Made by a program: the position numbers and the translations under genes
The notes under the pieces: generated by a model
What the model saw: the letters and a program-made list of their open reading frames with translations, nothing else
Told to the model about the DNA's origin: nothing
Database searches by the model: none
Shown here: positions 1 to 64,000 of the stretch, piece after piece
Layout of the letters: every line of letters begins with the position of its first letter
Position numbering within the stretch: position 1 is the stretch's first letter
Source: Candidatus Nitrosocosmicus franklandus
GTDB lineage: Archaea; Thermoproteota; Nitrososphaeria; Nitrososphaerales; Nitrososphaeraceae
Length of the DNA: 64,000 nt
Reading direction: 5' to 3'
Assembly: GCF_900696045.1 (NCBI RefSeq)
Contig: NZ_LR216287.1
Coordinates: 1,965,854 to 2,029,853, forward strand

Positions 1-104
1 TCATCTATCGCATAACTCAATTCTGTTAGAGCCTTGATACTTATTTTTCTATGTCTCTACCTGTTCTGTTAAATGTATCACTAATGGAAGTCATACTAAA
101 CCTC

Positions 105-627
105 TCAGTTAATCCCTCCATAATGATGATCTGACCCAATTATTAATGCTGCGAATCCTATCAACATTCCTACGAAAATTTCTCCTACCACGGGAAATAT
201 CAATATCAAGACAGATATGTTATAGATAAGATACCTGTGCCTATGTAAAAGCCCTAGACCGTGATTTTTCCTCATGTTTGTTATTAATCTCTTTGATTAC
301 TCTTGATACGCCATCAAACATCAAAGCAAAACCTACTAAAAAGACTACAAAAATAAATGTAAATGTTGGATAGATTATAACTATACTTGCTATTATAATT
401 ACCAAGACTCAAACCTGTGCTAGAAAGGCGAGATCTTCCCTGATAAAATAACCCGATAGCAACTGTTCGATTCCAATTATTAGTAATATTATTCCTAAAA
501 ACAATACAATGGAAATAAAACCTGCAATTGGGTTGATTGTTATTAGAATAGCCAATATGACTACAAGGATACCTAGACCAACCTGTAGAAATCTAAACCA
601 GTTGGGCGTTTTTATCGAGTTTTTCAA
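105..627 (-). pseudogene. HdeD/DUF308-like membrane protein, frameshifted
   Basis: The first 72 codons (627 down to 409) encode a short cytoplasmic N-terminus and two hydrophobic segments of the HdeD/DUF308 type, then stop at TGA. Directly after the stop, another frame continues with hydrophobic sequence (VIIIASIVIIYP, then FVVFLVGFALMFDG) and a charged stretch ending near 240. A third stretch (FPVVGEIFVGMLIGFAALIIG) runs to a stop at 105-107. Together they give the alternating membrane-helix pattern and the length of a complete HdeD-like protein, so I read one gene broken by at least two frameshifts. HdeD proteins are membrane proteins linked to acid stress in enterobacteria; the archaeal role is unknown. 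A functional truncated 72-residue product is possible but less likely. Confidence 0.6.
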
Positions 628-930
628 GTGTATTCTTTTGTATGTATGATCTTCTGGGAGAATGTAAAAATATGTTAGTGTTAGAGATTGACTTTTTTTA
701 TTTTGGTAAATAATACCAAATTGAATTTTCTATCTGGATAGGGAAAAATATTGCCATGTACTTTTGATTATTAAGTGGTTTTCCTCCTGGTTCCACGGAT
801 TTTTTCCTCATAGCCCACACTAGATCTGTCTATAAAATTTTCAGTTTATGGAATCAAAATAAAATTAAATTAATTACTTAGAAATTTTGATTGCGATCAT
901 CTTTCCCTCCATTGGAGAAACTGATTACAT
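628..930. other. Spacer, no gene seen
   Basis: AT-rich spacer between two minus-strand genes. I see no convincing reading frame, RNA gene or long repeat. It should hold the promoter of the HdeD-like gene. Confidence 0.4.
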
Positions 931-1149
931 CTATGAAATAGTATTTGACTGTAATTTCCCTTCGAGTCTTGCCTCTAGACTATACAATACCTTATCGATA
1001 AAATCTCTTGTAATCATTGTTGGAGATTCTATTCTTAGCTCCTTGGGTAGCAAATTATTAATTCGAATAAACAATTTGATTTTTGCATCTGTATTCTCTT
1101 CATAGATGCATTTTTTAATCATAGTTTTTATCCTTTTAACGTTAATCAT
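931..1149 (-). CDS. Small hypothetical protein
   Basis: A 72-residue, lysine-rich, probably helical protein starting at an ATG (MINVKRIKTMIKK). It has no cysteine pair, membrane segment or motif I recognise. An overlapping plus-strand frame of equal length (887-1105) is hydrophobic and irregular. I prefer the minus strand because its charge pattern looks like a soluble helical protein and a TATA-like AT stretch lies just upstream of the ATG. The function is unknown. Confidence 0.45.
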   Translation of the reverse strand: MINVKRIKTMIKKCIYEENTDAKIKLFIRINNLLPKELRIESPTMITRDFIDKVLYSLEARLEGKLQSNTIS

Positions 1150-1258
1150 GCTATAATATGGTCAACAATACTTATATCTCTATCCATTACCATTCTATCG
1201 ACCAAAGTGGGTATTAGCTTGTAATTATTTAAATCGTTTTTAGGTATTATAGTATTCG

Positions 1259-1552
1259 TTGACAATATACGAATGCAATTGTCTGGGAGATATCAGAGCG
1301 AACATCGACTTGATTGATGGGAAAATTGTTTCACTACTAGTACAGAGAGGCAAATATGTTATGCAAGCAGCAAAGTACAAGAAAAATATCACAGAGGTTG
1401 AAGATCAGGCAAGAATTAAAAACATAATTACAAAAGTCAGGGGTTATGCAAAGCAAATGGATTTTGATCCAAACACTATTGAACAAATTTATAGATATTT
1501 GATTCAAGTTTATATTCAATTAGAAAAGGAGGCCTTTACAAATTTGAAATGA
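1259..1552 (+). CDS. Chorismate mutase-like protein (AroQ fold)
   Basis: A 97-residue all-helical protein beginning at a TTG start. The segment DIRANIDLIDGKIVSLLVQRGKY matches the first long helix of AroQ chorismate mutases (here described by position: residues about 11-33), where the arginine and the D-x-I-D-x-x-I-v-x-L-L pattern place active-site residues. The second and third helices (KYKKN, later FDPNTIEQIYRYLIQVY) follow the family order. AroQ enzymes convert chorismate to prephenate for Phe/Tyr synthesis; close relatives are isochorismate pyruvate lyases, so substrate is not certain. It stands alone with no aro neighbours, but an aminotransferase lies 290 bp downstream. The small size is typical of single-domain AroQ proteins. 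Confidence 0.7.
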   Translation: MTIYECNCLGDIRANIDLIDGKIVSLLVQRGKYVMQAAKYKKNITEVEDQARIKNIITKVRGYAKQMDFDPNTIEQIYRYLIQVYIQLEKEAFTNLK

Positions 1553-1843
1553 GTCATTCTTTTGTCTATTTGTTAAATTATGCGGCTATAGAACTCGCTA
1601 CGATTCTAAAACCATTAAAACTAACATCTTGCGCCCGTAAATAGTTGTGACCCATATACTATGGCTCTGCTTAACCGCAAATTAATCTAATTAGATTTAG
1701 ATATAATGATCTTAAAGTAGTGACTGGCTTTTATACTGCTGAGGAATTGTTTTTTGTTGCAATAGCATCAATCAATTGCTTGTTCGATATTAAAAAAATA
1801 CAAATATCTAGTCTCTTAAGATATTATTGGAACTTGATAGTTA

Positions 1844-3037
1844 ATGAGAGTCTCTGATAGGATTAGTCGTGTTGAATATGCAATTAGAGACGTGATGCTT
1901 CATGCAAGAGAGTATCAAAAAACAGGTAAAGAAATAATGTATCTAAACATTGGCGATCCTGTCGCTTTTGATTTCAAAACTCCTAAGCACATAAAGATGG
2001 CATTGGCTGATGCACTGAATGCGGATAATGATTATTATACCGATTCTGAAGGTTGGCCTGAACTTAGAAAATCTGTCGTAAACAAAGAAAAAGGGAAGAA
2101 GGGACTCGAATTGACTCCTGAGGATGTCTTGATTACTAATGGTGTTTCCGAGGGCTTAGATATGGTTATGGGATCTATAGTTGAGGATGGCGATCAAGTC
2201 CTTTTGCCAGGTCCTTATTACCCTCCATATTCTTCATATGCCAAGTTTTATGGTGGAACCATTACCGAATTCAAAATTTATGATGATGGTACTCCGGATC
2301 TAGATGATATAAGAAAAAAAATCACTCATAAATCTAAGGCTATCTGCATCATAAATCCTAATAATCCAACAGGTGAGGTTTTTAGCTCAAAGAGTTTAAA
2401 ATCCATAGTTGACATTGCGGCAGAAAATGAGTTGTATATCATTTGTGACGAGATTTATGATGAGATATTTTTCGAAGAGAGCTTTAGTGGGATAGGCCGT
2501 ATGGCAAAAGACGCGCCGGTTGTACTTTTAAACGGTTTCTCAAAGACATATCTGATGACGGGATTAAGATGTGGTTACGTTTGTATGAATAATAATTCAC
2601 GACAACTCGATCCTTTAAGACAGAATATTTTCAAGCTTGCCCGAGTTAGGATTGCTTCTAACTTTCCAGTCCAAATTGCTGCAAATGCCGCATTAAATGG
2701 TCCTCAAGATCACCTCCCGATCATGGTAAATAAGTTAAGATATAGGCGAGATTTAGTGTATAATCGTTTAAATGATATTGAAGGGTTGGAATGTATCAAG
2801 CCAAAGGGTGCATTTTACATGTTTCCAAAGATTGATCTTAAAGATAAATGGAAGAATGACTTGGAGTTTGTAATTGAGTTGTTGAATTCAACAGGAGTAT
2901 TAACAGTACACGGATCAGGATTTGGTAGCATGGGATCGGGGCACTTTAGGATCGTTTACCTGCCGCAAGAAGACATATTAAATAAATCAATGGACAAGAT
3001 TGAACAATTCGTAAAGAATAAAAATAAAGATTTGTAG
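1844..3037 (+). CDS. Class I/II PLP aminotransferase (AlaT/AspC-like)
   Basis: A 397-residue fold-type I aminotransferase. Seen directly: the N-terminal IGDP motif near residue 37, the NPNNPTG motif near residue 175, the CDEIYDEI segment carrying the PLP-pyridine aspartate, and NGFSKTYLMTG with the Schiff-base lysine near residue 234. The C-terminal GSGFGSMGSGHFRIVY holds the conserved arginine that binds the substrate carboxylate. The family transfers amino groups from alanine, aspartate or aromatic amino acids to 2-oxoglutarate; closest in pattern to archaeal alanine/aspartate aminotransferases, but donor specificity cannot be read from sequence. A chorismate mutase-like gene lies upstream, so an aromatic role is conceivable. 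Length is normal and the ATG start fits. Confidence 0.85.
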   Translation: MRVSDRISRVEYAIRDVMLHAREYQKTGKEIMYLNIGDPVAFDFKTPKHIKMALADALNADNDYYTDSEGWPELRKSVVNKEKGKKGLELTPEDVLITNGVSEGLDMVMGSIVEDGDQVLLPGPYYPPYSSYAKFYGGTITEFKIYDDGTPDLDDIRKKITHKSKAICIINPNNPTGEVFSSKSLKSIVDIAAENELYIICDEIYDEIFFEESFSGIGRMAKDAPVVLLNGFSKTYLMTGLRCGYVCMNNNSRQLDPLRQNIFKLARVRIASNFPVQIAANAALNGPQDHLPIMVNKLRYRRDLVYNRLNDIEGLECIKPKGAFYMFPKIDLKDKWKNDLEFVIELLNSTGVLTVHGSGFGSMGSGHFRIVYLPQEDILNKSMDKIEQFVKNKNKDL

Positions 3038-3052
3038 TGTTGGTCGCCTAAT

Positions 3053-3331
3053 CTAGGTTTGGAAATTGCCTTGTCTTGTTCTCTTTCCAAAATAGATTAG
3101 AACCAGGCCAATTCCATACATAGCTATGGCAAACTTTTCGTTAGTTATCTCTGGGCTTAGAAAATTGTCTATAAAAAAATCTGTTCCAAATTCAGTTGAA
3201 ATCAAGATAAGGTTCCTAATCAAAATAATGGTTGCCATTACGATAAATAATATCCCAAGAGGGAACATCCATTCTTTGCGTCTGTCTCTATCCTTGTCTC
3301 TGATTCTCTTATCTATCTTGTCAAAATCCAT
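3053..3331 (-). CDS. Small two-helix membrane protein
   Basis: A 92-residue protein with a highly charged N-terminus (DKDRDRRKE within residues 12-20) followed by two predicted transmembrane helices, about 23-45 (WMFPLGILFIVMATIILI region) and 68-83 (FAIAMYGIGLVLIYFG), and a short basic tail. No known domain was recognised. It converges on the upstream aminotransferase with a 15-bp gap and lies 14 bp downstream of the npdG-like gene on the same strand, so the two probably share a transcript. Function unknown. Confidence 0.65.
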   Translation of the reverse strand: MDFDKIDKRIRDKDRDRRKEWMFPLGILFIVMATIILIRNLILISTEFGTDFFIDNFLSPEITNEKFAIAMYGIGLVLIYFGKRTRQGNFQT

Positions 3332-3345
3332 TTTAAAAATTATCT

Positions 3346-4023
3346 TTATACTAATTTGATGCCTGGATGTTTTAATTTGTTTTGTTTAGACGCATTAAGA
3401 ATCATTGGAGTCATGACTTCAGCCTGATAAGATAACGATAAAGGTCCGAGATATACCGATCTAAGGCCTTCTATTTCAGCTATTAGATTATTAAGAATTT
3501 GCAGTGATTCCTTGTTGTCTGTACAAATAAAGGTATCAGCATTCAATGAATCTTTAATGTTTTTGAGCTTTACCTCTGAAATGGTGTGAAATGCAGATAT
3601 CACCTTATTACAATTTGGAAGATTCTCAGCTACTAGAACACCTGCTGATTTTTTTCCATCCACAAATGGGATATAGTAAAATCCATCTTGGTTTCTACTC
3701 ATTGGTACAATGGGTGACACGACAATACAGCTATCCTTTATGATGTTCCCAATATCCTTACAAGTAGATTCAATATTTTCATACGGTATGGAAAGAATCA
3801 ATATATCACTCTCTTTGGCAACTGATAAGTTATCATCGCCCTTAATACTGCCAGTTATTTTCTTTGAAAAACTGTTATTGTTTATATTATTTATATGATT
3901 TTCGGCGACCAGCTGTGCTTTTTGCCTATCTCTTGAACCTAATAAAATGTCGTGATTGACACACCATCTTAATGCAAAGCCTTCGCCCATTCCGCCTGTT
4001 CCGCCAATTATTCCAATTTTCAT
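3346..4023 (-). CDS. npdG: NADPH-dependent F420 reductase
   Basis: A 225-residue Rossmann protein starting with the dinucleotide motif GIIGGTGGMGEG and followed by LLGSRDRQKA, whose serine-arginine pair marks NADP(H) binding. The domain pattern (DILILSIPYENI, then a helical C-terminus) is that of F420H2:NADP oxidoreductases, which exchange hydride between NADPH and deazaflavin F420 in the cytoplasm. It is a little short of or equal to usual family length (210-230). A PPOX-type flavoprotein gene at 36.5 kb is a possible F420 user in the same window. It has its own promoter region in the 670-bp upstream spacer. Confidence 0.8.
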   Translation of the reverse strand: MKIGIIGGTGGMGEGFALRWCVNHDILLGSRDRQKAQLVAENHINNINNNSFSKKITGSIKGDDNLSVAKESDILILSIPYENIESTCKDIGNIIKDSCIVVSPIVPMSRNQDGFYYIPFVDGKKSAGVLVAENLPNCNKVISAFHTISEVKLKNIKDSLNADTFICTDNKESLQILNNLIAEIEGLRSVYLGPLSLSYQAEVMTPMILNASKQNKLKHPGIKLV

Positions 4024-4694
4024 ATTAATGAGTTAATTATTCTACTCCGATATATATAGCACGAGTGAACAAGTAAATATTTTTGTTCTTTTGAAATTGT
4101 TTTCATCCATTATTGATTAAACAAATGTATGCTAGAAATACTAGTAATCCTTATCATAATCAAAATCCTTAATCTAATATCTATTCAAAAACAAAAAAAC
4201 ATATGCAAAAAAAGATATCCTCATTACCAAGCAAGACTAAAGGATTAATGGAAAATTTAATACCATGTTGAAGAACATTACTAAATTGCTAATGTTTCGT
4301 TAAACAAGGATATGGATCGTGTTAGATCGTATTTTCATGTGATACCAAGTATGTTTTTTAAAGTACCTTGCTTTTAACAATTGTAAAAATAAAGTGAATC
4401 ATAATACTTAATCTAACGTCTATATTGTAGTAGCAGAATACAATTCTTTAAAAAGCATCAGAATGTAGTTTGAATTATGAACAAAATTGATTCAAACCTT
4501 GATAATTGGGTTTTTTAACCAAATAATTTAGCAAGAGCAATCGACGAAAACCGGTTTCTGGCTATCGAATATGTATTATTAATTCTGAAATGCTACAATA
4601 GATCTATTAATAAAATGATCTTAAATTATCGAGGTGGAGATATCATATGAATAGTTTAATATTGAAATAATTTTTAATATAATTCTACTAAATC
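4024..4694. other. Long intergenic spacer with a short degenerate repeat
   Basis: No gene found in this 670-bp spacer between divergent genes. Two 21-bp segments, at 4164-4184 and 4403-4423, match at 18 positions (both contain CTTAATCTAA), which could be regulatory or chance in AT-rich DNA. A TATA-like stretch lies about 4671-4683, just before the downstream ATG at 4695, suggesting a leaderless transcript. Confidence 0.4.
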
Positions 4695-5327
4695 ATGTCA
4701 CTTCTTATCTTTATGAGACACGGTCAGGCATACAATAATGTTAAAAGACTACTAGTTGGAAGAAACCTTGAATCTCACTTGACTGATCTTGGTAGGGAAC
4801 AAGTACGTCAAAGCAGTGAGTTGCTAAAATCAATTCCTATTCATAAGATTTATTCCAGCCCTGTTATCAGAACCGTCGAAACAGCCGAAATCGCGTCAAA
4901 ATCCTTGGGTTTGTCCTTTGAACTAGATGAAAGGTTGTTTGAGATTGAATTAGGGAAACTCGTTGGGTTATACTACGATGATGTTATTTCTACACATGGC
5001 GATCTCTTTGCAAAATTCTATTCAGATAACGATAATGAAAACTCTTTACTTGAATTCGAAGTAGAATCCTTTGGCTCGGTAAGAGAACGAATCCGCCATT
5101 TGATTCAAGAAATGGAGGAGAAACATAAAGATAAAAATATTTTATTTATATCTCACCTGGATCCCATAAAGGCTGCAATATCTCTTGCAATGAACATAAA
5201 ACCATCTTCCGTTTACAGTGTTCAAATCCCTAATGCATCCATTAGTGTATTGAAGAGTTATGAGGGTACTCTTACTTTATGTGGTTTTAACATATTAAAT
5301 ATGAAACGGTTTTTAACCGAATTTTAG
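4695..5327 (+). CDS. Histidine phosphatase (phosphoglycerate mutase-like)
   Basis: A 210-residue protein of the histidine phosphatase superfamily. The phospho-accepting histidine lies in RHG at residues 8-10; the second conserved pair appears in YSSPVIRTVETAE; the acidic residue follows in ERLFEIELG; and the second catalytic histidine is in LFISHLDPIKA. Such enzymes remove or transfer phosphate through a phosphohistidine; substrates range from phosphoglycerate to ribazole phosphate and broad phosphate esters. The ISHLDPIK variant, with D after the histidine rather than G, resembles archaeal members of unknown substrate. The ATG follows a TATA-like stretch very closely. Confidence 0.75.
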   Translation: MSLLIFMRHGQAYNNVKRLLVGRNLESHLTDLGREQVRQSSELLKSIPIHKIYSSPVIRTVETAEIASKSLGLSFELDERLFEIELGKLVGLYYDDVISTHGDLFAKFYSDNDNENSLLEFEVESFGSVRERIRHLIQEMEEKHKDKNILFISHLDPIKAAISLAMNIKPSSVYSVQIPNASISVLKSYEGTLTLCGFNILNMKRFLTEF

Positions 5328-5384
5328 ATTTAGCTATCTAATCAGTTTCTTTTGTCCGGCTGGTTTGTGTAAATGATAGCGTAA

Positions 5385-5393
5385 TTTATAAAT
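5385..5393 (+). promoter_or_regulatory. TATA box upstream of the oxidase subunit II genes
   Basis: The stretch TTTATAAAT lies about 80 bp before the first ATG of the oxidase locus, placing a transcription start near 5410-5420 with a leader of roughly 55 nt. Based on archaeal TATA spacing; not experimentally supported. Confidence 0.45.
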
Positions 5394-5470
5394 ATATAAC
5401 AAACCACACCAGCAAAAGCCTTAAATGACAGATAGATTCACCAATCCAAAGAGAGTGGAGAATAAGAATT

Positions 5471-5749
5471 ATGGCCTTTTACTCTGTTAACAAAATGTTG
5501 TTGATTTTCATTTTTAGTTCTATGGCTGTCATAAGCATACAAAGTATTATCGAAATAGCTTATGCTGCTGAAGGAGGCGAATCTGTAGTACGTAGAGTGG
5601 AGATTTGGGGTCTATTTTACAGAATGATGGTTGCAGCATTTATCGTGGGAGCGGTAGTACAGGGTTTGAACGTATATATCTCATGGCGATTTAGGGAATC
5701 TCATCCTAGATTCAAGAACTTGAATAATAGTTCTGGAGGTAACGCATAA
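5471..5749 (+). CDS. Haem-copper oxidase small subunit (detached subunit II hairpin)
   Basis: A 92-residue membrane protein with two hydrophobic segments: residues about 8-30 (a signal-like helix ending in AYAAE) and about 50-70 (MMVAAFIVGAVVQGLNVYI), followed by a basic SWRFRESHP. In bacteria the N-terminus of subunit II supplies two helices; here the next gene has only one short helix before its CuA domain, so this small protein plausibly supplies the missing part. Its stop overlaps the next start by one base (TAATG), indicating translational coupling. A comparable small gene precedes coxB in other thaumarchaeal oxidase loci as far as I recall. Confidence 0.65.
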   Translation: MAFYSVNKMLLIFIFSSMAVISIQSIIEIAYAAEGGESVVRRVEIWGLFYRMMVAAFIVGAVVQGLNVYISWRFRESHPRFKNLNNSSGGNA

Positions 5750-6729
5750 TGGGACACGCTACTCCTGAGTGGATATATATAGGAGTTGTTACGGCCCTCC
5801 TGATTTGGGTTGGTGCAGAAGCATGGAATATAGAACATGCATTAGAATATGCTCCTCCCAATTCTGAGACCGTCAGGGTTGTAGGCCAGCAGTGGTTTTG
5901 GTCATTTCAACACGCAGACGGTACTCAAGAAATAAACGAACTTCATGTTAAAGAGGGTGTGCCATATAGATTTGAGATCGTCTCGTCTGATGTAGTTCAT
6001 AGTTTTAACATACCTGATTTTGCAATCCTGATGGATGCAGTACCGGGTAGAGTTAACACTGTGTGGAATACTTTTGATGAACCCGGGGAATACCTAATCG
6101 AATGTAGAGAATATTGCGGTATGCTTCATCAGGATATGAGAGCCAGGTTATTTGTCGAACCTAATACCGAAAATACTACATCCACTGCTTCAACATCCGA
6201 ATCTGGACCTACCATATCTCAAGGGACAGGCACAGCCACAATAGTAGCACCAGGCGGAAGCGAGGTAGGATCTACAGGAACAGGTACCATGAGAGTGGTC
6301 GAGCCTGGAGATTTAACTACATCTAGTGCCGGTACTGAAGAAGAAGGAGCAGCAACTACGGGAGGAGACAATGCTTCATCCAATGCTACCTCTGGTTCAG
6401 GCTCTGGCAATGAAACTGCAACGGGTGCATCATCAGTAACACTGTCTATACCCACGGGAGCCGCAACTCCTGGCAATCCATCATACTCACCAGATACACT
6501 TACGGCATCGCAAGGTGAAATAATTACCGTGTCAAATGATGATACTGCTCCCCATACAGTCACGAGCGGTGCTTCACCAGGTGACGCAGATGCCGGTCAG
6601 CTTTTCGATACAAGCATCATTATGCCTGCTGGTACAGCTGACATTGATACTTCCAATGTTGAGGCAGGAGAACATCCATTCCATTGTACGGTTCATCCGT
6701 TTATGACAGGAACGCTGACTGTACAATAG
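5749..6729 (+). CDS. coxB: Cytochrome oxidase subunit II (CuA) fused to a plastocyanin-like domain
   Basis: A 326-residue protein in three parts. One membrane helix (about 8-25) is followed by a CuA domain with ligands H84, C119, C123, H127 and M130 (in CREYCGMLHQDM). A low-complexity Ser/Thr/Gly/Ala linker spans about 138-228. A C-terminal cupredoxin domain has type-1 copper ligands H269, C313, H316 and M319 (CTVHPFM). CuA receives electrons from a soluble donor and passes them to haem a in subunit I. The attached blue-copper domain fits thaumarchaeal respiration, where copper proteins replace cytochrome c. The linker DNA is noticeably more GC-rich than the surroundings. The domain closely resembles the separate protein at 8412-8954. 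Confidence 0.9.
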   Translation: MGHATPEWIYIGVVTALLIWVGAEAWNIEHALEYAPPNSETVRVVGQQWFWSFQHADGTQEINELHVKEGVPYRFEIVSSDVVHSFNIPDFAILMDAVPGRVNTVWNTFDEPGEYLIECREYCGMLHQDMRARLFVEPNTENTTSTASTSESGPTISQGTGTATIVAPGGSEVGSTGTGTMRVVEPGDLTTSSAGTEEEGAATTGGDNASSNATSGSGSGNETATGASSVTLSIPTGAATPGNPSYSPDTLTASQGEIITVSNDDTAPHTVTSGASPGDADAGQLFDTSIIMPAGTADIDTSNVEAGEHPFHCTVHPFMTGTLTVQ

Positions 6730-6808
6730 ATTATTCCTTTATTTTGATACTTGTATATAGTTTTTATAACACAAGCCAAGAAGTTATTAAAAATTTATTT
6801 GTAATTGC

Positions 6809-6819
6809 TCTTTTTTTTA
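6809..6819 (+). terminator. Oligo-T terminator after coxB
   Basis: A run of eight T residues with further T-rich sequence follows coxB by about 80 bp and precedes the coxA promoter. Archaeal RNA polymerase terminates at such U-rich tracts without needing a hairpin. Confidence 0.4.
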
Positions 6820-6857
6820 TATTTTAATATTAATACTCCTCATTTAGAATCCAAATA

Positions 6858-6866
6858 CTTTTATAG
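6858..6866 (+). promoter_or_regulatory. TATA box upstream of coxA
   Basis: CTTTTATAG lies about 45-50 bp before the coxA ATG, giving a likely short leader. Together with the upstream T-tract it suggests that coxA is transcribed separately from the subunit II genes. Confidence 0.45.
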
Positions 6867-6910
6867 ACATATTCCAAATCTATGTCTGTAGGGGTGTTTA
6901 TTATAACAAA

Positions 6911-8443
6911 ATGGTTCTAGAATTAAAAAAACCTCGTCCCATATGGGAGATTATATTTTCAACCCACCATACTGATATCGGGTTATTATACATAATAGCT
7001 TCCATGGTGGCTTTGTTCGCTGGAGGAGGTCTTGCTATGGCAATCAGAGCGGAATTATTTTTACCTGGAATACAGCTTTTTGAAGGCCAAGCGGATTTTG
7101 CTCGATTCTTTACTGTTCATGGTACAACGCTATTGTTCCTATGGCTCATTCCATTTGGAGCTGGGGCAGGTAATTATCTTATTCCAATTATGGTTAGATA
7201 CAAAGATATGGCCTGGCCAAAGCTCAATGCTGTAGCATTTTGGATGATTCCGCCTTGTATGATGATGCTTTGGGCAGGATTTTCTGATACTACTTGGAAT
7301 GCTTATCCTCCATATTCTATATTAAAAGCACCAGGCCCATCTGCCGATTTGTGGATTGTAGCATTAAAATTATTAGGTTTGTCTTCTGTGTTAGGAGCTA
7401 TTAATTTCACCGTTACCATACTAAAGATGAAACATCCGGACTTGCCTTTGATGAAAATGTCATTGTTTAGTTGGGCAACTCTTGTCACCTCATTAATGAT
7501 TATAGTAGCTATTCCTACTTTTGCGGCGTCCCTAGTTATGCTTTATACAGATAGGTTGGGAGTAACTGGATTCTTTAATCCTGAAATGGGTGGAGATCCA
7601 ATTGCATATCAACACTTGTTCTGGTTTACATTCCATCCAGAAGTGTACATCTTCCTCCTTCCAGGTATTGGTATGATGTACGAAATGATACCGACTTTCT
7701 CAAGAAAGCCTTTGTTTAGCTATTACTCTGGAGTTATAGCGTTGGTAGTAATAGCTATAATTGGCTTTGGATCCTGGGCACACCACATGTTCGCCGTGGG
7801 TATGAGTTTCACAGAAAAGACTGTGTTTATGGTAGGGACATTGGCTGCTGTACCATCATCTGCCATGCACGTCTTTAACTTCCTTGCGACAATGTGGGGT
7901 GGAAGAATAAAGTTTGCCGCGCCGATGTTGTTTAGTGTAGGAGCCATCTTGTTGTTCTTCTCAGCAGGAGCAGGCGGTGTGGTAAATAGTGCTATGCCCT
8001 TAGACTTTTTAACTCACGATAGTTATTGGGTCGTAGGACACATGCACTTGTTTATCATGGGAACCATTACACTCGCCTTTGTTGGGTTCATCTATTACAT
8101 GTTCCCAATGATAACCGGCCGTATGTATGATCAGCGTTTGGCGAAGATTCACTTTGTACTCACATTTGTTGGGATTGCACTAATATTTGGTGTTCAACAC
8201 ATACTGGGCTTGTATGGAATGCCAAGAAGAGTAGTAGACTACCTGCCTATTCCCGAGTTAATAATAATGAACCAGATTGCCACGTTTGGAGGATGGGCTA
8301 TCGGCGCATCATTTATACTCTTCCTGTATAACATGATAAAATCAGCAATGTTTGGTAAACCTGCTAATCCAAAAGATCCATTTGAGTTAGGAACCGGAGT
8401 TGAATATTACTATGACTACGCACGACGAGACCCACATCACTAG
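6911..8443 (+). CDS. coxA: Cytochrome oxidase subunit I (haem-copper oxidase)
   Basis: A 510-residue polytopic membrane protein with about 12 helices. Haem and copper ligands are visible: H70 (low-spin haem), H242 with cross-linked Y246 (HPEVY), H291-H292 (CuB), and H377/H379 (haems). The HPEVY tyrosine and the glycine-rich helix after it fit the A-type family of proton-pumping O2 reductases. It reduces oxygen to water in the cytoplasmic membrane and receives electrons from the CuA subunit encoded just upstream. No subunit III gene is present in the window. The last 32 bases overlap the start of the plastocyanin-like gene, implying coupled expression. Confidence 0.95.
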   Translation: MVLELKKPRPIWEIIFSTHHTDIGLLYIIASMVALFAGGGLAMAIRAELFLPGIQLFEGQADFARFFTVHGTTLLFLWLIPFGAGAGNYLIPIMVRYKDMAWPKLNAVAFWMIPPCMMMLWAGFSDTTWNAYPPYSILKAPGPSADLWIVALKLLGLSSVLGAINFTVTILKMKHPDLPLMKMSLFSWATLVTSLMIIVAIPTFAASLVMLYTDRLGVTGFFNPEMGGDPIAYQHLFWFTFHPEVYIFLLPGIGMMYEMIPTFSRKPLFSYYSGVIALVVIAIIGFGSWAHHMFAVGMSFTEKTVFMVGTLAAVPSSAMHVFNFLATMWGGRIKFAAPMLFSVGAILLFFSAGAGGVVNSAMPLDFLTHDSYWVVGHMHLFIMGTITLAFVGFIYYMFPMITGRMYDQRLAKIHFVLTFVGIALIFGVQHILGLYGMPRRVVDYLPIPELIIMNQIATFGGWAIGASFILFLYNMIKSAMFGKPANPKDPFELGTGVEYYYDYARRDPHH

Positions 8444-8954
8444 GACATCCCCCACCCGATTTATGAAGGGGTTGATAATTATTATCATCCCTCTCATATT
8501 CTTGGGATATATCACAATAGCATATTGGGACTTTACTGCAAGCATCCCGCCACCTGTATCTGCTCCTCCACCAGCTGCTCCAAGTCCTGCCACTCCAGAC
8601 TCATCTCCGACATCTGCAGAGTCTACAGGAGCTTCAACAACTCCTGCTGCAGGTTCAGGTACCGCTATATCAATACCTGTAGGCGCGTCCACTCAGGGTA
8701 ATCCATCATATGCCCCAGATTCAATCACAGTATCTAAAGGCGATATTATTACTGTAACAAACGATGATGCTCAACCTCACACGTTAACAAGTGGATCTGG
8801 TCCCCAGGATCCAAATTCCGCAAAGCTTTTTGATACAGGCATTTTGATGAGTGGTGATTCTGCAGAGGTAGACACAACCACATTGGAACCGGGAGACTAT
8901 CAGTACTATTGCACTGTACATCCTTTCATGACGGGCTCACTTACGGTCCAATAA
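8412..8954 (+). CDS. Membrane-anchored plastocyanin-like (blue copper) protein
   Basis: I take the ATG at 8412 as start rather than the upstream TTG at 8400, giving 180 residues. An N-terminal helix (about 18-38) anchors the protein, a Pro/Ala/Ser/Thr linker of about 45 residues follows, and a C-terminal cupredoxin domain ends in CTVHPFMTG with Cys, His and Met ligands at 167, 170 and 173; the fourth ligand is the His of QPHTLTSG. It probably shuttles electrons to the oxidase or docks a soluble plastocyanin. The cupredoxin domain is nearly a copy of the one at the end of subunit II. The gene overlaps coxA by 32 bp. Confidence 0.85.
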   Translation: MTTHDETHITRTSPTRFMKGLIIIIIPLIFLGYITIAYWDFTASIPPPVSAPPPAAPSPATPDSSPTSAESTGASTTPAAGSGTAISIPVGASTQGNPSYAPDSITVSKGDIITVTNDDAQPHTLTSGSGPQDPNSAKLFDTGILMSGDSAEVDTTTLEPGDYQYYCTVHPFMTGSLTVQ

Positions 8955-9022
8955 TCTTCTTTTTTGTTTAGAGCATATTACGTACAAAAGAAACAAACAA
9001 CAATCAACGAAAGATAATTCAA

Positions 9023-9535
9023 ATGAATTATGATAAGTTTCTTCAAGTTTTTTCGATTGGCACCTTATGCGTTCTATTTGGACTAATGACTCTTGGAGGA
9101 TATGTGAGTTCCACTGGTGTTGGTCTGTCTTGTCCAGATTGGCCTTTATGTCCACAGGGGTTGACTCCTTCATATGAATTTCTGATCGAATATATACATA
9201 GAACAATAGCCGCCACAACAGGACTTTTGGTGTTTCTAACGATGGCCTTTGTACTAAAAGGAAAAAATTCAGCCAAAACTACCAAAATATTTTCAATAAT
9301 AGCTTCTGCAACTGTTGTTGGACAGATAACATTAGGGGCCATAGTTATCAATGAAAAGTTACATGCGGACCTAGTTACTGCACATCTGGGTTTGGGACTA
9401 GTGTTATACAGTAGCATGATATTTGTAGTAATTAACATCTTTTATACGAATATCAATTTAAAGTCTTTGAAATCTACAACAAATTTATCTGCAAAGGATA
9501 ACAGTAACTCTGAGATTTCTTTTTCAAGCAAATAG
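9023..9535 (+). CDS. ctaA: Haem A synthase, half-length archaeal type
   Basis: A 170-residue membrane protein with four predicted helices. It has the CtaA/Cox15 hallmarks LGGYVSSTGVGLSCPDWPLCPQ near the N-terminus (given here by residues about 22-45, with two cysteines) plus histidines in YIHRTIAA and TAHLGLGL that ligate haem. Bacterial CtaA has eight helices from two fused halves; several archaea carry a four-helix version that presumably dimerises. It oxidises haem O to haem A for subunit I. No haem O synthase gene lies in the window. Position 69 bp after the blue-copper gene suggests co-transcription. Confidence 0.85.
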   Translation: MNYDKFLQVFSIGTLCVLFGLMTLGGYVSSTGVGLSCPDWPLCPQGLTPSYEFLIEYIHRTIAATTGLLVFLTMAFVLKGKNSAKTTKIFSIIASATVVGQITLGAIVINEKLHADLVTAHLGLGLVLYSSMIFVVINIFYTNINLKSLKSTTNLSAKDNSNSEISFSSK

Positions 9536-9623
9536 TAAACAGGCAGTAGCTTGCTAGACGACAAAGTCCAGGTACAATTTTTTGGGTTTATGGTTCTTGA
9601 AGGGTGAATTTTGAATAAATTCG

Positions 9624-10241
9624 ATGTTTCTTTTTAGAGTAATTTTTTCGTTACTTGTTTTAGTTTCTTCAATTCTTTTGCTAATGTCTATTCCTGCTGA
9701 TGCGCATTTTACACATATTTCATATTACAATAGTGAGAGCATGGGTATTGGAGACAAATATTTTATTGATCAGGAATTAAACCCCGAGTATGCCAAACCC
9801 AATGAACAAACATATATCATGTTTAGTATTCAAGATAAAAATGGAAATGATGTTTATAATGTTAATGTAATGGTTGAGATTTATTCCGCCGCAGGAGAAT
9901 TAATACATACTTTTCCTTGGACTAATCTTGCAATTGGTGATTTTGAGATCCCCTATATCTTTGAAAAGAATGGTAACTATCAAGTTGTACTAAGTATACT
10001 TAATGAAGGAATGGCTAGGCCTACAGAAACTGATCCCGTGCCTCCAACAAGAACCATACTTACGGACAACGCCAATTGCAACTGTGAAAGAGCCATATTC
10101 AATCTTGCTATCTCTGAAACTTTTGGATTTATTTATACATTAGCTTTTTACGGAATAATTATAAGTGCAATTGTAGTATTTGGAGTTGTCTCAATCTGGA
10201 TATTACTAAAGAGAAGAAAGAACAAGAGATATTTTATTTAG
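9624..10241 (+). CDS. Secreted, C-terminally anchored protein of the oxidase locus
   Basis: A 205-residue protein with a signal peptide (about 1-28, cleavage near PADAHF), an extracytoplasmic beta-rich domain of about 130 residues, and a C-terminal helix (about 175-197) with a basic tail KRRKNKR. The external part resembles immunoglobulin-like or YtkA/FixH-like folds in pattern (YIMFSIQDKNGNDVYNVNV). A CNC pair (CxC) stands just before the last helix, and His residues follow the signal cleavage site, so copper handling is possible but unproven. Its position after ctaA suggests a role in oxidase assembly or copper delivery; this is inference from context. Confidence 0.65.
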   Translation: MFLFRVIFSLLVLVSSILLLMSIPADAHFTHISYYNSESMGIGDKYFIDQELNPEYAKPNEQTYIMFSIQDKNGNDVYNVNVMVEIYSAAGELIHTFPWTNLAIGDFEIPYIFEKNGNYQVVLSILNEGMARPTETDPVPPTRTILTDNANCNCERAIFNLAISETFGFIYTLAFYGIIISAIVVFGVVSIWILLKRRKNKRYFI

Positions 10242-10465
10242 ACATGATACTGAGGCTTGTTTAGATCTTTTTGATAAAAAATATTTGCACATATTATTAT
10301 GAATGTTTTTACAAGTGAAATGGATTGTTATATTTGAATGCAGTCAACTTTTCATTGTTTGTATTAAGAGCCTCTATAATATTTTCCATTTATTTTATTA
10401 GCAAAGAAGATAATATGACGTCCATAATTATTAAATCTGTTTGTGTCCCTGCATGGCCAATCTTG

Positions 10466-10669
10466 TTACAATAACAAATTAAAAAAATCCCCTTGATTTC
10501 TATCCTTATATCTTTCAATTGCGATCCTTACATTAGTTACGCCGAATGGCGTCCTTATTATCGGGGGAATATCTAGCCTTCCTATGGCAGTTTTATACTT
10601 GTATCTTACTTGTGCCCGTCAACAAACATGCAACAAGGATCTACTAAATGCGCTCCATTAATATTATCT
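10466..10669 (-). pseudogene. Possible remnant of a small protein gene
   Basis: The 430-bp gap downstream of the oxidase locus holds a 50-codon minus-strand frame ending at 10466 with protein-like sequence (RLDIPPIIRTPFGVTNVRIA), but without a usable start. A second frame just upstream on the same strand (INGAHLVDPCCMFVDGHK) stops exactly where the first could continue after a one-base shift. Both together would make a protein of about 65 residues. It may be a broken gene or chance coding-like DNA; the rest of the gap (10242-10465) shows nothing. Confidence 0.25.
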
Positions 10670-11119
10670 TTAAATTGTTTGCTCTTCCCAAGGAAAAACT
10701 ACCCAGCGCGGATCATTAAGGGTTTTTCCACACAAATAATCACTTGCCGTGTCTGTCTCATATCTCTGTAATAAGAAAATTTTTAGATAATTTGCAGTAG
10801 CCATATATTGCTCGACCATCTCGATAGTCTTCCCCGTATCGTATATCTCATCTACTAGCAAGTACTTTTTGGTTGAATCTAAGATCGGTATTTTGTGAGG
10901 TACTACCTTTTTGTCTATTATTGGAAAAATATTGATTGATTTGATTTTTAGCTTATATGAAAGTAAAGTTGCTGGAATTATGCCCCCATTTGCAATAGCG
11001 ATTATTTCATAGTCTTGGAGACAACTGGGTAACAATCTGTTTAATTCATTAGATATCTTTACAATCAGGTCTTCTATATCTTCCCATGAAAATACGATTC
11101 TATTAGCACTATAATTCAA
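10670..11119 (-). CDS. Phosphoribosyltransferase-domain protein
   Basis: A 149-residue type I phosphoribosyltransferase-like protein. The PRPP-binding loop is clear in LLVDEIYDTGKT (about residues 89-100), with the two acidic residues and threonine expected. A preceding ANGGIIPATLLSYKL segment is the PPi-loop. The family attaches purine bases to PRPP; archaeal short members are usually annotated as xanthine/hypoxanthine phosphoribosyltransferase-like, and the C-terminal WVVFPWEE resembles that group. Substrate is not certain. Start is ATG. It is divergent from the DUF167 gene 85 bp away. Confidence 0.75.
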   Translation of the reverse strand: MNYSANRIVFSWEDIEDLIVKISNELNRLLPSCLQDYEIIAIANGGIIPATLLSYKLKIKSINIFPIIDKKVVPHKIPILDSTKKYLLVDEIYDTGKTIEMVEQYMATANYLKIFLLQRYETDTASDYLCGKTLNDPRWVVFPWEEQTI

Positions 11120-11204
11120 AATTTCTATGAATAAATCATCGATCTACTTTTATATTGATTATGGTGAACTTTGTTTAGATAGTATTTCGAGATGATGATA
11201 TCCA

Positions 11205-11429
11205 TTGACAAAAGTTTTTCAAGTCAAAGTCAAATTTAGTCCCCTCGAACAAATTATGGTTGATGAATGCACAAAGGAAATAAGTGTCTCTATAAATGAG
11301 TTACCAATTAAGGGAAGAGCTAATCGAGCCGTAATCAAGATGATATCAGGATATTTTCATGTTAAACCTACAAATGTAAAAATAATTCGTGGTTTGTCCT
11401 CAAGAACAAAGGTGGTTGAAATTTCGTGA
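11205..11429 (+). CDS. DUF167 / YggU family protein
   Basis: A 74-residue protein from a TTG start. It shows the DUF167 signature: VKVKFSP at the N-terminus, the basic segment LPIKGRANRAVIKMISGYF, and the end motif IIRGLSSRTKVVEI. This small alpha/beta fold occurs in all domains of life; its biochemical role is unsettled. It is slightly shorter than bacterial members (about 95 residues) but all core elements are present. Confidence 0.8.
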   Translation: MTKVFQVKVKFSPLEQIMVDECTKEISVSINELPIKGRANRAVIKMISGYFHVKPTNVKIIRGLSSRTKVVEIS

Positions 11430-11574
11430 ACATATAATTACCACTATTTGACCCTTAATCTTGTCCTTTTTACCCATAGGATCGAAAGCCATTGAAAAAA
11501 ATTCAATTAAAAAAATAAAGACTTTTGCAACATTATCTATTATAGATTTTTGTATGCTATTATAACTGATTAGA

Positions 11575-12528
11575 TTAATTTGGTTTGATGTCCTCTTGAC
11601 TTCTCTCTGATAGTTTTTGAATTATTTTTTCTGCGATTACAGTAGAGGCCAATTCTTGTCCTTCTTTAGTTTGAGCTCCAATATGTGGAGTACAAATCAA
11701 ATTATCCAGCTCCAAAAGTTCTTTGTTTGTGGGTGGTTCTACTTCGTAAACATCCAAAGCTGCACCACCGATCTTTTTGTTTTTTAGACAATCTATAAGT
11801 GCACGTTCCTCAATTACTTCGCCTCTGGAAGTATTTATCAAATACGATCCATTCTTCATCATTGAGAGCATTTCTTTGTTGATCAGATGTTTTGTCTGTT
11901 CTGTAAATGGAACATGACAAGTAATATAGTCCGAACTCTCTATCAGTGTCTTTAAATCTGTCGTTATAAGAGAGACCTCTTGAGCAAAGGCCTTGTCAAT
12001 GGGAACAACATCGTATCCTATCAAGTTCATTCTTAAACCTCTAGCCAATCTTGCCACATTTCTTCCAATCTTGCCCAATCCGATTATGCCTAAATACTTT
12101 CCTTTTAATTCCACGCCCATTAGATCCTTCTTGATCCATTTACCTTGTTTGGTAGCATAATTTGCATTAGGTATATTCCTACTTAATGATAACATTAATC
12201 CCAATACTAATTCTGATACTGCATTGACAGAAGCTTCGCCTGCATTAATTATTTCTATGTTTTTCTTTTGTGCTTCTAGAGTATCTATATTATCTAATCC
12301 TACTCCTACTCTGGCAATTATCTTTGTCTTAGTAGCACTGTTTATTACTTCTTTGGTAACTTTTGTTCTACTGCGTACAATAATTACATCATAATCTTTT
12401 GCCTTGGTAATTAGCTCTTGTTGTGAAATTTCTGGTAAATATTCAACATTTAAGCCGGCATTCTTTAGAATTTCTATGCCTTTATTATCAATAGAATCAC
12501 ATACAATTACGTTGCCCTCCAATTGCAT
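11575..12528 (-). CDS. serA: D-3-phosphoglycerate dehydrogenase-like (no ACT domain)
   Basis: A 317-residue D-isomer-specific 2-hydroxyacid dehydrogenase. The NAD-binding Rossmann motif is GIIGLGKIGRNVARLA (about 148-163). Catalytic residues lie in LINTSRGEVIEERAL (Arg), DVYEVEPP (Glu) and TPHIGAQT (His). The enzyme oxidises 3-phosphoglycerate to 3-phosphohydroxypyruvate for serine synthesis. It lacks the C-terminal ACT regulatory region of full-length SerA; such short forms are known, but glyoxylate/hydroxypyruvate reductase activity is an alternative. It is divergent from sufB, with its promoter in the 168-bp gap. Confidence 0.8.
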   Translation of the reverse strand: MQLEGNVIVCDSIDNKGIEILKNAGLNVEYLPEISQQELITKAKDYDVIIVRSRTKVTKEVINSATKTKIIARVGVGLDNIDTLEAQKKNIEIINAGEASVNAVSELVLGLMLSLSRNIPNANYATKQGKWIKKDLMGVELKGKYLGIIGLGKIGRNVARLARGLRMNLIGYDVVPIDKAFAQEVSLITTDLKTLIESSDYITCHVPFTEQTKHLINKEMLSMMKNGSYLINTSRGEVIEERALIDCLKNKKIGGAALDVYEVEPPTNKELLELDNLICTPHIGAQTKEGQELASTVIAEKIIQKLSERSQEDIKPN

Positions 12529-12670
12529 ATATGAAAACCTTTTATGTGGGAATATAATGATTACTTTTTCTTTTAATAGAAGGTGTAAGTGTGATTAGGT
12601 GGTCCTAATAAATTTATATCATTTATTAATGTTCTTTTACAAATTTGATTATTTTGGATATTTTTAATAA

Positions 12671-12682
12671 AAATATTTATAA
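12671..12682 (+). promoter_or_regulatory. TATA box of sufB
   Basis: AAATATTTATAA sits 15-26 bp before the sufB ATG. With normal archaeal spacing, transcription would begin at or within a few bases of the start codon, giving a leaderless mRNA. Confidence 0.5.
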
Positions 12683-12696
12683 TCAATAACGCCGTT

Positions 12697-14106
12697 ATGA
12701 ACAGTATGACCGCAAAAGAACTAGATATGGATTATAGCAAATACGACTTTAAGGATTCAACTGAAATTTATGTCTATTTGAGCAAAAAGGGTCTATCCAG
12801 GGGTACTGTAGAGGAAATTAGTAGAATGAAAGGCGAACCTGAATGGATGCGTGATTTTCGATTAAGATCTTTTGATGTTTTTATGAGCAAACCAATGCCT
12901 AATTGGGGTGGTGATTTATCTCATATCGATTTTCAAAATATATACTACTATGCCAAAGCTTCTGAAAAGCAAAGTAAAACCTGGGAGGATGTTCCAGAAT
13001 CCGTTAGGAATACCTTTGAAAAATTAGGTATTCCAGAAGCCGAGAGAAAATTTTTGGCTGGTGTGGGTGCACAGTACGAATCAGAAGTGGTGTATCACAA
13101 TTTACGAGAGGATTTGGAACAACAAGGTGTTATATTTCTAGATACCGATACTGCAGTCAAAAAATTTCCAGATTTAGTCAAGAAGCATTTTGGAAAGGTC
13201 ATTCCCCCAGAGGATAACAAATTTGCTGCTCTTAATAGTGCTGTATGGTCAGGAGGTTCGTTCATATATGTTCCACCAAATGTAAAAGTCGATTTACCAC
13301 TACAAGCATATTTCAGAATAAATGCGGAGAATATTGGACAATTTGAAAGGACTTTGATCATAGCAGACGAGGGGGCCGACGTACACTACATTGAGGGATG
13401 TACTGCACCTGTTTATTCAACAGAGTCTCTACATTCTGCTGTTGTCGAATTAATTGCTAAAAGAGGAGCAAAGATAAGATATACCACAATACAAAATTGG
13501 AGCAAAGACGTGTATAACTTAGTCACAAAACGAGCTTATGCTTATGAAAATGCATCAGTTGAATGGATCGATGGTAACCTCGGCAGCAAACTGACAATGA
13601 AGTATCCGGGAGTTTACATGCTTGGTAAGAATGCACATGCCGAGATTGTATCTGTTGCCTTCGCTGGTAAATCTCAGCATCAAGATGCGGGAGCAAAAGT
13701 AGTTCACCTGGCTCCTGGTACTACTTCGAGAATAACGAGCAAGTCGGTTAGTAAGGATTCGGGCAGAACAACCTATAGAGGCTTACTACACGTGGCCAAA
13801 GGAGCATATGGTGTAAAGTCCAACGTTAGATGCGATGCATTATTACTAGACGAGTTTTCCAGGACCGATACCTATCCGTATGTAGAAGTTAACGAAGATG
13901 ATGCTACAATAACTCACGAGGCAACCGTAGGAAAAATTGGAGATGAACAAATATTTTATTTGATGAGTAGGGGATATTCTGAATCTGATGCGTTAAGTAT
14001 GATCATTGGTGGATTTATGGAACCTTTTACTAAAGAACTTCCAATGGAGTACGCGGTTGAGCTTAATAGATTAGTAAAAATGGAGATGGAAGGCTCGGTT
14101 GGCTAA
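12697..14106 (+). CDS. sufB: Fe-S cluster assembly protein SufB
   Basis: A 469-residue SufB scaffold. The N-terminal RG(T/S)[14 protein letters not shown] segment (about 34-50) and the long right-handed beta-helix core match the family, and the C-terminal region carries [21 protein letters not shown], diagnostic for SufB/SufD. A cysteine at about residue 234 in EGCTAPVY and C in [17 protein letters not shown] correspond to conserved cluster or transfer positions. SufB builds Fe-S clusters on the SufBC2D complex in the cytosol. SufD follows 47 bp downstream. No sufC ATPase, sufS or sufU is present nearby, unlike most suf operons. Confidence 0.95.
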
Positions 14107-14153
14107 TAATGCTTCATTTTAATTTTGTATCGCTTTTAGTTAGTTAGATAGTA

Positions 14154-15656
14154 ATGATGCATATGATAACACTCTCATCACTTTCAGAGGATAATCTCCA
14201 AAAGATACTTTCTGACAATTACGTAGAACCCCAATGGGTATCTTCAAATAGAAAGAAGATTTTGTCCAAGTTTTCCAACTTGCCGTCAGAGGTTTCTCCG
14301 CTATACTCTAAATATACCGGTTTAACTGTCTTGAAACCAGAACATGTTTGTTTCTCTAATAAGGAAAAAGTTTCAGTCTCAAAGGATCTAGAAATTCGCT
14401 TAAATGAAATAAAATCTTCTCCAAGTATGTTGCTGATAGGGTCAACAGTTGTACATATATTTGTTCCCGCTGAGTTGTCTGAAAAAGGTTTAATCATTTC
14501 TACTATCCAAGATGCGATGACTAACCACCCTGAGTTGGTAAAGAAATACTTTGATGAAAATTACGTTAACTATGAAGAAGATCGATTTCTTGCATTAGGA
14601 TCATCTGCATTTCAATCGGGATTTTTTATCTATATTCCAAGGAACTTAATAATTGAAGATCCAATTCGAATTGTATATTCTCTTCGAGATGACGGTACTT
14701 CGTCTATTTGTAGAAATCTTGTTCTTGCAGAAGAAGGGTCCAAGGCTACAATAGTCCAAGAACTTTATTCATCGTCATCGTTAACCATGACTTCTGATTC
14801 AAATGATAATAAATTAGTCGGATTTGATTCTAGGAACACTTCCGACAAGGTATTGAATGAACATCAAAAACAACAGGTAGGTTATTTTGAGTTTCTTGAA
14901 TGTGATGTAAAATCTATAGCTGAATTGGAGTTTATAACACTTCAAGCTATGAATATGGATACAGTATGCATTTCAAACAGAAAAGCATTTGTCGGAAAAG
15001 ATGCAAAGATGTCTTGGTATTCTGGCATGTTTGGTTCTCGTCTTTGTAGATTCAAAACCGATAGTGTCATGAATGGCTCAGGTGCTCAATCTGAAGATGT
15101 TCAGATCGTTTTTGGTACAAATAATCAACTGTTTGATATAACATCTAATCTCGATCATGTTGGCTTTAGTACTCGTGGCAAAGTACTGGTTAAATCCATC
15201 GTGAAAGATACTGCAAAATCTTTGTTTAAGGGAATGATCAAAATCCGAAAAAATGCTCAAACTTCAGAAGCATATTTGGCCGGACACGCCATCTTGTTAA
15301 ACAAGGGAGCGCAAGCAGATGCGATACCAGGATTAGAAATTGAAACCAATGAGGTTAAGGCAACACATTCTGCATCGGTCTCACAGATAGATGAGGAGCA
15401 AATCTTTTACCTAATGTGTAAAGGATTGGATAGAGAAAGCGCAAAGCGTGAGATAATAAACGGATTTGTAGAACCGTTATCCCGAAAAATGGGTCCTTTT
15501 ATACGTGCGTGGATTAGTTATCTATTTGAGAACAAGTGGACTGGAAAACCATTATTATTAAAGGGAGATGAGGTAATGGAGCAGATTATCGAGGTAGAAA
15601 AATCGAGGTACAAGGAAACTGCAGACATTTTTGAAAAGCACTATAAGTATAGATAA
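14154..15656 (+). CDS. sufD: Fe-S cluster assembly protein SufD
   Basis: A 500-residue SufB/SufD-family protein with the shared beta-helix core and the C-terminal signature SQIDEEQIFYLMCKGLDRESA. A low-complexity insertion (about residues 205-245, Ser/Asn/Asp-rich) is not typical of bacterial SufD. The N-terminal helical region (VEPQWVSSNRKKIL) fits SufD, which pairs with SufB and SufC in the scaffold complex. It is the promoter-distal partner of sufB. Three methionines cluster at the start (positions 1, 2, 4); I keep the first ATG. Confidence 0.9.
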   Translation: MMHMITLSSLSEDNLQKILSDNYVEPQWVSSNRKKILSKFSNLPSEVSPLYSKYTGLTVLKPEHVCFSNKEKVSVSKDLEIRLNEIKSSPSMLLIGSTVVHIFVPAELSEKGLIISTIQDAMTNHPELVKKYFDENYVNYEEDRFLALGSSAFQSGFFIYIPRNLIIEDPIRIVYSLRDDGTSSICRNLVLAEEGSKATIVQELYSSSSLTMTSDSNDNKLVGFDSRNTSDKVLNEHQKQQVGYFEFLECDVKSIAELEFITLQAMNMDTVCISNRKAFVGKDAKMSWYSGMFGSRLCRFKTDSVMNGSGAQSEDVQIVFGTNNQLFDITSNLDHVGFSTRGKVLVKSIVKDTAKSLFKGMIKIRKNAQTSEAYLAGHAILLNKGAQADAIPGLEIETNEVKATHSASVSQIDEEQIFYLMCKGLDRESAKREIINGFVEPLSRKMGPFIRAWISYLFENKWTGKPLLLKGDEVMEQIIEVEKSRYKETADIFEKHYKYR

Positions 15657-15837
15657 GTACTTTATGTTTTTTCTTACATAGAACAACCAACCAACCGACC
15701 TTCTAATATTTTCTTCCTATTTCTTGAATATACAATATTCAATATCGTGTTCAATTTGATAACATGATCTCAAGGAAACAGGGATGCCCATATAGTACAA
15801 GAGTATCAATTTAAAAAATCAGAAAGTAGTTACCGTT

Positions 15838-16701
15838 TTAGGAAGAATTTAAAGCGACCTCTAAGGCTCCTTTGACCGTGTGTGTCGATGACTCTATATA
15901 ATCAATTTTTTTATCCATTAATGCTCTAGAGGTTATGGGACCTATGGAAATTACCTGGTAAATCTTCAAGTCGTTGATTACCTCCCTTTCTGATTTGTTG
16001 TAATAGAGTTCAGGTGAAAGTTGATACATTATGTTGAAAAAGGATCTTACTGCTGAAGGGCTGGTAAATATCAAGAACGTTTTGCCCAAATAGGTTGATA
16101 TCCTAGTCATTTTCTTCCATTCTGGTGAAGTGAATATTTTCTTACTTTCGGTGATGTCATAAAAAAATACTTGGTCTAATTCGATATTTTCAAATGTGGA
16201 TTTGATAAAATTACCTGATTTTATTGATTGGGCGCTTCTTGGTATAAGAATCTTCAAAACGTCATTATGCTTTTGCATTTTCAATTTTGATTCTAGTCTG
16301 TAAAGGAAATTGTTGATGCCAATTATCGAATAATTGTTATTATGATCGTCTGCTACAATGGATTCAAACCCATATTTTTTTAATGTATACTTTGTTTTAG
16401 GCCCAATTACGACTAACTTCATTCTGGATAATGCATCCAAAATTTTTTTGGACTCTTTCTCATCTTTTAGTATCTCAAAGAAAATGTCTATAGAATTTGA
16501 GCTTAGAAAGACGCAATAATCGTAATAAGACCTCGCAATTCTTGCTAGTGTTTCCTTAACTTGGATGGATTGTATTTTTTGAAAATCCCTAATTGGTAGA
16601 GTTATTAGATTAACTTGATCCAGTAAATTTTTTCCATCCATTGGAGGAATGTCTTGTGAAGAGATATTTTCTCTGGTAATTATGATGTTCTTGATCTCCA
16701 A
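15838..16701 (-). CDS. hemD: Uroporphyrinogen-III synthase
   Basis: A 287-residue protein of the HemD family: two alternating alpha/beta domains with characteristic segments YYDYCVFLSSNSIDIFF (about 68-84), VVIGPKTKYTLKKYGF (about 112-127), FLIFTSPSAVRSFFN and VISIGPITSRALMD toward the C-terminus. HemD closes hydroxymethylbilane to uroporphyrinogen III with inversion of ring D. Sequence conservation is normally low in this family; the position at the end of hemL-hemC-cobA supports the call. The gap from cobA is 77 bp. Confidence 0.85.
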   Translation of the reverse strand: MEIKNIIITRENISSQDIPPMDGKNLLDQVNLITLPIRDFQKIQSIQVKETLARIARSYYDYCVFLSSNSIDIFFEILKDEKESKKILDALSRMKLVVIGPKTKYTLKKYGFESIVADDHNNNYSIIGINNFLYRLESKLKMQKHNDVLKILIPRSAQSIKSGNFIKSTFENIELDQVFFYDITESKKIFTSPEWKKMTRISTYLGKTFLIFTSPSAVRSFFNIMYQLSPELYYNKSEREVINDLKIYQVISIGPITSRALMDKKIDYIESSTHTVKGALEVALNSS

Positions 16702-16778
16702 ATTAAAGGCCTTTTTTTGAATTTAATTACGTGTTCTCCGTCCTATGCTTGTTTTGTTTTTACCATGTTGAGTAACTC

Positions 16779-17543
16779 TCACCCGTTGTTATACCAGTTT
16801 ATTTTATCATTAAGATTAACTATGTCACCAATGATGACTATTGCAGGAGGAGTAACCTTTGCTTGATGAGCTAACAGAACAATATTGTCAAGATTTCCTC
16901 TAATTATCTTCTGATTCTTAAGGGTCCCATTCTGAACTATGGCGACAGGCTTGTTATGACTTTTCAGTCCCTTTTTTATTTTTTCAATAATGATTTCTAA
17001 TTTCTCTGTTCCCATATATATTACCACGCTATCCACAGCATCAAATAATTTCTCCCATTTCACTTCCGGTGACTTTTTCTCGGGATCCTCATGACCAGTA
17101 ACAAAAGCCACGGAAGAACCATATCTTCTATGTGTAAGTGGTATTCCTGAATAAATGGCCGCACCTATACCTGAGGTAATTCCTGGAATGATCTCAAATG
17201 GTATCTTGTTTTCCGTCAAAATCTCAGCCTCCTCGCCTCCTCTCCCAAAAATAAAGGGATCTCCTCCTTTTAATCTCAGAACCGTTTTACCCATTTTAGC
17301 ATATTTTATCATCAATTCATTTGTATAGTTTTGATGAGTTGTTGGATCTCCTATGTTCCTTCCAACATATACTTTTTCTGTCAACTCAGGAAACAACTCA
17401 ATGATTTCTTTCCCTATTAATCGGTCGTAGAGGATTACCTCTGCCTGTTTGATCAATTCCTGTGCTCTTACAGTTAATAACTTTGGATCACCGGGTCCAG
17501 CACCACATATATATACTATCCCGGTGTTATCTTTTCTTTTCAT
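16779..17543 (-). CDS. cobA: Uroporphyrinogen-III C-methyltransferase (SUMT)
   Basis: A 254-residue SUMT. The N-terminal GAGPGDPKLLTVRA and YDRLIGKE, then LRLKGGDPFIFGRGGEE and GITSGIGAAIYSGIPLTHRR, are the family signatures for S-adenosylmethionine binding. It methylates uroporphyrinogen III at C2 and C7 to give precorrin-2, the branch point to siroheme, cobalamin and the alternative haem route. The ATG overlaps the hemC stop in an ATGA arrangement (17540-17543), so translation is coupled. The oxidase partner Met8 is encoded separately at 24.5-25.2 kb. Confidence 0.93.
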   Translation of the reverse strand: MKRKDNTGIVYICGAGPGDPKLLTVRAQELIKQAEVILYDRLIGKEIIELFPELTEKVYVGRNIGDPTTHQNYTNELMIKYAKMGKTVLRLKGGDPFIFGRGGEEAEILTENKIPFEIIPGITSGIGAAIYSGIPLTHRRYGSSVAFVTGHEDPEKKSPEVKWEKLFDAVDSVVIYMGTEKLEIIIEKIKKGLKSHNKPVAIVQNGTLKNQKIIRGNLDNIVLLAHQAKVTPPAIVIIGDIVNLNDKINWYNNG

Positions 17544-18511
17544 TCTATTAATTCATTTAGAATATCTATGTTCGTATTATTATTATTGTCCCATTCCTTT
17601 GTTATCTCTATTGCACCTTTGGAAAGTAATTCTTGTGCAACACTTTTACCTAACTCTTGTGGATAGTCTATTCCATCTTGTCTACATGCTTTTATTGATT
17701 TTTTACCATCTAAAGAATAAACAACAGCATACAATGATATGCTCTTTTGCCTAATTCTTGCACTAGCAACTGCCCCCAATGGCACGGTACACCCTGCTCC
17801 AATAGCTTCAGTTAGAGATCTTTCTGCTTGAATTTCTTTAAGCGATTTGTTGTCTTCAATTTTTTTTAACAAGGATAATAGATCCTTGTCTTCTTTTCGA
17901 CATACTATTGCCAACGCACCTTGTCCAGGCGCAGGTGTAAAGCTCCGAATGTTTAGTCTATGAGTAATCAGGTTAGCCAAACCTAACCTTTCTATTCCAG
18001 CTTCGGCTAACACTATCCCAGAGTATTTATTCTCCTTTGATTTATTTAATCTAGTTTCTACATTACCCCTAATTGACTTTATTTTTAGATGAGGATACTT
18101 TGCTTTAATTTGAAAAGCTCTTCTGATACTACTTGTACCTATTATGGAACCTGGAGAAAGTTGGTCGAGTTTTTTTACATTGTCACTATTTATGAATACA
18201 TCATTAGGCTTTTCTCTCCTAGGAATACATGCAATAACCAGTTTGTCCGATATTCCTGCATGAAGGTCCTTAAGACTGTGAACTGCAAAATCAGCTTGAT
18301 ATCTTAATAATTTTTCATTTACTTCCTTTTCAAAAACGCCCATCCTGTCCATGGCAAAAAATGGTCTGGTGTCCCTATCACCTTGAGTTATGGTTCTATC
18401 AATTCTTACTTTTAGATCTGGCTTAATATTTTTTAGTAACGCAATAACTAATTCTGTTTGTCTGGTAGCTAGTTTGCTAGCTCTTGTGGCAACTACTATT
18501 TCTTTAACTCT
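17540..18511 (-). CDS. hemC: Porphobilinogen deaminase; start codon unresolved
   Basis: The family body is clear: LRYQADFAVHSLKDLH, SSIRRAFQIKAKYPH, and EAIGAGCTVPLGA with the dipyrromethane-binding cysteine. It polymerises four porphobilinogens to hydroxymethylbilane. An ATG at 18352 would lose about 50 residues, yet the same open frame upstream encodes the conserved N-terminus (IVVATRASKLATRQTELV and TQGDRD). That frame runs back only to 18511, directly after two in-frame TGA codons within the end of hemL, and contains no ATG, GTG or TTG before the conserved part. Candidates are ATA (18499) or GTT (18508), or reinitiation at the hemL stop. Coordinates give the maximal open frame. Confidence 0.85.
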   Translation of the reverse strand, partial: RVKEIVVATRASKLATRQTELVIALLKNIKPDLKVRIDRTITQGDRDTRPFFAMDRMGVFEKEVNEKLLRYQADFAVHSLKDLHAGISDKLVIACIPRREKPNDVFINSDNVKKLDQLSPGSIIGTSSIRRAFQIKAKYPHLKIKSIRGNVETRLNKSKENKYSGIVLAEAGIERLGLANLITHRLNIRSFTPAPGQGALAIVCRKEDKDLLSLLKKIEDNKSLKEIQAERSLTEAIGAGCTVPLGAVASARIRQKSISLYAVVYSLDGKKSIKACRQDGIDYPQELGKSVAQELLSKGAIEITKEWDNNNNTNIDILNELIE

Positions 18512-19802
18512 TCATCACCATGGAAAGAGCCGTTTCATATGCATCTATTGTTTTTTCAATATCCTCTTCATTGTGAAGGGTTGAAATAAAACATGTTTCA
18601 AAGGGAGATGGTGGTATGAATATGTTCTCCTCTAATAGTACTTTGAATAATTTATTAAAGGATTGAATATTCGTAGATTTTACCGAATCATAGTCCCTAA
18701 CTGGTATGCTTGAAAAAAAAAGTTGAAACATCGAACCAATAGAGTTCAAAGTAACATCTAATCGCTTATCGTGAATGATATCCTTAATAGCAGCAACTAA
18801 CTTGTCGCAAGTAATGGCAACTTTCGGGTAAATAGTATTTTTCTCATTGATAAGTATCTCTAAAGTTTTTAATGCTGCTGCTACAGAAATTGGATTTCCT
18901 GCAAAAGTACTTGCCTGGTACACTAATCCACTTGGTGCAAAACCCGACATAATTTCCCTCTTCCCTGCAATAAGGGAGATGGGATACCCATTCCCTAATG
19001 CCTTGGCAAATGTGGCAATATCGGGTTTAATCCCAAAGAACTCACTGGCTCCACCCAGTGCCAATCTGAAACCAGTTACAACCTCATCAAAAATTAATAT
19101 GATATTGTTTTCTTTGGTTATGCTACGCAAATTGTTAAGATATTCCTTCTCGGGAAGAATAAGACCAGTATTTGCCAGAACGGGTTCTACTATTATACAA
19201 GCGATGTCATCGCGATTTTCTTCTTTACTAATAATGGTTTCAATCGATTCAATATCATTAAAAGGAACTGTGATGGTTTTCGAAGCACTTTCAGTCAATA
19301 TTCCATCTGTATAATCTTTTGTGGCTGCTCCCGATCCCGCTTTATTTAGAACATAGTCAAAAGCACCATGATATCCTCCCTCAAATTTAATCAATTTGGT
19401 CTTGTTTGTAAATGCCCGAGCTAATCTTATTGCATGCATGGTTGCTTCTGCACCTGTGTTTGTTATCCTCACCATTTCTGCACACGGAATTATTTTTGTA
19501 CATGTCTCTGCCAATTGAATCTCTTTTTCTGTGGGCGTACAAAACAAATTCCCTTTATCTATTTGATGTTTTACCTCCGCTCCAATCTTCGGATTGGCGT
19601 GCCCTAAAAAAGCGGATCCATATCCTAAACAATAATCGATTAATACATTGCCGTCATTGGTAAATAATTTACTACCATTTGCAGACTCTACAAAAAAGGG
19701 ATAAGGTTTAAAGTATCTAACTGGACTATTAACCCCGCCAGGAATTACTTTTCTAGCTCTTTCAAAAAGATCACGTGATTTATTAAAAGCTATATTTGTC
19801 AT
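18504..19802 (-). CDS. hemL: Glutamate-1-semialdehyde 2,1-aminomutase
   Basis: A 432-residue class III aminotransferase-fold enzyme. Seen: VIPGGVNSPVRYF near the N-terminus, NTGAEATMHAIRLARAFT, LIFDEVVTGFR, and TFAKALGNGYP with the PLP lysine. It turns glutamate-1-semialdehyde from HemA into 5-aminolevulinate in the C5 pathway. Length is normal. The stop codon lies inside the beginning of the hemC frame, with an 8-base overlap of open frames. Its promoter lies in the 300-bp spacer upstream. Confidence 0.95.
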   Translation of the reverse strand: MTNIAFNKSRDLFERARKVIPGGVNSPVRYFKPYPFFVESANGSKLFTNDGNVLIDYCLGYGSAFLGHANPKIGAEVKHQIDKGNLFCTPTEKEIQLAETCTKIIPCAEMVRITNTGAEATMHAIRLARAFTNKTKLIKFEGGYHGAFDYVLNKAGSGAATKDYTDGILTESASKTITVPFNDIESIETIISKEENRDDIACIIVEPVLANTGLILPEKEYLNNLRSITKENNIILIFDEVVTGFRLALGGASEFFGIKPDIATFAKALGNGYPISLIAGKREIMSGFAPSGLVYQASTFAGNPISVAAALKTLEILINEKNTIYPKVAITCDKLVAAIKDIIHDKRLDVTLNSIGSMFQLFFSSIPVRDYDSVKSTNIQSFNKLFKVLLEENIFIPPSPFETCFISTLHNEEDIEKTIDAYETALSMVMKS

Positions 19803-20110
19803 AAAGTGTGATTACAATTAATAGTATGTCGTTCTAGATATACATTGTCCGGATCAATCGGTATGAAACTCCAATTTACAAATCGTATACGCTAGAATAA
19901 CAAGATTGATTATTACATTTTGGTTAGACAAGACTAGAAATCTTGCTTTATCTTAGATCTTGCAATAGACTTCATATCGTTAAAGAATGTTAAATAGAAG
20001 ATAAACTCAAATATTTATGGTTCTATGTTTCGGGGTTATTGTTTTTAATTGATTTGAGTAAACAAAATTAATAATTATATATATAAAGTATATACAATAT
20101 TACATTGTAT
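19803..20110. other. Divergent promoter spacer
   Basis: Spacer between hemL (minus) and a small plus-strand gene. Very AT-rich near 20060-20110, with TATA-like stretches (ATTATATATATAAAG at about 20071-20090) that could serve the small gene. No other structure seen. Confidence 0.35.
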
Positions 20111-20275
20111 ATGAGCTTTATACAGCAGCTGACTTTTTTTCTTGCTGTAGTTATTGCCACGTTATTCATATTATCAATGGTTTTTAATCAAACCATCACG
20201 TACTATCGTATCCTTGAAAAAGCGAGAAGATTTGGAAGAAAAAAGAAATTAACTAACGAACCTATAAGATTATAG
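20111..20275 (+). CDS. Small single-helix membrane protein
   Basis: A 54-residue reading frame with ATG start. Residues about 7-27 form one hydrophobic helix (LTFFLAVVIATLFILSMVF) followed by a strongly basic C-terminus (KARRFGRKKK). A TATA-like sequence lies about 25-40 bp upstream. Small proteins of this type often accompany membrane complexes, but no family was recognised. Coding status rests on the clean helix-plus-basic-tail design and the promoter. Confidence 0.5.
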   Translation: MSFIQQLTFFLAVVIATLFILSMVFNQTITYYRILEKARRFGRKKKLTNEPIRL

Positions 20276-20516
20276 CTTATCCTTATCTAAAGTGTATATT
20301 CCTTATGATGGTCGACTGAAAATTAACGCTTCTTGTCTCATTTAATCTCTTTATCACAGAAATTTCTAATATAAAGGGCAGATTTATTTAAAAAGGGTTT
20401 ATCTAATATGGGATGTCATTTCAGGCTTTTTGATCATAAATTCTTTCTACCTGTCTCTCTATAATAGATGTAGTTTTCACGAAAGATAAATTAATGGCAG
20501 TAGCATATAATATTCA

Positions 20517-21095
20517 ATGCAAAATTATGTAGTAGTGATGTTTGCTCTTTTATTGACAGGTGGTTTAGCCCTTGTAGCCCCTATTTCTAATGTTGCTATG
20601 GCTTTGCCTATTGATGTTTTTGACAAGAAATACCTTTTTGGACCGATTACTGGAATCACCGAAGATGAAAATGATTCTACTGACTGGGTCTTAGCAGGAA
20701 TATGGAGGGCCAGTCTTCCCAATTCTACCGATATTGCAAATAATAATACAAATGGCACTACCTTTAACGCCGCAATAGAAATGATACGAACTGACGGTTC
20801 TGCAAGACACACTCATTCAGTAACCGACTTTGTCTTATTGAATTCGTCTTCAGAATCTGATACCAATTCTATGACTTTTAACGGAACTTCTACCGTTAGC
20901 ATGGATGATGGTCCCGCAGAAGATATTCCTACTAATATTAAGATGTACAATGATAACATATTGTCCATATGGATAGACCCTGCAGGTGTGGACAATCATT
21001 TTGGTGATTCTTTGAACATTTTTGGAATCGTTGCTACTCCTGAATTCGACAACTCTGTCCAAGAATATCTTTCCATGTCTAATGGAACTCAATAG
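20517..21095 (+). CDS. Secreted protein, unknown function
   Basis: A 192-residue protein with a signal peptide (about 1-29, ending near NVAMALP) and an acidic Asn/Ser/Thr-rich mature part with several N-x-S/T glycosylation sequons. Motif-like segments are YLFGPITGI near the mature N-terminus, RHTHSVTDF and WIDPAGVDNHFGD, whose histidines could bind metal. It resembles exported thaumarchaeal proteins of unknown role. It is followed 84 bp downstream by another secreted protein gene and interrupts the otherwise minus-strand haem gene cluster. Confidence 0.7.
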   Translation: MQNYVVVMFALLLTGGLALVAPISNVAMALPIDVFDKKYLFGPITGITEDENDSTDWVLAGIWRASLPNSTDIANNNTNGTTFNAAIEMIRTDGSARHTHSVTDFVLLNSSSESDTNSMTFNGTSTVSMDDGPAEDIPTNIKMYNDNILSIWIDPAGVDNHFGDSLNIFGIVATPEFDNSVQEYLSMSNGTQ

Positions 21096-21179
21096 TGCTC
21101 TGACACCCTAACACCAACATTATTTTTTGAAATTACTGTTTGAAAAACTATTTAAATAATGGAAGTTTGATATTACGAG

Positions 21180-22139
21180 ATGAGTTTATCTCGATTTACT
21201 TTATTATGTGTTCTGGCATTTAGTTTGCTGCTGTTGCCTACCTATTCTATGTCTGCTTTTGCACTGGAATTCGCTCATAAAACTATGTGGGGCGAAAAAG
21301 GTGTAGCCGAAGGTCAGTTTAATCAGGTGTCCGGTGTAGGAATTGATTCTGAAGATAATGTATATGTTTCAGACTTTGCAGGCTATACTACTAAAATGAT
21401 CCAAAAGTTTACTCCAAATGGGACTTTTATTCTTGGTTTTGGAACATTTGGTAATGGACCGCAGTACTTTACGAATCCATCTGGAATAGCCGTAGATTCC
21501 AATGATACTGTGTTTATAGCTGATTTCGGCAATCCAACTTACGCCGTGAAAGAATTCACCTCCAACGGAACATTCATTCGAAGCATTGGATCATTTGGAT
21601 TGGGACCTGGATTGTTCATTACTCCTGGTGGTGTGGGTGTAGACAAGGAGAATAATCTCTACGTGACAGATTTTGGAGAAAATAGCAATGTACAAAAATT
21701 CGATGCCTCTGGTAATTTCTTGATGAGTATTGGCTCTCCTGGAACCCGTGATGGACAATTTAATAATCCTGCTGACGTCGCTGTGGATTCAAATGGCAAT
21801 ATCTTTGTTACAGATTCTACCAATAATAGAGTACAAAAATTCGATGCCTCTGGTAATTTCTTGATGAAATTCGGTGTCTTTGGTTCTGGCAATGGTCAGT
21901 TCAAAGCTCCTGTCGATTTGGCAATTGACTCTTCTGATAACGTTTATGTATCAGATAGTGGTAACAACAGAATTCAGGTATTCGACAACAATGGCAACTA
22001 TCTTACACAATTCGGAAATACTGGACCCGCTCATGAAAGGGTAGACGATCCTATCGGACTCGCTATAAATTCATTGGGTGACGTTTATGTTGGAGACGGA
22101 AGAGATGCTGACATACACGTATTCACTCCCATCAGCTAA
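21180..22139 (+). CDS. Secreted NHL-repeat beta-propeller protein
   Basis: A 319-residue protein with a signal peptide (about 1-29) and about six NHL repeats of roughly 47 residues, each with a pattern such as GQFNNPADVAVDSNGNIFVTD...NNRVQKFD (residues about 180-225 in the clearest copies). Six blades build a beta-propeller. NHL propellers bind proteins or ligands or act as lyases; no catalytic motif is visible, so an external binding or scaffold role is likely. Two blades share a 37-bp identical DNA segment. Transcribed probably with the preceding secreted protein. Confidence 0.85.
   Translation: MSLSRFTLLCVLAFSLLLLPTYSMSAFALEFAHKTMWGEKGVAEGQFNQVSGVGIDSEDNVYVSDFAGYTTKMIQKFTPNGTFILGFGTFGNGPQYFTNPSGIAVDSNDTVFIADFGNPTYAVKEFTSNGTFIRSIGSFGLGPGLFITPGGVGVDKENNLYVTDFGENSNVQKFDASGNFLMSIGSPGTRDGQFNNPADVAVDSNGNIFVTDSTNNRVQKFDASGNFLMKFGVFGSGNGQFKAPVDLAIDSSDNVYVSDSGNNRIQVFDNNGNYLTQFGNTGPAHERVDDPIGLAINSLGDVYVGDGRDADIHVFTPIS
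21690..21867 (+). repeat. 37-bp exact direct repeat inside the NHL gene
   Basis: Positions 21690-21726 and 21831-21867 are identical over 37 bp. The spacing of 141 bp equals 47 codons, exactly one blade, so the identity reflects recent duplication or gene conversion between neighbouring NHL repeats. Confidence 0.85.
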
Positions 22140-22171
22140 TTTTTTAGAAAAGTAATTTCTTTTTGAATTTA

Positions 22172-23236
22172 TTATTTGCTATTCAAGATTTCTGCCATTC
22201 TTTTTGCATAATACGATATTATTATATTCGCCCCCGCACGTTTTATTGCGGTTAACGATTCAGTAATGGCCTGGTCCTCATCAATCCATTGGTTCATGGC
22301 AGCTGCCTTTATCATTGAATATTCGCCTGAAACACTGTAGGCCGCAATTGGATGGAGTGTATTAATTTTTGCTTCATAAATCAAGTCTAAATTAGACAAT
22401 GCTGGTTTTATCATTAAAACATCTGCCCCTTCCTCAATATCTGATTTAATTTCTCTGCTTGCTTCCCTTGGATTCGAGTAATCCATTTGATATGTCTTTC
22501 TGTCGCCAAATCCTGGTTTTGAATGAGCTGCGTCTCTAAAAGGAGAAAAAAATGAAGAGGCCTGTTTAGCAGAATATCCCATAATCAACGTATTAGTACA
22601 ACTATTTTTATCTAATAAATCTCTAATTTTTCTAACTTGACCGTCCATCATCGCTGAAGGTGCTACTATATCTGCACCTGCTTCCGCATGGCTTAGAGCA
22701 GTTTTTGCTAGAGTGTCTATAGTCTTGTCATTATCGATTTGGTTTCCATAAATAATTCCACAGTGACCATGCGATGTATACTGACATAAACAGACGTCAG
22801 TTATTATTACTATTTTATCCCCAAAATTATCTCTAATTGATTTAATTGTTTGTTGGACCACCCCCTTATTGTCATAAGATCTTCTTCCGAAGGAATCCTT
22901 TTTTTTTGGCAGGCCAAACAAAATTACCGCACAGATTTTTGTATTTACACATTCTTCAATTTCCTGTATAACCGTTTTTGGTGAAAATCTGAAAATACCC
23001 GGCATTGCATCAATTTCCACATTGCTATCTATTCCTTCTTGAATGAATAAAGGCAAAACAAGATCCTTTGGCGAAAGACGGGTTTCTTGAAATAAATCTC
23101 TTATAGCGGAGCTCTTTCGCAATCTTCTTAATCGCATTTTTGGAAAAAGGTTGTAACTTTGCTGATAGCCAAAATCTACTAACCATGAATACTTATTGAG
23201 TTTAGTTTTTGAATTTTTCTTGTTTTGTCGGGACAT
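22172..23236 (-). CDS. hemB: Delta-aminolevulinic acid dehydratase
   Basis: A 354-residue porphobilinogen synthase. The zinc-type site is in DVCLCQYTSHGHCG (three cysteines), and the two Schiff-base lysines are in MGYSAKQASSFF and DVLMIKPALSNLD. It condenses two aminolevulinates to porphobilinogen. The first 33 residues (KKNSKTKLNKYSW) exceed the usual N-terminus; an internal ATG before RLRRLRKSSAIRDL is an alternative start. It is the last gene of met8-hemA-hemB, 11-14 bp after hemA. Confidence 0.93.
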   Translation of the reverse strand: MSRQNKKNSKTKLNKYSWLVDFGYQQSYNLFPKMRLRRLRKSSAIRDLFQETRLSPKDLVLPLFIQEGIDSNVEIDAMPGIFRFSPKTVIQEIEECVNTKICAVILFGLPKKKDSFGRRSYDNKGVVQQTIKSIRDNFGDKIVIITDVCLCQYTSHGHCGIIYGNQIDNDKTIDTLAKTALSHAEAGADIVAPSAMMDGQVRKIRDLLDKNSCTNTLIMGYSAKQASSFFSPFRDAAHSKPGFGDRKTYQMDYSNPREASREIKSDIEEGADVLMIKPALSNLDLIYEAKINTLHPIAAYSVSGEYSMIKAAAMNQWIDEDQAITESLTAIKRAGANIIISYYAKRMAEILNSK

Positions 23237-23247
23237 TTTAGTAGTCG

Positions 23248-24534
23248 CTATGGTTTCTCATAATTGAATAATTTCAAAGCCAAATTAATTAACTCATTTT
23301 CATTCTTGCTGCTTGAAAATTCCTTTCTAAGATTGTTCATAGGGGTGGATAATATCCCCTCCACCAACGCATACGAAAACTGCTCCAATATTTTGATGTC
23401 CTTTTCATTCATTCTGTTACCAATCAATGATAATGCCTTATTCAATTCCTTATTCCTTATTGAATCTGCATTTTTAAAAATTGTTATTATAGCGGGTTCT
23501 GAGCTCTTTCTTTTCAGCATTTCCTTAATGGTGATCATCTCTTCTTCTATTATTTTTTCAGCAGATTGAATTTCTTTTTTTCTTCTACCCACATTTTTTT
23601 CAACAATTTCTGAAATTTGATCTATGTTGACTAATTTGATATTGTTTAATGTAGCAATCCTATCTTCAACAGTCCTCGGATTTGATAAATCAAAAATCAT
23701 CAATCCTTTGGTTCTGTTCTTCATCATATTAGCTATTCTTTCATACGTCAAAAGGTAATACGGCGCAATGGTGGAAATGAATACTATGTCAATGTCGTCG
23801 TTTAATTTCTCTAAGGCAGCTTCAAAAGGTATTGGCGAGCCTGCAACAGTATCGGCAAAAGAGCGAGCTCTCTCAAAGGTTCGACTAGTAACAAAAAATT
23901 TTATGTCCCGTTGTTTCAAGGATTTTGCAATTAGGCTTGCACCTTCCCCTGAACCTATGAGCAAAATTTGTTTTTCCTTGATATCGTCAAAGTACTCATA
24001 GGCTAAATTCACTGCCATAGAACCCACAGAGATGCTTCCCTTGTTTATACCAGTAAGCGCACGAACCCTGCTACCTATCTTGATAGTCTTGTCAAACAAA
24101 ATATTAAGATTTGGACCTGCAAATCCGTTTTTTCTAGAGAAATCAAGTGATCTCTTTACTTGTCCTAGTATTTGATCCTCTCCTATCACTAGAGAGTCTA
24201 AACCAGATGTAAGTTCTACCAAATGTCTTACAGCTTTCTCTCCATCGCTGATAACGACATTGTTTTTGACCTCTTCAACTGGCAGATCTATTAGGTCTGA
24301 CCAACTGTTTACGATACCTTCATATTTCGGATTAGGTCCTACTCCATAAATTTCTACACGATTACACGTTTGTAAAATAATACATTCTTGTAATTCAGAA
24401 GAGTTTAGTAGGTGTTGGTGAGCACTATAGATATCCTTAAACGCGAATTTTTCTAAAATATGAATTGGGGAGTTCTTGAATGTTACTCTTAAATTGACAA
24501 ATTGTGATGATTGTGTCCCCAAATATAGCGTCAT
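23248..24534 (-). CDS. hemA: Glutamyl-tRNA reductase
   Basis: I place the start at the ATG at 24534 because it overlaps the met8 stop as ATGA; a longer form would begin at 24555. The 428-residue protein has LQTCNRVEIYG with the catalytic cysteine (about 55-60), GEDQILGQVK, SGLDSLVIGE, and the Rossmann motif LLIGSGEGASLIAKSL. It reduces glutamyl-tRNA(Glu) to glutamate-1-semialdehyde, the first step of the C5 pathway. Co-transcribed with met8 and hemB. Confidence 0.95.
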   Translation of the reverse strand: MTLYLGTQSSQFVNLRVTFKNSPIHILEKFAFKDIYSAHQHLLNSSELQECIILQTCNRVEIYGVGPNPKYEGIVNSWSDLIDLPVEEVKNNVVISDGEKAVRHLVELTSGLDSLVIGEDQILGQVKRSLDFSRKNGFAGPNLNILFDKTIKIGSRVRALTGINKGSISVGSMAVNLAYEYFDDIKEKQILLIGSGEGASLIAKSLKQRDIKFFVTSRTFERARSFADTVAGSPIPFEAALEKLNDDIDIVFISTIAPYYLLTYERIANMMKNRTKGLMIFDLSNPRTVEDRIATLNNIKLVNIDQISEIVEKNVGRRKKEIQSAEKIIEEEMITIKEMLKRKSSEPAIITIFKNADSIRNKELNKALSLIGNRMNEKDIKILEQFSYALVEGILSTPMNNLRKEFSSSKNENELINLALKLFNYEKP

Positions 24535-25217
24535 TCTATCTTGCTGCCCTCCCATTTACCTAATGTTGTTATGATTCTTTCCTTGACTTTATCAATGTTT
24601 TTTTTTAGTATTAATTCTTGAATATTGTCATCTTCAATTAGGCTATACAAAAATTTTCTTCTTTGTTCTTGATCCTGGATGTATCTTTTAACTTGTTGCC
24701 TGGCAAATTCTTGAACCTTTATATTATCAATATCTTTCTGCCCTATTATATTTTTTATAGTGTCTTCTAATCTGTCTCTTATTAACTTGCTCATCAAAGG
24801 GCTCTTTCCTGAGGTCGATATTGACACCTGAATAACATCGTCAAAGTTTATCATAGATGTAAAATATATATCTCCTGATAATGAATTAGTAATGTTATAA
24901 GAAAGTATATTTCTTTTCTTAGCCTCTATTACTATTTTCTCATTTAATTCTGAATCACTCGTGGCCGCAAGCACGAGAAAAATATTATCGAAATCATTAA
25001 ACAAATTTATATCCTCAACTTTTCGTTTGATTATCAAAATAGGATGTCTTAAATCATGATCCAGCTCATAAAGTGCTTCGCTGATGCTATCGCTTAAAAT
25101 TATGATTTGACACCCTTGTTTAGAGAGAACCTTTATTCTCTTAGTGGCTTCAACACCGGCGCCAATAACTAATACCTTTTTATCTTTCAGGTTTAAGTCA
25201 ACAATCACTTCTAGCAC
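24531..25217 (-). CDS. Precorrin-2 dehydrogenase / siroheme synthase N-terminal domain
   Basis: A 228-residue protein of the CysG-N/Met8 family. It starts with VDLNLKDKKVLVIGAGVEATKR (NAD site about 11-22), followed by FLVLAATSDSELNEKI and SISTSGKSPLMSKLIRDRLE. The family oxidises precorrin-2 to sirohydrochlorin and may insert iron. It supplies the step after the SUMT encoded at 16.8-17.5 kb. It leads the met8-hemA-hemB transcript; the pairing of met8 with hemA recalls thaumarchaeal and bacterial hemX-hemA orders. Confidence 0.85.
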   Translation of the reverse strand: MLEVIVDLNLKDKKVLVIGAGVEATKRIKVLSKQGCQIIILSDSISEALYELDHDLRHPILIIKRKVEDINLFNDFDNIFLVLAATSDSELNEKIVIEAKKRNILSYNITNSLSGDIYFTSMINFDDVIQVSISTSGKSPLMSKLIRDRLEDTIKNIIGQKDIDNIKVQEFARQQVKRYIQDQEQRRKFLYSLIEDDNIQELILKKNIDKVKERIITTLGKWEGSKIE

Positions 25218-25288
25218 TCATTGTTATCTACAAAGATAATATAGGTTATTTCTCCTAAAATTAAATAAATGTTAAAAACAACGTGGTT

Positions 25289-25335
25289 AAATGATCACTA
25301 ACCTATCTACCTATCTACCTATCTTTAGATCATTT
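25289..25335. repeat. Tandem octamer flanked by inverted arms
   Basis: Three exact copies of ACCTATCT (25301-25324) lie between inverted arms AAATGATC (25289-25296) and GATCATTT (25328-25335), in the divergent spacer between the met8 operon and radA. It could be an operator or a small slippage repeat. Confidence 0.7.
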
Positions 25336-25429
25336 AGGAAAAGGGTTTCTGTATGATTATCAATTATATTGTATAATCAATTTTCTTAGTATTATTGAAA
25401 TATCGGAATAAGCAAGATTACTTTATAAT

Positions 25430-26452
25430 TTGAAACATGCTTTGGACCCTGATGATTCATCTTTTAATCAAAAATCAAAAAATGAATCCCTCTCGGTGGA
25501 TTTATTGAGGGATCTATCTGATGATCTAATATCCCAATTAAAGCGAGTCGGATTTTTGTCACTTAAAGATATTGTAATAGAAGGCCCTTCTGAGTTGTCT
25601 TCCAAGTCAGGATTAAGTATAAATGAATCTAATTTAATCTACAATCTCGCCATTACTTATTTGGAAGATATGGGGATAATGGAAATGCGATTTACTCCTG
25701 CAACTACAATATACCATAAAAGGAAAAAAATCGGGAGAATTTCAACTGGGTCTCGTAATTTTGATAAACTTTTAGGTGGTGGGATAGAGACAAACGCAAT
25801 TACCGAAGTGTACGGTGAATTTGGTACTGGAAAAACACAATTATGTCATACAGTAAGCGTTATGGTTCAGCTGAATCAGAGCGAAGGAGGACTTGATGGA
25901 AGAGCTTTGTACGTAGATACTGAGAACACTTTTAGACCTGAGAGAATCGAAACCATTAGCAAGACTAGAAATCAGGATCCTGATAAGATATTGGATAATA
26001 TCATTGTTGCAAAGGCATATAGTTCTGCACACCAAGAGCTAATTTTGTCCGAATCTAGTCACATAATTGAATCTCAGGACATAAAATTACTCATATTTGA
26101 CTCTGCTATCTCCTTGTATCGCTCGGAATTTATTGGGCTGTCTTCCCTTTCATTAAGGCAACAAAGGTTGAACAAACTATTTCATTCAATGATGAGAATT
26201 GCTCAAACACATCAAGTAGCTGTTTTACTTGCCAACCAGGTACAGTCTTCGCCAGAAACAGGCTATGGGAATATGCCTTTTAAAGCTGCTGGTGGAAATA
26301 TCTTTGCACATGCAAGTACTTATCGAATTTTTCTCCGAAAGTCCAATAGAAATAGGATTGCTCGAATGGTGGATTCTCCTAATCACCCCGAAAGTGAAAT
26401 AGTGTTTACTATAAACGAATCAGGGATTACCGATCCTAAAACATCTAATTAG
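25430..26452 (+). CDS. radA: DNA repair and recombination protein RadA
   Basis: A 340-residue archaeal RecA/Rad51 homologue from a TTG start. The N-terminal helix-hairpin-helix region (about 25-75) precedes the ATPase core with Walker A GEFGTGKTQ, the segment RALYVDTENTFRPERI, Walker B LLIFDSAI, and AVLLANQVQSSPE. It forms filaments on single-stranded DNA and catalyses strand exchange. Length suits the family. It heads the archaeal block with L21e, rpoF, DUF655 and ksgA. Confidence 0.95.
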   Translation: MKHALDPDDSSFNQKSKNESLSVDLLRDLSDDLISQLKRVGFLSLKDIVIEGPSELSSKSGLSINESNLIYNLAITYLEDMGIMEMRFTPATTIYHKRKKIGRISTGSRNFDKLLGGGIETNAITEVYGEFGTGKTQLCHTVSVMVQLNQSEGGLDGRALYVDTENTFRPERIETISKTRNQDPDKILDNIIVAKAYSSAHQELILSESSHIIESQDIKLLIFDSAISLYRSEFIGLSSLSLRQQRLNKLFHSMMRIAQTHQVAVLLANQVQSSPETGYGNMPFKAAGGNIFAHASTYRIFLRKSNRNRIARMVDSPNHPESEIVFTINESGITDPKTSN

Positions 26453-26473
26453 CACCAAGTGCTTATTGTAAAT

Positions 26474-26484
26474 AATATTTATTA
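26474..26484 (+). promoter_or_regulatory. TATA box of the L21e gene
   Basis: AATATTTATTA lies 22-32 bp before the L21e ATG, consistent with a nearly leaderless transcript that begins after radA. Confidence 0.45.
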
Positions 26485-26505
26485 GGGCATCAATAAAGAA
26501 GAATT

Positions 26506-26790
26506 ATGCCTTCATCTCACGGAACTAGAAGAAAGTCTAGATCGATATTAACAAAACCTAATAAAGTTACCGGTGTTTCTTATTTGCTAATTGAATATAA
26601 ACCAGGAGATAAAGTTGTTGTAGATATCGATCCAAGTGAACATACTACGATGCCACATAGGCGCTTTCAGGGTAAAGTGGGAATAGTTGAACAAGTGGGT
26701 CGTCGTACGTTAAAAGTGATGGTAAAGTTTGGCAGTAAGTCAAAATACTTGCAAACAAAGTTTAATCATATACGACCAATAAAGGTCTAG
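26506..26790 (+). CDS. rpl21e: Large ribosomal subunit protein eL21
   Basis: A 94-residue ribosomal protein. The N-terminal SHGTRRKSRSIL and the central YKPGDKVVVDIDPSEH, MPHRRFQGKVGIV and KFNHIRPIK segments are diagnostic of archaeal/eukaryotic L21e. It binds 23S rRNA near 5S rRNA. Start is ATG and length is normal. It is followed 21 bp later by RNA polymerase subunit F, the standard archaeal order. Confidence 0.97.
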   Translation: MPSSHGTRRKSRSILTKPNKVTGVSYLLIEYKPGDKVVVDIDPSEHTTMPHRRFQGKVGIVEQVGRRTLKVMVKFGSKSKYLQTKFNHIRPIKV

Positions 26791-26811
26791 CCACAAAGGC
26801 GTGTAAAGGGC

Positions 26812-27180
26812 TTGACAGAAGTAATAAAGAGAGAAATTATCACTTTAGCCGAAGTTAAAAAGATTTTGGAAGCAATACCAGTTGATGAGATGGATCAAAT
26901 TCAACGCTGGACATTTGATTATTCAAAAAAGTTTTCAAAAGTTGACTTCGAACAGGCTAGAGAAATGGTTGACAAACTTGTCTCTGAAGGTGAATTGACG
27001 ACTGAAGAGTCGGTAGAATTAGTGAATGTTATGCCAAAGTCGATAGAGGAATTGAGAGCATTTACCTTTGGCTGGAAGAAATTAATAGTAACAGAAAAAT
27101 TAGAAAAAATAAAGTCTATTTTACTTTCAAAAAACGAGGCACAAGAAGAAGTAAAAACTCCATCTGACTTTGAAAGTTAA
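26812..27180 (+). CDS. rpoF: RNA polymerase subunit Rpo4 (RpoF)
   Basis: A 122-residue Rpb4-like subunit from a TTG start. It has the helical pattern LAEVKKILEAI, then LTTEESVELVNVMPKSIEELRAFT, typical of archaeal Rpo4. It forms the stalk with Rpo7 and aids initiation and termination. The region after about residue 110 is acidic and variable. Located between eL21 and DUF655 as in most archaea. Confidence 0.93.
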   Translation: MTEVIKREIITLAEVKKILEAIPVDEMDQIQRWTFDYSKKFSKVDFEQAREMVDKLVSEGELTTEESVELVNVMPKSIEELRAFTFGWKKLIVTEKLEKIKSILLSKNEAQEEVKTPSDFES

Positions 27181-27224
27181 ATAAAAAGTCGTTTCTAAGT
27201 ATAACTGTAAAGGTAAAATATATC

Positions 27225-27827
27225 TTGTCAAGGTTTAATACAAATAGGGATAATTATAGCAGACATGGAGATAATTTTGCTCCTCGCAAATTCGAAGAAT
27301 ACGCCTATATCCTCGATTATATTCAAAATGGTAAATCTTCGATTGTACGAATGAGAGAAGGAGTAATTATCCATGCAATTGGCGAAGAACATTTGACCTT
27401 GTTAGAATTGCTTGGTATCAATAATGAGCGATTTAGCATTGGTGAGCGCGTATATATAGGTAAGGACGGCAGGGAAAAGATTTTGAGTGTATTAGGAAGA
27501 TTGGATTATGACCATATATCTCAATCAGCAAAAAATGAACTGCCAAGCGTAATTGAAAAAATTGTAAATGTAAATGAAAAGAGATTTGTAGATTACTTTA
27601 ATTCCTCTCAACCAATGACCCCTCGTGTTCATTCTTTGGAACTTATACCTGGAATAGGAAAAACTTACCTGAAATCTATATTAGAAGAAAGAGAAAGACG
27701 TAAATTTGAGTCATTTTTGGACCTGCAAGAAAGAACGGGATTACGAGATGCACCAAAGTTAATTGCAAAAAGAATCTATGATGAAATTTCGGGAGAAACT
27801 AGAATGAATATTTTTGTCCGAAAATAA
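27225..27827 (+). CDS. DUF655 RNA-binding protein
   Basis: A 200-residue DUF655 protein from a TTG start. An OB-like part (about 25-95, with DYIQNGKSSIVRMREGV and GERVYIGKDGREKI) precedes a helix-hairpin-helix region (LELIPGIGKTYLKSILEERERRKFESF). Almost all archaea encode it between rpoF and ksgA; a role in nucleic acid or ribosome metabolism is assumed. The gene order here supports the call. Confidence 0.9.
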   Translation: MSRFNTNRDNYSRHGDNFAPRKFEEYAYILDYIQNGKSSIVRMREGVIIHAIGEEHLTLLELLGINNERFSIGERVYIGKDGREKILSVLGRLDYDHISQSAKNELPSVIEKIVNVNEKRFVDYFNSSQPMTPRVHSLELIPGIGKTYLKSILEERERRKFESFLDLQERTGLRDAPKLIAKRIYDEISGETRMNIFVRK

Positions 27828-27894
27828 TCCAACCAATCCTTTCCAAATCAAACTGATGAGTTATGAAACTTTTAGTTCAATGAATATTTTTTAG

Positions 27895-28665
27895 ATGAAG
27901 AACAAAACAAATCTTGGGCAGAATTTTCTTGTCGACGAAGGAATCGTAAAAAAAATAATTAAACTTTCTCAAATAGGTAAAAATGACGTGGTTTACGAGG
28001 TGGGAACCGGTACCGGAACCTTGACCAAGGAACTTTGCAATATTGCTAAATTCGTGTATTCATTCGAATTAGATTCAAAATTATTCGAACAATCTAATAA
28101 ACAATTGAAATTTGATAATCTAAAATTATTCAATCTTGACGGTTTAAATGAAAAATTGAATCTAGAATTTGATGTTTTCTTTTCGAGTTTGCCTTATTAT
28201 GAGAGTCGCAGAGCAATGTCGTGGTTGTGTAAAAAGCATTTTAAACGGGGAATCGTATTGCTCCAGAAGGACTTTGTTGAAAAACTCGTATCAAAACCCG
28301 GAGAAAAGAATTACAGAGCAATTTCTGTCTTGACACAATATCGATTTTCAATAAATATGTTGCTCAAAGTTTCTCCTTCATCTTTTTTTCCCAAACCTAG
28401 GGTTGAATCCCTATTAGTTGAATTACTTCCAAAGAATTCTCCTTTGTCACAACAAATTGTGAATGATATTCAATTCTTGTACTCGTTCAGAAAAAAAACT
28501 GTCTCATTCGTATTAAATTATTTTAATAAACATTACACATGCAGTTTTTTTGAACCCGAACTTTCAGCTATTGCTTCTACTAGGATTGCAGAATTAAATC
28601 CAATCCAATTACTATGGCTTAATGATACTTTAAAAACCAACTCATTTGCTAAGGAAAAAGAATAG
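27895..28665 (+). CDS. ksgA: rRNA adenine dimethyltransferase KsgA/Dim1, altered motif IV
   Basis: A 256-residue methyltransferase. NLGQNFLVDEGIV and the S-adenosylmethionine motif YEVGTGTGTLTKEL open the protein; KPRVESLLVEL is the late family segment. KsgA/Dim1 dimethylates two adenines in the 3' helix of 16S rRNA. The catalytic motif normally reads N-(L/I)-P-Y; here it reads S-S-L-P-Y in DVFFSSLPYYESRRA, with Ser at the Asn position. Ser can occur at this position in related DNA adenine methylases, so activity may remain. It is the last member of the radA block. Confidence 0.88.
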   Translation: MKNKTNLGQNFLVDEGIVKKIIKLSQIGKNDVVYEVGTGTGTLTKELCNIAKFVYSFELDSKLFEQSNKQLKFDNLKLFNLDGLNEKLNLEFDVFFSSLPYYESRRAMSWLCKKHFKRGIVLLQKDFVEKLVSKPGEKNYRAISVLTQYRFSINMLLKVSPSSFFPKPRVESLLVELLPKNSPLSQQIVNDIQFLYSFRKKTVSFVLNYFNKHYTCSFFEPELSAIASTRIAELNPIQLLWLNDTLKTNSFAKEKE

Positions 28666-28713
28666 TGCATATTCAAAGGGATCAGAAACATTTAGAAATT
28701 TGACAAATTGTAA

Positions 28714-29178
28714 TTGTCATGTCTTATATTGATAAGCGAATTTGGCGAACTAATCCGCGGTATTCACATGATCTTTTCCATTTTTTGGTGGAGTATTACA
28801 TTTGTTGTAATTTTCATAATACGACCTGCTAATACGACAGGGAATTTGTCTATCGTGTTACCAAAAATCCGTAAAGTCGTTATCTTTGCTTCCACCGTTT
28901 CGATAATTAGCGGCCTGATCCAGTTTGGTATGTTATTTAACTTCAACATACCGAGTTTTATCAATTCTGCCGGAAGTATTCTTATTGTGATATCTGGCTT
29001 CTTTTCTCTAATAGTCTATTACCATATATTATTTGTAACACATAGGGGTTTGCCAAGTCCAAAACCCAAAATACTGGCAGGCATTGTATCGGCTAAAATA
29101 ATACCTTACTTAATGTTTGGTCTACTTTCTGCAACAATGGTTTCTATGATAATTGTATCAAGTTTTGCATTCTTGTGA
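28714..29178 (+). CDS. Four-helix membrane protein
   Basis: A 154-residue membrane protein from a TTG start with four predicted helices at about 10-37, 50-72, 83-105 and 127-152. Conserved-looking features are a histidine in RGIHMIFSIFWW and one in YYHILFVTHRG. The arrangement resembles CopD- or DUF2269-type four-helix haem or metal membrane proteins, but no diagnostic motif decides. It follows ksgA by 48 bp, where many archaea have a HemK-type methyltransferase instead. Confidence 0.65.
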   Translation: MSCLILISEFGELIRGIHMIFSIFWWSITFVVIFIIRPANTTGNLSIVLPKIRKVVIFASTVSIISGLIQFGMLFNFNIPSFINSAGSILIVISGFFSLIVYYHILFVTHRGLPSPKPKILAGIVSAKIIPYLMFGLLSATMVSMIIVSSFAFL

Positions 29179-29309
29179 ATTAATTTATAATTGGATAAAC
29201 AAATATATAAATACCAAAAACTATTTCCTTCCTTTGTTATTATTTCTATATATGTTTTCCATATTTTTTCTTGTATGATAATGATTTCATTGCAATCTAT
29301 TCGATAATA

Positions 29310-29786
29310 TTATTTTACTATTAAAACTGGACAGTGGGCGTAAGTTAATATTCCAGAAGCAACACTTCCTTGTATCAATTTTTTCCAACCTGATCTTCCT
29401 TTCGAACCAACGACAATCAAATCTATTCTTTCCTTTTCTGCATAGGATAAAATAGCTTCCACAATTGAAATTACGGTGAGAACTACCTCGGTTTTTACCT
29501 TTATATTGCTTTTTTCCCCTAGTTTGTGGACTTCACCAAACCATTTTTCTGCTTCTTGTTTAGCTTCTGTATTTAGATCTTCTAATGAACTTGTAGTTAC
29601 AGTTCCTGTAACGGTCTCTGAGTGAAACGCAAACCCACTTTGTGAGTATAGAACATGCAAAGCCACCACTTCGCATACGTAGGCTTGTGCTATATCGATA
29701 CCATATTCAATTGCCTTCATGGAATTAGCCGATCCATCTATCGGAACTAGAATTTTGGTGAATCTTTTGTGATTGGTATTATTCAC
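29310..29786 (-). CDS. Universal stress protein (UspA family)
   Basis: A 158-residue Usp domain. The ATP-binding pattern is complete: ILVPIDGSANSMKAIEYG at the N-terminus and LIVVGSKGRSGWKKLIQGSVASGILTYAHCPVLIVK at the end (residues about 123-158), with G-2x-G-9x-G(S). Usp proteins bind ATP and respond to stress; roles are mostly regulatory. Normal length, single gene. Confidence 0.92.
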   Translation of the reverse strand: MNNTNHKRFTKILVPIDGSANSMKAIEYGIDIAQAYVCEVVALHVLYSQSGFAFHSETVTGTVTTSSLEDLNTEAKQEAEKWFGEVHKLGEKSNIKVKTEVVLTVISIVEAILSYAEKERIDLIVVGSKGRSGWKKLIQGSVASGILTYAHCPVLIVK

Positions 29787-29972
29787 GTTTATCTATCGTG
29801 ACAAATAGCTAGATAAACTGTTTTCTTCACCTGTTTTTGTCAAATATGAATATTAGAAATAGTGGGACCAATTTTGATGTTTAATGAGGAATTATTTTAA
29901 AATAACTCTATACAGAAATCACTATTGACGTAGAATAAGACTTATATTTTGATTTCTGCTTTAACCTTGTGA

Positions 29973-31010
29973 TTGTCTAAAATTTTCAATCATTTTCTTC
30001 AAATTTCATACATTGTCAGTTTCTTTACTGTTGTTGTATTGATTTTGCTTTTCCCGTCCCAGGCCTTTAGTTTGGCGAGTGAATCGAAAAGTAGTAGCGT
30101 AATAGAAAATCCAAGAGCATTCGTGAAGAATTACTCTACATATAATGATGGCGATAATAATACCATAATCGTTGGTTCTGTCGCAAAATCGGATTATCAG
30201 GATTTTCCACAAACGGTTCTGGTTGGATTAAAGACCTTTAATAATATTACAGGAAGTAACGAAATTATAACTGAGGCTCCCTATAACTCAATATTATACA
30301 AAGATAATGAACCATTTCCATTCAAATTCAAACTCAACTCTACGGTATTCCTAGATGCGGTAAATTCAAAACCATTCATTTTCGAAAGTAGAAATGTAAG
30401 CTTGCCTATTACCAAACTTAACACTTTTAAGTTGGATTATCCAGTTCTTCCTCAGGGTAATCATAAGGAGTTATATGGGAACATAACAAATACCAGCCCC
30501 ATTCAATTAAATAATATAACCTTGTTTGCAATAGTTAATGACCGTAATAGCACTCAAATAGATTCCGTAAAGACAGTAATTCCACACCTTAAACCATACG
30601 AAACTCTTAATTTTACCTTTATTCCAGATCCTGTCATAGAGAACAGGGTTTACTTCTATAGCTGTGTGGGTGGAGACGTCGATGATATGAAAGTAGATCA
30701 ATTTCAAATTATTAACATATCTTCTTCCAAAGTACTTGGATACAAGTTCTCTAGTATAATGCAAATTGATTATATAGATTACAATGCTACTAATAATCAA
30801 TTTGTCTTTAAGATTAACAATATCTATCCATATCCAGGATCCCTATCTTTACAATTAATGCCTATTCAAGTTGATCCTTTGAATGTTTCAATTGACGGAT
30901 TACCTATTGAAAACATGAATGCTAGAAATTCGGATAATAAGACTTTAATAGGTTTGTCTATTCCACAAGGTACCCATAATGTAACAATATCTAATATAAG
31001 TGGAGAGTAG
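29973..31010 (+). CDS. Secreted protein with Ig-like (FxLYD-type) domains
   Basis: A 345-residue exported protein from a TTG start. A signal peptide (about 1-34, ending in PSQAFSLA) is followed by beta-strand-rich sequence with about ten N-x-S/T sequons. Repeating segments with F-x-L-x-Y-P (FKLDYPVLPQ) and Y-G-N-I-T-N-T-S suggest two or three FxLYD/Ig-like modules; no enzyme motif seen. Likely an S-layer-associated or surface protein. The IS element starts 11 bp after its stop codon, so its 3' flank was altered by insertion. Confidence 0.7.
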   Translation: MSKIFNHFLQISYIVSFFTVVVLILLFPSQAFSLASESKSSSVIENPRAFVKNYSTYNDGDNNTIIVGSVAKSDYQDFPQTVLVGLKTFNNITGSNEIITEAPYNSILYKDNEPFPFKFKLNSTVFLDAVNSKPFIFESRNVSLPITKLNTFKLDYPVLPQGNHKELYGNITNTSPIQLNNITLFAIVNDRNSTQIDSVKTVIPHLKPYETLNFTFIPDPVIENRVYFYSCVGGDVDDMKVDQFQIINISSSKVLGYKFSSIMQIDYIDYNATNNQFVFKINNIYPYPGSLSLQLMPIQVDPLNVSIDGLPIENMNARNSDNKTLIGLSIPQGTHNVTISNISGE

Positions 31011-31021
31011 TAGGTTTTAAC

Positions 31022-31695
31022 GGCTCTGTTCAGTTAACGATAAGCCTATAGCTTGAAAGCATTCCATTTCTTTTATGCTTACTAGAAACAGAACGCCTTC
31101 AAAGTATGTATATTATGGGTTGCATTTGTACTTTTCAGGCTTATCCTTAAGGAAAGCCTCGGAAAGATTATCTCAGATATACAAGAGAAATCACGTTTCC
31201 ATTTGGAATTGGATTCAAAAGTACAAACCCCAAAAGCTGAAGTCAACTAGAAGAAGAGTTCTAGAGTATATAATAGATGAGACCATGTTAAAGGTGGGAT
31301 CAGAGTTTGTCTGGCTCTGGGTTGCAACTGAACCAGACAGAAAACAGGCAAATTCTCGCACTGTCTATCTCTAAAGAAAGAAACATGTTTGTAGCTGAAA
31401 GATTCATTTCAGATTTAGTCAAGATTCATGGAATTCATCCAGTTTCGACTGATGATGGAGGTACTTGGTATCCAATGGCCTGTAGATTCTTAAATCTCGA
31501 TCATCACATTCATTCCTCTCTGGAGAAAAGTCTGATTGAAAGAAAGATGCAATACATAAAGGATAGAACCGAAAGTTTCGATGACTACTTTCCTTGTAGA
31601 ATAAAGAATTGCAAGTTAAAGCATGTACGGAATTGGCTGCGGCTCTTTGTAGACTATCATAACAATGAAATAAAACATATTAAGTGAACAGAGCC
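31022..31695. mobile_element. IS6-family-like insertion sequence (674 bp)
   Basis: Both ends carry a terminal inverted repeat starting GGCTCTGTTCA: left 31022-31037, right 31680-31695, with 15 of 16 bases matching. GGCTCTGTT is the classic IS6-family end. The element is flanked by an 8-bp duplication and contains one DDE transposase gene in two frames. It is shorter than most IS6 members (usually 700-880 bp). Well-preserved ends and duplication indicate a recent insertion. Confidence 0.85.
31075..31687 (+). pseudogene. IS6-like DDE transposase, frameshifted
   Basis: Frame one (31075-31374) has the N-terminal helix-turn-helix (SLRKASERLSQIYKRNHVS) and the first catalytic Asp in YIIDETMLKVG. 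Frame two carries VSTDDGGTWYP (second Asp) and SLIERKMQYIKDRTESFDDYFPC (final Glu, residues given by segment). The frames differ by +1 and the protein switches near 31331-31345, around AGAAAACAGG, where reading ILALSISKERN resumes. One indel in an A-run would restore a protein of about 200 residues. Programmed frameshifting is possible but is not usual for IS6. Confidence 0.8.
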
Positions 31696-31845
31696 GTTTT
31701 AACACATCTATAATTAATTTTTAAATTTTACTTCGTTCAATTGATCTCAATATTTATGATTCTATCACTCTGTCCTATAGTAATCCATCTGAGGAACTAA
31801 GCTGATTTAGAAGAATCTTTTTAATATGATTGGATTAATTGATAT

Positions 31846-32397
31846 TTGTTGATCGACTCTGAATTAGTAATAAAGCGATTAAATTTACAGGAACATCCAT
31901 ATGAAGGTGGTAATTTCCGAGAGGTGTATCGATCTCCTGTATTAGTCTCATATGACGAATTATCAGGGACTAATCAAAATATATATACCGTGGATAATCA
32001 GGGAAAACACTTAAGAAAGAAATTGCGTTCAGCTTCTACCTTAATCTATTATCTACTGGACAAGGATCAAATTTCACCTATACATAGAGTTAAAAATGAT
32101 GAAATCTGGCATTTTTACCTGGGAAGTCCATTAATCATATATGTCCTTGATAATAAACAGTATCCTACAAGGGTAAAATTAGGAAATAACCTTGAGGATG
32201 GCGAAACCTGCATACATTATGTAATAAGGAAAAATTCTTGGTTCTGCGCTGAAGTAGAAAATAAGGACTCATTTACTCTAGTAGGTTGTACTGTTTCTCC
32301 AGGATTCGATTTTGAGGATTTCGAATTGGGTAAGAAATCCGAATTACTTGTTCTTTATCCTCAATTTAAGTCGATAATCGAAAAATTCTCAAAGTGA
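31846..32397 (+). CDS. Cupin family protein (DUF985)
   Basis: A 183-residue cupin_5/DUF985 protein from a TTG start. Seen: LQEHPYEGGNFREVYRS at the start, STLIYYLLDKDQISPIHRV, DEIWHFYLGSPL with metal-binding His/Glu, and GCTVSPGFDFEDFELG at the end. DUF985 cupins are widespread, with unknown substrate. Length is typical. It stands alone between the IS element and a decayed region. Confidence 0.88.
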   Translation: MLIDSELVIKRLNLQEHPYEGGNFREVYRSPVLVSYDELSGTNQNIYTVDNQGKHLRKKLRSASTLIYYLLDKDQISPIHRVKNDEIWHFYLGSPLIIYVLDNKQYPTRVKLGNNLEDGETCIHYVIRKNSWFCAEVENKDSFTLVGCTVSPGFDFEDFELGKKSELLVLYPQFKSIIEKFSK

Positions 32398-32973
32398 ATG
32401 GTATTTGTTATTAGATATTTTGGTTGAACGCACCGCTCAAATTTTGTTTTCTAATTGCTCTTGTATGTAATTCTATGACACTTGTTTGGTCTCGGCGACT
32501 ACAAAAAACTATAAAATAACTAAAGTCATTTACTTTAAGGACTTTTCATTTCGGATAGCGTATTCTGAAAATCCTTCGTATTTTTACGATAGCAATGTAT
32601 ATTTTTACTTGATTCATACTTAGTTCCTAGTATATCCAATAAGGTAACAATATCGTGATTGTGAACATTGTCATCATTACACTCTGCTGTTCTGTTCCTT
32701 TGCAATAACTTCCTTACACTATTAAAGTTGAGATCTTTATAAAGTAATTAAATTTATTGATTATATCAGATCTGGTAACAGTAATATCGTATAATTATTT
32801 TATCATTCACTCATATCGAGACTAATATCATTTTCAATCTTTTTGCTGTTTAAATGCCGTGAAATTCGAAACCTGTTTTGTCATTTAATGATGTCAATAA
32901 CCTCTATTTGGTTTTCTCAAACGGAAGACGATTCATTAATAAATAACTACTTTTAACAATTATCTTCGTACCT
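32398..32973. other. Intergenic spacer
   Basis: No gene, RNA or repeat seen in this AT-rich stretch upstream of the CAP pseudogene. Confidence 0.4.
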
Positions 32974-33553
32974 ATGATCAAAAAAATTTTCCCGAATTAC
33001 CATTTTGATGATTATTGCCACTATTTTAATAATGCCATCTACTATGTTGCAATTTTCACAGACACAGCTTAGTTCTAGCAATCAAGACACGATTCTAAGG
33101 ACCACAAATAACGATAGAGAGAAGCTGTTGGCGTTCCGCCACTTACATGGGGTGACAATCTGGCAACTATAACCCAAAATCATGTTAATAAGCTACCTCA
33201 GAGGGTCGTTTTGCACAGTCCTCAGATTCCTGGTTCCTTTGAGAACCTTGCTCAGGGACCTGTGAGTTATTCAGTAGCTGATCTGGTCCAGTTATGGGCT
33301 ACCAAAAAAGGACCGTGACGGTCTCCCTCTGTCTATATCAACAGGGCCGAAAGCTGGACATTTCACAGCTATGGTCTGGCAAAATACCGGTGAGATTGGC
33401 TATGGACTGGCAAGTACAAGCATGAATAAGATTCTGTTAAATCGCTATAGTCCGCCAGGCAACCTAATATGAGAATTGCCATATGGTCGCGCCAGCCAAG
33501 TTGTTGCAGAAGAAGATATTACTTTTGGAGTAGATGAGGGTGCTCAAGTTTAG
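32974..33553 (+). pseudogene. CAP/SCP-domain secreted protein, decayed
   Basis: Three frames join to one CAP (PR-1-like) protein. A signal peptide (ILMIIATILIMPSTML) and NNDREKLL lie in one frame; PPLTWGDNLATITQNHVNK and ENLAQGPVSY follow in a second, ending at TGA near 33315; then AGHFTAMVWQNTGEIGYG and NRYSPPGNL appear in a third, again with an internal TGA. AGHFT-x-MVWxNT and YSPPGN are diagnostic CAP motifs. The coding DNA is more GC-rich than its surroundings, suggesting transfer from another source. An intact but distant CAP protein is encoded at 39.6-40.7 kb. Confidence 0.85.
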
Positions 33554-33723
33554 GACTTTGATGAACATAGTAACTAAGACTTTGGTGAAAAGTCAGGTAG
33601 CCTAACTAATCAACTAAAACAAATCTTACCATTTTTTTGTTTCATTTTTTTAGCCTCTGGAGAGGAGTCATCAAGATCAAATCTTGTTCGGAATTATAGT
33701 AAATACATCCAAGACCCGAGAAT

Positions 33724-34150
33724 TCAGAAATTCAATAATTTTATGATATTGGATGTAGGTTCATTGTCTGGGTGTACCAGACCTAAAACTAGCTGTTCAT
33801 TCTTAGAGTTACTGTATGTCAGACCGTCGCATTCCAGCATCCTACGTTTCAATGTATAGTTATCAGTTTGTTGCTTTGTATATATAAAACCAAATTTTTT
33901 GTATCATAAACTGCCATTCTAAACTTATTAACATAATATTCTGATTTTATGGTAGAATGCGGAAAATACTGCCGCTGAAAGGATAATCCCACCCTAAATT
34001 TGCACACTAAATAATTGATAAATAGTATTCAAGGATACTAATATCTCCTGCCAAAGAAGAAACACCATTACTGTAGACAACAGGGTGTGGAGATAATCTA
34101 AAGTAGGCTGTCTACGCTCTAAGCATCTAACGATCAGACCAAAATTACTA
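33724..34150 (-). pseudogene. Decayed protein gene of unknown function
   Basis: On the minus strand, protein-like segments follow one another in different frames: RLSPHPVVYSNGVSSLAGD, then GWDYPFSGSIFRILP, then EYYVNKFRMAVYDTKNLVLY, then RRMLECDGLTYSNSKNEQLV and VHPDNEPTSN, ending at a stop at 33724-33726. At least three frame changes are needed. The composition suggests an extracellular beta-rich protein. No family recognised. It lies back-to-back with the CAP pseudogene in the same decaying zone. Confidence 0.45.
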
Positions 34151-34757
34151 CCATTGCTTTCTAGGTTGGATCCATTAATACAATTTGTAAGCGCCAACCG
34201 GCTTATGAGATGCAAAAGCGTAAGGAGTTACGAGAAGACCACTGAAGCCTATTCCGATACCTCAGATTATCTTTCCATCCTGTAAATTTAGTATGGGTTA
34301 CTCAATAGTTCATCTACAGATTAACTTTCTATAGAGAGAAGGATAGAAAAATATAAAATAAATTTTATCTACTTTTATTCAACCTCAGTAAATCAGCATC
34401 AGCAATAACTTTGGAAGGATACTAGAGTAGTCAGTCAATCATTCAACTCGCAGACAATGAGAATCCTCTTATTCTTCCCGGTCACTTCTCATTGCTTTTT
34501 TCAAAATTGTGTCAAATATTATTCGGATTTCATCATTTGTTTAGTAGTATTATAGAATACCTCTACTTTTGAACATGAATCTTGATATTTGAATATCAAC
34601 ATTAAATTCTATGTATTGACGAAATTCATTAATCTCTAATTTTCTATCTTCATAATTGTAGAAAATAAAATTTACACATAGGTTTTACACTCCCATACAC
34701 CGTTGCTTTTCGATAATGATTATGCTCCAACTAACCAACTGATATACTAGAATATTT
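34151..34757. other. Intergenic spacer
   Basis: About 600 bp of AT-rich sequence with no supported gene. It may hold further remnants of the decayed gene at its left side. Confidence 0.35.
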
Positions 34758-34890
34758 ATGTCCTTGTTATGCAACCCAAGAAAGGAGAAAACTTTGCAAT
34801 TATTGTGAGATTGAAGCTCGTAGTTTGATCATCGAAAAAACCGAATCAAAAGCAGTCCATCGAAATTTTTGTTTGATATGTGATTTCTAA
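34758..34890 (+). pseudogene. Small zinc-ribbon protein, probably frameshifted
   Basis: The ATG at 34758 opens MSLLCNPRKEK and soon stops, but the next frame encodes LCNYCEIEARSLIIEK and later HRNFCLICDF before TAA at 34890. Two CxxC pairs spaced by about 25 residues form a zinc ribbon. The zinc-ribbon frame has no ATG, GTG or TTG upstream, so a one-base change near the GAGAAAAC tract is the simplest explanation. Such tiny zinc ribbons are common in thaumarchaea; role unknown. A non-canonical start is the alternative. Confidence 0.5.
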
Positions 34891-34937
34891 TAAACTGCGC
34901 ACAAAATTTTCTAATAAGGATATGCCATATAGAATAA

Positions 34938-36263
34938 TTATTCTATAATTGAAATTAATTTATAATTCTTATTAGATAATCTTTGTAACTGCTCTTCTAT
35001 TACATTAGATATATCTCTCACCTGCTCTTCGATCTTCAAGTTATTTCTAAGAATTTCGTCTTTTCTTTGATTTTCGGTTATGCGGAGTTCACGTTCTCTG
35101 TTCCTCTCCTCTTCCTTTTGTGATATTTTCTCTAGAATAGTAACCTTGTTATTCTCCTTTAGTTTTTCTATCTTTGAATCGAGTTTTAGAATTGCCTGCT
35201 TAAAGCGAGGTAATTCATCGATCAACATGTCAAAATATTGCATAATTTTACCTGCATCTTTTAGGCTAATTTTGTTTGACATTACAGAGTCTTTCATTTC
35301 TTTTACCAAATTAAGGTATTCTGATATGTCGGGTTTATATGCAATTTCAGAAGGATTATTGATAATAGTATCTATTTTATCAACTGTTGCCTTTGTAAGT
35401 CCATATGAGTATTTGTTTGCTGCTTTGGTAAGATGACTTGCAATTCGATTTAGTTTTTCTATCAAAAGTTTTCTTTCTCTATCGATCTGTTCTTTTTCTT
35501 GTAGGTATTTTAGAGCTTTTGAATAGTCTGAGGAAGATTTTAAATCACTTAGTTCATTCTCTTTTCTTTTAATTTCTTCATCCATTTTTTTAAAGTTGTT
35601 ATTGATCGTCTGGAGAGTCTTTTCAGATTTCTGCTTTTCATCTAAGTTATCCGTTAAGGCCAAAAGATTTAATCTACAGTCGTCGATGATCTTCTTTTTT
35701 GCAGATAGCCCTTCAAATTCGTCCCTTAGTATATCCGAAATGTCGCTTATCTTTTTTAAATCTCCTCTCAAACTGTTTGCATGTTTTTTCATGAATGTGT
35801 TAACGATTCGGCTATGAGAGCTGGTAACTTCGCCGAATCTGTTGATAGAGGCATCAAGCGAGTCTTTGAATTTTACAAACTCATCAAAATTCTTGGGTGT
35901 ATCTTGTATGTTGGAAGCCTCTCTTTTCAATGCCCTGACTATAGTATTCTTTGTATTTTTGACAAGGGGAGCAAGTTTTTCTTCTTCAACTTCAATTTCC
36001 TCATTTTTCAGATCTTCTGCAATCGTATCTATGTGTTGAAAAATTAGGTTCGTCTCCTGAAAGGTTTTATCTAAATCTATCAAAATATTCTGAATTAAAT
36101 CCCCTTCAATTCTGTCTAGCAAATTTCGTACATCTTTTATTGTCAGTCTATTTTCTGTATTCTGTGGTGATGGAGAGGATTGGATTACTGGAATATCATT
36201 CTTTTTATCTTTTAACTTCAATACATCTTTGCCTTTTCTCTTAAAAAAATTAAACGACGGCAT
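34938..36263 (-). CDS. Long coiled-coil cytoplasmic protein
   Basis: A 441-residue protein starting MPSFNFFKRKGKDVLK with no signal peptide or membrane helix. Most of residues 45-430 are charged heptad-like helices (for example NNNFKKMDEEIKRKENELSDL and ERNRERELRITENQRKDEIL by region). Residues about 300-350 (INNPSEIAYKPDISEYLNLV) break the coil and may be a small globular part. It resembles thaumarchaeal conserved coiled-coil proteins and could be structural or chromosome-related, but no SMC ATPase motifs are present. Function unknown. Confidence 0.75.
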   Translation of the reverse strand: MPSFNFFKRKGKDVLKLKDKKNDIPVIQSSPSPQNTENRLTIKDVRNLLDRIEGDLIQNILIDLDKTFQETNLIFQHIDTIAEDLKNEEIEVEEEKLAPLVKNTKNTIVRALKREASNIQDTPKNFDEFVKFKDSLDASINRFGEVTSSHSRIVNTFMKKHANSLRGDLKKISDISDILRDEFEGLSAKKKIIDDCRLNLLALTDNLDEKQKSEKTLQTINNNFKKMDEEIKRKENELSDLKSSSDYSKALKYLQEKEQIDRERKLLIEKLNRIASHLTKAANKYSYGLTKATVDKIDTIINNPSEIAYKPDISEYLNLVKEMKDSVMSNKISLKDAGKIMQYFDMLIDELPRFKQAILKLDSKIEKLKENNKVTILEKISQKEEERNRERELRITENQRKDEILRNNLKIEEQVRDISNVIEEQLQRLSNKNYKLISIIE

Positions 36264-36500
36264 GGATCTATAATAGTTTCGATGAAAATAAGTATATATG
36301 TTGATACATCGAATACATCTGTTCTTCTCTTTTACTTTAACAGGAAGGTTTAAAATTTAAGAATGATTTATGAATCATATAGGGTAATCTAAATTATTAT
36401 CAACACAATGGCAAGAATTCTAACTCATATTGGTTCTTTCACAGTCATAAATTTTTTAACTTGAAAAATTGTTTATAACTTGAAGTAGTCTATAATTACT

Positions 36501-36866
36501 GTGAATGTAGAAAATTTCCCTTTTGAAAATGCATCTTATATTAACTTGGAAACCTACCGAAAGAATAAACAAGGTGTTAGGACTCCAGTCTGGTTTGTGA
36601 GTAAAAATGATAATATCTATGTAGTAACTCGAGAGAATACAGGTAAAGTAAAACGGATCCGAAATAATAATGAGGTCAAAATTGCAAAATGTGATTTTAG
36701 AGGGAAAGTTAAGGGACCGTGGATAACAGCAAGGGCACATATAATTGAGCAGGAAAGTAAGGAAATTCTGGAGTTGAGGAATAAGAAATATGGATTCAAA
36801 GCCAAACTTGCTAATTTATTTACCCTTACCAAAGGAAATTATGTCGTTATTGCTATACAAATTTAG
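36501..36866 (+). CDS. PPOX-class flavin/F420-dependent oxidoreductase
   Basis: A 121-residue split beta-barrel protein from a GTG start. YINLETYRKNKQGVRTPVWFV and NIYVVTRENTGKVKRIRNN match the PPOX/pyridoxamine phosphate oxidase-like family that uses F420 or FMN; VKIAKCDFRGKVKGPWITARA follows the same fold. Substrate unknown. The F420 link is supported by the NpdG-like gene at 3.3 kb. Start chosen by family alignment of the first strand. Confidence 0.8.
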   Translation: MNVENFPFENASYINLETYRKNKQGVRTPVWFVSKNDNIYVVTRENTGKVKRIRNNNEVKIAKCDFRGKVKGPWITARAHIIEQESKEILELRNKKYGFKAKLANLFTLTKGNYVVIAIQI

Positions 36867-37051
36867 ATATATTTCTCACCTGCTCTTTCCAAAACATGTA
36901 ATCCTGTCCTCACAGATATGTTTATTACATAGTATCGTCCCATTTAGCTCAAATTCTAGTTGTGATTGCTCAGTTTTCTTCAAAGAGCAGCAACAAGGGT
37001 ATAATATGTCTTAAGAACAACAAAAATTAAATATCATTATTAAGTAGCTAA

Positions 37052-37405
37052 TTCATATCCGAATTTAAAAAAGAAAAATCAACAAGTTCAAAGAAAAATA
37101 AGATCGAATCCTTTTCCTTAGAAGATGATAACTCATTTGGTGATTTATTAAAACGGCTTGATGAAGATGAATTAAAGATAACGGTACAACTTTATGTGAT
37201 TAAGAGAGGAAAAAGAGTAACACAAATCAAAGGATTTACAGACCAAAATCAAATGGAGTCTATTGCTCACGAGTTAAAAAAAACTATTGGCACAGGTGGA
37301 ACCGCTAAGAATGGCATAATTGTACTGCAAGGTGACCATCGATCAAAAGTCACTGAATTTCTATTATCAAAGGGATTTTCCGAAGAAGCCATAGAAGTAA
37401 TTTAG
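37052..37405 (+). CDS. Translation initiation factor aIF1 (SUI1); no canonical start
   Basis: The C-terminal 69 codons from a GTG at 37196 form most of a SUI1 domain (KRGKRVTQIKGF, TGGTAKNGIIVLQGDHRSKVTEFL). The same frame continues upstream with protein-like sequence SFGDLLKRLDEDELKITVQLYV that supplies the first beta-strand and the usual acidic N-terminus. It stays open back to a TAA at 37049-37051 and contains no ATG, GTG or TTG. Candidate initiators are ATA at 37055 or ATC at 37103. aIF1 promotes scanning or selection of the correct start codon on the small ribosomal subunit. Coordinates show the maximal open frame. Confidence 0.85.
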   Translation, partial: FISEFKKEKSTSSKKNKIESFSLEDDNSFGDLLKRLDEDELKITVQLYVIKRGKRVTQIKGFTDQNQMESIAHELKKTIGTGGTAKNGIIVLQGDHRSKVTEFLLSKGFSEEAIEVI

Positions 37406-37581
37406 GAAAGTTGCAATTGTAGTTAGATTAAGGAAGGGGGTGGTCTGATTCCACTCAGAGTAAAATAGAACATATCGTTTATCTACCCTTTTTGTAAAAT
37501 GATGCCAGTTAACGCGCATACTCGAAAGGTATAGAGGTTTTTTCATGGTATACAAGAATATTCAATATATAGGAAGCTTTA

Positions 37582-38577
37582 TTGATAGATATGCTCGACC
37601 ATTTGTCCATTAAGAGAATTGACTGGCAAAAACCCCGTAAAGAAGGTCTTACTTATATAGTGGATAAATTTCAGGGATTTGATGCTGAGAATTTTAAAAT
37701 AATTTCCTCATTTATTGATATGGTTAAAATTTATGGAGCATTGCCTTTGATGATCACCGATGACCAGTTAGCAAAGCGAATTTCGTTCTATCATCATCAT
37801 GACATTTATGTATCTTTGGGTAGTACTCTTACAGAATTTGCTTTACTGGAAAAGTCTTTTGACACATATGTTGAAGATGCACACCGATTAGGATTTGATA
37901 TAATTGAGATTGGTGAAAATAATATAGATTTAACAACCGAAAGAAAGAGAGAGATAGCCGAAAAGTTAAGATCAAAAGATCTTACTCCTCTTTGGAAAAT
38001 AGGCAAGAAAGATCCAAGAAGACAACTCTCTTTTGATCAGACCGTTGCCAAAATTAATGAAGCTATTGCAGTGGGTGCAGAGAAAATTCTGTTGGAAGGT
38101 AATTTGGGATATGCTGTAAACATTTATGATGAAAAAGGAAATGTTAAATGGAATATAGTAGGTGCAGTAACATCTAAGATCTCTCCAAATCGGATCATTT
38201 TTGAAACTCCTTTGGAGATACAACAGTCGGCTTTGATAGCCGAATTCGGTCAAAGAGTAAATCTCGGTGAAATCAATTTAGAAAATGTTATGTCAATAGA
38301 GTCACAAAGAAAAGGATTTCTGTCTAGATCAAGTTATGGAATATCGAGTATGAAAAAAATTGCAAAAGGTAGTCCCGCCACAAAATTCATATACTATGTT
38401 ATCAAAACTAAGCACTCTCTGGAGCAAAGTGAAATAATAAACATTACAAATCTACCTAGAAGAACAGTTCAGACGGGACTTGAAGAGCTAAAAGAACAGG
38501 GCTTAATCGTCGAGAAAACCAATCTAGATGACATACGAAAAAAAGTTTATCATGTAGTACAGGATGAATGGATATGA
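37582..38577 (+). CDS. ComA-like phosphosulfolactate synthase fused to a winged helix
   Basis: A 331-residue two-domain protein. Residues about 15-250 are ComA-like: PRKEGLTYIVDKFQGFD, YVSLGSTLTEFALLE, LGFDIIEIGENNIDL and KILLEGNLG fit the (2R)-phospho-3-sulfolactate synthase TIM barrel, which adds sulfite to phosphoenolpyruvate in coenzyme M synthesis. Residues about 262-331 form a MarR/TrmB-like winged helix (LEQSEIINITNLPRRTVQTGLEELKEQG by region). Thaumarchaea are not known to make coenzyme M, so the reaction may differ. The fusion suggests a metabolite-sensing regulator or an autoregulated enzyme. Confidence 0.75.
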   Translation: MIDMLDHLSIKRIDWQKPRKEGLTYIVDKFQGFDAENFKIISSFIDMVKIYGALPLMITDDQLAKRISFYHHHDIYVSLGSTLTEFALLEKSFDTYVEDAHRLGFDIIEIGENNIDLTTERKREIAEKLRSKDLTPLWKIGKKDPRRQLSFDQTVAKINEAIAVGAEKILLEGNLGYAVNIYDEKGNVKWNIVGAVTSKISPNRIIFETPLEIQQSALIAEFGQRVNLGEINLENVMSIESQRKGFLSRSSYGISSMKKIAKGSPATKFIYYVIKTKHSLEQSEIINITNLPRRTVQTGLEELKEQGLIVEKTNLDDIRKKVYHVVQDEWI

Positions 38578-38960
38578 CGTTACTAAAAACATATAACGAA
38601 TCTGATCTTACATTATTTTCATCTCATGTGAACAAAACAGCAAGAGTAAGTACTGAAAAGGTTGACCTAATTACAAGTATTATTCAATAACAATTTTATG
38701 GGTGCTAATCTAAAGGCTAAATTTTTAGACTGAATAGTTCGACTTGGTTCAAAAGATATCGAATTAGACTAATAACAAGTTAAATTATATCTGCACCTTC
38801 AGATTTAATTTTTCCTTAATTTTCTGTGTCAGGGGCTCATATTTGATAAACCTAGTCCCTTGTGTAAGATTTCAAGACAGAAAATATCTATATACCATAG
38901 AAGGAATTAGAGGAAAATTTTAATTGTATTGCAACAAATCGGATTCTGTTCGGGGTTTGA
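38578..38960. other. Intergenic spacer
   Basis: No gene, RNA or strong repeat identified. Confidence 0.35.
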
Positions 38961-39254
38961 TTATTGAACTCTAGGATATTGGGTGGGTATGATATACCTC
39001 ATACTAGCAAAGATAGCGAGTAAGTCAATCTTAATCCAAATTTCTGGTTCGTTTGGAACATAGTACACATTGCGATATATGAAGTTCATATTAATGTTAA
39101 ACATTTCGCATTGACAATAGACGTGTCGTTTCTTGATTAGAAAATAATTCAGGGCTTTACTGATACTAAGGATCTTTTTGGTTACTTTGTATGAAAATAA
39201 TGATCCCACATGATCAATATTTGATCTTAGAATATCCATCTTTAGTTGAATCAA
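38961..39254 (-). CDS. Hypothetical protein
   Basis: A 97-residue reading frame from TTG, with an alternative ATG six codons later (MDILRSNIDHVG). The sequence (VTKKILSISKALNYFLIKKRHVYC and later EIWIKIDLLAIFASM, by segment) is plausible for a soluble alpha/beta protein with two nearby cysteines (CQC). No family recognised. It may also be a fragment of an older gene. Confidence 0.4.
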   Translation of the reverse strand: MIQLKMDILRSNIDHVGSLFSYKVTKKILSISKALNYFLIKKRHVYCQCEMFNINMNFIYRNVYYVPNEPEIWIKIDLLAIFASMRYIIPTQYPRVQ

Positions 39255-39577
39255 TGTGAAGATAAAATGATGAATGGTTAATCTAGAGCAAAAGATGATC
39301 TCTCTTTACGAGTCCAATCTGACCTAACTTAACATCAAAGAGGAACTTGAATTTCCTATATGCCTTATTAGTAAAATGTTAGAAAGCTAGGTCAAAGATA
39401 GCAACCTTTTTGGGGTGAAAATTTCGTAATTACAAAAAAATCTATTATTCTGTATGGTTAGGAAGGGAGATGGTCGTTTAACCTTGTACAAATTTTGTTA
39501 TATCTAAGGAAACTTGTAGGAAGATTTTACTGTGTGATTATCACAAAAAACAAAAATAACCTCTTGATAAGATCTTA
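39255..39577. other. Spacer with promoter of the CAP-domain gene
   Basis: No gene seen. It separates divergent genes and should contain both promoters. Confidence 0.35.
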
Positions 39578-40660
39578 ATGTTAGTCATGAATAAATACCA
39601 ACCGTTATTATTAGTTGGTTTATTTTTGATCGTTGTATTAACATTTAACAGTATTATCTTGACATTTGCTTGGAAATCCCTGCTAAAGCTTAGTGATTAT
39701 CGCTATGATTCAAAGAAGCTTGAAGATTTAAGATATTTCGCTTTGTCAAAAATCAATGATGATCGAAAAAAGTATAATCTTCCTCCATTAATTTTGAGTA
39801 ATAACACTGCTGCTCAAATTCATGCAAACGAAATATTGCGTACCAAATCGCTATCTCATTTGACATTGGATGGTTATAAGCCATACATGTTGTATTCCTT
39901 TTATAATGGAACCGGTTACGTCCAACAAAACGTAGGTCAGATCAGTTATGTTCTTGCTAATAATAGTCAAGGCTACTATACAGTGTCCGATCAGTGCTAT
40001 GATGAAACAAAATTCTATTGTCCAGTAATTGATCAATATGATGCAATTAGTAATTTGGAACATTCTATGATGTATAATGATAAACTTTGTTGCAACGATG
40101 GCCACAGAAATAATATCTTAAACAAGTATCACACCCATGTTAGTATTGGTATTGCATACAATGACTACTACTTTGTAATGGTTCAGAATTTTGAAAATCA
40201 TTATCTCGGACCTAACTTCAAAATAATGAAGGAAGATGATGATATCAAACTAGAGGCTAGAATTAGTGATCCAGACAAGTTTGACTTTGTAATTAATCAT
40301 GTTTCGTTCTTTTTAGATGAATTTCCTACTAAACTACATTATGAGAAAAATAGAGACAAAAATAGTTACGATTTTGGTGATTTAAAATTGATGGTGTCTA
40401 AACCTCTACCCTCAGACCTTGAGTATATACAAGAAAAAGAGGGTGATACCTATAAAATAATAGAGGCAAAAAAATGGGAACTAAAAGAAGGTGATATTAA
40501 TCTTGAGTTTCAGATCCCTGAGACATTAGATGTAAAAGATAAAATCCTGACAATGGTAGTGTATGCTCAAACCGTAGATACAGAAGGAGATATTAGCGAT
40601 GAAATTAGTAACGATTATGTGCCTTTGACCTCGTACACTTTTTTTAACTCTCAATCTTGA
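39578..40660 (+). CDS. CAP/SCP-domain secreted or anchored protein
   Basis: A 360-residue protein with an N-terminal signal anchor (about 10-32) and a CAP domain from about 45 to 215. Supporting motifs: INDDRKKYNLPPLILSNN, AAQIHANEILRTKSLSHL, and CNDGHRNNILNKYHTHVSIGIAYND, with histidines at the usual cavity positions. Four cysteines (DQC, FYC, LCC) may form disulfides. The C-terminal 140 residues are beta-rich and have no recognised family. CAP proteins act outside the cell, often binding lipids or other proteins. It differs from the CAP pseudogene at 33 kb. Confidence 0.8.
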   Translation: MLVMNKYQPLLLVGLFLIVVLTFNSIILTFAWKSLLKLSDYRYDSKKLEDLRYFALSKINDDRKKYNLPPLILSNNTAAQIHANEILRTKSLSHLTLDGYKPYMLYSFYNGTGYVQQNVGQISYVLANNSQGYYTVSDQCYDETKFYCPVIDQYDAISNLEHSMMYNDKLCCNDGHRNNILNKYHTHVSIGIAYNDYYFVMVQNFENHYLGPNFKIMKEDDDIKLEARISDPDKFDFVINHVSFFLDEFPTKLHYEKNRDKNSYDFGDLKLMVSKPLPSDLEYIQEKEGDTYKIIEAKKWELKEGDINLEFQIPETLDVKDKILTMVVYAQTVDTEGDISDEISNDYVPLTSYTFFNSQS

Positions 40661-41298
40661 TAGAGAACTAATTTAAAAAAAGGATTAAAAACTGTTACTG
40701 TATACTATAGATGTTTTTCTCATTGTTTCTTAAATATAGTCAAGTGAAAATAAATCTATGACAAACATATAATAATATTTATTCATTCATATTATTTTTT
40801 TGAGATCACAAGAATACTAAGATTTTCACCGTAATATTGAAACAATTCTTAAACATAAACTAACTAGCAACTCGGAGATGTGTATCTCATAATGGGATTT
40901 GTGAGATATTAACCTACCATCTTCATAAACATTAAAATCCATTTCATAACTTCTTGTTGTTCATTATAATAATTTTTCTCCAAATCAACCAATATGTTTT
41001 CCTCTCTATAAACAAGGGGGTAATGAAGGAAAAATGCTATCTACATAATCACTTCAATAGTTATTCATTATTGTAAATCGACGATCTCATACACATTGTA
41101 ATTTTCTCTTCGTGTTATTTTTTTCGTCTCTCATTATCCCATTTAGGAGTTAAGTTTAGGTTTGTATTTTTCCTTATCCTATAGACAAGTGTCATCCAAC
41201 TCGTTGAGTTCTTTGTTATTATTATTTTTTCCTTCCTTCAATAGTCTAAGATAACAAGATATTGGATTTATTTTTTATTTCTTGGTGCTAAATTATAC
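40661..41298. other. Intergenic spacer
   Basis: AT-rich, no gene or RNA recognised. Confidence 0.4.
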
Positions 41299-42055
41299 TT
41301 GAAAAACACTAACCTGCGAGACTATGATTCTTCACAAATTTCATATTGTCAATTTTATAATAATGGTTTGTTTCAATACATGAGTATACCTGATAATAGG
41401 ACTATGAGTGAATTGATGCGTAATATTACCAACTGTGGATTATACCCGAACTTGATCGAAAATATTCACTCATTCAATTTAGATAAGCCTATTAGATTCT
41501 ATAATGATCATTACTGGAGCAAATCTGTACCCTCCTTTGATGATCCTCAATCGAGTTTATTGGTAATTGGATTAACTCCTGCAGTCAATGGCGGCAATAG
41601 GATAGGAGGAATGTCTACAGGTGACAGTCCTGGTCAGTTGCTTATGAAGACTATGTTTGAAACTGGTTTTGCTAATCATCCTGCCAGAGATTCGATTGAT
41701 GATGGATTAGTACTTAGTAGGGCATACGTTACATCTGTTATAAAATGTACACCGCCAAATAATAAATCCACAGCAAACTATTTCCAATTGTTCTATGCAT
41801 ATGAAAAAGGAAATTGATTTGATGTGGGATCCAATAAAAGTTGTTTTAACACTTGGTAAAGTCGCATTTGACACATATTGCAGTATGACTGATACTAATA
41901 GATTAAAATTTAATCGCAGAGATATTTATTTAAACCATCCTGTAAGACTACTAGGGTCTCTTATCATCCTAGTAGAAGAAATACTAATACCGGACTCTTG
42001 GTCTATGTGGATTAAAGTTTTTAATACATCTAGTTCGATCTCTGATAATACTTAA
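41299..42055 (+). pseudogene. Family 5 uracil-DNA glycosylase (UdgB), multiple frameshifts
   Basis: Frame one (to 41817) has the family motif LLVIGLTPAVNGGNRIGGMSTGDSPG and YVTSVIKCTPPNNKST (segments named by position about 87-160). An indel in the A-run GAAAAAGG at about 41805 moves to a second frame with VVLTLGKVAFDTYC and PVRLLGS. A CT-type slip at 41957-41962 moves to a third with the motif YHPSRRNTNTG, then a further shift near 42005 restores MWIKVFN. UdgB removes uracil and hypoxanthine from DNA. With at least three slips the gene is probably dead, unless sequence errors are present. Confidence 0.85.
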
Positions 42056-42547
42056 AATTTTGTTTAATAGCTCATTAAAGTTTCTTTATTTGAAAACGTT
42101 ATATAGTGTAAAGACATCTGTAAACAAAAAAAACATTTAATCCAGATTATCGTTACTTCGCTTACATGAACTGTGAATATTATTTGCGAATTGCATGCAT
42201 GTAACAACTCTGGCGTTTCTTCTTTTGCACAAAATTGACTTATTATATATTGATTTTTACAACATGGGCTTCAAAAATGTTAAACAGAATTTAGTAATAT
42301 AACTGAACGTCAAAATCAATCCATGTTTATATTCTGGCTTTTATTCTGAACATTTGGAGTTAATTTTACATTGAATTAGTTCTCTGTATATATACTAATA
42401 AAGGTAGCAATCATTCGATCAATATATTTAATCAAAATTTTATTCAAAATCTGAATATTTATTTAATATCTCTTTATTTTTTGCTTATTTTTGATTTAAT
42501 TCTCTTGTTTAGGTTTTATATATGTCATTTAATAAAAAAGGATATCC
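42056..42547. other. Intergenic spacer
   Basis: No gene seen; strongly AT-rich toward the histidine kinase promoter. Confidence 0.4.
42513..42522 (+). promoter_or_regulatory. TATA box of the histidine kinase gene
   Basis: GTTTTATATA lies 26-35 bp before the TTG start, compatible with a leaderless or nearly leaderless mRNA. Confidence 0.45.
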
Positions 42548-44827
42548 TTGACCTCAACCAAGTATGACAAGAAGGTAGTATCCAGTCAGAACCTTCACCT
42601 TCGCAAGAATACTCAAATCTTGTATGGCGCTGAGAACGCCGTTGGTAAGGGCGTGGAATTTATGAAAAACACAAAACGTAGAATGGATATTACGTTCGAC
42701 CATAGGGCTCCATCTATTGTAATAAAGATCCCTCAGTATTATGAGGGATATAAGGATATATTATCCCGTGGCGGAAAAATACGCTGTATTACTATCATAA
42801 CCAAAGAGAACTTGGAGTATTGTGAGGAATTAATTAAAATTGTTAGCGAGTTAAGGCATCTGGACGGTCTCAAAGGTGGAATAGCTATAAATGATTCTGA
42901 GTATATGGCAACGACCGTTCTCAAAGAAGCCCAACCTCTAACTGAGGTCATTTATAGTAATGTTGATGAAGTAGTAGAACAAGGTCAATTTATATTTGAT
43001 ACTCTTTGGAAGAATGCCATACCCGCGCAAAGGCGAATTAAAGAATTAAGAGAAGGAATTAAAACACATGAAACAAAATTAATCGAAGAATCATCTGACA
43101 CGGTAATAGAGAATGTAATTTCTAAAATTTTTGTAAACGAAACTGAGATTAACATTTGTACATCTATTGATGGATCAAAGTACGGCAAAGACTATTTAAC
43201 CAAGTTTTTAACATCATCACTACACAATTATGAAATAAACCATCAAAGGAAGATAAGACTTTTAGCCGAGATTAACAGAGATAATTTTGATATAATCAAG
43301 AAGTTACTTGAATTAGGCTTAGAAATCAAACACAGTAAGGACGTGCTTTCTATAAATTATATAGTTACCAAATCTGATTTGGCTGTAGCTATAAAGAGAA
43401 CGGGTGAGAATGTACCAACTGATAGTATACTTTATAGTAATGATCCCTCATACTTGGATCACTTTTCAAAGGTATTTTCAGAATTATGGAAGAATGGCCG
43501 AGACCCCGAACGAATAATAAAATCATTTGAGGATGAAACAGAGCTGTCTTTTATTGAGACAATTGAAGACCCTGAAGAATCGATTAAACTCATAAGAACA
43601 TTAATTACTTCAGCTGAGACTGAAATATTGGGAATTCTGCCTAACTTTAATTCCTTTCTTAGACAGGTTGATGAAGGGATGATGAATTTCATAAAGACTA
43701 TCGCATTATCCAAACCTAATTTGAACATCAGAATTTTGATAGTTGAAGAGGTTAATGATGAAATGTGTAAACAAATAGAATCAATATTTAACCAATACAA
43801 TAATGATACTTCGGGACTAATAGATGTGAATGATATTCAACTTGAGTACCGATTTAAGGATATTGATAACTTTAGATTAAAACTTTTAGATAGCAAGCTT
43901 TTTACGGAAATTGGTTTTTTGATAGTAGACAAGAAAAAGTCTTTGTTGATTGAGTCTAGAAATATACCTTCACTAAATATGTTACAAACAATAGGCTTGT
44001 CCTCATATTCAAATAGTATTAGAATTTCAAAATCTTATGCATCAATATTTGATACCCTTTGGAATCAAGCTGAATTATACGATAAGCTTAAGATTCAAGA
44101 CAGGCTTCAAAAGGAGTTCATAAACATAGCAGCCCATGAATTAAGGAATCCTGTTCAATTGTTGTTAGGCTTTTCGGATATATTAATGAATTCACAGGGA
44201 AGCATTGAATCTTGTGATAAATTTATAGTAACTATTAATCAAAGCACAAAACGGCTCGCAAAATTGATTGATAAGGTCTTAGATGTTACACAACTAGAGA
44301 ATGAGTTATTAATTTTGAATAAAGAGACTTTTGATATAGATCAGCTGTTAATAGATATAGTAAAAGAGTATAATAATAATATTCGTCTCGTAAATAAGAA
44401 ACAAGTGGAAATTGAATATGCTTCGGAAAAACCCGGCGGTAAAAATACTCTTGTTTATTATAAGGAAGATTTTGGAACAGTGCATGCTGATCGAGTAAGA
44501 ATTATCCAAGTTATTATGAATATCCTAGAAAACGCTGTGGAGTTTACTCAAGCTGGAAAAATCCAAATCGAATTATGTCAAAAACCAGATTCTAATGAAC
44601 TATTTCTAAGTATTAAAGACTCTGGGTGTGGGATCGACCCGGAAGTGTTACCTAAGCTTTTCACTAAATTTGTATCGAAATCTAGAAAAGGAACAGGATT
44701 AGGACTTTATATTTCTAGGAAGGTAATTGAAGCACACGGAGGTAAAATTTGGGCAGAGAATTGCTATGATAATTCTAATAACATAACTGGTTCTAGATTT
44801 ACATTTAGCTTACCATACAGAAAATGA
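42548..44827 (+). CDS. Soluble sensor histidine kinase with three repeated input modules
   Basis: A 759-residue kinase from a TTG start without membrane helices. The input region seems to hold three related modules (about 21-180, 190-350 and 355-525), each ending in a phrase like FDTLWKNA, FSELWKNG or FDTLWNQA; modules 1 and 2 share the IYSNVDEVV / LYSNDPSYL pattern. The HisKA box has phospho-acceptor H530 in NIAAHELRNPVQ; the ATPase domain has MNILENAVEFT, DSGCGIDPE and GTGLGLYISRKVIEAHGG. The input modules are of a type common in Nitrososphaerales kinases, with unknown ligand. No response regulator is adjacent. Confidence 0.88.
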   Translation: MTSTKYDKKVVSSQNLHLRKNTQILYGAENAVGKGVEFMKNTKRRMDITFDHRAPSIVIKIPQYYEGYKDILSRGGKIRCITIITKENLEYCEELIKIVSELRHLDGLKGGIAINDSEYMATTVLKEAQPLTEVIYSNVDEVVEQGQFIFDTLWKNAIPAQRRIKELREGIKTHETKLIEESSDTVIENVISKIFVNETEINICTSIDGSKYGKDYLTKFLTSSLHNYEINHQRKIRLLAEINRDNFDIIKKLLELGLEIKHSKDVLSINYIVTKSDLAVAIKRTGENVPTDSILYSNDPSYLDHFSKVFSELWKNGRDPERIIKSFEDETELSFIETIEDPEESIKLIRTLITSAETEILGILPNFNSFLRQVDEGMMNFIKTIALSKPNLNIRILIVEEVNDEMCKQIESIFNQYNNDTSGLIDVNDIQLEYRFKDIDNFRLKLLDSKLFTEIGFLIVDKKKSLLIESRNIPSLNMLQTIGLSSYSNSIRISKSYASIFDTLWNQAELYDKLKIQDRLQKEFINIAAHELRNPVQLLLGFSDILMNSQGSIESCDKFIVTINQSTKRLAKLIDKVLDVTQLENELLILNKETFDIDQLLIDIVKEYNNNIRLVNKKQVEIEYASEKPGGKNTLVYYKEDFGTVHADRVRIIQVIMNILENAVEFTQAGKIQIELCQKPDSNELFLSIKDSGCGIDPEVLPKLFTKFVSKSRKGTGLGLYISRKVIEAHGGKIWAENCYDNSNNITGSRFTFSLPYRK

Positions 44828-45028
44828 TTATACTCATTTGATAATGGTTTTACATTGAGTACAAAAATATATTATTATAGATTAATTTATGCGATTGTTA
44901 AAACAGGCTATGTTTGTCCAAACAAAGATTCTTTTTTATAACGTTTATCTAGGCCAAAGCTTTTTGGGTTCTCTTGTCAAAGTGGCTTTCAAGACCTGAT
45001 TTATTGAATTTGTGATATTGTTATCATT

Positions 45029-46036
45029 TCACAAGTCGTTTTTTAGGACTATTCTGTACCTTGCTTTTCCTTTTTCCAAATGATTCAAAGCTTCGTTTAT
45101 TTTAGACAATGGAAATTCCTCTGTAATGGGTTTGATCCTATGACGTTGACAGAACTCTAGCATTTTTAAAATGACTGCAGGACCGCCAGTCGGAGAACCT
45201 CCTATTGATCTCTCTTGCGAAATAAAAGGAAAAACTGTAGCCTTCATCTGATCGACTGCACCGACTATATGCATTTTACCCCCTGGTGCTAATGTACTAA
45301 TATATGAATCCCAATCTATGTCTGCATTGGTAGTAACTATGATCAGATCAAATGCATTTGTAAATGCTTTCATATCTTTTATGCTATTGGAGTTAACAAA
45401 GTGATTCGCACCTAATTTTTTTGCTTCGTCCTCTTTTTCAGGATTAGTGGAAAAAGCAGTGATGTCGCATCCCCATGCTCTCAAAAACAATAACGCCAAA
45501 TGTCCCAATCCTCCTATGCCTACAACTGCTACGTGGTTGGTAGAATTAATATTGTTTTGAATTATGGGATTGAAAACAGTGATGCCTCCACAAAAAAGAG
45601 GTCCCGCTGATTTATAGTCCAGATTATCAGGCAGGGGGAATGCCCATAATCCTTGACACCGAACTTTGTTAGCAAATCCGCCATGCCTTTCTACTATTAC
45701 ATCTTCTCCGTTTGGACATCGATTATGATAACCACTTAAACACTGTAAGCAAGTTTGACATGACCTGGACCTCCATCCTACCCCCACTCTTTGACCTTTT
45801 TTTAAATGCGTCACCATACTACCCACTTTTGATACCTTACCAATAATTTCATGACCCGGGACGAATGGATATTTTGTCATCTTCCAATCATTCTTTAACA
45901 TATGTAAATCACTGCGACAAATACCACAATATTCAACGTCTATGTCAACCTCATCTGGTTTAAGTGGCCCCAATTCATACTGGAAAGATTCGAGCCTTAA
46001 ACCAGGTTTTTTAGCAACGTACGCCTTGACTATCAT
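45029..46036 (-). CDS. Zinc alcohol dehydrogenase (CAD/YahK-like)
   Basis: I choose the ATG at 46036 (MIVKAYVAKKPG) because the 25 residues before it look unlike the family start. The 335-residue protein has the catalytic zinc site CGICRSDLHM...GHEIIG, the structural zinc cysteines in SCQTCLQCLSGYHNRC, and the NAD(P) motif GIGGLGHLALLFLRAWG. It oxidises or reduces alcohols/aldehydes with NADP; the pattern fits cinnamyl-alcohol-dehydrogenase-like enzymes. Substrate in this organism unknown. Confidence 0.88.
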   Translation of the reverse strand: MIVKAYVAKKPGLRLESFQYELGPLKPDEVDIDVEYCGICRSDLHMLKNDWKMTKYPFVPGHEIIGKVSKVGSMVTHLKKGQRVGVGWRSRSCQTCLQCLSGYHNRCPNGEDVIVERHGGFANKVRCQGLWAFPLPDNLDYKSAGPLFCGGITVFNPIIQNNINSTNHVAVVGIGGLGHLALLFLRAWGCDITAFSTNPEKEDEAKKLGANHFVNSNSIKDMKAFTNAFDLIIVTTNADIDWDSYISTLAPGGKMHIVGAVDQMKATVFPFISQERSIGGSPTGGPAVILKMLEFCQRHRIKPITEEFPLSKINEALNHLEKGKARYRIVLKNDL

Positions 46037-47000
46037 GACAAATATGTGTATACATGTATTAGATAAAAAGTTGATAGTAGTAAAGACACTACTAACTTTG
46101 GAGTTGATCACCTGCTTGTTATAATAGCTGAAAACTATTCAACTAATAATTTTGACTTGTACTTGTGTACTTTCATCTGAAATTCATGATTCTGCACAAA
46201 AAGTAACCTCAAAACTTTTTACCTTATCCTTTACATGTCGAATTTCCCTCACCTAGGCATTTACTTAATGAGGAATGGATATGATATTTTAGCTACAGGA
46301 ATCAACAACATTGAGCGTATCAAGTGATATGTGCAGATAAGTATCGTCAATGGATGCTCAGAGTATTTTCTGTGAGTCTAATCAAACTAGCAGGAATTGT
46401 TTCTACAACAAACTGATTTTTTCTTCATATAGGTGGGTGGTGAGAGAATTTTCCCATACTCTATCTTATTAAATTGTAACTTGTAACCAATATATCTATT
46501 CGACTTCAATGCGCATGTCTTCTCATAAATTCTGATTCTTTATTTTTGATTATAGTTTTCTTCGGAGGTTTCTTTTGACCTTCATTCCTTATGTTGAAAG
46601 GTGTAATACTTTATTTTGTTTCGATTAAATATTATTACTTATGATGATTTTAGTTAATAAACTCAGTAGAAGTAATACAAGAATTGATCAAAATCTATCT
46701 AAGATTTTTTTCTTTATGATCATAACTGATACAGAGCAAATAATATTCTCAAGTTATATTGTCTTGTTACACTAGCAGTCCTATTAGCGACTATTTCTCC
46801 TTACTATTTAGTATAAATACAATTTGATCAAAATATTCGAATATGTGCTATTTAGGAGAAATAACAATGATGTGTATCAGTTCTATGAAGCAACAAGTAA
46901 TCATGTTTTGACTATATTCGATACTGAACAAAACAATGCTGAATATAATAGGAAGACCACTATCCGTGAAACTTAAAATAATCAAAGTTTCAATTCATCT
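46037..47000. other. Long spacer; possible 43-codon frame at 46845-46976
   Basis: No supported gene. A GTG-started frame of 43 codons (46845-46976) ends 24 bp before the DJ-1-like gene and has protein-like content, but nothing confirms it. The remainder is AT-rich without visible structure. Confidence 0.3.
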
Positions 47001-47678
47001 GTGTCGAAACCTGGGCAGGAATTTGATTCCAGACATAAAACAGTAGGAATATTGATTTTTGACAATGTCGAAGTTCTGGATGTTGCTGGTCCGTTTGAAG
47101 TTTTTTCAGTAACTCGATTAGATGAGAATAAGAGGGATTATACTGATTCCCCTTTTAGAATTTATTTAATTGCAGAAAAAGAGTATGTAATAAGGGCTAT
47201 TGGTGGCCTGAAATTGACTCCTGATTATACATTTAATAATTGCCCAAAACTAGATTTGTTCATAGTTCCTGGTGGCTGGGGAACACGATCTGAAATTAAT
47301 AATCTGAATCTTATTCAAAATATTCATAATCTTTCTCAAAACTCATCGTTGACCGCTTCTGTTTGCACAGGGTCAAGTCTCCTTGGAAAAGCTGGATTAT
47401 TAGAAGGAAAAATGGCCACTACTCATTGGCGAACATTTAATTTTCTAGGAACCACTGCTCCAAATGCAAAGATCAAAAGAAACGTTCTTTTTACAGAAGA
47501 TCAAAAAATATTTACTTCAGCAGGAGTTACATCAGGCATTTCGTTGGCACTTCATTTAGTGAGTTATTTCTTTGGATTAGATGTAGGAATGGCAACCGCA
47601 AGATTCATGGAATTTCCATATCCTACACACAATACAAATCCCTTTCATGATGGTGCAAAAGACGCAAGATCCTATTGA
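47001..47678 (+). CDS. DJ-1/PfpI family protein
   Basis: A 225-residue class I glutamine amidotransferase-like protein from GTG. Seen: VGILIFDNVEVLDVAGPFEVFSV near the start (by region), LFIVPGGWGTR, and SVCTGSSLLGKAGLL with the nucleophilic cysteine at the elbow; HWRTFNFL supplies the histidine after it. The pattern fits the isonitrile hydratase / GlxA-like subgroup without its AraC domain. Activities range from isonitrile hydration to deglycation. Substrate uncertain. Confidence 0.85.
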   Translation: MSKPGQEFDSRHKTVGILIFDNVEVLDVAGPFEVFSVTRLDENKRDYTDSPFRIYLIAEKEYVIRAIGGLKLTPDYTFNNCPKLDLFIVPGGWGTRSEINNLNLIQNIHNLSQNSSLTASVCTGSSLLGKAGLLEGKMATTHWRTFNFLGTTAPNAKIKRNVLFTEDQKIFTSAGVTSGISLALHLVSYFFGLDVGMATARFMEFPYPTHNTNPFHDGAKDARSY

Positions 47679-48904
47679 ATGTGCAAGTATGGCATACATA
47701 CTTTCATAATAGGTTTCAATTATGAGATTTAGTCACCAGTAACGAAGAAAAATTACTTCATATTTAGTAGAAAAGTATACACAAATTCCTGAATAACTAG
47801 AGATCTGAATATGACACTGAGGTTAGTTGTCTTCATAAATATCTTTTCCTTTTTGTCACAATCTTTTTGTTATTTTTTAGCTCAATAGTATTTGGGGTAT
47901 TTACCAATAACTTTAATTTCTGTCGCTTTGATTTTGAATCAGTAGTATTTTAAGGTAAGAATCGTATTACCGAGCATAGAAATGATAGTTGTTATCATAG
48001 ATTAGTATTTAGACTCATACACAATGGTAGGACGAATCATCCAAGGAAATAAAATTCATCAACCAAACATGGCATTAATAAACGACCAATTTATAATACA
48101 TTTGCTACAAGGAAAGGTTATCAATTTAGGGATTGCCATGACAAAGATATGTTAGGTCTCATTAAATATGATAAACTAGAATGTGTGTTGATATTTGACT
48201 TTGTTTATGAGATGGATATCTGTGTATTTGCAGTTATGTTTGTCAGTTTGTTTTCTATTATTAACTGATAATCGATGCAGTTTGGTTCTATTGTAACAAT
48301 ATGTTTTGCTGGAAGATCTTATGATAATGAATCATATTGCTCTTATTAGCGATTTCTTTTTCATTATGTCTTGTTAGTTTTATGACGACCAAGGCATTAT
48401 CTAAATAGGGGGAGTAATCTGCAGATATGTGAGTGGCAAAGATGACTAGAAAATCAAAAGTCTAATCAAAGTTTTGATTAAAATGATTGGGCACAATTCC
48501 AAACTTCGAGCAAGTGGTCCTGGACAATTTGAAGGTGAATATTTTTTCATAATTTCATCTACTTCAAGGGGATTCTTTTTGATATTGTCTCTATACGGAC
48601 TCCTGTTGAGAACCGGATTTAAAAACTTTAAGATCTATGGACCGTTAAGAGTAAAAAACAATTACCCTATTTAGATTGTATTATTTCTATCTTTGTTTGA
48701 CACATAAAATCATGGTAATTCATAATTTGACAACATCCTAGATGACAACATTCTATAGCCTACGTTAAATGACATGATTGCCTGTTCCTATGAGCTTAAA
48801 CATACCTGGCCAGAATTTCTGTCTCTACCATGTAAATAAAAGAAATAAAATAGTACTTTAGTGGGAAAAGCTTAAGTGCAAAACCCCTTCTATAGTTAAT
48901 TTGA
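47679..48904. other. Long intergenic region
   Basis: About 1.2 kb with only short doubtful frames, for example 48474-48674 and a stretch near 48070-48265 that gives protein-like sequence in two frames without a clear start. It may be decayed coding DNA. No tRNA, repeat array or strong hairpin seen. Confidence 0.35.
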
Positions 48905-49672
48905 ATGTTTGATGTAAAAGACCGTTTTAATCGCTTTATGCCATATCGACATTCGTTGATCAAGGAAAAGTATTTAGCTAGTGCCGCCCAGGATCAGGCA
49001 TTAGAGTTCTTTTCAAATATTTATGGATTAGCTGGTATGAAAGAAAATCTTTTTCGTGCTCTAGTGTCTGATAAGCAAATTAATGTTTTACTTGTTGGTC
49101 CACCAGCCACTTCAAAGACTCTTTTCATGACTACGATACAACAGAAATGTAACAACGTATTTTATTTTGACGCATCAAACACTACTGGAGCAGGATTAAT
49201 AGAGGAGTTATATAATAATAGAAGAACTAGACTTGTAATCATAGATGAGATTGACAAATTAAAGAAAAATGATATGAGTTGTTTGCTTGGATTGTTGAAT
49301 GACGGACGAATTGTAAAGTCATTAAAACAAATTCGTTATGATTTTAGAATCGAAAATATCAAAGTATTTGCCACCTCTAATACTTTGGTAAATTTATCAA
49401 AACCCGTCAGATCGCGGTTTCAGGTGTATCATTTGGATGAATACACCGACGAAGATTTTCTAAATGTAGTTAAATTTTGTCTCCAAAATAAACTTCCAGA
49501 GGAAATTAACGAAATGATTGGAATGTTATTAATTGATTCTGATATAAAAGATGTTCGAACCGCCATAGGACTCGGTAACTTGTTAAAAAAGGAAGATACT
49601 AAAGAAGATGTTATAAGGGTTTTTGAAAACTGGAATAGTCGCAGAATGCGAGAAAACTTGGATTACAATTAA
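48905..49672 (+). CDS. AAA-family ATPase (RuvB/MoxR-like)
   Basis: A 255-residue ATPase with Walker A GPPATSKT (about 59-66), Walker B RLVIIDEIDKL (about 109-119), sensor-1 VFATSNT and an arginine-finger-like SRFQVYHL. It lacks a second ATPase domain and any recognised DNA-binding extension except a short helical C-terminus (about 200-255). The style resembles RuvB-like or MoxR-like archaeal ATPases that load or remodel partners. No partner gene is adjacent; function uncertain. Confidence 0.75.
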   Translation: MFDVKDRFNRFMPYRHSLIKEKYLASAAQDQALEFFSNIYGLAGMKENLFRALVSDKQINVLLVGPPATSKTLFMTTIQQKCNNVFYFDASNTTGAGLIEELYNNRRTRLVIIDEIDKLKKNDMSCLLGLLNDGRIVKSLKQIRYDFRIENIKVFATSNTLVNLSKPVRSRFQVYHLDEYTDEDFLNVVKFCLQNKLPEEINEMIGMLLIDSDIKDVRTAIGLGNLLKKEDTKEDVIRVFENWNSRRMRENLDYN

Positions 49673-49809
49673 GTATCGATTCTTTTTATTGAGATTTGGA
49701 TCAGTTTCTTTCTTCATTAAAAATTCAATAACCTTGAATTTTTAATAAAGACCTGATATCAATAACAATGTTTGACTTCATTTTCTAAAAAAGTATATTA
49801 TTTGATGTC

Positions 49810-52107
<2,298 letters not shown>

Positions 52108-52181
52108 TTATTGGATCAAAAAGGCTTTTATTTAAGCCCCTGAACATAGCAACATAATCAAATTGATCTTGTGATAATATA

Positions 52182-52412
52182 ATGCGAAAAATTTTAATCA
52201 TAGCTTCGGATCCTATACTGACAAAATTGGAGGAGAAATTACGGAATAGGTTTGATGTGGAAACAATTACGGCTTCTCCAAATGACTTTTGTGAGATAAG
52301 AGCTAATTTTAAGAGAAATTGGATCACTATTTGTAGGTTTTCCGCAAGTGAAAACCTTAATAATGTTTTAACTATGTTTGAAGTCAATTACGAAGTAAAA
52401 TCGCGAGGGTAA
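52182..52412 (+). CDS. Small hypothetical protein, receiver-like start
   Basis: A 76-residue protein from ATG starting RKILIIASDPILTKLEEKL, reminiscent of the first strand and helix of Rossmann/receiver folds, but too short for either domain. No other motif. The antisense frame (52088-52387) is less protein-like. It is divergent from CDC48, sharing a 134-bp promoter region that contains GGCTT-N6-AAGCC around a TATA-like core at 52122-52137. Confidence 0.5.
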   Translation: MRKILIIASDPILTKLEEKLRNRFDVETITASPNDFCEIRANFKRNWITICRFSASENLNNVLTMFEVNYEVKSRG

Positions 52413-52636
52413 GTCTTTACAATCGATGTGAATATCTTTATCAAAATTGGTGTAAATCTTGTATTATAATAACGAATCGATTGATTTGTGAGGATAAACT
52501 TGCAACGCGATTTATCTTTTAATGGGATATGGAAGTCAATTATAAAGGCAAGAATTATCCAGTTTGTTATTGTCAGTTATGTCTGGGTGTTTGATTCCAC
52601 TTCCACTACATACAGGAATTTCAAAGATGAAACTAG

Positions 52637-52885
52637 TTAACGATCGTCTAATCTAATAATCTTGCAATCTTTGCAGTAATACTCATTTCGGTTTATCATT
52701 TGCATTTTATTACTGCAACGTTCACAGCGAAATCTTTGTTCTTTAATTAATTGATTCCTGATTCTTTTTAATACAAAAGGTATTACTAGCCCAATTATTA
52801 TATACGTAATAATGCGAGAAATTATGCCGCCTCTGCGGTTGGCATGATTTGAAGAAGACGAATTATGGGTTTTACCTTTTGTCAT
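52637..52885 (-). CDS. Membrane protein with C-terminal zinc ribbon
   Basis: An 82-residue protein: a polar start (NSSSSNHANRRGG), one hydrophobic helix (about 22-41), a basic stretch (KRIRNQLIKEQ), then a zinc ribbon with CERC and CKDC. It probably sits in the membrane with the ribbon in the cytoplasm. Function unknown. Confidence 0.65.
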   Translation of the reverse strand: MTKGKTHNSSSSNHANRRGGIISRIITYIIIGLVIPFVLKRIRNQLIKEQRFRCERCSNKMQMINRNEYYCKDCKIIRLDDR

Positions 52886-52959
52886 TTTTCGACCAACATT
52901 GTTATAATATGCTAATCCTGAATAAACTTTTGTATGATCTCTAGGTTTATTCTTAATTT

Positions 52960-52995
52960 ATTGAATGGTCCTTTTTTGTAAAAGGACCATTCAAT
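52960..52995. repeat. Perfect 16-bp inverted repeat with 4-base loop
   Basis: Left arm 52960-52975 and right arm 52980-52995 are exact reverse complements (arm begins ATTGAATGGTCC), with TTGT as loop. It lies 75 bp upstream of the zinc-ribbon gene and far from the next plus-strand gene. It could act as a bidirectional terminator, a structured RNA or a remnant mobile-element end. Confidence 0.9.
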
Positions 52996-53722
52996 ACTAA
53001 ATCCAGCGTTATATTCTAAATTTGAATTATTTTCATTATATTAATAAAAATGATATATTTATTACACTTTTTGAGATGATTAAATGAGATTAGTCGCTCT
53101 AGAAGTCTTTTAAACCCTGCTTAAATACGTATATAAAACGACCCGCTGGACACAAGTTTTGACACCGGCAAAAATAACAAACTTTGAATCAATAGATTTA
53201 CTAATACTATTAAAATATTATTTAATGATATCACGATAAAAGTTACAGATAAATAATAACATTCAAGTCTTTCTGTTCTGGGATATTTAGAATAAGGTAG
53301 TACCTGATTTCGGAATTCTCTCATATGGTTTCCTTGTTTCAATAAAATGTAAGGAAGCTTGTCTTTTCGAAATCTGCTATGTAATAATCTAAATGCTATA
53401 TTATTTCTACAATTCGTTTTGTAAAACTATGTGGTATATTTTTTAAGAAAAGTGTGGAATCAATAAGTTAAAACGCCCTCATTATTATGAAAATAGGCAA
53501 GAAATAACCAGTGGCTCAATTAGCAGATTCGAATCTATTGATCAATACTCTTATACACCTATTATCCCTACCTTCAGGCTATTGAACTGATCAAAGCCTT
53601 GGTTATCCCTGTAGTCTATTTTAGAATTTTCTGGTGTATCGATAGAATATCTAACAAGCCCATATCATATTTTTTCAGATGGAATATGTATATATAAATT
53701 GAATCATTCTTGATCTATAGAT
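52996..53722. other. Intergenic spacer
   Basis: About 730 bp without a supported gene. A 73-codon minus-strand frame (53121-53342) lacks convincing features. A TATA-like stretch (ATATGTATATATAAA, about 53685-53699) precedes the DnaJ-Fer gene. Confidence 0.4.
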
Positions 53723-54370
53723 TTGCTAGTTGGAGACGATAGTTATTACAAAATATTAGGTGTATCAGAAAATGCTACCCAGAAGGATATCAAAATTGCA
53801 TTCCGACGACTAGCACGAAAATATCATCCAGACCGAAACCCCTCTATCTCAGACGAGCTTATGAAATCTATTAATATCTCCTTTGAAAACCTTTCTGATC
53901 CTGTTAAGAGGAGGGACTATGATAGGTCATTAAAGATTTCAAAATCAAAAGAAAGAAATAAGATGGACTTATCTAGGGATTCTGATAATTCAGCTAACTA
54001 TGATACAGAATCCACTTCAGAATACATACATGAACAAACAGTAAATCATAATGACTCTGATGAATTCTTTTCTGTTGAAAAGGGATCAAATTTCAAGTCT
54101 ACGCCTGCCGATAAAGAAGGCTTCCCCTCATTTTTGGAAAGTCGTTATAAGATAATAGTGGAACCCTCATTGTGTCTGGCATTTGGAAGCTGTGAGGTAC
54201 TTGCACCTAAAGTATTTATGGTTGAAAAGAATAGACAATTTAACCCCAAAGCAATAGTTATTTCGGAAACAGCAGAGAATTTTGAAACAATAATGGATGC
54301 AGCTAAAACATGCCCCACCAAAGCTATTATCATTATTGATCGCTACACAGGAAACTGCGTTTATCCATGA
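53723..54370 (+). CDS. DnaJ-ferredoxin fusion protein (DnaJ-Fer)
   Basis: A 215-residue protein from a TTG start. Residues 6-68 are a J domain with the HPD tripeptide at 35-37, which stimulates DnaK ATPase. An acidic linker (about 70-140) leads to a ferredoxin-like domain with C151, C157 and C197-P198. The usual CxxC-GxC second cysteine is Phe (CLAFGSC), so the cluster is more likely 3Fe-4S than 4Fe-4S, or is incomplete. DnaJ-Fer proteins are known from plants/algae and Thaumarchaeota. No dnaK gene is nearby. Confidence 0.88.
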   Translation: MLVGDDSYYKILGVSENATQKDIKIAFRRLARKYHPDRNPSISDELMKSINISFENLSDPVKRRDYDRSLKISKSKERNKMDLSRDSDNSANYDTESTSEYIHEQTVNHNDSDEFFSVEKGSNFKSTPADKEGFPSFLESRYKIIVEPSLCLAFGSCEVLAPKVFMVEKNRQFNPKAIVISETAENFETIMDAAKTCPTKAIIIIDRYTGNCVYP

Positions 54371-54705
54371 ATTCGCGTATGGTTTGTCCAAAGTTCTGTT
54401 TTTTGATGAAATTTTGTTCAGCTATCCCAGTATCTTAAAGAGTTATCCGTTCACGAGCGGTCAAATGAACGTACTTGTTGGTTGAACTTATTTTATGCAT
54501 GCAAAATGGGTATTACGATGACTTGAAAATATCAGCATCCTTTTATCAAATCATGGATTATAATATCTCATGGTTAGAGGGCAGTTTCTTCCAACCCATC
54601 CCTTTTTTCTTATCATTGTATCATGACTATCATATAAAAATGAAATTTTAAATTGTTCACAAAATTATTTATTCTTTGTTTCTCTATTAAAAAGGGAGAC
54701 AATAT
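54371..54705. other. Spacer with glnA promoter
   Basis: No gene seen. The glutamine synthetase promoter should lie near 54660-54680 (AAAATTATTTATTC). Confidence 0.4.
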
Positions 54706-56178
54706 TTGGAAAATACATCTATAGCCGGCAAGCATGTAACAGAAACTCCGGCTAAAGATTTTATGCAAATAAGATATACTGATCTGTTAGGGAGGTTTCT
54801 CGCAAAATATATTCAGATAGATGAAGAACAAATCCAGGAGGTATTTAGAAAAGGAATTGGACTTGACGGATCTTCTGTTAAAGGATTTGCAACTATAGAC
54901 GAATCGGATATGATGTTATTTCCAGACAGAAAAACACTGAGAAAAATTCCTTTGTCTAGTTATGAAATATTGACTGTTATCGCAGATGTTTATAACGGGT
55001 TTGCTCAGGGAAGATCTAATAAAGATCCAAGAAGTGTATCTCAAAAATTGGAGGATCATCTCGCAGTCAACCAAGTTACATGTCAGATAGGCGCTGAGGT
55101 AGAATGTTTCATATTTGATCAGATTATATTTGAAATGGATAATAACAATCTCGATTATGATAGTTCCACATTACAAGAAAAAGTTAAAAATATATCAATC
55201 CTTTCTGACGAACAATATGGGGTGGGCCGATACCCGATCAGAAGAAAATCAGGATATGATGTTCCTACCTTTCAGGATTCTTTAATCGAATTTAGATTCG
55301 AAGTAGCTAATATCCTAAAAAAATATTATGATATAGATGTAACTAACATGAATCACGAAGTTGCTAGCAGTGGTCAAATTGAAATTAATTTCATGCATAA
55401 CTATTTGACTCAATCTGCTGACAACGTTCAAATTTATAAAGACATTGTTCGAAATGTCGCAAAGAAATATAATAAGGTTGCAAATTTCATGCCCAAGCCA
55501 ATTTTTGATTCTCAAAATCCCGAGAATAGCGATAATGGATCTGGAATGCACGTGAGTATAAGCCTGTGGACAAAATTATCCGACAGCGATCGAAATCTCT
55601 TTTATGACGAAACAGATCCGTATGGAGAGTTGAGTCAAACTGGTCGTTATTTTATTGGAGGTATACTTGAACATGCTGGTGCGTTGTCTGCACTAGTGAC
55701 GCCTACAGTAAATTCTTATAAAAGGATCGTCCCCGGTTTTGAAGCTCCAGTATACATTGCATGGGCTAGAGGAAATAGATCTGCTGTTGTAAGGGTTCCG
55801 ATTAACGAAAAGAAGAGTGCCAACTCTAAGCGAATTGAATATCGCGCTCCCGACCCATCAGCAAATCCATACTTGGCTTTTTCTGCCATAGTTGCAGCGG
55901 GACTAGATGGCATCAATAAGAAAGTTGATCCGGGAGATCCAGTTAGTGAGGATATTTACAAAATGAGTGATTCAAAACGAAAGGAGTTAGGAATAAAAAT
56001 ACTTCCTGGTAGCCTGGCAGACGGATTGAATGCATTAAGGACTGACTCAACATTTTTGAATATCTGCTTTCACTCGGATTTGATTAACACTTATTTGGAT
56101 TTAAAGGAAAAAGAAATTTTGGAATTAGGAAATGATCAGTCATTAGGTAGCCAGTTCATGCTGTATTATGATGTTTAA
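54706..56178 (+). CDS. glnA: Glutamine synthetase type I
   Basis: A 490-residue enzyme from TTG. FMQIRYTDLLGR and GLDGSSVKGFA lie at the N-terminus; metal-site glutamates in AEVECFIFDQ and SSGQIEINF; ATP region NGSGMHVSISLW; and SANSKRIEYRAPDPSANPYLAF. It joins ammonia to glutamate with ATP and is central to nitrogen assimilation in ammonia oxidisers. The adenylylation tyrosine context of GSI-beta is not evident, which fits archaeal GSI-alpha. The total length is slightly above GSI-alpha average. Confidence 0.96.
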   Translation: MENTSIAGKHVTETPAKDFMQIRYTDLLGRFLAKYIQIDEEQIQEVFRKGIGLDGSSVKGFATIDESDMMLFPDRKTLRKIPLSSYEILTVIADVYNGFAQGRSNKDPRSVSQKLEDHLAVNQVTCQIGAEVECFIFDQIIFEMDNNNLDYDSSTLQEKVKNISILSDEQYGVGRYPIRRKSGYDVPTFQDSLIEFRFEVANILKKYYDIDVTNMNHEVASSGQIEINFMHNYLTQSADNVQIYKDIVRNVAKKYNKVANFMPKPIFDSQNPENSDNGSGMHVSISLWTKLSDSDRNLFYDETDPYGELSQTGRYFIGGILEHAGALSALVTPTVNSYKRIVPGFEAPVYIAWARGNRSAVVRVPINEKKSANSKRIEYRAPDPSANPYLAFSAIVAAGLDGINKKVDPGDPVSEDIYKMSDSKRKELGIKILPGSLADGLNALRTDSTFLNICFHSDLINTYLDLKEKEILELGNDQSLGSQFMLYYDV

Positions 56179-56285
56179 TCAATCCTCTTAAGTATTTCTC
56201 AACATATACTGTCTACAGAAAAATTCTGTCTAAATAAGAAACTACCAACCTAATATATAGGATCATCGTTATTTTTTTGTTAAAT

Positions 56286-56507
56286 TTAACGTCTACGTTC
56301 TTTTCTTAATAACACTAGCCCATCTGTATCATTGGGATTCATATAGATCTCGCCACGCATGGCTTCCTTGATTCCTACTATAGGTTCTTCACATTCTGGA
56401 CACAATTGAAAATAGATAAAAATATTTACATTTCTCTTGTTTTTTCCAACTATTGCATTATTCATTTTTGGATGAAACTGAGTCAGACATGTAGGACATT
56501 CCATCAA
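56286..56507 (-). CDS. Small zinc-binding protein
   Basis: A 73-residue protein with CPTC near residues 4-7 and CPEC near 36-39, typical of a two-strand zinc ribbon; the C-terminus is basic (RKERRR). Function unknown; many thaumarchaeal genomes carry such proteins. The ATG and preceding ATG offer two starts one codon apart. Confidence 0.7.
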   Translation of the reverse strand: MMECPTCLTQFHPKMNNAIVGKNKRNVNIFIYFQLCPECEEPIVGIKEAMRGEIYMNPNDTDGLVLLRKERRR

Positions 56508-56726
56508 ACACCAAGACTCTAATCGGACATATTTAAGTTCGGATTCTTGCTCTTTAAGGCTGAAATCCTGCTTCTGATATCTTCTAAATTTGTTTCATGA
56601 TATCTTAAAAGCGATCCAAATGATAGCTGTGACTCAAACACCCAAGATAGATCTAGCCGAATGGTCTGCCTGACGCGTTTATTTCTTCAAGGTGCATATA
56701 TATACTAAAATCACTAGTATATTGAG

Positions 56727-58019
56727 ATGTCTTTTTTCAAGCAAGTATTTTCTCTGCCCGTGTTTTCAATAGTACTTGCTAGAATATTTTATGCTGTCAA
56801 TTGGTTCAATATATCTTCAATATTTTATCTAATCTTGATTGATTTTAACCAAGATGTATCAATGCTTGGATTGATTACATCAGGCTTTCTTATCGGTATA
56901 GGGTTATTTCAAATTCCTGCGGGAATACTTGCTGCAAAATATGATCCACGATTAATTATTGTTTTTGGAACAATGTTGCTCTCAATATCTTCGCTCTTGT
57001 CTGGATTGGTAACAGAAATTTATCAAATGGTATTCTTGAGATTTTTAGTAGGCGTAGGAATGGCCTTCTTCTTTGGACCCAGCGTTATATTGATTTCTAA
57101 GTACTTAGGAAAAGGATCTGATGGCCTGGGAATAGGAATCTTGAATTCTGCTCACTCATTGGGCGGGATAATAGGAATATTTGGCTGGATAGTTATAGCA
57201 GAAATTACCGGTTGGCGAACAAGTTTACTCGTAAGTGGTATACTAGGAATTATAAGTGGAATGTTATTATATTATACTATATTTAGTAAAGATGGTAGAT
57301 CTGGTGTCTTTAAAAATGAGCGGGGCGAAAACGTACAAGGACATACACTACCAGGTCCCAAAATTCGCCTAGAGAAGAATTCAGTTGGAAACAAGCCAAT
57401 TTCTGAATTTCAGATCACCTTCACTAGCTTGAGATCTCTAATGTTAAATAAGTCATTGATTATAGTTGCACTTTCTCTTCTAGGTATTCAAATAGGTTGG
57501 AATCTGATTTCAACATTTATTGTATTATACCTTAAATTCGAATTTGATGCTACATCGATGATGGCTGGTATAATTGGAGGTTTGACCTTAATTGTGAATG
57601 TTATATTTGCACCATTTTTTGGTAAACTGTATGATCTCTTGTCAAAGACAAAATGGGAGATGAGTGATATTGTTCTATTAATAATATGTGGAACCATTAT
57701 TTCTGTAAACATGATTCTATTTTCATTTTCCGAAATGTCAATACTTTTACCTGGTATCATTCTTATTGGTATTTTCGCATCAGGCGGGTTTGTAATTCCC
57801 TATACCATGGCGAGAAGAATTGCTGTTGAGAAATTAAAGATGCCCAATTATGAAATATTGGCAGTTGGTTTTGTAAATGGATTATCACTTTTGGGTGCTT
57901 TTTGGGTACCTTTTTTGTTTTCTTTGTTAGTAAAAACATTCAACTACTCGACTGCATGGATTATTGGAGGTTTGCTGACAGTTGCGTTCATAATTCCAAT
58001 CATTAAACTTAAATATTAA
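56727..58019 (+). CDS. Major facilitator superfamily transporter
   Basis: A 430-residue membrane protein with about 12 helices. The MFS loop between helices 2 and 3 appears as GILAAKYDPRLI, and the central cytoplasmic loop is long and charged (about residues 195-225). Substrate cannot be told; the closest general look is to nitrate/sugar-phosphate or drug-type MFS proteins with LLPGIILIGIFASGGFVIPYTMARR in the second half (by segment). Its own promoter lies upstream (TATATATACTAA, near 56696). Confidence 0.85.
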   Translation: MSFFKQVFSLPVFSIVLARIFYAVNWFNISSIFYLILIDFNQDVSMLGLITSGFLIGIGLFQIPAGILAAKYDPRLIIVFGTMLLSISSLLSGLVTEIYQMVFLRFLVGVGMAFFFGPSVILISKYLGKGSDGLGIGILNSAHSLGGIIGIFGWIVIAEITGWRTSLLVSGILGIISGMLLYYTIFSKDGRSGVFKNERGENVQGHTLPGPKIRLEKNSVGNKPISEFQITFTSLRSLMLNKSLIIVALSLLGIQIGWNLISTFIVLYLKFEFDATSMMAGIIGGLTLIVNVIFAPFFGKLYDLLSKTKWEMSDIVLLIICGTIISVNMILFSFSEMSILLPGIILIGIFASGGFVIPYTMARRIAVEKLKMPNYEILAVGFVNGLSLLGAFWVPFLFSLLVKTFNYSTAWIIGGLLTVAFIIPIIKLKY

Positions 58020-58459
58020 ATGTAAATTATTCCAGTGTTGAAATTTATACTTCATGCTGCTATGCTTCAACATCATTTAACTCAAGTATTAATAACGTTC
58101 TTTTTGGGTAACATTTGAAATATGATAAATAGAATTTATTGAAGGATATCATTTTTCTTGTCTATTATTTATCTGCAGAAGTCATTCGATATGACTTGTT
58201 CTCGATTTGGATATTTTCCATGAATGTTTATTCTCGCATGCTAAATATTTGAATCATAAAACAATATGTAGACAAACTTGGGGAAATTGATAAAATGAAT
58301 ATATATTGAATAATACAACATGATTTTACTTAATATGAGAATGTTGCTAAATATTATATGTTTATAAATTATTATCCTTAGTTTTGAAAGTTTATGTAAC
58401 TATACAATAGAATCGTTATTCTAGTTATTGAATATTTGATAAATATGAATTTTTAAGTT
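58020..58459. other. Intergenic spacer
   Basis: Very AT-rich spacer between convergent genes. No gene, RNA or repeat recognised. Confidence 0.4.
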
Positions 58460-59665
58460 CTAAAAGACATACTCTGAAATCCTTTTTTGATATCTTATTG
58501 ACTGTATAAACACACTTTTGCTTATCCATTCTTTTTTGGAAAGTTTCATATTTGTACATGCATGTCCAAGTGCTTCATCAAGATTGTCAAAGATTTCTCC
58601 CTTCCTTTTCATTGCCATCCTGATTCCCTCTCTAATTTGCCAAACTCCGACGGGAAGCACATACTCGGGATAGATTTCTCTCAAGACTATTGCAGATGCC
58701 TTCTTTCTATGCTGGTTCAAGTATTCGGTGACTGCAAGTCTTGCGGCAAAATAAGAACCGCATATTTTTGGATAATTCTTTAATAAACCAGATATCTCAG
58801 TATCTGATTCTATATCTACTTTCCCATCGCTGTTGAACCAGGCTTCATTCATTTCAAAATTCCATATATGGTCTGGGATCAAAATGACCGCAAAATTGTT
58901 TGCCAAATGTATATATCGAAATAACAGGAAACTGTCAATTGAAGAATAATCTGTCAACCTTCCAATCAGATTGGCCGATATAATTTGATCTATTGCTGTT
59001 ATGCTCCATTTTGTAGGGACTATTTTTCTTCTTTTTCTTGAACCCAAAACTCCTACGCTAAAAACTTTACTTAAATTACTAATTTCTATTCCTTCGTTAT
59101 AAAGGCGATTGACAGCTTCATGTGCGCTCAAATCCTTATCATAGTAAGCTTTTTCTATCTTTTTGTTAACACTGATTCCCGTGGGAATTTTTAGGTTCTT
59201 TATTTGTGATGCAAATCCAAATTGTATGGCATCTGAGTCTGTCACTGATAGATTATTCATCTCTTCGAATTTCAGACTTGGTTTCTTATCGAATGTAACT
59301 TCGACTTCAATGGATTTATTTGCCATTGCTAATTCCTGTAACAATTCGGTTTGTCTGTTATTATTAATATCCAGAAACGCTGATGTTAAAATTGTTCCTC
59401 GTATCAAAGATAACCTGTAGTTAATCAAATCTTCCAATTTCCTCCCTGCCCATTTTTCTGGATGATCTAATATCTTTATATCACCAGAAGTCGTCGAAAC
59501 TAAAGGTCCTATATTCACTTTGGGGTACAAATAACTTCCGACAAACACTGATGGCGGAGACCGTCCTGTCAGATTTTCGGTAACTTTGCTTAACTTTTCT
59601 TTTAATAGATTATTCCAGTTTTGTCTTATTCTTTCTTTTATTTCGCTACTACTTCTTGATGACAT
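58460..59665 (-). CDS. nreA: NreA-type DNA repair protein
   Basis: A 401-residue archaeal Nre family protein. The order GRSPPSVFVGSYLYPKVNIGPL (about 34-55), DHPEKWAGRKLEDLINYR, and VGVLGSRKRRKIVPTKWSITAID matches DUF650/DUF651. The C-terminus QKRISEYVF resembles a PCNA-interacting peptide, as reported for Nre proteins. Nre works with PCNA in repair of DNA damage. It lies next to a DNA polymerase X gene on the same strand (113-bp gap), forming a small repair group. Confidence 0.88.
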   Translation of the reverse strand: MSSRSSSEIKERIRQNWNNLLKEKLSKVTENLTGRSPPSVFVGSYLYPKVNIGPLVSTTSGDIKILDHPEKWAGRKLEDLINYRLSLIRGTILTSAFLDINNNRQTELLQELAMANKSIEVEVTFDKKPSLKFEEMNNLSVTDSDAIQFGFASQIKNLKIPTGISVNKKIEKAYYDKDLSAHEAVNRLYNEGIEISNLSKVFSVGVLGSRKRRKIVPTKWSITAIDQIISANLIGRLTDYSSIDSFLLFRYIHLANNFAVILIPDHIWNFEMNEAWFNSDGKVDIESDTEISGLLKNYPKICGSYFAARLAVTEYLNQHRKKASAIVLREIYPEYVLPVGVWQIREGIRMAMKRKGEIFDNLDEALGHACTNMKLSKKEWISKSVFIQSIRYQKRISEYVF

Positions 59666-59778
59666 CGGATGGAAATTAGATGTCCAAAAACCTATTTTAA
59701 TGTAATAACAATAAGCTTGTTACTTATATTCGTATGTTGAATAGAAAGTACAAAATAAATGATCATCATTTCGTTAAC

Positions 59779-61656
59779 CTATTTCAGGTTTTTCAATAAA
59801 TCGTTTGCAGAGAGTGTATTGAGTATGTCACCTCTTTCTGCCCATCCTCTCCTTGCCTGTGCAATTCCAAATTTTAAGAACGTATAATGCAGAGGATGAT
59901 GTGCATCTGAGTCTATGACTAATTTTACTCCTTTCTCTATTGCCATCCTAATATGTTCATCCTTTAAGTCAAGTCGATTATAATGCGCATCAATTTCTAA
60001 TATTGTGTCAGTTTCTAGGGCAATTGATAGCAATTTTGAGATGTTGATAGGGTAACCTTCTCTCTTGTTGATGATTCTACCCGTAGGATGAAATATTATG
60101 TCTACGCTAGGATTCTGAGCGGCTTTAATTAGCCTTTCTGTTTGAATATCTTCAGATAAATTGAAATTTGAATGAATGGCTGCTCCTACTATATCAAGCT
60201 TATCTAAAACATTATTTGAAATATCGAGTGACCCATCCTTCAGGATATTTACTTCAGCGGCTGTCAATATCTTGAATGTCCCGTTGATCTTGTTTCGACT
60301 ATTCTTCGAATTCTTTGCGTTAGACTCTTTGAGATACTTGTTTAAGTGTTTGGTTATATTTGGTCTATTTTCTTGGGAAAAAAACTCTCCACTTTTGATC
60401 CGATCATTGATCTCGCTAATTTCGTTTGATTGATCTAATAATTGATGTTCGTCTAGTCCTCTAGCAATACTCAAACTCTTCGTGTGATCTGTAATTGCAA
60501 TATAATCCAGTCCAAATATTGTTCTCGCGTAAAAAGCCATTTCCTCAACGGACAACTGGCCGTCTGTATTGCTTGAATGAACTTGAAGATCTCCCTTGAG
60601 GGATTCATAACTTATTAGATTCTGAATTTTTTGTTGCCAGATCTTAGATCCTTTTTTGGCCATTTGTATTTCTCCTTGATTCTCTCTCATTTCCGGAGGG
60701 ATCCATTCCAGATCTAGCCGGTTGTATATTTCCGATTCAGATTCGCCAGCTAATTTTTGACCTGTTGAGTTATCAAATAATCCCCATTCATTTAAACGAT
60801 AGCCATGCATCTGTGCAATTTTCCTCAATACTATGCCATGTTCTTTACTTCCGGTAAAATATAATGATGCTGAGCCAAAACTATCTTCAGGAACGACCAG
60901 TAAATCTACATCCGTTCCGTTATTTAATCTCACAAAAGCTTTTGATGTTCCTTGACTTAAAACTTCATCTATGTTAGGCATTTTCGTAAAATAATTAATT
61001 ACTTCTGCAGGATATCTTGATACAACCAAAATATCAATATCTCCTATTGTTTCTTTCATTCTTCTAAAAGAACCAACCACAATAATTTTTGTAATTTTCT
61101 TTTGATCAACCAAATAGTCTTCAATTTGAGCAACTAATGGATATAGGTCCCCTAGCAATGATCTTGATTTTCCTTTACGATGGGATTCAATTTTCTTGAG
61201 AAGATTGCTCTCTTTCTTTTGAGAAAACCCGGGAATAGTCCGTAATTTTTCCTCTTTTATTAAATTCTCTAAATCTTTTATATTCTTAACTGGCACTCTA
61301 TCCATTATCGTTCTCAACGTCTTGGGTCCTATCCCTTCTAATCCTAAAAATTCGTCGATTTCAATGGGATATTTTATTCTTAATTTTTCATAATACTCTA
61401 TTTTTCCTGTATTTAGAAATTCTTCAATTTTGGATGATATTGCCTTACCAATCATAGGAATTTGTAATAGGCCCTTCAAACCACTTTCTTTGTATATTTT
61501 TTCTATGGGGACAGGCAAATTTTCAATTTGGTCCGCCGCTTTCAGGTATGCTCTGTTCTTAAAATTTATACTTTCGTCCTCTTTGTTCGAATCCATTTCA
61601 ACTAAGAATGCGATCTTGCGAAGGACTTTTGCGACCTCTGCATTGGATATTGTCAC
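59779..61656 (-). CDS. polX: DNA polymerase X with PHP domain
   Basis: A 625-residue PolX. The 8-kDa-like and helix-hairpin-helix regions (about 1-150, with LEGIGPKTLRTI) are followed by the nucleotidyltransferase site VVGSFRRMKETIGDIDILV and DVDLLVV, then a C-terminal PHP domain with GDLQVHSSNTDG, AITDHTKSL, GAAIHSNF and DSDAHHP. It fills short gaps in base excision repair; PHP gives 3'-5' exonuclease or phosphatase action. A Ser/Asn/Lys-rich insertion (about 425-460) lies inside the PHP domain. Paired with nreA. Confidence 0.93.
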   Translation of the reverse strand: MTISNAEVAKVLRKIAFLVEMDSNKEDESINFKNRAYLKAADQIENLPVPIEKIYKESGLKGLLQIPMIGKAISSKIEEFLNTGKIEYYEKLRIKYPIEIDEFLGLEGIGPKTLRTIMDRVPVKNIKDLENLIKEEKLRTIPGFSQKKESNLLKKIESHRKGKSRSLLGDLYPLVAQIEDYLVDQKKITKIIVVGSFRRMKETIGDIDILVVSRYPAEVINYFTKMPNIDEVLSQGTSKAFVRLNNGTDVDLLVVPEDSFGSASLYFTGSKEHGIVLRKIAQMHGYRLNEWGLFDNSTGQKLAGESESEIYNRLDLEWIPPEMRENQGEIQMAKKGSKIWQQKIQNLISYESLKGDLQVHSSNTDGQLSVEEMAFYARTIFGLDYIAITDHTKSLSIARGLDEHQLLDQSNEISEINDRIKSGEFFSQENRPNITKHLNKYLKESNAKNSKNSRNKINGTFKILTAAEVNILKDGSLDISNNVLDKLDIVGAAIHSNFNLSEDIQTERLIKAAQNPSVDIIFHPTGRIINKREGYPINISKLLSIALETDTILEIDAHYNRLDLKDEHIRMAIEKGVKLVIDSDAHHPLHYTFLKFGIAQARRGWAERGDILNTLSANDLLKNLK

Positions 61657-62215
61657 TTTATGAATTATGGGCTGCTGTCTTAAATTTCTGGTCTATACTT
61701 TTAGTCGTCTAACCAATCAACATATCCGAAAATTTAATCAAAGTATCTTGAGCTCATGAATAATTTATGTTAGGTTTTGGTTAGGATATAATACATACCC
61801 AGCCTTGCCTAATTTTCTATATCTTAATATGTAATACGTTAATTCTGTATAAAGGGTTCTAATAGCTATTCTCAAGTCCTAAAATTCGACGGCTAATTTT
61901 TGTCCATACTGAAAAATAGCCTTCCAAATGTTATCAGGATTTTTGCTTTATTATGTAGGATGTTTTTGTATTGCGATTAGTAAGTTTTACTTGAAAGATT
62001 CGATAAGTAAAAGGCTTTTGTATGTCTCCCGGTGTTAAAGGTATCAGCGATATATAAGAACCCAAAAGTTTAATGAATGAAACTTAAGGAATTATATCAA
62101 AATAATGCCACTTAATATGAATAACTGATTAAAAAGAACGCTAACTAGGTCTTGAAATGGAAGAGGCGCAATTCAAAAATTTCTAGGTTGTGAAATGACT
62201 CTTTACTGATCCATC
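61657..62215. other. Intergenic spacer
   Basis: No supported gene or RNA. AT-rich. Confidence 0.4.
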
Positions 62216-62491
62216 TTATCTCATATTGATTTCTCTCTCTATCTCTTTTCCTTTTGCTTTTGAATTTTTTATATCAAATTGTTTCCAAATGCCATTTGTA
62301 AAAGTAGAACTAGTAGTGCCTGCATTTGTTTCTAATGAAAATTCTTCTATTGTTTTTCTATATCTTCTCTTTAAGTCATTTGTATGAATCTCCATCATGT
62401 TTTCTGTCATGGAGTTTAATGTCCTAATTTTTAATTCATCTCTTCTCCAACTTTGATTTGGTTTCTCTTTTTTATGTAGTAATATCTGCAA
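62216..62491 (-). CDS. Hypothetical protein
   Basis: A 91-residue, strongly charged, probably helical protein from TTG (KKEKPNQSWRRDELKIRTLN by segment). No cysteine motif or membrane segment. Not recognised; composition looks coding. Confidence 0.45.
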   Translation of the reverse strand: MQILLHKKEKPNQSWRRDELKIRTLNSMTENMMEIHTNDLKRRYRKTIEEFSLETNAGTTSSTFTNGIWKQFDIKNSKAKGKEIEREINMR

Positions 62492-62877
62492 GAAACCATT
62501 TATTTTCTGATATGATATATGATTCGGCTATCGGTTATGGCATATTGGATGGTGTCCTGTAAAAACCTTGTTTTAGGTGTTTCTAAATAAGTCATATGGT
62601 CTAATTTACTTCCGCTTATACAGAACTTTATAGTTATGATATCTTAAGCACTAACTATATCTTCCATGAATTATTAGATCTAATTTATGTTATTACTGGT
62701 CAACATTAGTATTTTATAGTAACAGATTTTTATCCGCTTCTCATACATTTCACCAGCTTAACATTTCCAATAATGAAATTACTATTGTATAGAATAACAG
62801 AGATTTTCCCTTAAAAGAGTGATATGAAATGTCTTTAATATTTAGTTATTTTTCTAGCATGAACAAAATTACAAGTC
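62492..62877. other. Intergenic spacer
   Basis: No gene seen in 386 bp. AT-rich. Confidence 0.4.
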
Positions 62878-63204
62878 TTGAATGATGTGAACCATAATAA
62901 AGACTATTGTATAATAGATAGGTTGCATATGAAGCCAATTAACGAGACGGTGGCCTGGAAATTATTAAAACCTGTTTGTAGAGAACTTGATGACTTAATC
63001 GAAAGGGAAGAAATTCAATTTCTTTCTGGTCATCATAATGAAAATAATAATACATATGTGTTAAATTTAAAGAGTAAACATTTGCACTTTGCATCAAGAG
63101 GTCTAAGAGATAGCATTGGAGATGTGGCATATGATGAAGGTGCTCTAAGAATCGGATTAAGATCAGCAGGGGTTCCTTTGAACGTCTTTGTTCAACTTGG
63201 ATGA
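62878..63204 (+). CDS. Small hypothetical protein
   Basis: A 108-residue protein from TTG. Segments KLLKPVCRELDDLIEREEIQ, FLSGHHNENNNTYVL and SIGDVAYDEGALRIGLRSAGVPL are protein-like with alternating helix and strand. No family recognised. The opposite-strand frame (62939-63253) is Cys/His/Leu-rich and less plausible. Confidence 0.55.
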   Translation: MNDVNHNKDYCIIDRLHMKPINETVAWKLLKPVCRELDDLIEREEIQFLSGHHNENNNTYVLNLKSKHLHFASRGLRDSIGDVAYDEGALRIGLRSAGVPLNVFVQLG

Positions 63205-63314
63205 AAAAGCAGCAGCTATTAATTTCTGTATTTACTTTTTTATGAGATTTCAACTCTATTATATGTTAAAATCTGTATTTTAGTGTTATCCTACAAAAAA
63301 TTGTTAATTCATTT

Positions 63315-64000
63315 TCATGATTTCCCTATTTTGCTTACTAAAGTATTCAGAGTTCGTTTTCTTAATAATATCATACATGGGAATGATGCTAATGATATAA
63401 TTGTAGCTGTCAAGAAGATCAAGTTATAGGAAAGTGGTGCTGGATAAGATTCTATATTTATTTCTGATGTAATTTCTTGGAATGTTTGCATAAATGTTGA
63501 TGCGATCACAGGTCCAATTGAACTGCCCATCAATACTAGCACAACCGAAATTCCTATAGATACCCCGCTAAATCGATGGGGAGTGTGTTGCAATGTAATA
63601 TTGAAGGCCCCCACCTGAGTAAGAGCCAATCCTGCAGATATCACAACCAAGTTTAATGCAATCGTTAGTTCGTTCACATGGAACAAAAATAAACTGGTAA
63701 AGCCTATTGTGGTAAGGATACTTCCAACTATAATTGGTTTAAAGTTGCCGATTTTTGATACAATAAATCCAGACGAAGGTGCAAATATTAAGAATACTAT
63801 CATGAATGGCAATTGCACCATTGCACTTTGGATGGCATCTCCACCAAATCCATATGGTGTTGGACTAGTTACTAGGATAGGAATGGTTTGATATACCATA
63901 AACATGGTGATACCAAAAACAAGTAAAATGATATTTGATGGGAGTAGTATCTTATCTGTAATTAACTTTAGAGGAATCAAGGGTTCTTTTACCCTCTTCT
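63315..64000 (-). CDS. MFS transporter, cut by window end
   Basis: The C-terminal part (at least 228 residues) of a major facilitator transporter, with about six helices visible. The frame stays open to the window edge (KRVKEPLIPLKL), which looks like the central loop, so the TTG at 63980 is not the real start. GFIVSKIGNFKPIIVGSIL resembles the MFS loop motif in the second half. Substrate unknown; drug-type exporters are a possible match. Confidence 0.8.
   Translation of the reverse strand, partial: KRVKEPLIPLKLITDKILLPSNIILLVFGITMFMVYQTIPILVTSPTPYGFGGDAIQSAMVQLPFMIVFLIFAPSSGFIVSKIGNFKPIIVGSILTTIGFTSLFLFHVNELTIALNLVVISAGLALTQVGAFNITLQHTPHRFSGVSIGISVVLVLMGSSIGPVIASTFMQTFQEITSEINIESYPAPLSYNLIFLTATIISLASFPCMILLRKRTLNTLVSKIGKS

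Follow-up and report, generated by a model that had tools for sequence, protein, structure and literature searches.

An aIF1-type paralogue in the window

The window, a 64,000-nucleotide stretch at C1:1965854-2029853 in the genome of Candidatus Nitrosocosmicus franklandus, carries on its forward strand a reading frame for a SUI1-domain protein of 116 amino acids (37055-37405; SUI1 domain at approximately residues 41-108), which was delimited by frame analysis, Pfam matching, comparison between genomes and a structural model. This frame is preceded by a TAA stop codon (37049-37051) and a TTC codon (37052), and is open throughout from an ATA codon (37055-37057) to the TAG at 37403-37405. The first in-frame ATG, GTG or TTG after the ATA is a GTG at 37196-37198 (codon 48) and the next NTG is an ATG at codon 67, so the initial annotation had correctly described a frame devoid of any canonical start between the TAA and this GTG.

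The predicted protein matched the SUI1 family PF01253 with 57.8 bits (cut-off 25.5), identifying it as a genuine SUI1 protein, and its best solved relatives were the archaeal aIF1/SUI1 chains 5zcy and 4mo0. When scored against the NCBIfam model NF002096, it reached 72.3 bits, below the cut-off of 98, and the canonical aIF1 of the same genome reached 123.3 bits, above it. There are two SUI1 genes in the host genome; the higher-scoring copy, at C1:2667010, begins with ATG, as did canonical aIF1 in every Nitrosocosmicus copy read, and encodes a zinc knuckle with the CxxCGLP signature. This knuckle (CX2CGLPX3CxC) is absent from the window protein, although an N-terminal zinc knuckle is found in 64% of archaeal aIF1 proteins and so is not strictly defining (PMC6237735). 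In the Nitrososphaeraceae, the window gene thus represents a second paralogue of the aIF1 type, one that lacks the zinc knuckle, and we name it aIF1-B; its earlier label of aIF1 holds as regards the type of protein encoded, but not as regards the copy, which is not the canonical one. aIF1-B shares with canonical archaeal aIF1 the SUI1 fold and the GGT-K-G-LQGDHR core, and differs from it in having no knuckle, an acidic/basic disordered tail, a score below the NCBIfam cut-off and a non-AUG start. An extra aIF1-like gene beside an essential one is also described for Haloferax volcanii, where the second gene, HVO_B0284, is dispensable with almost no phenotype (PMC3828320); we liken the two by description and do not assume orthology. 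One Nitrosocosmicus genome (locus L052) carried a second canonical zinc-knuckle aIF1 beside aIF1-B, which is possibly contamination of the bin.

An AlphaFold2 model of aIF1-B had a mean pLDDT of 78.6, with residues 3-24 below 50, and placed a helix at residues 27-37 followed by strand beta-1 at residues 42-48. Codon 48, the GTG, falls at the end of beta-1. The expectation that a start at this GTG would cost the protein its first strand was therefore confirmed in the model, in which the helix at 27-37 would be lost as well.

Conservation of the ATA codon and the onset of coding constraint

aIF1-B was present in 14 of 15 Nitrosocosmicus genomes, the one without it being an assembly of 720 contigs, and the homologous codon was ATA in all 14, three of which are single-contig assemblies. 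An in-frame ATG in close relatives, which the initial annotation had named as the finding that would overturn a non-AUG start, was not found. Between the in-frame stop and the ATA there was no NTG in 11 of the 14 genomes, and the single NTG seen in each of the other three (L009, L012 and L014) lay at unrelated positions. Two groups of genomes were distinguished by the length of the tail, which was 16 codons shorter in one than in the other, and the ATA was kept in both, with the codon following it varying among TCA, TCC, CCA and TTC across the two tail groups. In nine rows that could be aligned without gaps, codon 1 was the sole invariant near-cognate codon; unlike it, the isoleucine at codon 17 appeared as ATA, ATC or ATT. 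The clade bearing the ATA was firm in a phylogenetic tree (100/99) and canonical aIF1 was firmly grouped apart, with deeper forks being weak in an alignment of few columns.

Substitutions were then counted by codon position in pairwise comparisons among eight sequences (pairs that are not independent of one another). In the 60 nucleotides upstream of the ATA, counts at the first, second and third positions were 250, 296 and 269, with 49% of sites differing, and codons here varied freely and included stops. For codons 2-47 the counts were 151, 103 and 442 (18% of sites differing) and after codon 47 they were 188, 51 and 724 (17% differing), such that from codon 2 onward amino acids were mostly kept and changes were synonymous. 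As judged from these substitution patterns, the ATA marks the exact point from which the sequence is constrained as coding.

Genome comparison thus strongly supports the non-AUG start at 37055 that had been proposed, and we consider it highly probable that translation of aIF1-B initiates at AUA. The simpler explanations that had been offered beside it, a sequence error in the A-run or use of the GTG at 37196, are effectively excluded. An error or a pseudogene in the host genome is scarcely conceivable given that the same ATA recurs in 14 genomes, and that purifying selection acts along the whole frame. A start further into the gene, at some other codon that is in frame or near-cognate, would give a shorter protein and is improbable. 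In its favour, the GTG is the first canonical codon of the window gene, and in the short-tail clade an ATG at codon 15 would spare the SUI1 domain. The GTG is nevertheless not conserved, its position being occupied by GTA in 8 of the 10 long-tail Nitrosocosmicus genomes; five genomes of the genus have no NTG at all within the first 60 codons; a start at the GTG would delete the structural elements described above; and selection at the protein level acts on codons from the ATA onward. Still less probable is entry from an upstream ATG in another frame, with the SUI1 frame reached by frameshifting, intron removal or RNA editing. Such an ATG does exist at 37006, but TCT TAA comes directly after it, it is not conserved, and the sequence 5' of the promoter-like element described below diverges between genomes with no coding signal seen.

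Promoter footprint, related loci and other genes without an NTG start

Upstream of the ATA, on the same strand, lies a BRE/TATA-like promoter footprint, AACAAAAATTAAATATC (37019-37035), conserved in the ten long-tail genomes. In these the block AACAAAAAWTAAATATC, or near variants of it, occupied positions of about -36 to -20 between flanks that diverge, and in the short-tail group an element of TATATA type stood equally far from the ATA. A TATA-like stretch had been assigned to 37024-37035; such a stretch is present, and is better placed at approximately 37026-37034, 21-29 nucleotides before the ATA. Among 50 control genes with aligned starts, a four-genome footprint analysis gave a peak of upstream conservation between -36 and -25 relative to the start codon, the pattern to be anticipated where many mRNAs have little or no leader, and the spacing of the aIF1-B footprint fits that of the footprint conserved in these other genes. 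In a composition profile of the regions upstream of first ATGs, no TATA peak was visible, the profile being too blurred. A Shine-Dalgarno-like word occurred in three of 19 rows (L005 and the near-identical L006 and L033) and none was conserved. As the TATA/BRE footprint ends some 20 nucleotides upstream and is accompanied by no conserved Shine-Dalgarno sequence, the aIF1-B transcript is probably leaderless, its 5' end coinciding, or very nearly so, with the predicted AUA start.

In genera of the family outside Nitrosocosmicus, aIF1-B appeared to open with GTG (27 loci, mostly GTG-TCN) or TTG (5 loci), these starts being assigned by a shared motif, with several loci also having an in-frame ATG just upstream. 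At a few loci (for example L023, L057, L060, L073 and L075) the start was ambiguous, and use of ATG is at times possible. Most of the GTG and TTG loci had a CTTT/CTTC- or TATA-type element starting near -31 or -29. Judged by this comparison of loci, non-AUG and probably leaderless initiation is a conserved habit of aIF1-B, of which the AUA in Nitrosocosmicus is the extreme. Two further loci may be recorded here. In another family of the order (L032), an aIF1 without a zinc knuckle is the only SUI1 match of its genome, and its frame opens TAG GTG TCT, like that of the Nitrososphaeraceae paralogue. In one genus of the Nitrososphaeraceae (L071), a copy of aIF1-B has in-frame stops and a shortened end, and is apparently a decaying gene.

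The frequency of such starts was gauged in a background sample, not genome-wide, that comprised two regions of 64 and 100 kb, each compared between four genomes. An aligned NTG was common to 106 of 126 conserved genes, and when the 20 remaining genes were judged by eye, only aIF1-B and hemC were without a usable NTG. A 140-kb region upstream of the window held few syntenic genes and added little to this comparison. The upstream neighbour of aIF1-B, which served as a local control (36501-36866, forward strand; a weak PNPOx_N match below the Pfam cut-off), began with ATG or GTG at the aligned position in every genome in which it was read.

The second gene, hemC, encodes porphobilinogen deaminase on the minus strand of the window (17543-18511) and had no NTG start at any of the 14 loci of the genus (L130-L143). 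These mostly showed a Shine-Dalgarno-like GGTGA word, then six nucleotides, then GTT, ATT or TTT, followed by Lys-Glu/Gln-Ile; hemC started with ATG in those genera of the family that were read beside Nitrosocosmicus. The gene overlaps the end of hemL, and termination-reinitiation or frameshifting is possible for hemC. No initiator tRNA with the anticodon UAU was called among 30 tRNA loci scanned, eight of them without a resolved anticodon, with four further matches left out.

A possible self-feedback of aIF1-B through its start codon

Archaeal aIF1 helps to discriminate against start codons other than AUG (PMC6237735), and from this together with the family-conserved non-AUG start we infer that aIF1-B may be autoregulated. 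Under the proposed mechanism, the AUA would be the first codon of a leaderless or nearly leaderless mRNA and would be read as the start by initiator Met-tRNA with a mismatch at the third position. As an AUA start is weak, aIF1-B output would depend on the stringency of start-codon selection: high stringency would disfavour the AUA, so that the amount of aIF1-B would track initiation stringency. Low aIF1-type activity would relax selection and yield more aIF1-B, and high activity would tighten selection and yield less. The amount of aIF1-B would in turn feed back onto initiation stringency, provided that aIF1-B has the activity that we ascribe to it.

Taken jointly, AUA initiation and self-feedback of aIF1-B strike us as evenly balanced between right and wrong. 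The fuller proposal, that aIF1-B represses its own start on a leaderless AUA mRNA and so forms a genus-wide stringency-sensing circuit, with hemC (GUU/AUU/UUU) and others as possible co-targets, is plausible but tentative, a little short of an even chance. Several points speak against the AUA-feedback reading: a canonical aIF1 is also present and may be the true stringency factor; the second aIF1 of Haloferax volcanii is dispensable (PMC3828320); some loci of the GTG type have an in-frame ATG a short way upstream; and the lack of an NTG start in hemC indicates that weak starts are found beyond initiation factors. The canonical aIF1 and hemC also favour a rival account, itself a substantial possibility that falls short of even, in which the AUA start only keeps aIF1-B constantly low or canonical aIF1 sets its level, with no self-feedback; the evidence for the AUA start is identical under this account, and hemC, the second such gene, is not a translation factor. 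This account leaves unexplained, however, why an aIF1 homologue should be among the few genes of this kind and why the non-AUG start of aIF1-B is family-wide.

Precedents for the self-feedback of aIF1-B come from the two other domains. Bacterial IF3 regulates its own gene, infC, through a start that is AUU in Escherichia coli and AUC in Streptomyces (PMC5472188), and infC resembles aIF1-B in being the gene of a fidelity factor with a conserved non-NTG start. That this start is the base of negative feedback is demonstrated for infC (PMC5472188) and only suggested for aIF1-B; moreover the proteins are unrelated, the bacterial mRNA is leadered and the codons differ (AUU/AUC as against AUA). Eukaryotic eIF1, as cited in PMC6237735, autoregulates through an AUG in poor context, and so offers a homologous SUI1 protein with the same proposed logic. 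The weakness in eIF1 lies in the context of a scanned AUG, whereas in aIF1-B it would lie in the codon itself, and aIF1-B exists as a paralogue alongside a canonical aIF1. In Streptomyces, sigR has a GTC start that is repressed by IF3 (PMC5472188); like aIF1-B it has a conserved non-NTG start, there used for translational control, but the target is a sigma factor and not a fidelity factor.

In the open-access literature, where absence is weak evidence, we found nothing on Nitrosocosmicus start codons, no archaeal gene with an AUA start and no autoregulation of an archaeal aIF1. Stringency control through the weak start of a factor's own gene is known in bacteria (IF3, PMC5472188) and eukaryotes (eIF1, as cited in PMC6237735). 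If the proposal is true, bacteria, eukaryotes and Archaea would all use this logic, and the archaeal message, which is probably leaderless, would carry its main signal in the start codon itself. For annotation, gene callers that accept only ATG, GTG and TTG can shorten or miss a translation-factor gene throughout a genus. For Nitrosocosmicus, a genus of ammonia-oxidising soil archaea, the non-AUG start suggests that aIF1-B may control its own production, as IF3 does.
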